Below are positions 1 to 36,032 of a stretch of DNA of 36,032 nucleotides, in pieces. This DNA is from Hymenobacter sp. Lineage in GTDB: Bacteria > Bacteroidota > Bacteroidia > Cytophagales > Hymenobacteraceae. Both the position numbers and the translations under genes were made by a program. Each line of letters begins with the position of its first letter. Within the stretch, counting starts at the first letter, position 1. Under the pieces are notes generated by a model. The model saw only the letters and a program-made list of their open reading frames with translations. It had not been told where the DNA came from and did not search any database. The stretch is from assembly GCA_025353745.1 (NCBI GenBank), contig JANXOE010000019.1, forward strand, positions 1-36,032. Direction: 5' to 3'.

Positions 1-64
1 TTTTAGAGGGCCGGGCGTCCTGCGCCCGGCGAACCCCACCGGGCAGCGGTGGTTCAAACAAAAG

Positions 65-116
65 GGCGCAGGGGCGGGGCCCGAACTTGGTGAAGTCCGC
101 GCCCCGCCCCTGCGCC
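65..116. repeat. Perfect 16-bp stem hairpin GGCGCAGGGGCGGGGC / GCCCCGCCCCTGCGCC with 20-nt loop; two smaller hairpins lie just upstream (10-30 and about 31-56)
   Basis: Direct reading of inverted repeats; downstream of the minus-strand DUF952-like ORF. Confidence 0.6.
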
Positions 117-199
117 ATCCGGCAGTGGCACTCAAAACCCAACTTAGGCAATATCTTCAACCGGGCCCCGAAACCGGGGCCCTCCTGCGGCTGAAAAAC

Positions 200-550
200 C
201 TAGTCGCCGAGGTCGGCGGGTAGGTGAAATTCGCCCGCCGCGTCTGCGCGGAAGGGCCACGCGCGCCGCACGGCCCCCACCGGGATGGGCGCAAACGCGT
301 GAGCAAAAAATTCGCCCCGCCTGGCGGCCCACTCGCGCTCGATGCGCACGCCGGCCGCCGCCAGCGCCGCTTCGTCGATTTCGAGCAGCACCAGCGCGGG
401 GCGCCCGGCGTAGTGGCGGCGGGCCGTTTCGAGCACCTGGTGCCGCTCGGAGGTATGGATGAACCCTTCGGCCGCCAGGTCGGCGCTGGCAAAAAAGCCG
501 GTTTGCTGCGCCCGTTCCCAGTCGGCGAGGTCGGCGAGGCGGTATATCAC
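200..550 (-). CDS. DUF952 domain-containing protein
   Basis: ORF MIYRLADLADWERAQQTGFFASADLAAEGFIHTSERHQVLETARRHY..., characteristic DUF952 FIHxS pattern. Confidence 0.8.
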   Translation of the reverse strand: MIYRLADLADWERAQQTGFFASADLAAEGFIHTSERHQVLETARRHYAGRPALVLLEIDEAALAAAGVRIEREWAARRGEFFAHAFAPIPVGAVRRAWPFRADAAGEFHLPADLGD

Positions 551-620
551 GGGTGCTTGAGCAGCAAATTCTGCGGCGGCGCAGAATTCATCATTTATAA
601 TTCAAAAATAATGGTTCAGC

Positions 621-1007
621 TTACGCCTTCCACACTTCCTGCTGCACGGCTTTGCCCACAGTGAGCAGCAGGCGCACGGGGTTGGGCACGAGGGTGAGGC
701 GGGCTTCCTTGCCGGGGTATTTCTCCGAGTCGATCCACACGCCTTCTTTGGGGCCGGGCAGGGCGGTGGCGGTGGCGGGCAGGTAGGCGGTGGGCAGCAG
801 CACGTCGGTGTCGGACTTCAGGTCGCCGTGCACCTTGTCGAGGGCCGTTTCGAGGTAATCGCCGTATTCGTCGTTGAAATCGTCTTCCAGGTCGTGCAGG
901 GCCTCTTCTACGTCGTCGTAGCGGGCATCGTCGTAGGTGAGGTTGTGCAGCTCGGCCTTCTTTTCGATCAGGGCCACCAGGGCGCGGTTCAGGTCTTCGG
1001 TTTTCAT
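621..1007 (-). CDS. Conserved hypothetical protein, acidic N-terminal half
   Basis: 128-aa ORF with plausible composition (MKTEDLNRALVALIEKKAELHNLTYDD...). Confidence 0.65.
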   Translation of the reverse strand: MKTEDLNRALVALIEKKAELHNLTYDDARYDDVEEALHDLEDDFNDEYGDYLETALDKVHGDLKSDTDVLLPTAYLPATATALPGPKEGVWIDSEKYPGKEARLTLVPNPVRLLLTVGKAVQQEVWKA

Positions 1008-1124
1008 AAAAGCAAGTAAAAAGCGGGCCGGCCGGCCGGGCGCGGTACGTCCGCAAAGGTGCTACGAAATCCGTAATTGCGGCGCGGTACCGGCCATTGG
1101 GGCCGTAGGTGTATTTTTAGCGCC

Positions 1125-2369
1125 ATGAAAACCACCGGTTTACTCCTCTTCGCGCTGGCCCTCGGGGGCCGGGCCCTCGGCCAAAGCGGCTGCCCCGATC
1201 CGCGGGCCACCAACTACAACCCCGCGGCCCGCGTCAACGACGGCTCGTGCCAGTACCCGGCCACGACCACCGCGCTGGAAACCAAGGCCCTGCTCGACGC
1301 TGATGTGCCCGAAACCTCGGGCTTGCAAACGACCGCCGGGGCCCTGTGGACCTTCAACGACAGCGGCAACCCGCCGGTGCTGTTCCGCATCGACTCGGCC
1401 ACCGGCCGCGCCACGCAGCGCGTGCGGGTGGTAAACTTCGCCAACGTGGACTGGGAGGACATCGCCGCCGACGCCCGCTACCTCTACGTGGGCGACTTCG
1501 GCAACAACCCCGGCGACCGCCGCGACCTGCGGGTGCTGCGCGTGCCGCTGGCGGGCTTGGCGCCGGGGGCCGACACGGTATCGGCGCAGGCCATCAATTT
1601 CCATTACCCCGACCAGACCGTGTTCGGGGGCGGCACCAACAAACACAACTTCGACTGCGAGGCCCTGTTTTACGCCCACGACTCGCTGCACCTTTTCACC
1701 AAGGACTGGGCCGACCGGCGCACCCGCTATTATACCATTCCCGCCGCGCCCGGCAATTACACGGCCCACCTCAAGGGCTCGTTCGACACCAAGGGCCTCA
1801 TCACGGCCGCCGACGTCAACGCCGCCGGCACCGCGGCGGCCCTGCTCGGCTACGACCCCGCCACCGGGGCCACCTTCGTGTGGCTGCTGTCGGACTTTCC
1901 GGGTACCCAGTTTTTTCGGGGCAACAAGCGCCGCATCGAATTGCCCAACGCCCTCACCGTCGGCCAGGCCGAAGGGCTGGCCTTCGCCGGCCGCTACCGC
2001 TTGCTGCTCTCCAACGAGCAGCTGGTGGCGGGGCCCCTCGCCGTGCCGCAGCGGCTCTACGCCCTGAACGCCGGCCGCTGGCTGGCGCCGGCCGTGGTGA
2101 CGGCCGCCGCCGCCCAGGGCCCCCTGCCCGGCCTGCGCGCGTTTCCCAACCCGGCCGCCCACACCCTGCGCATCGAGCGGGCCGACGCCGGGGGCCCCGA
2201 CGTGGCCCTGACGCTGCTCGACCTGCGCGGGCGCCCGGTGGCCGCCGCGCGCCTGCGGGCCGGGGCCCCGGGCCTGGCCCTGGACGTGTCGGGGGCCGCC
2301 GCCGGGCTCTACGTGCTGCGGGCGCAGTCGGCGGCCGGCACGTTTTCGCAGAAGATCGCGCTGCGCTAA
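1125..2369 (+). CDS. Secreted T9SS type A sorting-domain protein with N-terminal CPDPxATNYNPxAxVNDGSCxY motif
   Basis: Signal peptide MKTTGLLLFALALGGRALGQ; C-terminal domain FPNPAAHTLRIE...LDLRGRPV...GLYVLRAQSAAGTFSQKIALR. Start chosen at internal Met of the 1077 ORF. Confidence 0.75.
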   Translation: MKTTGLLLFALALGGRALGQSGCPDPRATNYNPAARVNDGSCQYPATTTALETKALLDADVPETSGLQTTAGALWTFNDSGNPPVLFRIDSATGRATQRVRVVNFANVDWEDIAADARYLYVGDFGNNPGDRRDLRVLRVPLAGLAPGADTVSAQAINFHYPDQTVFGGGTNKHNFDCEALFYAHDSLHLFTKDWADRRTRYYTIPAAPGNYTAHLKGSFDTKGLITAADVNAAGTAAALLGYDPATGATFVWLLSDFPGTQFFRGNKRRIELPNALTVGQAEGLAFAGRYRLLLSNEQLVAGPLAVPQRLYALNAGRWLAPAVVTAAAAQGPLPGLRAFPNPAAHTLRIERADAGGPDVALTLLDLRGRPVAAARLRAGAPGLALDVSGAAAGLYVLRAQSAAGTFSQKIALR

Positions 2370-2486
2370 CGGATTCTTCTGAACGGGAGCCGCGCCGGCC
2401 GGTATCTTCGGGGCCCCAAAACCCGTTAACCGACGGGCGGCTACGCTGCCTTTTCCTCCGTTTCAATTCTTCCCTTTCCCGCTCGC

Positions 2487-4223
2487 ATGGCCCTTGCCCC
2501 CGAAATCCAGCAAAAAGTAAACGCCTGGCTCACCCCGGCTTACGACGCCGACACCCAGGCCGCCATCCGCGCCCAGCTCGACGGCGGGCAGGACGAGGCC
2601 CTCACCGACGCCTTCTACCGCACCTTGGAGTTCGGCACCGGCGGGCTGCGCGGCGTGATGGGCCCCGGCTCGAACCGCATGAACCGCTACACGCTGGGCA
2701 TGGCCACCCAGGGCCTGTGCAACTACTTGCTAACCAGCTTTCCGGGCCAGGAAATAAAGGTGGCCATCGCCCACGACTCGCGCAACAACAGCCCCGAGTT
2801 TGCGCGCATCGCGGCGGGCATTTTCTCGGCCAACGGCATCACGGTGTACTTGTTCGAGAGCCTGCGGCCCACGCCGGAGCTCTCGTTTGCCATCCGGCGG
2901 CTGGGCTGCCAGAGCGGCTGCGTCATCACGGCCTCCCACAACCCCAAGGAGTACAACGGCTACAAAGTGTACTGGAACGACGGGGCCCAGGTGGTGGCCC
3001 CGCACGACGAAAACATCATCGTCGAAGTCAATAAAATCACCGACCCGAGCGCCGTGAGATTCGCCGCCGACGAGTCGCGCATCCACCTCATCGGCCACGA
3101 CATCGACGAGCAGTACTTGGCCGAGATGCAAAAGCTGAGCATCGACCCGGCGGCCATCCGGCGGCAGCACGACCTGAAGATTGTGTACACGCCGCTGCAC
3201 GGCTCGGGCATCACGCTGGTGCCGGGGGCCCTGCAACGCTTCGGCTTCGACAACGTGCACCTGGTGGAAGCCCAAGCCACGCCCGACGGCAACTTCCCCA
3301 CCGTGCAGTCGCCCAACCCCGAGGAAAAATCGGCCATGCAGCTGGCCCTGGACCTGGCCAAAGACCTCGACGCCGACATCGTGCTCGCCACCGACCCCGA
3401 CGCCGACCGCGTGGGCCTGGGCGTGAAAAACGGGAAAGGCGAGTGGGTGCTGCTCAACGGCAACCAAACCGCGGCCCTGCTCACCAACTACATCCTCTCG
3501 GCCCGCGCCCGCGCCGGCAAGCTGGCCCCCAACGACTTCATGGTGTACACCATCGTGACGAGCGACGTGTTGGGCGACATCGCCCGGCACTACCAGGTAA
3601 AAAGCTACAACACGCTCACCGGCTTCAAGTACATCGCCGGCCTCATCCGCGACCTGGCGGGCCAGGAAAACTACCTCTGCGGCGGCGAGGAAAGCTACGG
3701 CTACCTCATCGGCGACTTCGTGCGCGACAAGGACGCGGTGTCGGCCTGCGCCCTGGCCGCCGAGATGGCCGCCGTGGCCAAAGACCAGGGCCGCACGCTC
3801 TACGAAGAGCTGGCCCAGATGTACGCCACCTTCGGCCTCTACCACGAAAACCTGATTTCGCTGACCAAAAAAGGCCAGCGCGGGGCCGAAGAAATCCAGG
3901 AGATGATGGCCGGCCTGCGCGCCAACCCGCCCGCCACCATCGCCGGCCAGCCGGTGGTGGAAATGCGCGACTACCAAACCGGCAAAATCCACGACCTGCG
4001 CACCGGCGCCGCGGCCGACACCGGCCTTGAAAGCTCCAATGTGCTCCAGTTTATTCTCGAAGACGGCAGCAAAATCTCGGCCCGCCCCAGCGGCACCGAG
4101 CCCAAAATCAAGTTCTATTTCAGCGTGCGCCAGCCCCTGAAATCGGCGGTGGATTTTGACCTTGCCCAGGGCATGGCGAAGCAAAAAATCCAGACGATTA
4201 TCGACGACATGAAGCTGCAATAG
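2487..4223 (+). CDS. Phospho-sugar mutase (phosphoglucomutase/phosphomannomutase family)
   Basis: TASHNPKEYNGYKVYW active site, ATDPDADRVG metal site, GGEESYGYLIGDFVRDKDAV, RPSGTEPKIKFY phosphate-binding motif. Confidence 0.93.
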   Translation: MALAPEIQQKVNAWLTPAYDADTQAAIRAQLDGGQDEALTDAFYRTLEFGTGGLRGVMGPGSNRMNRYTLGMATQGLCNYLLTSFPGQEIKVAIAHDSRNNSPEFARIAAGIFSANGITVYLFESLRPTPELSFAIRRLGCQSGCVITASHNPKEYNGYKVYWNDGAQVVAPHDENIIVEVNKITDPSAVRFAADESRIHLIGHDIDEQYLAEMQKLSIDPAAIRRQHDLKIVYTPLHGSGITLVPGALQRFGFDNVHLVEAQATPDGNFPTVQSPNPEEKSAMQLALDLAKDLDADIVLATDPDADRVGLGVKNGKGEWVLLNGNQTAALLTNYILSARARAGKLAPNDFMVYTIVTSDVLGDIARHYQVKSYNTLTGFKYIAGLIRDLAGQENYLCGGEESYGYLIGDFVRDKDAVSACALAAEMAAVAKDQGRTLYEELAQMYATFGLYHENLISLTKKGQRGAEEIQEMMAGLRANPPATIAGQPVVEMRDYQTGKIHDLRTGAAADTGLESSNVLQFILEDGSKISARPSGTEPKIKFYFSVRQPLKSAVDFDLAQGMAKQKIQTIIDDMKLQ

Positions 4224-4240
4224 CGCGCATTTCCCGGAGC

Positions 4241-4285
4241 GCAAGGTCTCGCGAGGTTAAAAGAGGTTCCGCGAGGTTGCTGTTC
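4241..4285. repeat. Left 45-bp inverted repeat made of four 10-bp iterons: GCAAGGTCTC GCGAGGTTAA AAGAGGTTCC GCGAGGTTGC + TGTTC
   Basis: Matches reverse complement of 4728-4772 with about 6 mismatches; visible 10-nt periodicity of (G)AGGTT. Confidence 0.85.
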
Positions 4286-4325
4286 AAATACTTATTTACT
4301 TATTTGATTGGCGCTGTTGTAAATT

Positions 4326-4703
4326 ATGCACGAAAACGAAATTGCGGGGCACGTAATGCGGGCGGCGTTTCGGGCGCACACCGTGTTGGGGCCGGGGCTG
4401 TACGAGTCGGTTTACGAGGCGGCCCTGGCCCACGAGCTGCGCAAGCTCGGGTTGGCGGTGGAAACGCAGGTTGCGCTACCCGTTGTTTACGAAGGCATTA
4501 AGCTGGAAGTGGCCTTTCGATTGGATATGCTGGTAGAGCAAAAAGTAATTATCGAGCTTAAATCAGTGACTGAATTAACTCCAATCCACAGCAAACAATT
4601 GCTTAACTACCTGCACCTTTCGCAGTTGAAACTGGGCTTACTCGTCAATTTCAACGTTCCATCGTTGCGCGACCATATCGTTCGCTTGGTCAATGGCTTG
4701 TAG
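4326..4703 (+). CDS. GxxExxY protein (PD-(D/E)XK nuclease-like family)
   Basis: GPGLYESVYEAAL (GxxExxY), then FRLDMLVEQKVIIELKSV (D...ExK) and QLLNYL; lower GC than the flanking genes. Confidence 0.88.
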   Translation: MHENEIAGHVMRAAFRAHTVLGPGLYESVYEAALAHELRKLGLAVETQVALPVVYEGIKLEVAFRLDMLVEQKVIIELKSVTELTPIHSKQLLNYLHLSQLKLGLLVNFNVPSLRDHIVRLVNGL

Positions 4704-4727
4704 AAGTAAAACGCCAACTACAGAACA

Positions 4728-4772
4728 GAACATCAACCTTGCAAAACCTCTTTTAACCTCGCGAAACCTCGC
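4728..4772. repeat. Right 45-bp inverted repeat: GAA CATCAACCTT GCAAAACCTC TTTTAACCTC GCGAAACCTC GC
   Basis: Inverted partner of 4241-4285; ends 1 nt before the ubiB-like stop codon. Confidence 0.85.
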
Positions 4773-4773
4773 G

Positions 4774-6456
4774 TTATTTTTCGCGGCGGCCCGTGCCCAG
4801 TAGCATCAAAATCAGCAAGAAAAACGCCGTAATGCCCAGGCTCCACCACGTAATTTCGGGCACGCCGTGAAAATACCGCACGGTGGGCGCGTAGTGGCCC
4901 ACCAGCGTGAAGCCCGAAAACACCAGCCCGGCCACGCACAGCAGCCCGAGAATGGTGCGGCTCACGAGCTCGTCGGCCTTGCGCAACAGCGTGTTGTAGC
5001 CGCTGAGCTCCACTTTCACGCGCAGCTCGCCTTTGCTGACTTTGCGCACGATTTGGCGCACGTCGGCGGGCAAGGTTTGCAGCAGCGCCAGCAGCTGCGT
5101 GCCGGTGTATTCGGCTTCGCTGAGGATGTTTTCGCGCGAGTACTGCTCGCGGACGATGCGCGCGCCGTAGGGCCGCACAAACTCAAACGTGTTGAAGCTG
5201 GGGTGCAGCACTTTGCCGATGCCTTCCAGGATCACCAGGGCCCGCAGGATGAGGAAGATGGCCCCCGGCACCTGCAATTTGTAGTCGTAGATGACGGTCT
5301 GGAGGCGGTCGGCGAGGTCGCTCATGCTCATCTCCTTCACGTCGAGCAGGGCGAAGTCTTCGATCAGCTGGCTGAGGTCGCCCTCGAAAGCGCGCATGTC
5401 GGGGATTTCCGACGTCAGGGCCAGGCGGCGGAAGCTGGCGGCCATGCCGCGCGCGTCCTGCCGGGCCATGCCGATGAAAACGCCCGCAAACGCGTATTTC
5501 TGCTGCTTGGTGAGCTTGCCCACCATGCCGAAGTCGATGAGCACGATGCGGCCGTCGGGCTGCACCAGCACGTTGCCGGGGTGCGGGTCGGCGTGGAACA
5601 CCCCGAACTCGAAAATCTGGGTCAGGTAAATGTCCATGCCCGTTTCGGCCACCGCGGCCGGGCTCAGGCCCCAGGCTTCGAGCTGGGCCTTGTCGGTGAT
5701 TTTGCAGCCGGCCACGAACTCGATCACCAGCACCTTGGCCGTGCTCAGCTCGCGGTAGGGCTTGGGGATGTAGAAGTCGGTGTGGTCGGCGTAGAGCTTG
5801 CGAAACTGCTCCATTGAGCGGGCTTCGGCGGTGTAGTCCAACTCCTTGCTCATGCTGCGCTCGAAAGCATCCACGACGTCCTGCGGGTTGGCCAGGCCCT
5901 GGCTGCGCAAAAAGCCGGCCGTGAGGCGCACCAGCTCGTGCAGCAGGGCCAGGTCGCCGCGCACCTTGTCCTGCACGCCGGGGCGCTGGATTTTCACCAC
6001 CACGTCCTCGCCCGTTTGCAGGCGCGCGCGGTGCACCTGCCCGATGCTGGCCGAGCCAATCGGCACGTCGTCGAATTCGCTGAACACCTCCGCCAGGGGC
6101 CGGCCCAGCTCCTGCGCCACGAGCTGGCGGGCCACGGCCACGTCGAAGGGCGGCACGTTGCTCTGCAGCTTCTCAAACTCGTCGATCAGGGCCTGGGGCA
6201 GCAGGTCGGCGCGGTTGCTCAGGGCCTGGGCCAGCTTGATGAAGGTGGGCCCCAGCTCCTCGATCAGCATCCGCACCCGCTCCCAGCGCGTGGTGTCGAA
6301 CACGGTACGATCGGCGCGCTGCCAGCTCAGGCGGCGGCTGGCGCCCACCAGCCGCCGCAGGGGGGTGGTCGTCACCGCGTCTTCGAAGCCGTATTTGAGC
6401 AGCACCTCCCCCACTTGCCGGAGGCGCGCCAGGTTGGAAATCGTGTTTTTGAACAT
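4774..6456 (-). CDS. AarF/UbiB (ABC1/ADCK) family kinase-like protein
   Basis: LGPTFIKLAQALSNRADLLP, PIGSASIGQVHRARL, VFHADPHPGNVLV, IDFGMVGKL; C-terminal TM helices. Confidence 0.93.
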   Translation of the reverse strand: MFKNTISNLARLRQVGEVLLKYGFEDAVTTTPLRRLVGASRRLSWQRADRTVFDTTRWERVRMLIEELGPTFIKLAQALSNRADLLPQALIDEFEKLQSNVPPFDVAVARQLVAQELGRPLAEVFSEFDDVPIGSASIGQVHRARLQTGEDVVVKIQRPGVQDKVRGDLALLHELVRLTAGFLRSQGLANPQDVVDAFERSMSKELDYTAEARSMEQFRKLYADHTDFYIPKPYRELSTAKVLVIEFVAGCKITDKAQLEAWGLSPAAVAETGMDIYLTQIFEFGVFHADPHPGNVLVQPDGRIVLIDFGMVGKLTKQQKYAFAGVFIGMARQDARGMAASFRRLALTSEIPDMRAFEGDLSQLIEDFALLDVKEMSMSDLADRLQTVIYDYKLQVPGAIFLILRALVILEGIGKVLHPSFNTFEFVRPYGARIVREQYSRENILSEAEYTGTQLLALLQTLPADVRQIVRKVSKGELRVKVELSGYNTLLRKADELVSRTILGLLCVAGLVFSGFTLVGHYAPTVRYFHGVPEITWWSLGITAFFLLILMLLGTGRREK

Positions 6457-6549
6457 GAGCCGCAGAGTAAGCGAATTTAACGGATGGGCGCGGCTTTTCA
6501 GGAATAAAGCGGCAAGCTACGGCGGGGGCCCTGATGGCCATTCAAAAAC

Positions 6550-6585
6550 AAAAAATCCGTTTGCCGGCCGGCAAACGGATTTTTT
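6550..6585. terminator. Bidirectional rho-independent terminator, perfect 36-bp palindrome AAAAAATCCGTTTGCCGG/CCGGCAAACGGATTTTTT
   Basis: Perfect palindrome with A/T tracts between the phasin-like and aarF-like genes. Confidence 0.85.
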
Positions 6586-6605
6586 GTTCTGCAAAAAGCT
6601 GACCC

Positions 6606-7064
6606 TTAGGCCCCTTGGTGGCCGCCGTCGGCGGGGGCCGAAGCCGATTTCTTAGCGGCCTTGGGCTTGGCGGGCGCTTTGGCCGCGCCGGCTTTGGCGG
6701 CAGCCGACCTTTGGGCCGAGCCGGCAGCGGCGCTCACCTCGTCGGCGGCCTTTTTGGTGGCCCCGGCCACTTTGCTGGTGGCGGTTTTGGCAGCGGGGGA
6801 TTTCTTCTTGGCGGGGGCCTTTTTGGGCTTGTCGCCCAGGCCGACGGTGTCTTTCACGCGGTCGGTGAGGCCTTTGAACTGCTTTTCCAGCTCGGTGCGC
6901 TTGGTTTCGCTGCTTTTCAGCAAGTCGTCCACGATTTTTTTGCCTTCCTGCTCCGTGATTTTGCTGTCTTTCACCAAGGCTTCGATGGTGCTTTGCACTT
7001 TCTTGTTGCCCTGCGCCAGGTAGCCCACCCCGGCGTTGACGAACTTCTTAAACAAGTCTTCCAT
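6606..7064 (-). CDS. Phasin-like protein with Ala/Lys/Pro-rich (histone H1-like) C-terminal tail
   Basis: FKKFVNAGVGYLAQGNKKVQSTIEALVKDSKITEQEGKKIVDDLLKSSETKRTELEKQFK followed by KKAPAKKKSPAAKTATSKVAGATKK... Confidence 0.75.
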   Translation of the reverse strand: MEDLFKKFVNAGVGYLAQGNKKVQSTIEALVKDSKITEQEGKKIVDDLLKSSETKRTELEKQFKGLTDRVKDTVGLGDKPKKAPAKKKSPAAKTATSKVAGATKKAADEVSAAAGSAQRSAAAKAGAAKAPAKPKAAKKSASAPADGGHQGA

Positions 7065-7164
7065 GATGAAAAAGGGAAATTGAGGTGAGTGAGAAAAGAG
7101 GAGCCGCCTGACAAAACAGGAGTCGAACCGACGAAACTAGTATGCAAGCCGACCATTTTCGTGG

Positions 7165-7172
7165 CAAACCTA
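7165..7172 (-). promoter_or_regulatory. Candidate Bacteroidota -7 box TAGGTTTG (TAnnTTTG) for the phasin-like gene
   Basis: Exact TAnnTTTG on minus strand about 100 nt upstream of the 7064 start; no convincing TTG -33 element seen. Confidence 0.35.
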
Positions 7173-7200
7173 CGAATGTTTCGCTGTATAGTTGAGCAGT

Positions 7201-8184
7201 TTACAAATTTTTCTGCAAATGAGCGCTGCGGCCGGCCGGCCGGGGGCACGGGCGCGGCGGGGGCCCTGCGGCGGCGGGTTGTTGCCACGCGCCGGCCACG
7301 AAGGCGGCCACCTGGTCGAGGGCTTGCGCGGCCTCGGGCACCCAGCGCCAAAACAGGTGCCACCAGTGCACCAGCCCGGCAAACACTTCCACCTCCACGG
7401 ACACCCCGGCGGCCCGCGCCTTGGCCGCAAAGCGCTGCACATCGTCGTACAACACTTCAGCATCAGACACTTGCAGCAGCAGCGGCGGCAGTCCGTGCAA
7501 ATCGGCCCGGGCCGGCGACACCAGCGGGTGGGCCAGCGCCGTGCGGTGGGCGTACAAGGGCCCCCAGGTGCGCATTTGCAGGGCTTCGAACAGGCGGGTT
7601 TCTTCCGGTGCCGCACGGCGCAGCGTGCTGACGGGCAGGGCCAGATCGACCCACGGCGAGAGGCCCACCGCGGCGGCCGGCAAGGGCTGGCCGGCGTCGC
7701 GCAGCCACAGCAGCAGGGCCAGGGCCAGGCCCCCGCCGGCCGAGTCGCCGGCCACCACGATGTCGGCCGGGGCGTGGCCCTGGCGGCGCAGCCAGCGGTA
7801 GGCGCGGCGGGCGTCGTCGAGGGCCGCCGGAAACGGGTGGTCGGGGGCCTTGCGGTAGCCCACGGCCAGGGCGCACACGCCGCAGCGCTGGGCCAGGCGC
7901 CCCACCAGCGCACGGTGCGTGTTTAGCGAGCCGCTGACGTAGCCGCCGCCGTGCAAGTACAGCAGCGCGCGCCGCGCGGGGGCCCCCGGCGGCCGCAGCC
8001 ACTCGGCCGGCAGCCGGCCGTCGATGCTGACGCTTTCCAGGTGCACGCGCCAGGGCACGAACTGGAACAAGGCCCCCGCCTCCATGGCCAGCCGCAGGGC
8101 CCCCACGCCGGGCTTGCGCCGGGCCAGCGGCGCGGCACAGGCCACGAGCAGCTGCTTGAGAAGCTGGTGCTGGAAGGAGGACAT
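7201..8184 (-). CDS. Alpha/beta hydrolase (hormone-sensitive lipase-like, HGGG family)
   Basis: LLYLHGGGYVSGS oxyanion motif, VVAGDSAGGGLALALLL nucleophile elbow, VSDAEVLYDD, GLVHWWHLF. Confidence 0.88.
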   Translation of the reverse strand: MSSFQHQLLKQLLVACAAPLARRKPGVGALRLAMEAGALFQFVPWRVHLESVSIDGRLPAEWLRPPGAPARRALLYLHGGGYVSGSLNTHRALVGRLAQRCGVCALAVGYRKAPDHPFPAALDDARRAYRWLRRQGHAPADIVVAGDSAGGGLALALLLWLRDAGQPLPAAAVGLSPWVDLALPVSTLRRAAPEETRLFEALQMRTWGPLYAHRTALAHPLVSPARADLHGLPPLLLQVSDAEVLYDDVQRFAAKARAAGVSVEVEVFAGLVHWWHLFWRWVPEAAQALDQVAAFVAGAWQQPAAAGPPPRPCPRPAGRSAHLQKNL

Positions 8185-8379
8185 TTTTTGAATTGATTTC
8201 TTAAATTATAGTTCTATTTTAATTACAAAATACACGTTGATAAGGCGGTCATGCTTCGACATGCGCCGCCTAAGCGCCTCATTTAAGCTGACCTGACTTC
8301 TTCGAATTCCATCCAGACAGAATATTTTTGCTTTATAACGGATTAGACTTGTTCCCGAATTAGCAAAAGCAAAAAAGAA

Positions 8380-8482
8380 CGTTATGCTGATCTGGCGTCC
8401 GCGCAGCCGAAGCATCTCTCCCGCGGACTAATCCAACCGTTCAACGACGCGGGAGAGATGTTTCGACAAGCTCAGCATGACG
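8380..8482. repeat. Dispersed palindromic repeat, copy A
   Basis: Arms CGTTATGCTGA...GAAGCATCTCTCCCGCG / CGCGGGAGAGATGTTTC...TCAGCATGACG; homologous to 21628-21730. Confidence 0.75.
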
Positions 8483-8591
8483 GCCAAATTTCATCGATTT
8501 TTTTAATTCAGAAACAAGTTTATTGTATAAAATAGAAATACATTCATACAATTAGTTACGTCGAACAATTAATTGAATTAATTATTGCCGC

Positions 8592-9743
8592 TCACAGCTT
8601 ATTGCCTTTGTAGCCTTTGATAGCCAGCGGAATCCAGCCCAGCAGCGGAATGAAATACGCCAGCACGATGGGGTTGTGCCAGAGCATTTTCCAGAAGGCC
8701 CCCGGCCGGTCGAGGCGCATCTTAAAGTTTCGCTCGCCTTTTTTTACGTAGCGGCGCTCGAATTCGGTGAACAGGGCCGGCCAGGCGAAGGGCAGGAAAA
8801 ACGGGAAGAAGCGCCGATTTTCCTTGATGCGCTGCCACAGCTCGGCCCAGCGGTAGGGCTGCTGGCCGTGGGCGGCCACGGCGGCGTCGAGCTCGGTTTG
8901 CATGAGCTGGCGCACCTGCTCGCCGAGGGCTTCGTACTCGGCGCGGGTCAGCTCGTCGTGGGCTTTGTCGGTGAGGTCGGCGGGCCGGATGCGGGTGCCC
9001 ATCACGAAGGTGAGCTTGGCCGGCAGGGCCAGGTAAAACGCCCAGGGCTGGAGCAGCACCAGCAGCAGCAGCAGCGTGAGGGGCAGGAACGGAATGCCGA
9101 TTTTCTTGGTCAGCCGGTTGATCCAGCCCACGCTGTAGGCGTAGGGGTTGAGGTATTCGGCGTTGACGGTGTAGAAGGGCACGATGTCGGTGCCGTGCTG
9201 CAAGCCCAGGCGCAGCATGCTGGTGGCCAGGCGCTGCAGCTCGTACTTGTGGTTGAACCCCTTGCCGATGCCGGGCACGCCCTCGGGGTACAGCATCAGG
9301 TTGTGGTCCTGGTAGTACATCATGGTTTCGAAGTTGAGCGTGGTGGCGTCCACGCAGCCGCACTTCTTCCAGAATTCCTGCACCAGGTACGGGTTCATCA
9401 GGGCCGTGGCCGAGAGCAAGGGGGCCGAGAGCGGCCGGGGCAGGCTGCGCAGCGCGTCGTGGGCGGGCAAGTAGCGAAACAAGTGCGCCAGGCCCACGAT
9501 GGCGTCCCACGGAAAGGCCATGCCCGAGTGGTTCGACGCAAAAATCAGGGGCCGGTCGGGGTTGTTGCGCTGCGGAAACTCCTCGAAGCCCACCAGCTCG
9601 GAGCGAAACCATACCCGGTCGAGCAGCGCCAGGATGTTGTCGTCGACGGTGCGCGTAAAATCTTCCCGGAAGTAATCGTAGTAAATGTGCTGGTTGGCCG
9701 CGATGGCGGGCGGGGGCAGCGCGGGGGCAACGGGTGGGGGCAT
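8592..9743 (-). CDS. 1-acyl-sn-glycerol-3-phosphate acyltransferase-family membrane protein
   Basis: FASNHSGMAFPWDAIVGL (NHxxxxxD) and LYPEGVPGIGKGFNHKYELQRLATSMLRL. Confidence 0.8.
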   Translation of the reverse strand: MPPPVAPALPPPAIAANQHIYYDYFREDFTRTVDDNILALLDRVWFRSELVGFEEFPQRNNPDRPLIFASNHSGMAFPWDAIVGLAHLFRYLPAHDALRSLPRPLSAPLLSATALMNPYLVQEFWKKCGCVDATTLNFETMMYYQDHNLMLYPEGVPGIGKGFNHKYELQRLATSMLRLGLQHGTDIVPFYTVNAEYLNPYAYSVGWINRLTKKIGIPFLPLTLLLLLVLLQPWAFYLALPAKLTFVMGTRIRPADLTDKAHDELTRAEYEALGEQVRQLMQTELDAAVAAHGQQPYRWAELWQRIKENRRFFPFFLPFAWPALFTEFERRYVKKGERNFKMRLDRPGAFWKMLWHNPIVLAYFIPLLGWIPLAIKGYKGNKL

Positions 9744-9812
9744 GGCGGGCGGGCGGGGCCGGGAAGGTAACTTTTTTTTGCGCGATTGCCTTGCCGCCAG
9801 CGGGCCCGGCGC

Positions 9813-11096
9813 TCAAATGCGGCGCTTGAGGCGCAGGGTGGCCGCGTGCACCTCGCCGTTGGGGCGGCGTAGCACCAGGTACAGCGCCAGGCCGTCGGTG
9901 CTGCGCAAAAGGCGGCTGAGCTGGGTGAGCGAGAGCGCCGCCACCGGGGCCAGGCCCACGGCCAGCAGCTCCTCGCCGGCCTCCATGCCGGCGGCGGCGG
10001 CCGGCGAACCCGGCGTGACGGACAAAATTTGGTAGCGGCGCAGGTCCGGGCCCGAGGCCAGCAGCTCGAAGCCGGCCATGTCGTGCTCGAACGGCTCGTG
10101 GAACGAGGGCCCCGGGTGCAGCCACAGGCGCTGGTTCGGGTAGTCGATGATCACCCGGAAGCGCCGCAGCAGGTCGTAGCCCAGGTTGCCGTTGCGGGGC
10201 ACGTCGGTGCGCTGGTGCACGTCGGCCGCGTCGGGAAACGAGGTGAGCACGCCCGGCAGGCGGTAGCGGCCCAGCTGCACGGCGGCCACCCGGCCCAGGG
10301 CCCCGCGCACCGTGCCGCCCAGGCCGCGCCCCAGGTCGGCGGCCAGGCGGGGGTTGGGCAGGCGCAGGGCGGGGTCGGAAGTGGTTTCGAGCGAAAGGGC
10401 GTGGCTGGCCCCAGTGTCGAGCACCAGCTTGAGGGGCCGGGCCGCCGCATCGCCGCCCTGGCGCACGGCCACCACGAGGTAGGCCTTGTGGCCCTCGATG
10501 GCGAGCGGCACGGCGGCCCAGCGGTGCCCCCGGGGCGGGCGGAAGGCCGCCGGGGCCGTGAGCACCAGCGTGGCGGGGCCGTCGCCGCCAAACGCCACCT
10601 CCAGGCTGCGGAACAGCTCCGAGCCGAGGATGCCGTGGATGGGCATGCCCACGTAGCCCGAGAGGTTGAGCGAGTCGCCGGCCAGCACCAGCAGCGGCAT
10701 GGCTTCGGCCACGGCCCCGTGGCCGGGGCGGCCCAGGCTGACGCGCACGCCGGGCGACTGGTAGGCCAGCAGCGTAGCGCGCTTGCCGCCCGCCCCCACC
10801 ACAAAAAAATCCTGGCCGTGGCGCAGGTGCAGCGAGTCGGCAACGGCCGGCTCGGTGAGGATGGAGTTGGCCACGCCCGTGTCGAGCAAAAAGTTGTAGG
10901 GCCCCGCGCCGTTCAGCCGCACCTGCACCACGGGCAGGTTGCGCTGCACTTGCATCGGCACCCGCACCCGCCGCTGCTGGGGCTGCTCCAGCCGGAACGG
11001 GGCCGCCACCTGGCCCCGGCACGGCCAGGCCAGGGCCAGCAGCAAGGCCAGCAGCAGCGGCCCCGCCAAGCGCGGCTCACCCGGGGGCTTTTTCAT
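9813..11096 (-). CDS. Secreted aspartyl (retropepsin-like) protease with C-terminal PDZ domain
   Basis: Two DTG motifs (LLDTGVANSIL, VLDTGASHAL), signal peptide from MKKPPGEPRLAGPLLLALLLALAWPCRG, PDZ-like ILSVTPGSPAAAAGMEAGEELLAV. Confidence 0.85.
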   Translation of the reverse strand: MKKPPGEPRLAGPLLLALLLALAWPCRGQVAAPFRLEQPQQRRVRVPMQVQRNLPVVQVRLNGAGPYNFLLDTGVANSILTEPAVADSLHLRHGQDFFVVGAGGKRATLLAYQSPGVRVSLGRPGHGAVAEAMPLLVLAGDSLNLSGYVGMPIHGILGSELFRSLEVAFGGDGPATLVLTAPAAFRPPRGHRWAAVPLAIEGHKAYLVVAVRQGGDAAARPLKLVLDTGASHALSLETTSDPALRLPNPRLAADLGRGLGGTVRGALGRVAAVQLGRYRLPGVLTSFPDAADVHQRTDVPRNGNLGYDLLRRFRVIIDYPNQRLWLHPGPSFHEPFEHDMAGFELLASGPDLRRYQILSVTPGSPAAAAGMEAGEELLAVGLAPVAALSLTQLSRLLRSTDGLALYLVLRRPNGEVHAATLRLKRRI

Positions 11097-11118
11097 GAGC
11101 CCGTAAGGTACGGCCCGG

Positions 11119-12189
11119 CTAGGGCATTTCCCAAGCCCCGGCGGGCTCGTAGCGCAAGTGGCCCGCGGCAATGCGCAGCGGGGCGGCCACGTTGTTGTGG
11201 TAGAGCTGGCCCGTGCCCAGGCCCTGGGCAAAATCGCCCACCGGGTACTCGGCCGTGAGCTGGGCCACGGCGTTCAGCCCCACGTTCGATTCCAGGGCCG
11301 AGGTCATCCACCAGCCCAGGCCGTGGGCGTCGGCGCGGGCAATCCAGCGGCGGGTGGCGGCGTGCCCCCCCAGCAGCGTGGGCTTGAGCACGAGGTAGGC
11401 GGGGCGCACGGCAGCAAGCAAGGCGTCGGCGCGGCCGGGGCCCTCCAGGCCGATCAGCTCTTCGTCGAGCGCCACCGGCACCGGCGAACGGCGGCACACT
11501 TCGGCCAGCGCCGCCCACTGCCCGGCCCCGATGGGCTGCTCAATGGAATGCAGGTCGAACCGGGCCAGCTGCTCCAGTTTGCCCAGGGCGTCGGCCGGGG
11601 CAAAGGCCCCGTTGGCGTCCACGCGCAGCACCAGCTCGGCGGGCCCGGCCACCGCCCGGATTTCGGCCAGCAGCGCCAGCTCGGTGGCGAAGTCGAGGCC
11701 CCCGATTTTCAGCTTGAGGCAGCGGTAGCCGGCGGCCAGCTTCTCCTCGATTTGCTGGCGCATGAACGCCGCGTCGCCCATCCACACCAGCCCGTTGATG
11801 GGCAGCCCGGCCCGGCCCGCGCCAAAGGCGTTGCCGTAGAGCCGCCGCCGGCCGCCGCCGGCCCAGTCCAGGGCCGCCGTTTCGAGGGCAAACGCGAGGG
11901 CCGGCCAGCTTGGCCCCGCCAGGGCCGGGGCCTCGGCCGGGGCCAAGCTGGCGAAGCCCGCCGCGTTGAACCGCGCGCAGAGGGCCCCCACCTCGGCCGC
12001 AAAGCCCGGGCCGTGATCGGGGCTGAGGCCGGCCAGGGGCGCGGCCTCGCCGAGGCCCACCGGGCCGTGGGGGTCGGCGGCGTCGCGCAGGTGCAGGTAC
12101 CAGGCCGTGTGCACGGCCAGGGCCCCGCGCGAGGTGCGGGCCGGAAAGTTGAAGCGCAAATCGCGCCGGGAAGCCGAAAGGTGGAGCAT
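11119..12189 (-). CDS. menC: o-Succinylbenzoate synthase / enolase-superfamily muconate-lactonizing-like enzyme
   Basis: CLKLKIGG (KxK), LRVDANGAF, SIEQPIG, VALDEELIG, LVLKPTLLGG motifs; start at MLHLSASRRDLRF. Confidence 0.8.
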   Translation of the reverse strand: MLHLSASRRDLRFNFPARTSRGALAVHTAWYLHLRDAADPHGPVGLGEAAPLAGLSPDHGPGFAAEVGALCARFNAAGFASLAPAEAPALAGPSWPALAFALETAALDWAGGGRRRLYGNAFGAGRAGLPINGLVWMGDAAFMRQQIEEKLAAGYRCLKLKIGGLDFATELALLAEIRAVAGPAELVLRVDANGAFAPADALGKLEQLARFDLHSIEQPIGAGQWAALAEVCRRSPVPVALDEELIGLEGPGRADALLAAVRPAYLVLKPTLLGGHAATRRWIARADAHGLGWWMTSALESNVGLNAVAQLTAEYPVGDFAQGLGTGQLYHNNVAAPLRIAAGHLRYEPAGAWEMP

Positions 12190-12279
12190 GGCGCAAAGAT
12201 GCGGGGGCCGCGGCCGCCCCGCGGGCCAGGCCCACGAAGCTGCCACGGCCCCCGCTACCGGGAGCGCCGGCGTCTGTGT

Positions 12280-12522
12280 TTATGCGGCGGCCGCGTTGCG
12301 GGCGGGGCGCCGGCTCACGAGGCCGCCTTTGCGGCCGGCGTCGCGGGCTTCTTCGGCCGTGAAGCGGTGGCCGCGGCCGCTGGCGTGCGAGGCCTTGCCG
12401 CCTTCGCTGGCGATGCGGCGCTGGGTTTCGGGGCTCATGGCGGCGAAGCCGCGGCGGCTTTTGGTGCCGGTGCGGTTGGCCGGGCGCGGGGCCGGAGCGT
12501 CGGGGGTGGCAGTGGTTTTCAT
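12280..12522 (-). CDS. KGG-repeat stress-induced/general stress protein
   Basis: RRGFAAMSPETQRRIASEGGKASHASGRGHRFTAEEARDAGRKGG; start set at internal MKTTATPD. Confidence 0.8.
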   Translation of the reverse strand: MKTTATPDAPAPRPANRTGTKSRRGFAAMSPETQRRIASEGGKASHASGRGHRFTAEEARDAGRKGGLVSRRPARNAAAA

Positions 12523-12806
12523 ATTTAGCAGAAATGAGTTAAAAATTAGACCGGCCCCGGAAGACTGCTTTGCCGTCCAGGTATACATAGATAGTAACTA
12601 ATTATGTGTATAGTTAAGAATAAACTCAAAATGTGTCTAAAATACCGTCTTATACCGATAAGATCTACGTGTTTTTCCGTCTAAAAGCGCAGCCGTTGCC
12701 GCGGGCGCAGGGAGCCCGGCGGGCGCGGCCGTTGCAACCAAGGCGGCGGCCCAGCGGTTGAAGGCCCAAAGGTCGCTCTTTGCGCTTCTACTTACAAATT
12801 TCGCCG

Positions 12807-14102
12807 ATGAATGCCGTAGTCCCCGCCCCCCCGGTTTCCGCCGCCGCCGCCCTGGCCGCCCGCTACCGCGCCGTGCGGGCGCAGTCGGAGGCCCTGTGCC
12901 GGCCCCTGCTGCCGGAAGACACCGTGGTGCAGCCCACCCTCGACGTGAGCCCGCCCAAGTGGCACCTGGCCCACACCACCTGGTTTTGGGAAACCATGCT
13001 GCTGGGGCCCTATGCGCCGGGCTACGAGGTGTTTCATCCCGAATTCGCCTATTTGTTCAATTCGTACTACAACTCGCTGGGCTCGCGCGTGAACCGGGCC
13101 GAGCGCGGCACCCTCACCCGCCCGGCCCTGGCCGAGGTGCTGGCCTACCGCGCCCACGTCGACGGCCACCTGCTGGCCCTGCTCGACAACGACGCCCTGC
13201 CGCCGGCGGCCCTGGAGCTGGTGGAAATCGGTTTGCAGCACGAGCAGCAGCACCAGGAGCTGCTGGCGACGGACATCAAGTACATCCTCAGCACCAGCCC
13301 GCTGCACCCGGCGTACACCCCCGGCCCGGCCCCCGCCGACCCGGGGGCCCTCGCCCCGCCGGCGGCCTGGCTGCCGGTGCCGGGCGGCATTTTGCCGGTG
13401 GGTTTCCAGGGCACAGGGTTTTGCTTTGATAACGAGCTGCCGGTGCACGAGGCGCTGGTGCCCGATTTTGAGCTGCAAAACCGCCTCGTGACCAACGCCG
13501 AGTACCTGGCCTTCGTGGAAGCCGGCGGCTACCGCGACTTCCGCCACTGGCTGGGCGAGGGCTGGGACCTGGCGCAGGCCGCCGGCTGGCAAGCCCCCCT
13601 GTACTGGGTGCCGGGGCCCGACGGCCGGTGGCTGCGCTTCACCCACCACGGCCTGCGGCCGCTGGAGCTGGCCGCGCCGGTCGCGCACGTCAGCTTTTAC
13701 GAGGCCGATGCCTACGCCCAGTGGGCCGGGGCCCGCTTGCCCACCGAGCAGGAGTGGGAAGTGGCCGCCCGCCGCTTCGGGGCTGCCCCCGCCGCGGGCG
13801 GCACGTGGCTCGAAAGCCCGCGCCTCGACCCCGCGCCCGTGCCCGCCGACGCCGACCCCGCCGCCTGCCACCAGCTGCTGGGCGAGTGCTGGCAGTGGAC
13901 CTATTCGCCCTACCACGCCTACCCCGGCTACCGCCGCGCCGCCGGCCCCCTGGGGGAGTACAACGGCAAGTTTATGGTGAACCAGCTGGTGCTGCGCGGG
14001 GCCTCCTGCGCCACGCCGCGCAGCCACGGCCGCCTGAGCTACCGCAATTTTTTTCATGCCGATAAGCGCTGGCAGTTCACCGGCATCCGCCTGGCCCGGT
14101 AA
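12807..14102 (+). CDS. egtB: Ergothioneine biosynthesis protein EgtB (sulfoxide synthase)
   Basis: DinB-like HLAHTTWFWET, EHEQQHQELL, FGE-sulfatase-like domain with LPTEQEWEVAARR, GECWQWT, VLRGASCATP. Confidence 0.92.
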   Translation: MNAVVPAPPVSAAAALAARYRAVRAQSEALCRPLLPEDTVVQPTLDVSPPKWHLAHTTWFWETMLLGPYAPGYEVFHPEFAYLFNSYYNSLGSRVNRAERGTLTRPALAEVLAYRAHVDGHLLALLDNDALPPAALELVEIGLQHEQQHQELLATDIKYILSTSPLHPAYTPGPAPADPGALAPPAAWLPVPGGILPVGFQGTGFCFDNELPVHEALVPDFELQNRLVTNAEYLAFVEAGGYRDFRHWLGEGWDLAQAAGWQAPLYWVPGPDGRWLRFTHHGLRPLELAAPVAHVSFYEADAYAQWAGARLPTEQEWEVAARRFGAAPAAGGTWLESPRLDPAPVPADADPAACHQLLGECWQWTYSPYHAYPGYRRAAGPLGEYNGKFMVNQLVLRGASCATPRSHGRLSYRNFFHADKRWQFTGIRLAR

Positions 14103-14106
14103 TTCG

Positions 14107-14166
14107 TTTGGCGCGTGGGCCCCTGCTGTTCTTCCTCGCAAAGACAGCAGGGCCCCACGCGCCAAA
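14107..14166. repeat. Long hairpin between egtB and egtD (23-bp stem, one mismatch, 14-nt loop)
   Basis: TTTGGCGCGTGGGCCCCTGCTGT at 14107-14129 vs ACAGCAGGGCCCCACGCGCCAAA at 14144-14166. Confidence 0.85.
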
Positions 14167-14203
14167 ACCCAAGCACTTCCAACCAAGCATCAAAACCGTC
14201 CGC

Positions 14204-15178
14204 ATGAATTCTTCTACCGCCGCCCGGCCACCGGTTGCCACCGGCCTCGCCGCCCACGTCGCCGATGGCCTGCGCCAGGACCCCAAAACCCTCTCGTCGA
14301 TGTATTTTTACGACGCGACGGGCAGCGAGCTGTTCCAGCAAATTATGGGGCTGCCCGAGTATTACCCCACCCGGGCCGAATACGGCATTTTTGCCGCCCA
14401 CGGGCCCGCCATCGCGGCGGCCCTCGACCCCGCCGAGGCCCCGGGGCCCTTCGCCCTGGTGGAGCTGGGGGCCGGCGACGGCCTGAAAACCAAGCTGCTG
14501 CTGCGCGAGCTGCTGGCCACCTCCAACGATTTCAGCTACGTGCCGGTGGACATTTCGCCCAGCGCCCTCGACGGCCTGGCGGCCAGCCTGGCGGCCGAGC
14601 TGCCCGGGTTGCGCACCACGCCCGTGGCCACCGACTACGCCACCGCCCTGGCCCAGCTGGCGGCCCGGCCGGGCCGCAAAGCGGTGCTGTTTCTGGGCTC
14701 CAACATCGGCAATTTCGCGCCCACCGAGCGGGCGGCGTTTCTGGCGCAGCTGGCCGCCCCGCTGGGGGCCGCCGACCGCCTGCTCATCGGCTTCGACTTG
14801 CAGAAAGATCCGCGCCGCATCCGGGCGGCCTATGATGACGCGCAGGGCGTGACCGCCGCCTTCAACCTGAACCTGCTCGTGCGCCTCAACCGCGAGCTGG
14901 GGGCCGACTTCGACCTCGCCCACTGGCAGCACTACACCGAGTACGACCCGCTGACCGGGGCCGTGCGCTCGTACCTGGTGAGCACCCGGGCGCAGGCCGT
15001 GCGCATCACTGCTTTGCAGCACACGTTCGCCTTCGCCGCCTGGGAAGTCATTCACACCGAGAACTCCTACAAATTTACCCACCCCCAGATTGCCGCCCTG
15101 GCCGCCGCGGCCGGCTTGCGCGTGGTGGCCACGTTCGACGACGGCGACTTTGCCGACGTGGTGCTGGCGCGGGCCTAG
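14204..15178 (+). CDS. egtD: L-histidine N(alpha)-methyltransferase EgtD
   Basis: FYDATGSELFQQIMGLPEYYPTRAEYGIF, VELGAGDGLKTKLLL, FLGSNIGNF, GFDLQKDPRRIRAAYDDAQGVTAAFNLNLL. Confidence 0.93.
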   Translation: MNSSTAARPPVATGLAAHVADGLRQDPKTLSSMYFYDATGSELFQQIMGLPEYYPTRAEYGIFAAHGPAIAAALDPAEAPGPFALVELGAGDGLKTKLLLRELLATSNDFSYVPVDISPSALDGLAASLAAELPGLRTTPVATDYATALAQLAARPGRKAVLFLGSNIGNFAPTERAAFLAQLAAPLGAADRLLIGFDLQKDPRRIRAAYDDAQGVTAAFNLNLLVRLNRELGADFDLAHWQHYTEYDPLTGAVRSYLVSTRAQAVRITALQHTFAFAAWEVIHTENSYKFTHPQIAALAAAAGLRVVATFDDGDFADVVLARA

Positions 15179-15334
15179 CGACGGGCTAATACCGGGGCCG
15201 TTCACCGCCGTTTTGTCGTCTGGTTGAGGGATTTAAGTTGAAAATATTGTGTGGCTTTAAAGAGGGCGCTTTAATTTGCGCTTCGCACCGCACCTTTGCG
15301 GCTTCTGGCTTTGGCTCACTTCACTTTTTCATCC

Positions 15335-18300
15335 ATGACCCAGCGCTTACGCTTCGCTGCGACGGCGGGCTTGCTGCTGGCCGCGCCGGGAGGGTTTGCT
15401 CAGGCAATGCTGGGCACGAGCCCCTACACCGAGCATTTCAACGGCCTGGCGACGGGCCTGCCGGCCGGCTTCACCGTGTACACGGCGGCGTCGGGCACTT
15501 TGGGCACGGTGGCCCCGTTTGCGCCGGCCAGGGCTTCGTGGAACGAGGCGGGGGCGGGCTTTAAAAATTTCGCTTCGGCCACGGGCCAGCCCGCCACCGC
15601 GGCCGGCCCCGACCAAGACACCACCGCCAACCGGGCCCTGGGCGTGCGCCAGGCCGACGCGGGCGGCTACGACCCGGGCGCGGCCTTCGTTTTCGAAGCC
15701 GCCAACACCGCCGGCAAAACCGATTTTGTGCTGAGCTTCCGGCTCCAATCGCTCGACGTGTCGGCGCTGCGCACCACGAGTTGGCAGGTTGACTACGCCC
15801 TGGGGCCCTCCCCCACCGCTTTCATTCCCGTGGGCACGGGCCACACCACCGGCGGCGGCGCGTTCACCAGCGAGGCCGTGACGGTGAGCTTCGGCCGGGC
15901 CCTCGACAACGCGGCGGGCCCGGTGTGGATTCGGATCATCGCCCTGACGGCCAGCAACCGCTCCGGCTTCCGCCCCGCCACGGCCGTCGACGACTTTTCG
16001 CTGGGCTGGAGCACGCCCCCCGTTTCCCCGGTCCTGACGGCCGCGCCGGCCGTGCTCACCTTCGGCAAACAAAAGGTGGGCACGCCTTCGCCGGCGCAGA
16101 ACTACTCGCTGGCGGCCGCCAACCTGAGCGCCGACGTGGCCGTGACGACGGCCCCGCCGTTCAGCGTATCAAAAGACGGCACCGCGTTCGGCCCCGCCCT
16201 CGCCTACACGGCGGCCGAGCTGGCCAGCGCCGCCCGCACAGTGTACGTCCGGTTTACGCCCACCGCCACCGGCCCGGCCAACGGCACCGTGGCCAACGCC
16301 AGCGCCGGGGCCGCCACCGTCACGGTGGACCTGACCGGCCTCGGCACCGACCCGACCCAAACGGTGTTCGACTTCAACGCCTGCACCGGCAACGCCACGG
16401 CGGTGGACCAGTTTACGCAGTACAGCGTGCTGGGGCCCCAAACGTGGGCCTGCACGGCCTTCGGCCGCGACCCTTCGGCCCCCACCGGCACGACGGCTTA
16501 CCCCAGCGCGGTGCAGATCAACGGCTACGCCAACGGCGGCAACGCGACCAACGAGGACTGGCTGATTTCGCCGGCGCTTGGCCTCGCCGGCTTGGCTTCG
16601 CCGCTGCTTTCCTACTGGACCCGCACGGCTTTCAACGGCCCCCCGCTGCGGCTGCTGGTTTCGACCAACTACCCGGGCACGGGCAGCCCCGCCGCCGCCG
16701 GGGTGAGCTGGACCGACCTGAACGCGGCCTTTCCCGCCCCGGGCACCAACCGCTGGACCCAAACCCAGGACGTGGACCTGAGCGCTTACAAAACCGCCAA
16801 CGCGCACGTGGCCTTCGTGTACACCTCGACCGCCGAGGAGGGCGCCCGCTGGTTCGTGGACGATGTGGCGCTGACCAACTCGGCCACGGCCCCGCCGCCC
16901 GCCGTGCGCGCCGGGGCCCCGGACCTGGCGTTCGGCTACCAAGCCGTGAACACCGCCGCCCAGCAAACCTTGCGCATCGCGCCCGCCAACCTGACCGGCG
17001 ACCTGACCATTGCCTCGTCGGACCCGGCTTTTCAGCTCTCAAAGGACGGCACTGCATTCAGCAGCTCATTGACTTACGCCCCGGCCGAAGCGTCGGGCCA
17101 GCCGCTGGCCGTGCGGGTGCGCTTCCGGCCCACGGCCCCGGCCACGACTTACGCCGCCACGGCCACCGTGGCGACGGCCGGCGCGCCCGGCCTCGCGGTG
17201 GCCCTCACCGGCAACACCTACGACGTGGCCACCACCCTGGACCTGGTGACCTGGAACATGGCCTGGTTCGGCGCGGCGCCGGCCGGCCTGGGGCCGAAGG
17301 ACAAAAACCTGCAATACACCAACGCCGGCACCGTGCTCCGGGCCCTCAACGCCGACGTGTACGCCCTGCAGGAAGTGGTGGACACCCTGCGCCTGCGCCG
17401 CCTGGTGGCCGCCATGCCTGGCTACGCCTACCGCGTGGCGTACTTCGCCAGCCTGGCCGACGACAGCCTGGACGCCGACTACGCCGGGGCCCAAAAGCTG
17501 GCCTTCGTCTACCGCACCGCCGTGGTCAGCAACGCCCGGTTCTCGTCGTTTTTCCGCTCGAAGCAGGCCCGCGGGGCCCCCGACTACGACTACTGGGCGG
17601 CGGGCCGCTTCCCCTTCGTGATGCAAGCCACCGTCACGCTGAGCGGCGAGGCCAAGCCGGTCACGTTCGTGGCCGTCCACGCCAAGGCCAACACCAGCCC
17701 CGCGGCCGCCTCCTACGCCCGCCGCAAAAGCGCCGCCGACGAGCTAAAAGCCAAGCTGGACGCCGACTACGCGGGCCAGGATTTTGTGGTGCTGGGCGAT
17801 TTCAACGACGACCTCGACCAGACCGTCGCTGCCGGCATTGCGCCGCCCACCACTTCGTACCGCGCCTTCACCGCCGATGCCGCCAACTACCCCTCGCCCA
17901 CCCTGCGGGAGCTGAGCCTGACGGGCAAGCAATCGACGGTGGCGTACAGCGATGTGATTGACCACGTGCTGGTTTCGAAGTCGTTCTACCGCTACTTCCT
18001 GCGGGGCACGGCCGCCGTGGCCACCGGCATTGCCGGCACCATCGCCGGCTACGGCACCACCACTTCCGACCATTACCCCGTGCTGACGCGCTACGCGTTC
18101 GGCACCGTGACGGGCACCCGGGCCGGCAGCAGCGCCCCGCTGGCCCTCTACCCCAACCCGGCCGGCCAGGCCGTGCGCCTGGAAGTGCCCGAAGCCGGGC
18201 CGGGCCTGCGCCTGCTGGTGCACGCCGCCACCGGCGGCCTCGTGCTCGACGGCCACGGCTCGGCCGAACAGCTCAACCAGCAGCTCAACCAGCGGCTGGG

Positions 18301-18379
18301 GGCCCTGCCGGCCGGCGTGTACCTGCTGCAAGTGGTGGGGGCCCGGCAAACCTACGTCAACCGCTTGCTGAAGCAGTAG
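15335..18379 (+). CDS. Large secreted T9SS protein: Ig-like/choice-of-anchor modules plus endonuclease/exonuclease/phosphatase domain
   Basis: Signal peptide MTQRLRFAATAGLLLAAPGGFAQ; LVTWNMAWFG, ADVYALQEVVD, FVAVHAKAN, VVLGDFNDDLD, SDHYPVLTRY; C-term LYPNPAGQAVRLE...GVYLLQVVGARQTYVNRLLKQ. Confidence 0.88.
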   Translation: MTQRLRFAATAGLLLAAPGGFAQAMLGTSPYTEHFNGLATGLPAGFTVYTAASGTLGTVAPFAPARASWNEAGAGFKNFASATGQPATAAGPDQDTTANRALGVRQADAGGYDPGAAFVFEAANTAGKTDFVLSFRLQSLDVSALRTTSWQVDYALGPSPTAFIPVGTGHTTGGGAFTSEAVTVSFGRALDNAAGPVWIRIIALTASNRSGFRPATAVDDFSLGWSTPPVSPVLTAAPAVLTFGKQKVGTPSPAQNYSLAAANLSADVAVTTAPPFSVSKDGTAFGPALAYTAAELASAARTVYVRFTPTATGPANGTVANASAGAATVTVDLTGLGTDPTQTVFDFNACTGNATAVDQFTQYSVLGPQTWACTAFGRDPSAPTGTTAYPSAVQINGYANGGNATNEDWLISPALGLAGLASPLLSYWTRTAFNGPPLRLLVSTNYPGTGSPAAAGVSWTDLNAAFPAPGTNRWTQTQDVDLSAYKTANAHVAFVYTSTAEEGARWFVDDVALTNSATAPPPAVRAGAPDLAFGYQAVNTAAQQTLRIAPANLTGDLTIASSDPAFQLSKDGTAFSSSLTYAPAEASGQPLAVRVRFRPTAPATTYAATATVATAGAPGLAVALTGNTYDVATTLDLVTWNMAWFGAAPAGLGPKDKNLQYTNAGTVLRALNADVYALQEVVDTLRLRRLVAAMPGYAYRVAYFASLADDSLDADYAGAQKLAFVYRTAVVSNARFSSFFRSKQARGAPDYDYWAAGRFPFVMQATVTLSGEAKPVTFVAVHAKANTSPAAASYARRKSAADELKAKLDADYAGQDFVVLGDFNDDLDQTVAAGIAPPTTSYRAFTADAANYPSPTLRELSLTGKQSTVAYSDVIDHVLVSKSFYRYFLRGTAAVATGIAGTIAGYGTTTSDHYPVLTRYAFGTVTGTRAGSSAPLALYPNPAGQAVRLEVPEAGPGLRLLVHAATGGLVLDGHGSAEQLNQQLNQRLGALPAGVYLLQVVGARQTYVNRLLKQ

Positions 18380-18405
18380 GTTTCGGGCCCGCCCGGCTTT
18401 TGTTG

Positions 18406-18436
18406 AAAGCCCCGCCCCGCCCCGGCCGGGGCTTTT
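18406..18436 (+). terminator. Probable rho-independent terminator of the T9SS nuclease gene
   Basis: AAGCCCCG...CGGGGCTTTTTT directly downstream of the stop codon. Confidence 0.55.
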
Positions 18437-18567
18437 TTGGGGCCCCGGCGCGGCGGCGGTGCAACCCCGCGCCGGGGCCCCACACCTTTTGAAGCCGCCC
18501 CGCCAAGACAAACGCGCCTTTTCGTTCTACTTTGCGGCGGCAGACTTTTCACTCCTGCTTCCTTCCG

Positions 18568-20223
18568 ATGAAACGACGTGACTTTGTGGGACTCACCGGC
18601 TTGGCGGCCGGGGCCCTGTTTTTGCCCAGCGTGCCCGGCTTTGGCCTCGGGCTGCCCGTCGACCCCACCCAGCTGCTCGACCCGGGCCTGGACGCGGCCC
18701 AGAAAAAACGCCTGGCCGACGCCGGCCTGAACGCGGCCAAAAGCGCCGGCGCCACCTACGCCGACGTGCGCATCGGCCGCTACCTCAACCAGGGCATCTT
18801 CACCCGCGAAAAGCAGGTGCAGAACATTGCCAGCAGCGAAAGCTTCGGGGCCGGCGTGCGCGTGATTGCCGACGGCACCTGGGGCTTTGCCGCCACCAAC
18901 GACGTGAGCGACGCCGGCCTGGCCCGGGCCGCCCAGCTGGCCGTGTCCATCGCCAAGGCCAACGGCAAGGTGCAGAAAAACCCGGTGCAGCTCGCCCCCC
19001 AAAAAGGCTTCGGCGAGGTGAGCTGGAAGGCCCCCATCCAACAAAATGCCTTTGAAGTGCCCGTGGCCCAGAAAGTTGCGCTGCTGCTGGCCGCCAACGC
19101 CGCCGCCACCGACAACGGCGCGGCGTTCGTGAATTCGGCCCTGTTTCAGGTGAACGAGCAGAAGTATTTTGCCAGCACCGACGGCTCGTACATCGACCAG
19201 GACGTGCACCGCATCTGGCCCACGTTCAGCGTCACGGCCATCGACAAAGCCTCGGGCAAGTTCCGCAGCCGGCAGGCCCTGAGCGTGCCCATGGGCCTGG
19301 GCTACGAGTACCTCACGCCCAAGGCCGCCGACAAGGTGGCCGGCCCGGCGGGCTCCGACGTGGTGGGCTACAAAAACAGCTACGACATCGTCGAAGACGC
19401 CACCCGCGCCGCCCGGCAGGTGAAGGAAAAGCTGACGGCCAAGAGCGTGACGCCGGGCAAGTACGACCTCGTGCTCGACCCGCACCACCTGGGCCTGACC
19501 ATCCACGAGAGCGTGGGCCACCCGCTCGAACTGGACCGCGTGCTGGGCTACGAGGCCAACTTCGCGGGCACCAGCTTCGCCACGTTGGAGTGGAAGGCCA
19601 AGGGCCTGCCCTACGGCTCGAAGCAGGTCAACATCGTGGCCGACAAGCTCCAGCCCGGCTCGCTGGGGGCCGTCGGCTGGGACGACGAAGGCGTGAAAAC
19701 CAAGGAGTGGAACCTGATCGAGCAGGGCAAGCTGGTGAACTACGAGAAGATCCGCGACCAGGCCCACATCGTCGGCCAAACCGAATCCGACGGCTGCTGC
19801 TACTCGCAGTCGTGGCAGGACGTGCAGTTCCAGCGCATGCCCAACGTGAGCCTGCGCCCCGGCGCGGCCAAGCTCAGCGTGGACGAGATGGTGAGCCGGG
19901 TAGACAAGGGCATCTACATTGCCGGCAACGGCTCGTTTTCGATTGACCAGCAGCGGTTTAACTTTCAGTTCGGCGGGCAGGTGTTCTACGCCATCGAGAA
20001 GGGCAAAATCACGGGCATGCTCGAAGACGTGGCCTACCAGGCCAACACCCAGGAGTTCTGGAACTCGTGCGCGGCCGTGTGCGACGCCTCGGACTACCGG
20101 TTCGCGGGCTTTTTCAACGACGGCAAGGGCCAGCCCGCGCAAAGCTCGGCCGTGAGCCACGGCTCGGCCACGTCGCGCTTCAACGGCGTGAACGTGATAA
20201 ACACGGCCCGCAAGCTGGGCTAA
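18568..20223 (+). CDS. TldD/PmbA-family metalloprotease with predicted Tat signal
   Basis: MKRRDFVGLTGLAAGALFLPSVPG (twin-arginine); HESVGHPLELDRVLGYEANFAGTSFAT zinc-site motif. Confidence 0.9.
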   Translation: MKRRDFVGLTGLAAGALFLPSVPGFGLGLPVDPTQLLDPGLDAAQKKRLADAGLNAAKSAGATYADVRIGRYLNQGIFTREKQVQNIASSESFGAGVRVIADGTWGFAATNDVSDAGLARAAQLAVSIAKANGKVQKNPVQLAPQKGFGEVSWKAPIQQNAFEVPVAQKVALLLAANAAATDNGAAFVNSALFQVNEQKYFASTDGSYIDQDVHRIWPTFSVTAIDKASGKFRSRQALSVPMGLGYEYLTPKAADKVAGPAGSDVVGYKNSYDIVEDATRAARQVKEKLTAKSVTPGKYDLVLDPHHLGLTIHESVGHPLELDRVLGYEANFAGTSFATLEWKAKGLPYGSKQVNIVADKLQPGSLGAVGWDDEGVKTKEWNLIEQGKLVNYEKIRDQAHIVGQTESDGCCYSQSWQDVQFQRMPNVSLRPGAAKLSVDEMVSRVDKGIYIAGNGSFSIDQQRFNFQFGGQVFYAIEKGKITGMLEDVAYQANTQEFWNSCAAVCDASDYRFAGFFNDGKGQPAQSSAVSHGSATSRFNGVNVINTARKLG

Positions 20224-20258
20224 GCGCCCCTTCAAATCCAACCCATTCCCGACATCAA

Positions 20259-21593
20259 ATGGCCATTCTTTCCAAAGACGACGCCCAAACCATTCTGAAA
20301 AAAGTGCTGGCCTTCAGCACCGCCGACGAGTGCGAGGCCACGCTCACGGGCTCGCTGGCGGGCAACGTGCGCTCGGCGCGCAACGCCATCAGCACGTCCG
20401 GCATCACCGACAACGTGTCGCTGGCCGTGCAGGCGCGCTTCGGCAAGCGCAGCGGCGTGGCCACCTGCAACCAGTTCGACGAGGCCACCCTGCGCCGCTG
20501 CGTGCAGCGGGCCGAAGAAATCGCGCGCCTGGCCCCCGAAAGCCCCGAGTACGTGCCCCTGCTGGGGCCCCAGACGTACCTGGCGGCGCCGCAGTCGTTT
20601 GCGCCCGCCACGGCGGCCATCGACCCCGACTACCGGGCCCGGCAGATGGCCACCAGCACGCAGTACTGCGAGGCGAGAAAGCTCAGCTCGGCGGGCTTCC
20701 TCAACGACTCGGCGGGCTTCGTGGCCAAGCGCAACAGCAAGGGCCTGGAGGCGTACCAGCAGGTGGCCAACGTGGCTTTTTCCATCACCGTGCGCACGCC
20801 CGACGGCACGGGCTCGGGCTACGCGGCGGCCGACTACGTCGACGCGGCCCGCCTCGACGCAGCCCGCCTCACGAAGGTGGCCGCCGACAAGGCCGCCGCC
20901 TCGGTGGGGGCCCGGGCCATCGAGCCGGGCAAATACACCGTCATTCTGGAGCCCAACGCCCTGCTCTCGGGCGTCGATACTTCGCTGCTGGGGGCCCTCA
21001 TGCAGTCGTTCGACGCGCGCGCGGCCGACGAGGGGCGCAGCTTTCTCAGCAAGAAGGGCGGCGGCAACCGCAAGGGCGAGAAGCTGTTCGACGAGCGGGT
21101 GACCATCTACTCCGACCCGCTCAACGCCGACATTGCCGACCTCACCTTTGCCGCCGACGGCCGCCCATTGCAGCGCACCGCCTGGATCGAGAAAGGCGTG
21201 GTGAAAAACCTCTATACTTCGCGCTTCTGGGCCCAAAAAACCGGCATTCCCAACCTGCCGGCCCCCAACGGCTTCGTCATGGAAGGCGGCACCCAAAGCA
21301 CCGCCGACCTCATCAAGGGCACGGCCAAGGGCATTCTGGTCACGCGCCTGTGGTACATCCGCGAGGTGGACCCGCAAACGCTGCTCTACACCGGGCTGAC
21401 GCGCGACGGCACGTTCTACATCGAAAACGGCAAAATCAAGTTCCCGGTGAAGAATTTTCGCTTCAACGAAAGCCCCATCATCATGCTCAACAACCTGGAG
21501 GCCATTGGCAAGCCCGTGCGCCTGGCCGGCAACCTCGTGCCGCCGCTCAAAATCCGCGACTTCACGTTTACGAGCTTGTCCGACGCCATTTAA
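20259..21593 (+). CDS. TldD/PmbA-family protein (PmbA-like partner), no signal peptide
   Basis: GNVRSARNAISTSGITDNVSLAVQARFGKRSG, GFVMEGGTQSTADLIKGTAKGILVTRLWYIREVDPQTLLYTGLTRDGTFYIENGKI. Confidence 0.9.
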   Translation: MAILSKDDAQTILKKVLAFSTADECEATLTGSLAGNVRSARNAISTSGITDNVSLAVQARFGKRSGVATCNQFDEATLRRCVQRAEEIARLAPESPEYVPLLGPQTYLAAPQSFAPATAAIDPDYRARQMATSTQYCEARKLSSAGFLNDSAGFVAKRNSKGLEAYQQVANVAFSITVRTPDGTGSGYAAADYVDAARLDAARLTKVAADKAAASVGARAIEPGKYTVILEPNALLSGVDTSLLGALMQSFDARAADEGRSFLSKKGGGNRKGEKLFDERVTIYSDPLNADIADLTFAADGRPLQRTAWIEKGVVKNLYTSRFWAQKTGIPNLPAPNGFVMEGGTQSTADLIKGTAKGILVTRLWYIREVDPQTLLYTGLTRDGTFYIENGKIKFPVKNFRFNESPIIMLNNLEAIGKPVRLAGNLVPPLKIRDFTFTSLSDAI

Positions 21594-21750
21594 AGGCTGT
21601 TTGAGTTAGCCGAAACTCATTCTATAACGGTCATGCTCATCTGGCGTCCACGCAGTGAAGCATCTCTACCGCGTCGTCAGGGCCGTTCAACGAAGCGGCA
21701 GAGATGCTTCGACAAGCTCAGCATGACCGCTTTACTGAATCAAACAGTTT
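21594..21750. repeat. Dispersed palindromic repeat, copy B, with extra outer arms CTGTTTGAGTT / GAATCAAACAG
   Basis: Core 21628-21730 homologous to 8380-8482; inner stem 21657-21672 / 21695-21710. Confidence 0.75.
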
Positions 21751-21798
21751 CTTAAGAAGTAAGCGGGTTAAGGGTTGAAACCGGCCTTTTTAACCCGC

Positions 21799-22425
21799 TT
21801 ACTTCCCGAATTGCAGGCCCACGTAGCCTTGAAACACCCGGTTGTGCAGCTTGGGATCGTTGATGCCGCGCAGGGTTTTGACGTCGTTGATGTCGTTGAG
21901 GCCGGCCACGAAGCGGCCCCCGAGCGTGAGGTTGCCGAGCTTGAGGCCGGCCCCGGCGGCGGCGCTGAAATCGGTGCGCTTGTACTGGTCGGTCACGGTT
22001 TGGTTCTCGGCCTGGCCGTAGGCAGCCGAGCCGCTGGCGCTGCTGAACTGCACCTCGCCGTTCTGGGTGGCGTTGACGAGCACCCCGAACTGGGGGCCCG
22101 CCTCGACGAACACCGGCCCCAGGGTGAGCTTGAGCAGCACCGGCAGCGTGAAGTAGTGCAGCTTGGTGTCGTAGTCGGTGAGGGCCCCTTTCAGGCTGCC
22201 GCCCTGCTGCGAATACTGGATTTCGGGCTGGATGGACAAGGGCCCCGCGATGGTGCCCTGGAAGATGAGGCCGGCGTGGTAAAACGTTTTGTAGGACGCC
22301 GCCTCGCCGTCGCGGCCGGTCATCTCGGCCACGTTCACGCCGGCTTTGACGCCGAACTGGGCCTGGGCTTTGGGGGCAAACGCTACCGCCAGCGCGGCGG
22401 CGAGGGGAACGGCTAGGAGCTTCAT
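21799..22425 (-). CDS. Porin-family outer-membrane beta-barrel protein (PorT-like)
   Basis: Signal peptide MKLLAVPLAAALAVAFAPKAQAQFGVKAGVNVAEMTG; alternating strands; C-term VFQGYVGLQFGK. Confidence 0.85.
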   Translation of the reverse strand: MKLLAVPLAAALAVAFAPKAQAQFGVKAGVNVAEMTGRDGEAASYKTFYHAGLIFQGTIAGPLSIQPEIQYSQQGGSLKGALTDYDTKLHYFTLPVLLKLTLGPVFVEAGPQFGVLVNATQNGEVQFSSASGSAAYGQAENQTVTDQYKRTDFSAAAGAGLKLGNLTLGGRFVAGLNDINDVKTLRGINDPKLHNRVFQGYVGLQFGK

Positions 22426-22563
22426 GGCGCGGAGCAGAAAAAAGTTTGCGGTGATTTACGTAAAGCGAAGCGTCGCCGACGGCTTAAAATTGTCTTTTTA
22501 AGTCGCCGTTTTCCCACAAATTTAGGCGGAGGGCCCCGGCCGCCTCGTTATTTTGCCGCGTCT

Positions 22564-23184
22564 ATGCCCACGCCCTTCACTTTTGTGCGCCTCAGCTACC
22601 ACTCCGGCGACTGGGACGCGGTGGACGAGCGCATGCCCGCCAACCTGCTGCACTCGCTGGTGCAGTACACCAAAGTGCCCGTCGCGCCCCGCGAAAAAGT
22701 GGTGGCCCTCGACAGCGCCGAGCTCTTCGGCTACCCGTTTTGCTACCTGAGCGGGCACCGGCTGGTGCAGTTTTCGGCGGCCGAGAAGAAGAACTTTACG
22801 CAGTACGTGCGCAACGGCGGCTTCGTGTTCGTCGACGACTGCAACCACGACATCGACGGCCTGTTTGCCCGCTCGTTTGAGGAGCAGATGCGCCGGTGCT
22901 TCGGGCCCGGGGCCCTCCGCAAAATCCCCAAATCGCACCCGCTGTACTCGCAGTTTTTCCAGTTCCGGGACGGCCCCCCGAACACCGGCTTCGAGCTCAA
23001 CGGCTGGGGCGACGACCTCGTGCACGACTACCTCAAGGGCATCGAAATAAAAGGCCGGCTGGGCGTGCTCTACTCCAACAAAGACTACGGCTGCGAGTGG
23101 GACTACGACTTCCGCAACAAGCGTTTTCTGGCGGAGGACAACACCAGGTTTGGAGTCAACATTTTGCTGTATGCACTGAGCTAA
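22564..23184 (+). CDS. DUF4159 domain-containing protein
   Basis: FTFVRLSYHSGDWDAV, NGGFVFVDDCNHDIDGLF, LSGHRLVQFS; genomic context upstream of MoxR. Confidence 0.85.
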   Translation: MPTPFTFVRLSYHSGDWDAVDERMPANLLHSLVQYTKVPVAPREKVVALDSAELFGYPFCYLSGHRLVQFSAAEKKNFTQYVRNGGFVFVDDCNHDIDGLFARSFEEQMRRCFGPGALRKIPKSHPLYSQFFQFRDGPPNTGFELNGWGDDLVHDYLKGIEIKGRLGVLYSNKDYGCEWDYDFRNKRFLAEDNTRFGVNILLYALS

Positions 23185-23224
23185 TACATCAGGCCATCAG
23201 CTAATAGTCAAAAGCCAACAAGGA

Positions 23225-24202
<978 letters not shown>

Positions 24203-24267
24203 GCCGCCCAAGGCCGCCCGGCCATCCAAATCGCTCCCTGATCATTTTTTAGCTGGTTCCTGAAAAC

Positions 24268-25137
24268 ATGCTTTCGCCCGAGCTGCTGCACGCCCTGCGC
24301 AACCTGCCGCTGGCCGCCAAACAGGCGGCCGAGGGCTTCCTGGCGGGGGCCCACGCCAGCCGGCGGCACGGGGCGGGCCTGGAGTTCAGCCAGTACCGGC
24401 CCTACCAGCCGGGCGACGACCTGCGCCGCCTCGACTGGCGGCTGGCCGCCCGCTCCGACCGCTACTACCTGCGCGAGTCGGAGGTGGACACCAGCGTGAG
24501 CGTGCACCTGCTGCTCGACGCCAGCGCCAGCATGAACCACCGCGACGCCAACGGCCTCACCAAGCTCGACTACGGCCGGCTGCTGCTGGGGGCCCTCGCC
24601 TACCTGGCCCAGCACCAGGGCGACGCCGTCGGCCTGACCGTTCTGAGCCCCGCCGGCCTGCGCCACCTGCCGCCCCGGGCCGACGCCCGCCAGCTGCCGC
24701 GCCTCTACCACGCCCTCGAAACGGCCAAAGCCGCCGGCGCCTTCCCCGGCGCGGCCGCGCTGGCGCCCCTCACCGCCCGCCGCCAGCGCGCCCTGACGGT
24801 GTGCGTGAGCGACTTGTACGAAGCCGACGGCGAGATAAACCGCCTCCTGGCCCGCCTGCGCGCCGTGAGCGGCGAAGTGCTGCTGCTGCACCTGATGGCC
24901 GGCAACGAGCTGACGCTGAGCTACCACGGGGCTGTCACGCTGCGCGACCTTGAAACCGGCCAGACCCTGCAACTCGACGCCGACCAGCAGCGCCCCGCCT
25001 ACCAGCAGCTGCACGCCTGGCTGGCCGCCACCGCCCAAGCCGCCCGCCGCCGGGGCTTCGACTACCATTTACTGAACACCTCCGACCCGCTCGACGGGGC
25101 CCTGCGCGAATTTTTGCGCCGCAGGGCAGGCTTTTGA
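24268..25137 (+). CDS. DUF58 domain-containing protein
   Basis: EFSQYRPYQPGDDLRRLDWRLAARSDRYYLRE, LLLDASASMNH; follows MoxR. Confidence 0.93.
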   Translation: MLSPELLHALRNLPLAAKQAAEGFLAGAHASRRHGAGLEFSQYRPYQPGDDLRRLDWRLAARSDRYYLRESEVDTSVSVHLLLDASASMNHRDANGLTKLDYGRLLLGALAYLAQHQGDAVGLTVLSPAGLRHLPPRADARQLPRLYHALETAKAAGAFPGAAALAPLTARRQRALTVCVSDLYEADGEINRLLARLRAVSGEVLLLHLMAGNELTLSYHGAVTLRDLETGQTLQLDADQQRPAYQQLHAWLAATAQAARRRGFDYHLLNTSDPLDGALREFLRRRAGF

Positions 25138-25148
25138 AAGAATGGTCT

Positions 25149-25207
25149 TTCCGAGCGCAGCGAGGAATCTGGGTTGGGAGCCACCGGATTTCCCGCTGCG
25201 CTCGGAA
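25149..25207. repeat. Inverted repeat TTCCGAGCGCAGCGAGGAAT / ATTTCCCGCTGCGCTCGGAA (18/20)
   Basis: Direct reading, arms 25149-25168 and 25188-25207. Confidence 0.75.
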
Positions 25208-25244
25208 CAACCAACCCGGTACTTCCGTCAGCGAGTCCTTACTT

Positions 25245-25323
25245 AGCAGCTGTTTGCGTTAGTTTTTAAAGTTTTCGGACCGGGGCCACGCCGCCGCCGC
25301 TCTGGCTAGCGCGAACAGCTGCT
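25245..25323. repeat. Inverted repeat AGCAGCTGTTTGCGTTAG / CTAGCGCGAACAGCTGCT (16/18)
   Basis: Arms 25245-25262 and 25306-25323, ending about 20 nt before the BatA-like TTG start. Confidence 0.75.
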
Positions 25324-25343
25324 TAACCTTCTATTTTCCGCCG

Positions 25344-26861
25344 TTGCTGACCCTGACTTACCCGTCTGCGCTGCTGGCATTGCTGGGCCTCTCGGTACCG
25401 CTGGCCCTCTACCTCTGGAACCGGCGGCCGGGGCCCGAGGTGTCGGTGGGCAGCCTGCGCTGGCTGGTGGCCGGGGCCCACCGCCGCCTGCGCCGCCTCA
25501 AGCCCGAGCAGCTGGGGCTGCTGCTGCTGCGGGCCGCCCTGCTGGGGGCCCTGGCCGTGGCGGTGGCCGGGCCGGCGTGGCGGCGGGGGCGGCCCGCCGG
25601 GCGCGGCCAGGTGCTGGTGGGCCCCGAGCTGGCCGGCACCCCGGCGCTGGCCGCTGCACGGCCGGCCCTCGATTCGCTGCGCCGCCGGGGCTACGCGCTG
25701 CGGTGGCTGGCCCCCGGCCTGCCCGCGGTGGCCCCCGATTCGCTGGGGCGCTACCGGGGGCCGGGGGCCGGCAATTTTGCCTGGGCGCGGGTGCGGCAGG
25801 CGGCCGATTCGTTTCCCGGGCAGTCGCTGCGCGTGGTGGTGGCCGGCACGCTGCGGGCGCTGGCCGGGCCCCATCCGCCGCTGCCGGCCGCCGTGCGCTG
25901 GCAGCTGCTGAACCCGGCCCCGCCCGCCGCCTGGCTACAGGAAGCCGCTGGCACGGCCGATAGCCTGCACCTGCTGCTGGGCCACGGCACGGCCGCGCGC
26001 ACCGCGTTCCGGGCCGTGGCCGTGGCCCGGCCCGGGGCCGGCGGGGCCCTGCGGGTGCCGGGCTTGCCCCCGCTGCGCTACGCCACGGCACCCGACGGCG
26101 CGGGCCTGTTGCAGGCTGGAACCGGCAGCGGTCCGGCAACCGCCGTGGCGGGGCCGCTGCGCGCCGCCGTCTTCGCGGCGCCTGCCCACGCCGAGGAGGC
26201 CCGCTACCTGCGGGCGGCGCTGCGGGCCGCGGCACTGGGCCTGCCCGCGCCGTTGGTGTTGAGCGCGACGACGACGGCTGCGCCGCCCGTGCCGCCGGGG
26301 GCCCCGGGCTGGCTGTTCTGGCTGTCCGACGCGCCCGTGCCGGCGGCGTGGCGGGCGGCAGTGGCCCGCGGCGCGCACGTTTGGCAAGCCGCTGCGGGCC
26401 CCGGCGTGGCCGATACGGCGGCGTTGGTGGCGGTGGCGGCCACGGCCCCGGTGGCGGTGTTTCGCCGCGCCCGCACGGCCCCGGCGGCCAGCGGCGAGCC
26501 GCTCTGGGCCGATGGCGCGGGGCGGGCCGTGCTCGTGCGGCGGGCCGTGGGGCGGGGCGCTTTCTACGCGCTGGCCACCCGCCTGCAGCCGGCCTGGAGC
26601 GAGCTGGCCGACAGCCCGGCCTTGCCCGCCCTGCTGCTGGAGGTGCTGCGCCCCGCGCCCGCCACCGCCGTGGATGCGCCGGACCAGCGCCGCTTCGACC
26701 CCGCGCAGCTCGGCGCGGGCACTGGCGGCGGGTATACCTTGCCGGCCACGGCTTTCGATTTTCTTGATTTGCGGCCCTGGCTGGTGCTACTGGCCGCGCT
26801 GCTGTTTGCCGTTGAGCGCGGGCTGGCCCGGCGCGCGGCCGCTTCATCTTCCGCCGCATGA
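25344..26861 (+). CDS. BatA N-terminal-domain membrane protein (aerotolerance regulator-like)
   Basis: LTYPSALLALLGLSVPLALYLWNRRPGPEVSVGSLRWL; C-terminal TM segment; TTG start. Confidence 0.8.
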   Translation: MLTLTYPSALLALLGLSVPLALYLWNRRPGPEVSVGSLRWLVAGAHRRLRRLKPEQLGLLLLRAALLGALAVAVAGPAWRRGRPAGRGQVLVGPELAGTPALAAARPALDSLRRRGYALRWLAPGLPAVAPDSLGRYRGPGAGNFAWARVRQAADSFPGQSLRVVVAGTLRALAGPHPPLPAAVRWQLLNPAPPAAWLQEAAGTADSLHLLLGHGTAARTAFRAVAVARPGAGGALRVPGLPPLRYATAPDGAGLLQAGTGSGPATAVAGPLRAAVFAAPAHAEEARYLRAALRAAALGLPAPLVLSATTTAAPPVPPGAPGWLFWLSDAPVPAAWRAAVARGAHVWQAAAGPGVADTAALVAVAATAPVAVFRRARTAPAASGEPLWADGAGRAVLVRRAVGRGAFYALATRLQPAWSELADSPALPALLLEVLRPAPATAVDAPDQRRFDPAQLGAGTGGGYTLPATAFDFLDLRPWLVLLAALLFAVERGLARRAAASSSAA

Positions 26862-29128
26862 CGACCACCGCGCTTACTTCCGAAACGCCCGCGCTGGCCG
26901 CGGCCCGGCGGCAGCTGGGGGCCCTGGGCTGCCGCCACGCGGGGCGCCGGGCCGCGGCGCTGCTGGCGCCGGTGCTGGTGGGGGCCTTGCTGCTGGCCGG
27001 CCTGGCCCGGCACTGGCCCGCCGCCGGGCCAGCGCTGGCCGTGGCGGGCGTGGCAGTGCTCGGGCTGGGCTTGTGGCGGCGCAGGCCGCTGGGGGCCCTG
27101 CCGCCGGCCGCCGTGGCCCGCCGGCTCGACCGCCGTTTTTCGGCTTTGGAAGACAGCGCCGGCCTGCTGCTGCGGCCGCCCGAAAACCTGAGCCTGCTGG
27201 AGCAGTTTCAGCAGCAGCGGGTGGCGGGGCACTTGTTGCAATTAATTGACAGCAAGGAAGAATTATTACCCGTCGATTTTCGTCGGCCGGGGTGGACGGC
27301 CCTGGTGCTGCTGGCAGCCGGGGCAGCGGCCTGGGCGTGGCCCGCGGCCCGGCCCGGCCACGCTTTGCCGGCGGCAGTGGCCGTGCGCTTCGATGCGCCG
27401 CCGGCCCGGCCGGGGGCCCCGGCGCCGGCCCGCATCCTCGAAACCCGGCTGCTGGTGACGCCCCCGGCCTACACCCGGCGGGCGGCGTTTGCGCCGGTGG
27501 GGGCGTCGTTTGGGTGCCCGCAGGGGGCGCAGGTGCGCTGGGTGGTGCGCGTGAGCCGGCCCGCCGCGGGCGGTGCCCCGGTGCTGGAAATCGGCGGGCA
27601 GCGGGCGGCGTTCAGGCCGGTGGCGGGGGCCGTCAACACGTTCGCCGCCGAGCAGCTGCTGACCGCTTCGGCGCTGTACCGGCTGCGGTTTGCGGGGTCA
27701 TCATCTGATGATTACGCCATCGACGTGCAGCCCGACCAGGCCCCGGCGGTGCGCATCCTCGCGCCCAAGCCCTACACGCTGGTGCCCGCCCGCGGGGCCC
27801 GGCCCGTGGTGCCGGTGCGGGCCCTGCTGCGCGACGATTACGGCCTGAGCCGGGCCGAGCTGGTCCTCACCATCGCCCGGGGCCAGGGCGAGGCCGTGAA
27901 GTTCCGGGAGCTGCGGCGCGACCTCGGCGGGGCCCTCGGCGGGCAGCCGGCGCAGGCCACCGTGGGCAGCGCCCTCGACCTGCCGCGGCTGGGGCTGGCG
28001 TACGGCGACGAGGTGTACTTCTACGTTTCGGCCCGCGACAACGCCGGCCACACGGCCCGCTCCGACGCCTACCTGGTGCAGTGGCAGGACACCGCCCGCG
28101 CCGCGGGCGCGTCGGGCCTGACGGGCGGGCCCAAGGTGGGCCCGGCGTACTTCCGCAGCCAGCGCCAGCTCATCATCGACACCCAAAAGCTGCTGGCCGA
28201 GCGCCCGCGCCTGGCCCCGGCCACCTTCGCCGCGCGCGCCAACGAGCTAGGGGCCGACCAGCAAGCCCTGCGCCTGCGCTACGGCAAATTTATGGGCGAA
28301 GAGCTGGAGCAGGGCCTGGGCGAAACGGCCGGCCCCCTGCCCGCCGCGGCCCCCGCCGAGCCGCACGCGCCCACCGCCGAGGACGAAGCGCCCGCCGCCC
28401 CCGCCGCCGCCGCCGACGACCACGCGGCTCCCGCCCCATCGGGCGCCAGCGCCTCCCCTACCGCCGAAACCGATGCCCTGTTCCAGCCCTACATCCACAA
28501 GCACGACGACGCCGAAACCGCCGATTTTCTTGAGCCCGCCGTGAAGGCCAAGCTCCGCGCCGTGCTCGACCAGATGTGGGCCGCCGAGCTGCGCCTGCGC
28601 ACCGCCCGGCCCGCGGCGGCCCTTCCCTACGAGTACGGGGCCCTGCGCTTGCTCAAGCAGGTGCAGCAGCAAACCCGGGCCTTCGTGAAGAAAGCCGGCT
28701 TCGCGCCCGCGCCTTTTCCCGAAGCCGCCCTGCGCCTCACCGGCGAGCTGAAGGGCGCGGCGGCCCCGCGGCTCCAGGCCCGGGTGGCGCCGCCCGCCGC
28801 CCAACCCGCCGTGCGCGGGGCCCTGGCCTGGCTGGCCGCCGCCGACGCCGGCCACCCCGCCCGCCCCGCCGACGCCCGCCTGCTGGAGCCCGCCGGGGCC
28901 GTGCTGGCCCAGGCGGCGCTGCAGCGCCCGGGGGCCAACCTCGCCGCCCTGCGCGCCCTGCGCCGCCTGTTGGCCGACGTGCGCGCCGCCCGCCCGCCTT
29001 GCCCCGCCTGCCGCCGCGCCATGGCCCGCGCCCTCACCGATCTGCTGCCCCCGCCCGCCCCCGCCCCGGCCGACGCCCCGGCCCCCGACCGGCTGGCCCG
29101 GCGCTATTTTCAAAATTTAAGCCGCTGA
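26858..29128 (+). CDS. DUF4175-like membrane protein
   Basis: ATGA overlap with upstream gene; N-terminal TM pair, LETRLLVTPPAYTRR, DDYGLSRAELVLTI, YFYVSARDNAGHTARSD. Confidence 0.75.
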   Translation: MTTTALTSETPALAAARRQLGALGCRHAGRRAAALLAPVLVGALLLAGLARHWPAAGPALAVAGVAVLGLGLWRRRPLGALPPAAVARRLDRRFSALEDSAGLLLRPPENLSLLEQFQQQRVAGHLLQLIDSKEELLPVDFRRPGWTALVLLAAGAAAWAWPAARPGHALPAAVAVRFDAPPARPGAPAPARILETRLLVTPPAYTRRAAFAPVGASFGCPQGAQVRWVVRVSRPAAGGAPVLEIGGQRAAFRPVAGAVNTFAAEQLLTASALYRLRFAGSSSDDYAIDVQPDQAPAVRILAPKPYTLVPARGARPVVPVRALLRDDYGLSRAELVLTIARGQGEAVKFRELRRDLGGALGGQPAQATVGSALDLPRLGLAYGDEVYFYVSARDNAGHTARSDAYLVQWQDTARAAGASGLTGGPKVGPAYFRSQRQLIIDTQKLLAERPRLAPATFAARANELGADQQALRLRYGKFMGEELEQGLGETAGPLPAAAPAEPHAPTAEDEAPAAPAAAADDHAAPAPSGASASPTAETDALFQPYIHKHDDAETADFLEPAVKAKLRAVLDQMWAAELRLRTARPAAALPYEYGALRLLKQVQQQTRAFVKKAGFAPAPFPEAALRLTGELKGAAAPRLQARVAPPAAQPAVRGALAWLAAADAGHPARPADARLLEPAGAVLAQAALQRPGANLAALRALRRLLADVRAARPPCPACRRAMARALTDLLPPPAPAPADAPAPDRLARRYFQNLSR

Positions 29129-29131
29129 TTT

Positions 29132-30937
29132 TTGATTTTTACACCTGATAATGCGCTGATTTATTACGGCTTGGCCGGCGCGTGCCTGCTGCTGGGCTTC
29201 GGGCTGACGGCCAGCGCCTGGCAACGGCCGCGCCGCCGCCAGCGCGTCGCCCGGGCGGCCGCCGGGGCCCTAGCCGCGGGGGCCCTCTGGCTGACGGCCT
29301 ACCCGCCGCTGCGCGCCGTGCCCGCCGCGCGCGCCGAGGCCATTTTATTAACGACTGATTACCAGCCCGACACCTTGCGGCAGGTATTGCGTCGGCTGGG
29401 GGCCGGCACGCCCGTGTGGCGCGCCGACGGCGTGGCGGGGCCCGCCGGTTCCCAGCCCCTGGGCAGCCTCCTGGCCCTGGCCGAGCAGCGCCCCGCGCTG
29501 CGCCGCCTCCACGTGCTGGGGCGCGGCCTGCCCACGGGCGACTTGCCCCAGCTGGGCGCCCTGGCCTTGCAAGTGCACGCGCCGCCCGCCTTCACCGGTT
29601 TTCAGTCGGCCGCATGGACCCGGCGGGTGGTGCTCGGCGAGCGGCTGGCGGTGGAGGGCACCGTGAATGCCCCCACCGGCGGCCCCGCCTGGCTGGGCCT
29701 GCAAGCCGCCGGGGCCGTGCGCGACTCCGTGCGGGTGCCGGCCGGCGGCGGCCGTTTCCGGCTGCGCTACCGGCCCAAGGCGGCGGGCCTGGCCCTGTTC
29801 GCGCTGGTGTTGCGCCAGGCCGGCCGGCCCGCCCGCACCGAGCCCGTGCCGGCGCAAATCGTGGCCGCGCCGCGCCCGCCGGTGCTGCTGCTGAGCGCCG
29901 CGCCGTCGTTCGAGTTCAAGTTTCTGAGAAACCACCTCGCCGGCCAGCCCCGCGCCGTGGCCCTGCGCACGGGCATCAGCCGGGGCCTGGTGCAAACCGA
30001 GTTTTTGAACCAGCCCGCGCATTCCCTGGACCGCCTGACGCCGGCTTTGCTGGCCCGCTACGCCGTGGTGGTGGCCGACGCCGTGGCCATCGCCGGGCTA
30101 TCGGCTTCGGAAAACCAGGCCCTGCGCGGGGCCGTGCAGGCCGGCCGCCTGGGCTTGGTGCTGCTCGCCGACGCCGCGCCGCTGCCCGCCAACGCCCCCG
30201 CCACGGCCGGCTTTGCGGTGGAGCCCCGCCCGGCCACCGGGCCGCAGCCCCTGGCCTGGCCCGACGCCCCCGCCGCCGTGCGCGCCGCGCTGCCCGCCGC
30301 CCTGCGCCCAACGGCCGATTTGCGCCCCCTCGTGCGGGGCCCCGCCGGGGCCCTGGCCGCCGCCGGCCGCCGCACGGGCCTGGGCACGGTGGTGGTGTCG
30401 GTGGTGCCCGAAACCTTCCGCTGGGCGCTGCAAGGGCAGGCCGGGGCCTACGCCTCGTTCTGGAACCGGCTAGTGGCGGCGGCCACGCCGCCCGCGCCGG
30501 CCGGGCCCGCCTGGGCCCTGGCCACGGCTTGGCCCCGCGCCCGGGCCCCGGTGGCCCTGCGCCTGGCGGCCGGGGCCCTCCTGCCCACCGCGCCGCCCAC
30601 CGTGCGGCCCCTGGCGGGCGGCCCCGCCGTGCAGCTGCCCCTGCGCCAGGATACCCGCTTGCCCGAGTGGAGCACGGCCATGTTCTGGCCCGCGGCGGCC
30701 GGCTGGCACCGGGCGCAGGGCCCCGGCAAAGCCAGCTTTGCGTTCTACGTGTACGACGCCCGCGACTGGCAGGGCCCTGAATACCAGCAACGCCAGCTGG
30801 CTGCCGCGCTTCGCGCCGCCGCGCCGGCCCCACGACCCACAGCCCCCGCCGAGGCGTGGCAACCCTGGCCAGCGGGCTGGTTTTTTGGCTTGTTTTTGCT
30901 GGCAGCGGGGTATTTATGGGCGGAAGAAAAGCTGTAG
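29132..30937 (+). CDS. Hypothetical membrane protein, last gene of the DUF4159-MoxR-DUF58 operon
   Basis: N-term IYYGLAGACLLLGFGLTASAW, C-term GWFFGLFLLAAGYLWAEEKL TM; begins 3 nt after upstream stop; TTG start. Confidence 0.75.
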   Translation: MIFTPDNALIYYGLAGACLLLGFGLTASAWQRPRRRQRVARAAAGALAAGALWLTAYPPLRAVPAARAEAILLTTDYQPDTLRQVLRRLGAGTPVWRADGVAGPAGSQPLGSLLALAEQRPALRRLHVLGRGLPTGDLPQLGALALQVHAPPAFTGFQSAAWTRRVVLGERLAVEGTVNAPTGGPAWLGLQAAGAVRDSVRVPAGGGRFRLRYRPKAAGLALFALVLRQAGRPARTEPVPAQIVAAPRPPVLLLSAAPSFEFKFLRNHLAGQPRAVALRTGISRGLVQTEFLNQPAHSLDRLTPALLARYAVVVADAVAIAGLSASENQALRGAVQAGRLGLVLLADAAPLPANAPATAGFAVEPRPATGPQPLAWPDAPAAVRAALPAALRPTADLRPLVRGPAGALAAAGRRTGLGTVVVSVVPETFRWALQGQAGAYASFWNRLVAAATPPAPAGPAWALATAWPRARAPVALRLAAGALLPTAPPTVRPLAGGPAVQLPLRQDTRLPEWSTAMFWPAAAGWHRAQGPGKASFAFYVYDARDWQGPEYQQRQLAAALRAAAPAPRPTAPAEAWQPWPAGWFFGLFLLAAGYLWAEEKL

Positions 30938-30971
30938 CGCAGGCGGGCCGGCCCGCGCCCCGGCTTTTGGG

Positions 30972-31358
30972 CTACGCGGCCTGCTTCTGGGCGTGCCAGA
31001 GCACGAGCTGCCACCCGCTGGCGTTTTTGATGTACACCACCGCGTACTTGAGGTGGGTGCGCAGGGGCTGGCCGTCGGGGCCGGGGCCCAGGTCGATGCG
31101 CACGGTGCCGTTCACCACGGCGGCGCGGTCGTCGTTGTAGGGCCGCACGGTCAGGGCGTCGATGTCGACGCGGTCGTAGCGGCTCTGGCCGGCGCGGATG
31201 CTCTCCAGGTAGCTCGCTTTGCTGTCCTGGTGGCCGTTGGCGTGGGTGTAGACGAGGTCGTCGGCGAAGATTTTTTCCAGAACGGCGTAATCCTTGGTTA
31301 TTTGCGCGGCGAAGCGCTGGCGTTCGAGCTGTTCAACTTCCTGAATGGCGGTCATCAT
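30972..31358 (-). CDS. SnoaL-like/NTF2-family (DUF4440-type) protein
   Basis: MMTAIQEVEQLERQRFAAQITKDYAVLEKIFADDLVYTHANGHQDSKASYLESI...; start at double ATG, not at the 428-aa ORF start. Confidence 0.85.
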   Translation of the reverse strand: MMTAIQEVEQLERQRFAAQITKDYAVLEKIFADDLVYTHANGHQDSKASYLESIRAGQSRYDRVDIDALTVRPYNDDRAAVVNGTVRIDLGPGPDGQPLRTHLKYAVVYIKNASGWQLVLWHAQKQAA

Positions 31359-31451
31359 AAAAAAAGAATTGGGCGAAGCGCCCGGCCGCGGCCGGCGCGC
31401 CCGCAAAGAAACCACCGCCCCGGCCCGCGCCGCCCGCGCCCGTTCCCTGCC

Positions 31452-32285
31452 ATGCCGCACCTGCTTCTCATTCAGTGCCCCGACGAGCGCGGGTTGATCT
31501 ACAAAATCACCGCCGTGCTCTACGGGCAGGGCCTCAACATCCTGCGCAACGACGAGTTCGTGGAGCCCGAGGGCAACGTTTTCTTCATGCGCACCGAGTT
31601 TGCCGGCCACTTCGACGCCGGGGCCCTGCGCGCGGCGCTGGCCGCCGCGCTGCCGGCCGCCGCCGGCATCCGCCTGGCCGACGGCGGCCCGAAAAACATC
31701 GTGCTGCTCGCCACCAAGGAGCACCACTGCCTGAGCGAGCTGCTCGTGCGCCACGCCTTCAGCGAGCTGAACGCCAACATCCTGGCCGTGGTGAGCAACC
31801 ACGCGGTGCTGGGGGCCCTCACCCGGAAGTTCGACGTGCCGTTTCACTGCCTGCCGCACGCGGGCCGCAGCCGCGCGGCCCACGAGGCCGAGGTGCTGGC
31901 CGTGCTGGCCCGGCACCGGCCCGATTTTGTGGTGCTGGCCAAGTACATGCGCATCTTGTCGCCGGGCTTCGTGGCCCCCTACACCAACCGGCTCGTCAAC
32001 ATTCACCACTCGTTTTTGCCGGCTTTTGTGGGGGCCAGCCCCTACGCCCAGGCCCACGCGCGGGGCGTGAAAATCATCGGGGCCACCGCCCATTTCGTCA
32101 ACGAGCAGCTCGACGAGGGCCCCATCATCGCCCAGCGCGTGATTCCCACCGACCACACCCGCAGCGCCCACGAGATGGCCCAGGCCGGGCGCGACGTCGA
32201 AAAAATCGTGCTTGCCCGCGCCCTGCAGCTCGTCTTCGACGAGCGCGTGTTCGTGCACCGCAACAAGACCATTATCTTCGACTAA
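31452..32285 (+). CDS. purU: Formyltetrahydrofolate deformylase
   Basis: ACT-domain LIQCPDERGLIYKITAVLYGQGLNI, then PFHCLP, LAKYMRILSP, NIHHSFLPAFVGASPYAQAHARGVKIIGATAHFVNEQLDEGPII. Confidence 0.93.
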   Translation: MPHLLLIQCPDERGLIYKITAVLYGQGLNILRNDEFVEPEGNVFFMRTEFAGHFDAGALRAALAAALPAAAGIRLADGGPKNIVLLATKEHHCLSELLVRHAFSELNANILAVVSNHAVLGALTRKFDVPFHCLPHAGRSRAAHEAEVLAVLARHRPDFVVLAKYMRILSPGFVAPYTNRLVNIHHSFLPAFVGASPYAQAHARGVKIIGATAHFVNEQLDEGPIIAQRVIPTDHTRSAHEMAQAGRDVEKIVLARALQLVFDERVFVHRNKTIIFD

Positions 32286-32322
32286 GCTGATTCTTCGTAA
32301 CGAACATTAGTTAGTTTGTCCG

Positions 32323-32330
32323 TAGCTTTG
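32323..32330 (+). promoter_or_regulatory. Candidate -7 box TAGCTTTG (TAnnTTTG)
   Basis: Exact motif between purU and the tetR-like gene; no clear -33 TTG at proper spacing. Confidence 0.3.
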
Positions 32331-32551
32331 TAGCATCCCACCCAACACCGTTTCCCGCTCTTTTTGCCGGCGGCGGGGCAGCGGGCCAGGGCCCCGGCAG
32401 CGCAGTGCCGCCGGGGCCGGGCCGCCGCCCCGTCCACGGCCGGGCCGCCCGCCGCGGCCTGCCCTCCCAGACGACAGACCCTAACCGCCCGCCGGGCCGC
32501 CCCGGGGCCCCCGGCGCAACTGGCGGGGCCCACGCCCGCGCTGCAATCACG

Positions 32552-33133
32552 GTGAAAACGAAACAGATTTCCAAGCGCGAGCTGATCCTGACCGAAGCCG
32601 CCAAGCTGTTTAAAGACCGGGGCTACGGCGGCACGTCCATGCGCGACCTGGCCGGGCAGGTGGGCATGGAGGCGGCCAGCATGTACAACCACATCAAGGC
32701 CAAAGACGAGATTCTGGCCAGCATCTGCTTCCGGATTTCGGCCGTCTACATCTCGCAGCTGGCCGAGATTACGGCCACCGACACCGGCTACGGCGAGAAA
32801 ATCAAGGCCCTCATCCGCCTGCACATCCGGCTCATGGTGGAGGACGGCCCCGCCGTGTCGGTGGCCAACCACGACTGGAAGTACCTGCCCGAGCCCAAGC
32901 TGAGCGAGTTCAAGCAGGTGCGCAAGAGCTACGAAAAGGGCTTCGCGGCCCTGATCGAGGCGGGCATCGCGGCCGGCGAGTTCCAGCCGGTGAACGTGTC
33001 GGTGGCCCTGTTCACGATCTTGTCGGCCGTGCGCTGGATCGAGCTGTGGTACCGGCCGGGCCGGGAGCTGTCGGCCGACGAGCTGGAGGCCAACATCATC
33101 ACCATGCTGCTCAACGGCCTGGAGCGCAAGTAG
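32552..33133 (+). CDS. TetR/AcrR-family transcriptional regulator
   Basis: KRELILTEAAKLFKDRGYGGTSMRDLAGQVGMEAASMYNHIKAKDEIL HTH; likely GTG start (VKTKQISKRE). Confidence 0.88.
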   Translation: MKTKQISKRELILTEAAKLFKDRGYGGTSMRDLAGQVGMEAASMYNHIKAKDEILASICFRISAVYISQLAEITATDTGYGEKIKALIRLHIRLMVEDGPAVSVANHDWKYLPEPKLSEFKQVRKSYEKGFAALIEAGIAAGEFQPVNVSVALFTILSAVRWIELWYRPGRELSADELEANIITMLLNGLERK

Positions 33134-33136
33134 TTC

Positions 33137-34213
33137 ATGAGCCGATTCCACTCGCTTACCATCAAGAGCATTGCCCGCGAAACGCCCGACTGCGTGAGCT
33201 TGTCGTTTGAGGTGCCCGCCGGGCTGCGGGCGGCGTTCCGGTACGAGCCGGGCCAGTACCTCACGCTGCGCTGCCGGCACGGCGGCGAAGAGCTGCGCCG
33301 CTCCTATTCGCTGTGCAGCAGCCCGCTCGACGGCGAGTGGCGCGTGGCCGTGAAGAAGGTGCCCGGGGGCCGGTTCTCGGCCCTGGCCGTGGACGGCGGC
33401 CTGCGCCCCGGCGACGCCCTGGACGTGATGCCGCCGCAGGGCCGCTTCACGCCCCCGGCCCTGCACCCGGAAAACGCCAAGCGGTACGTGCTTTTCGCGG
33501 CGGGCAGCGGCATCACGCCGGTATTTTCCATCGCCAAAACCGTGCTCCTGGCCGAGCCGCACAGCCAGGTGTACCTGGTGTACGGCAACCGGGGCCGCAA
33601 CTCCATCATCTTCAAAGAGGCCATTGAGGGCCTGAAAAACAAATTCCTCGGCCGCCTGAGCGTGTTCCACGTGCTGAGCCGCGAGCAGGGCGACGCCGAC
33701 TTGTTTTTTGGCCGCATCGACCGCACGAAAACTTCGCAGCTCCTGCAAAAGGCCCTCCCCGCCCGCTTCGACGAGTGCTTCATCTGCGGGCCGCAGGAGA
33801 TGGTGGCGGGCGTGCAGGCGGCCCTGGCCGACGCCGGCATGGCCCCGGAAAAGGTTCATTTTGAGCTTTTTACCGCCGCGGATGGCAAGCAGGCCGCCCC
33901 GGGGCCGCCCCGCGCCGCGGGCGGCGACGACCAGAAAAGCCGCGTGGCGGTGCGCCTCGACGGCCGCACCTACGCGCTCGACATGTCGTACTACGGCGAC
34001 ACCGTGCTCGACGCCGCCCTGGCCGCCGGGGCCGACGCGCCCTACTCCTGCAAAAACGGCATGTGCAGCACCTGCCGCGCCCGCCTCACCGAAGGCACGG
34101 CGGCGATGGACGTCAATTATTCGCTTTCCGCCGACGAAGTGGCCCGCGGCTACGTGCTCACCTGCCAGGCCCGCCCCACCTCGCCCCGGGTGGCGGTGGA
34201 CTACGACCAGTAG
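33137..34213 (+). CDS. PaaE-like flavin/2Fe-2S ferredoxin reductase
   Basis: RYEPGQYLTLR, RRSYSLCSSP, FAAGSGITPVFSIAKTVL, CFICGPQEMV, YSCKNGMCSTCRARL cluster motif. Confidence 0.87.
   Translation: MSRFHSLTIKSIARETPDCVSLSFEVPAGLRAAFRYEPGQYLTLRCRHGGEELRRSYSLCSSPLDGEWRVAVKKVPGGRFSALAVDGGLRPGDALDVMPPQGRFTPPALHPENAKRYVLFAAGSGITPVFSIAKTVLLAEPHSQVYLVYGNRGRNSIIFKEAIEGLKNKFLGRLSVFHVLSREQGDADLFFGRIDRTKTSQLLQKALPARFDECFICGPQEMVAGVQAALADAGMAPEKVHFELFTAADGKQAAPGPPRAAGGDDQKSRVAVRLDGRTYALDMSYYGDTVLDAALAAGADAPYSCKNGMCSTCRARLTEGTAAMDVNYSLSADEVARGYVLTCQARPTSPRVAVDYDQ
34204..34213. repeat. Left 10-bp direct repeat CGACCAGTAG (putative target-site duplication)
   Basis: Identical to 35733-35742. Confidence 0.8.
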
Positions 34214-34254
34214 AAGAGCATCCAAAAGTGTGGGGCAGTCGGGCCGTATCCAAG

Positions 34255-34326
34255 AAGCCGTTTGAGTTGGCAGAATGGTCCTGCTTCCCTGCGTCCGGCA
34301 GGACCGTTTTACCAACTCAAACGGCT
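34255..34326. repeat. 72-bp palindrome AAGCCGTTTGAGTTGG...CCAACTCAAACGGCTT
   Basis: 30-nt arms with 3 mismatches, 12-nt loop; begins exactly where the left TIR ends. Confidence 0.85.
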
Positions 34327-34443
34327 TCGAACACCCTCTACCGTCTCAGCGCCCATTAAAGAGGTCAAGCTGGATAGAACATACACTTAGTTCCTCGGTG
34401 GCATCCGGCTGTTAGGCAACAGCAGTTTGGATGGCCTGCCAGC

Positions 34444-34821
34444 TTATTCACCCGCTGCAGTTGCCCCTGCCCCAAGCAACTCTTTTTCGCCCCAGGTGTG
34501 CAGTTGCTTGAGCATGGGCTCCAACGAGCGCCCCCGGGCAGTTAAGTGGTACTCGATGCGCACGGGCCGTTCGGCAAACACCTGTCGCTCAAGCAAGCCA
34601 TCCTCCTCCAGCTCCCGCAGGTGCCCGGCCAATATTTTTGCGCTGATGGGTGAAAGCTGCTGCTGCAATTGCCCGAACCGGGCCGGGCCGGGGGTCAGCT
34701 TCCACACAATGGCCGGCTTCCAACGCTTGCCCAACAGCGACAACACAAGGTTGAAAGGACAGTTTTGCCCCAACTGCTGCTCATTCGCCAGGTTGGTCGA
34801 ACTCAGTTTGCGCCTGCTCAT
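34444..34821 (-). CDS. HxlR-family transcriptional regulator
   Basis: CPFNLVLSLLGKRWKPAIVWKLTPGPARFGQLQQQLSPISAKILAGHLRELEEDGLLERQVF. Confidence 0.93.
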   Translation of the reverse strand: MSRRKLSSTNLANEQQLGQNCPFNLVLSLLGKRWKPAIVWKLTPGPARFGQLQQQLSPISAKILAGHLRELEEDGLLERQVFAERPVRIEYHLTARGRSLEPMLKQLHTWGEKELLGAGATAAGE

Positions 34822-34839
34822 ATCATGAACTTACCTTTT

Positions 34840-34865
34840 GGTTACGAAGCTACAATTCGGTAACC
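34840..34865. promoter_or_regulatory. Candidate HxlR operator: GGTTACGAA-n7-TTCGGTAACC
   Basis: Near-palindrome in the 106-bp divergent promoter region. Confidence 0.5.
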
Positions 34866-34927
34866 TCCTTGCGAAGGTAAGCAGGGAAGAGGACCTTTGT
34901 TTAATCTCTTACTTTTCCCTTCTCTGT

Positions 34928-35566
34928 ATGCTGATTGCGTTCATTGGCACCGGTTCCGTTGCCACCAGCCTGGGCCGGCTTTTTTACCCGGCCGGGCACC
35001 AGCTCGTCTACGGTTCCCGCCAGCCGGCCCCGGATACCGACCGCCTGCGCCGGGCCATTGGCCCTGGAGTGCAGGTAACTACCCCACTCGCGGCCGCGCA
35101 GCAAGCGGAGGTGGTGGTCCTGGCCATTCCTTACGACGCCCTGACCACGGTTGCCGACGAGTTACGGGAAGTGCTACAGGGCAAGCTGGTGGTCGACACG
35201 ACCAACCCAGTGCAAGCCGACTGGTCGCCCCGGGTGCTGGGAGCGGAAAATTCGGCCGGCGAAGAAACGGCCCGCCACCTGCCGGATTCGCGCGTCGTCA
35301 AAGCATTCAACACCATCTTCGCTGACCGGATGCAGCCCGGCCTGCAAGCGCTGCAGGGCCAGCGCCTCACCGCCTTCATTTGTGGCGACGACCCCGGGGC
35401 AACCCAAACCGTGGCCACCCTCGCGGCCGACGCGGGCTTTGCCCCGCTCATTGTCCACGGCATTCAAAACGCACGCTATGTGGAAGCCATGGCGCATCTC
35501 AACATTCAGCTGGCCGTGGGCCAGGGCGGGGGCACCGGGGCGGGGTTCGCATACCTGCAAGCCTAA
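34928..35566 (+). CDS. NADP oxidoreductase, coenzyme F420-dependent/NpdG-like (NAD(P)-binding)
   Basis: IAFIGTGSVATSLGRLFYPAGHQLVYGSR Rossmann motif, LVVDTTNPV, VVKAFNTIFADRM. Confidence 0.9.
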   Translation: MLIAFIGTGSVATSLGRLFYPAGHQLVYGSRQPAPDTDRLRRAIGPGVQVTTPLAAAQQAEVVVLAIPYDALTTVADELREVLQGKLVVDTTNPVQADWSPRVLGAENSAGEETARHLPDSRVVKAFNTIFADRMQPGLQALQGQRLTAFICGDDPGATQTVATLAADAGFAPLIVHGIQNARYVEAMAHLNIQLAVGQGGGTGAGFAYLQA

Positions 35567-35583
35567 GGACGTTGCTGTTGAAA

Positions 35584-35730
35584 AGCATCCAAAAGTGTGG
35601 GGCAGTGGTAGGCAACCGCCGCTACGGTCACCTTGGGAAGCTGTACTTGTTGGCGAAAGCGGTGAGCCAATCAGCCCGCTTCGACCTCCTCGCTTGGATA
35701 CGGCCCGACTGCCCCACACTTTTGGATGCT
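35584..35730. mobile_element. 147-bp MITE-like unit with perfect 23-bp terminal inverted repeats
   Basis: AGCATCCAAAAGTGTGGGGCAGT at 35584-35606 and its reverse complement at 35708-35730; third copy at 34217-34239. Confidence 0.75.
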
Positions 35731-35732
35731 CT

Positions 35733-35742
35733 CGACCAGTAG
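35733..35742. repeat. Right 10-bp direct repeat CGACCAGTAG
   Basis: Identical to 34204-34213. Confidence 0.8.
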
Positions 35743-35767
35743 CGCGGCCCCAAGCCCGCGCGCCGCG

Positions 35768-36032
35768 CTACGGGTGCGCCGCCAAAAACTTGCCGATATT
35801 CTCGTTCAAAAACTTGGCGTCGGCGGGGTTGCTGGCGGCCCCGGCGGTGTGGCCCCACAGCGACGGGATGGGCAGCAGCGCGACGCCGGGAATGAAGGCG
35901 GCCTCGTAGCGGGCGTCGCCGACGGGGAAGTACAAATCCGTTTCCGACGGCATGTAGAGGATGGGGGCCCTGATGCTGCGCAGGGCCTTTTCCAGGTCGC
36001 CGCCGAAGCCGGGCGTGGTGCCCACGTCGTGG
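35768..36032 (-). CDS. Alpha/beta hydrolase C-terminus (homoserine acetyltransferase-like), truncated by window edge
   Basis: IRAPILYMPSETDLYFPVGDARYEAAFIPGVALLPIPSLWGHTAG; N-terminus beyond the window. Confidence 0.75.
   Translation of the reverse strand, partial: HDVGTTPGFGGDLEKALRSIRAPILYMPSETDLYFPVGDARYEAAFIPGVALLPIPSLWGHTAGAASNPADAKFLNENIGKFLAAHP

Follow-up and report, generated by a model that had tools for sequence, protein, structure and literature searches.

A probable ISKra4-family mobile insertion cassette at the end of a paaE-like gene in Hymenobacter

The 3' end of a paaE-like gene in Hymenobacter sp. (GenBank assembly GCA_025353745.1) is the site of a real and clean cassette insertion; insertions of this type are on record from other bacteria. 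The inserted unit is very probably a non-autonomous mobile insertion cassette of the ISKra4 family (ISAzba1 type), derived from MITEs and inserted whole, with an HxlR-family regulator and an NpdG-like reductase as its passengers. Its movement was probably effected in trans by an ISKra4-family transposase. Throughout, 'the window' denotes the whole stretch of DNA that was analysed, 36,032 nucleotides of contig JANXOE010000019.1; the coordinates of the features discussed are collected in Table 1.

Table 1. Features of the insertion and its flanks (positions in the window)
Feature	Position	Strand	Remarks
paaE-like target gene	33137..34213	+	TIGR02160 428.5 bits, cut-off 420.8
Target-site duplication, left copy GACCAGTAG	34205..34213	.	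Takes in the final codons of the paaE-like gene and its stop
Left end, 41 bp	34214..34254	+	Inverted match to outer 41 bp of right MITE; 34215-34254 perfect TIR
Hairpin, 31-bp inverted repeat with 13-nt loop (75 bp)	34254..34328	.	Dispersed host-genome repeat, abuts or is inserted at left end
HxlR-family regulator, 125 aa	34444..34821	-	Pfam PF01638 E 3.8e-28
Operator-like palindrome GGTTAC-N14-GTAACC	34840..34865	.	Divergent intergenic region; partly conserved in the pair of genome G113
NpdG-like NAD(P)-binding oxidoreductase, 212 aa	34928..35566	+	PF03807 E 1.7e-17; TIGR01915 79 bits, cut-off 149.8
Complete MITE forming the right end, 153 bp	35581..35733	-	Own internal inverted end 35581-35606; relatives in several genomes
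Right terminal inverted repeat	35693..35733	-	
Target-site duplication, right copy GACCAGTAG	35734..35742	.	
Hydrolase-like gene, convergent	35768..36032	-	Cut by contig end; adjacent or nearby gene in element-free relatives

Boundaries of the insertion and the site it occupies

A first-pass annotation of this DNA had described a 10-bp direct repeat, CGACCAGTAG, at 34204-34213 and 35733-35742, enclosing 1519 bp (34214-35732) with perfect 40-bp terminal inverted repeats, and all of these lie where it placed them: the arms at 34215-34254 and 35693-35732 are 100% complementary over 40 nt. The 22-bp end core, GCATCCAAAAGTGTGGGGCAGT, has three copies in the window and none in 100 shuffles. The interpretation of the direct repeat as a target-site duplication that brackets the unit also holds, with its length amended from 10 to 9 bp. 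The element is best delimited at 34214-35733 (1520 bp), with GACCAGTAG as the duplication, because the duplication around a full transposon in another Hymenobacter genome (G004) directly abuts GAGAGC..GCTCTC. On this delimitation the match at the tenth base of the direct repeat is due to chance, and the outermost base of the inverted repeats differs, A on the left versus G on the right: the right end reads ..GCTCTC, and the left carries A where G is expected. Exact 9-mer duplications are absent from all 16,164 cross-genome pairs of ends that served as a control, which excludes chance as the source of the GACCAGTAG duplication.

The paaE-like gene has kept its reading frame and stop codon intact despite the insertion, since the duplicated bases take in the latter. 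Removal of the element in silico leaves the paaE-like and hydrolase genes convergent with 25 bp between their stop codons, as had been predicted, and the empty site that the same prediction called for is found in relatives. The paaE-like gene occurs in most Hymenobacter genomes examined. In one of them (G018) it converges with the hydrolase gene at a distance of about 190 bp, with a single GACCAGTAG and no element, and in two others (G078 and G048) its end reads GACCAGTAGCGCGG, the exact unduplicated junction predicted by removal of the element. Strains of the same species that lack the element are expected to read GTGGACTACGACCAGTAGCGCGG at the end of paaE. In the five closest relatives (G011, G018, G048, G049 and G078) the convergent hydrolase lies 0.2-6.4 kb downstream of paaE, a spread which shows the interval between the two genes to be variable, and none of the five shows the HxlR-reductase cargo.

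The window ends where its contig does, at 36032, within the hydrolase-like gene. A further contig of the host (C251:21187-21324) is an exact match to the cut part of the hydrolase over its first 46 residues, and the two contigs probably overlap there. Elsewhere in the window, at 12780-15178, adjacent genes resemble, by eye, an EgtB-like ergothioneine-type sulfoxide synthase and an EgtD-like histidine methyltransferase.

ISKra4-type ends across the genus

The end sequence, mostly in the form GCATCAAAAAGTGTGGGGCAGT, is present in 59 of 120 Hymenobacter genomes, and within the host assembly it occurs at this element only. This recurrence bears on the suspicion that the repeats are coincidental or a product of faulty assembly, which the fragmentation of the host assembly and the stop of the window 290 bp past the element might encourage; given an end core never seen in shuffled sequence, the same ends in 59 genomes and an empty junction in relatives, an artefact of this sort is exceedingly improbable.

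Inverted pairs of these ends come mainly in two lengths, about 100-156 bp (the MITEs) and about 2.87-2.90 kb. One of the 2.9-kb copies (L036) contains an ORF at 534-1769 whose 411-aa product scores 313.7 bits against NF033572, the NCBIfam model for ISKra4 transposases (cut-off 205), and further encodes a small serine recombinase and a PRiA4_ORF3 protein. By protein search, ISKra4 transposases are found in 18 of the 120 genomes. None was detected in the host assembly, a draft of 336 contigs from which multicopy elements may be missing; this negative result is informative because the same query finds the transposase in other genomes, although the draft state of the host qualifies it. There is no transposase inside the element either, where only the HxlR and NpdG-like genes were recognised. 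The first-pass description of a non-autonomous element is thereby upheld, and the search it had proposed for a transposase with matching ends led to the full copies of the genus rather than to the host.

According to Guerillot et al. (2014, PMC3942029), transposons of the ISKra4 superfamily end in inverted repeats 18-39 bp long that have a terminal C, and they are flanked by direct repeats of 8 or 9 bp; in the ISAzba1 group one branch carries pRiA4-ORF3 and serine recombinase genes (p-MULT 4; PMC3942029). The element resembles these transposons in its 40-bp inverted repeats, near the published range, in the terminal C at its right end and in its 9-bp duplication, and the full copies that share its ends encode the transposase, the serine recombinase and the pRiA4-ORF3 protein. 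Judged by sequence, the ends belong to the ISKra4 family and the element is a non-autonomous derivative; its placement as ISAzba1-type is our reading of the gene content of the full copies against the published description. Unlike an autonomous member, the 1520-bp element has no transposase of its own, nor the recombinase or ORF3, and holds the HxlR-reductase pair instead. Another locus with these ends (L035, G003:C39:5506-7094), 1589 bp long, contains PRiA4_ORF3-like genes, one intact and one apparently broken, and has neither a transposase nor a target duplication.

Among the 184 ends collected, exact 9-bp duplications bracket three elements: the one described here, the full transposon of G004 (2882 bp, duplication GTGGTGATT) and a 4656-bp composite in G010 (L048, G010:C1:1204962-1209617; duplication CTACTTATG). 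The composite is bounded by two direct 134-bp MITEs, has its target duplication only at its outermost ends and carries a lipoprotein-like gene together with a gene for a 1169-aa putatively secreted protein; it indicates that MITE-bounded units do move. A target duplication was seen at just one of the 70 inverted pairs that neighbouring ends form in the genus; 61 of the 70 are MITE-sized. It is absent from the other 69, and most MITEs and even most full-length copies (L036-L050, L157-L184 and other loci) lack it; the flanks of pairs without a duplication are no more similar than shuffled flanks. Transposition accompanied by deletion of adjacent DNA, or insertion that leaves no duplication, may account for such ends. 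Weighing against our reading of the element as a cassette mobilised in trans are the unseen source of the transposase in the host and the rarity with which these ends visibly carry a 9-bp duplication.

The base just outside the end is G in 81% of collected ends. Targeting of stop codons was considered and rejected: TAG stands just outside the end 24 times where column composition would give 23.2, so that the apparent preference for TAG amounts to a flank preference for A/T followed by G. The idea that copies in the same genome had shuffled their duplications was likewise dismissed: 672 same-genome pairs yielded no matched flanks beyond the three true duplications, the exceptions being a near match of low complexity, a single pair of inverted flanks and a trivial self-match between two MITEs lying 9 bp apart.

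Internal anatomy and cargo

The first-pass annotation was right about the inverted repeats but did not report a third copy of the end inside the element, at 35581-35606 (core 35585-35606), oriented as the left end, nor the MITE at the right end, nor the family to which the ends belong. The right 153 bp align over their full length, at 73-83% identity, with MITEs of several genomes (G023, G048, G064, G096, G034 and others). The left 41 bp repeat the outer 41 bp of this MITE in inverted orientation with one difference, at the outermost base, after which the match ends. All three ends carry GCATCC, a rare variant that points to a single source. The hairpin repeat beside the left end (GAAGCYGTTTGAGTTGG...) has further copies in the host at C186:1476-1526, C226:4-37, C127:10857-10933, C194:17156-17187 and other positions; the C186 copy sits just after a TAG stop codon.

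Two other accounts of the element can be set beside the one we favour. An autonomous ISKra4 transposon could have shed its transposase, recombinase and ORF3, with the HxlR-reductase pair taking their place between its two ends, as in a mobile insertion cassette (MIC) of the IS231 type. Two outermost ends with passenger genes where the transposase would sit, and an end consensus shared with the full transposon of about 2.9 kb, are what such a replacement would leave; against it, the right 153 bp make up an entire MITE, internal end included, and the sequence at the left end is that MITE's outer 41 bp, where the full transposon would have supplied its other subterminal region. We regard replacement as unlikely. 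A second account, that at least two MITEs inserted independently beside a resident HxlR-reductase pair and that the unit itself never transposed, can appeal to the abundance of the family's MITEs in the genus and to the internal end copy. The first-pass annotation had likewise allowed for MITEs with different target duplications, but a single exact 9-bp duplication encloses all 1520 bp of the unit, the inner border of the right MITE (GCTGTTG) does not match it, and relatives possess paaE and the hydrolase without the pair, some with the exact empty junction. Independent insertion is accordingly very improbable, and the insertion of a MITE-derived unit as a whole is the reading adopted below.

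The cargo had been recognised as an HxlR regulator and a divergent NpdG-like reductase, an identification that Pfam models confirm, and both reading frames are intact. The TIGR01915 score falls below the equivalog cut-off for NpdG, which makes the enzyme a relative of NpdG and not a proven F420 reductase. Third-position GC is 0.74-0.77 in the cargo versus 0.90-0.93 in the flanking genes, consistent with an arrival from elsewhere. The concern that relatives might hold the same HxlR-npdG region without TIRs is not borne out, for the nearest homologous pair (G113; same divergent order, 56% / 48% identity, no TIRs) occupies a different locus. The intergenic regions of the two pairs share GGTTAC..TACAATT..GTAA..CCTTGCG around the palindrome, which suggests that the palindrome is a candidate conserved operator, through which the HxlR protein may control the adjoining reductase.

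As to a donor of the cargo, the best identity was 48% in the genus and 42% in the order sample, and the phylum sample gave no match at E <= 1e-38. No second copy of the same cargo element was found in the 120 Hymenobacter genomes, which counts against the cassette reading. An origin from plasmids was rejected, since one Hymenobacter plasmid matches over only 77 bp of the MITE and the best plasmid homologue of the reductase, at 44% identity, is from Enterobacter. A search of Rfam gave no match, and scans for promoters and terminators found none.

Proposed origin and relation to known systems

In the sequence of events we propose, two 153-bp ISKra4-type MITEs would have come to flank the HxlR-reductase pair in inverted orientation. 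The left MITE would then have been eroded or interrupted, leaving its outer 41 bp beside the host hairpin repeat. An ISKra4 transposase supplied in trans would have worked on the two outermost ends and placed all 1520 bp as one unit at the 3' end of paaE, and the accompanying duplication of 9 bp would have preserved the stop codon of that gene. The composite origin is something we infer, because the left MITE copy amounts to 41 bp, and the order of the capture steps is to be read in the same conditional sense.

A mobile insertion cassette consists of inverted repeats flanking passenger genes, without a transposase and with the target duplicated (PMC3913671), and each of these features is found in the element. 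Its layout is that of MIC231 of Bacillus cereus and of mic-qnrD, and its size is near that of the latter (1519 bp; PMC3913671). It differs from both in its ISKra4-type ends with a 9-bp duplication and in a cargo that is metabolic and regulatory rather than a resistance or peptidase gene. There is also a likeness to TIME-COMP, composites of Tn3-derived MITEs that move the intervening genes as a unit and are duplicated at their outermost ends (PMC4133298, PMC13367494): here the gene-bearing unit ends in a complete MITE on the right (153 bp) and in a putative MITE remnant of 41 bp on the left, with the duplication at the outermost ends. Unlike TIME elements, which have Tn3-type ends and duplications of 5-6 bp, this one has MITEs derived from ISKra4, ends that pair with an ISKra4 transposase and a duplication of 9 bp.

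In the open-access library searched we found no paper naming ISKra4 or MITEs together with Hymenobacter. Pairs of ISKra4-type MITEs may form a recurrent gene-capture system in this genus, active only where a relative's transposase enters the cell and then taking up resident gene modules and inserting them anew, an idea that we advance tentatively and with somewhat less than even confidence; if it is correct, the system would have acted twice independently, to give the present element and, in G010, the 4656-bp composite. At paaE, passenger genes on ISKra4-type MITEs can be followed to the exact base, and relatives without the element are available for comparison. It illustrates a route by which a self-contained module of regulator and enzyme may move without a transposase of its own and without breaking the gene in which it lands, and the ends collected across the genus can serve directly in tests of ISKra4 transposition.
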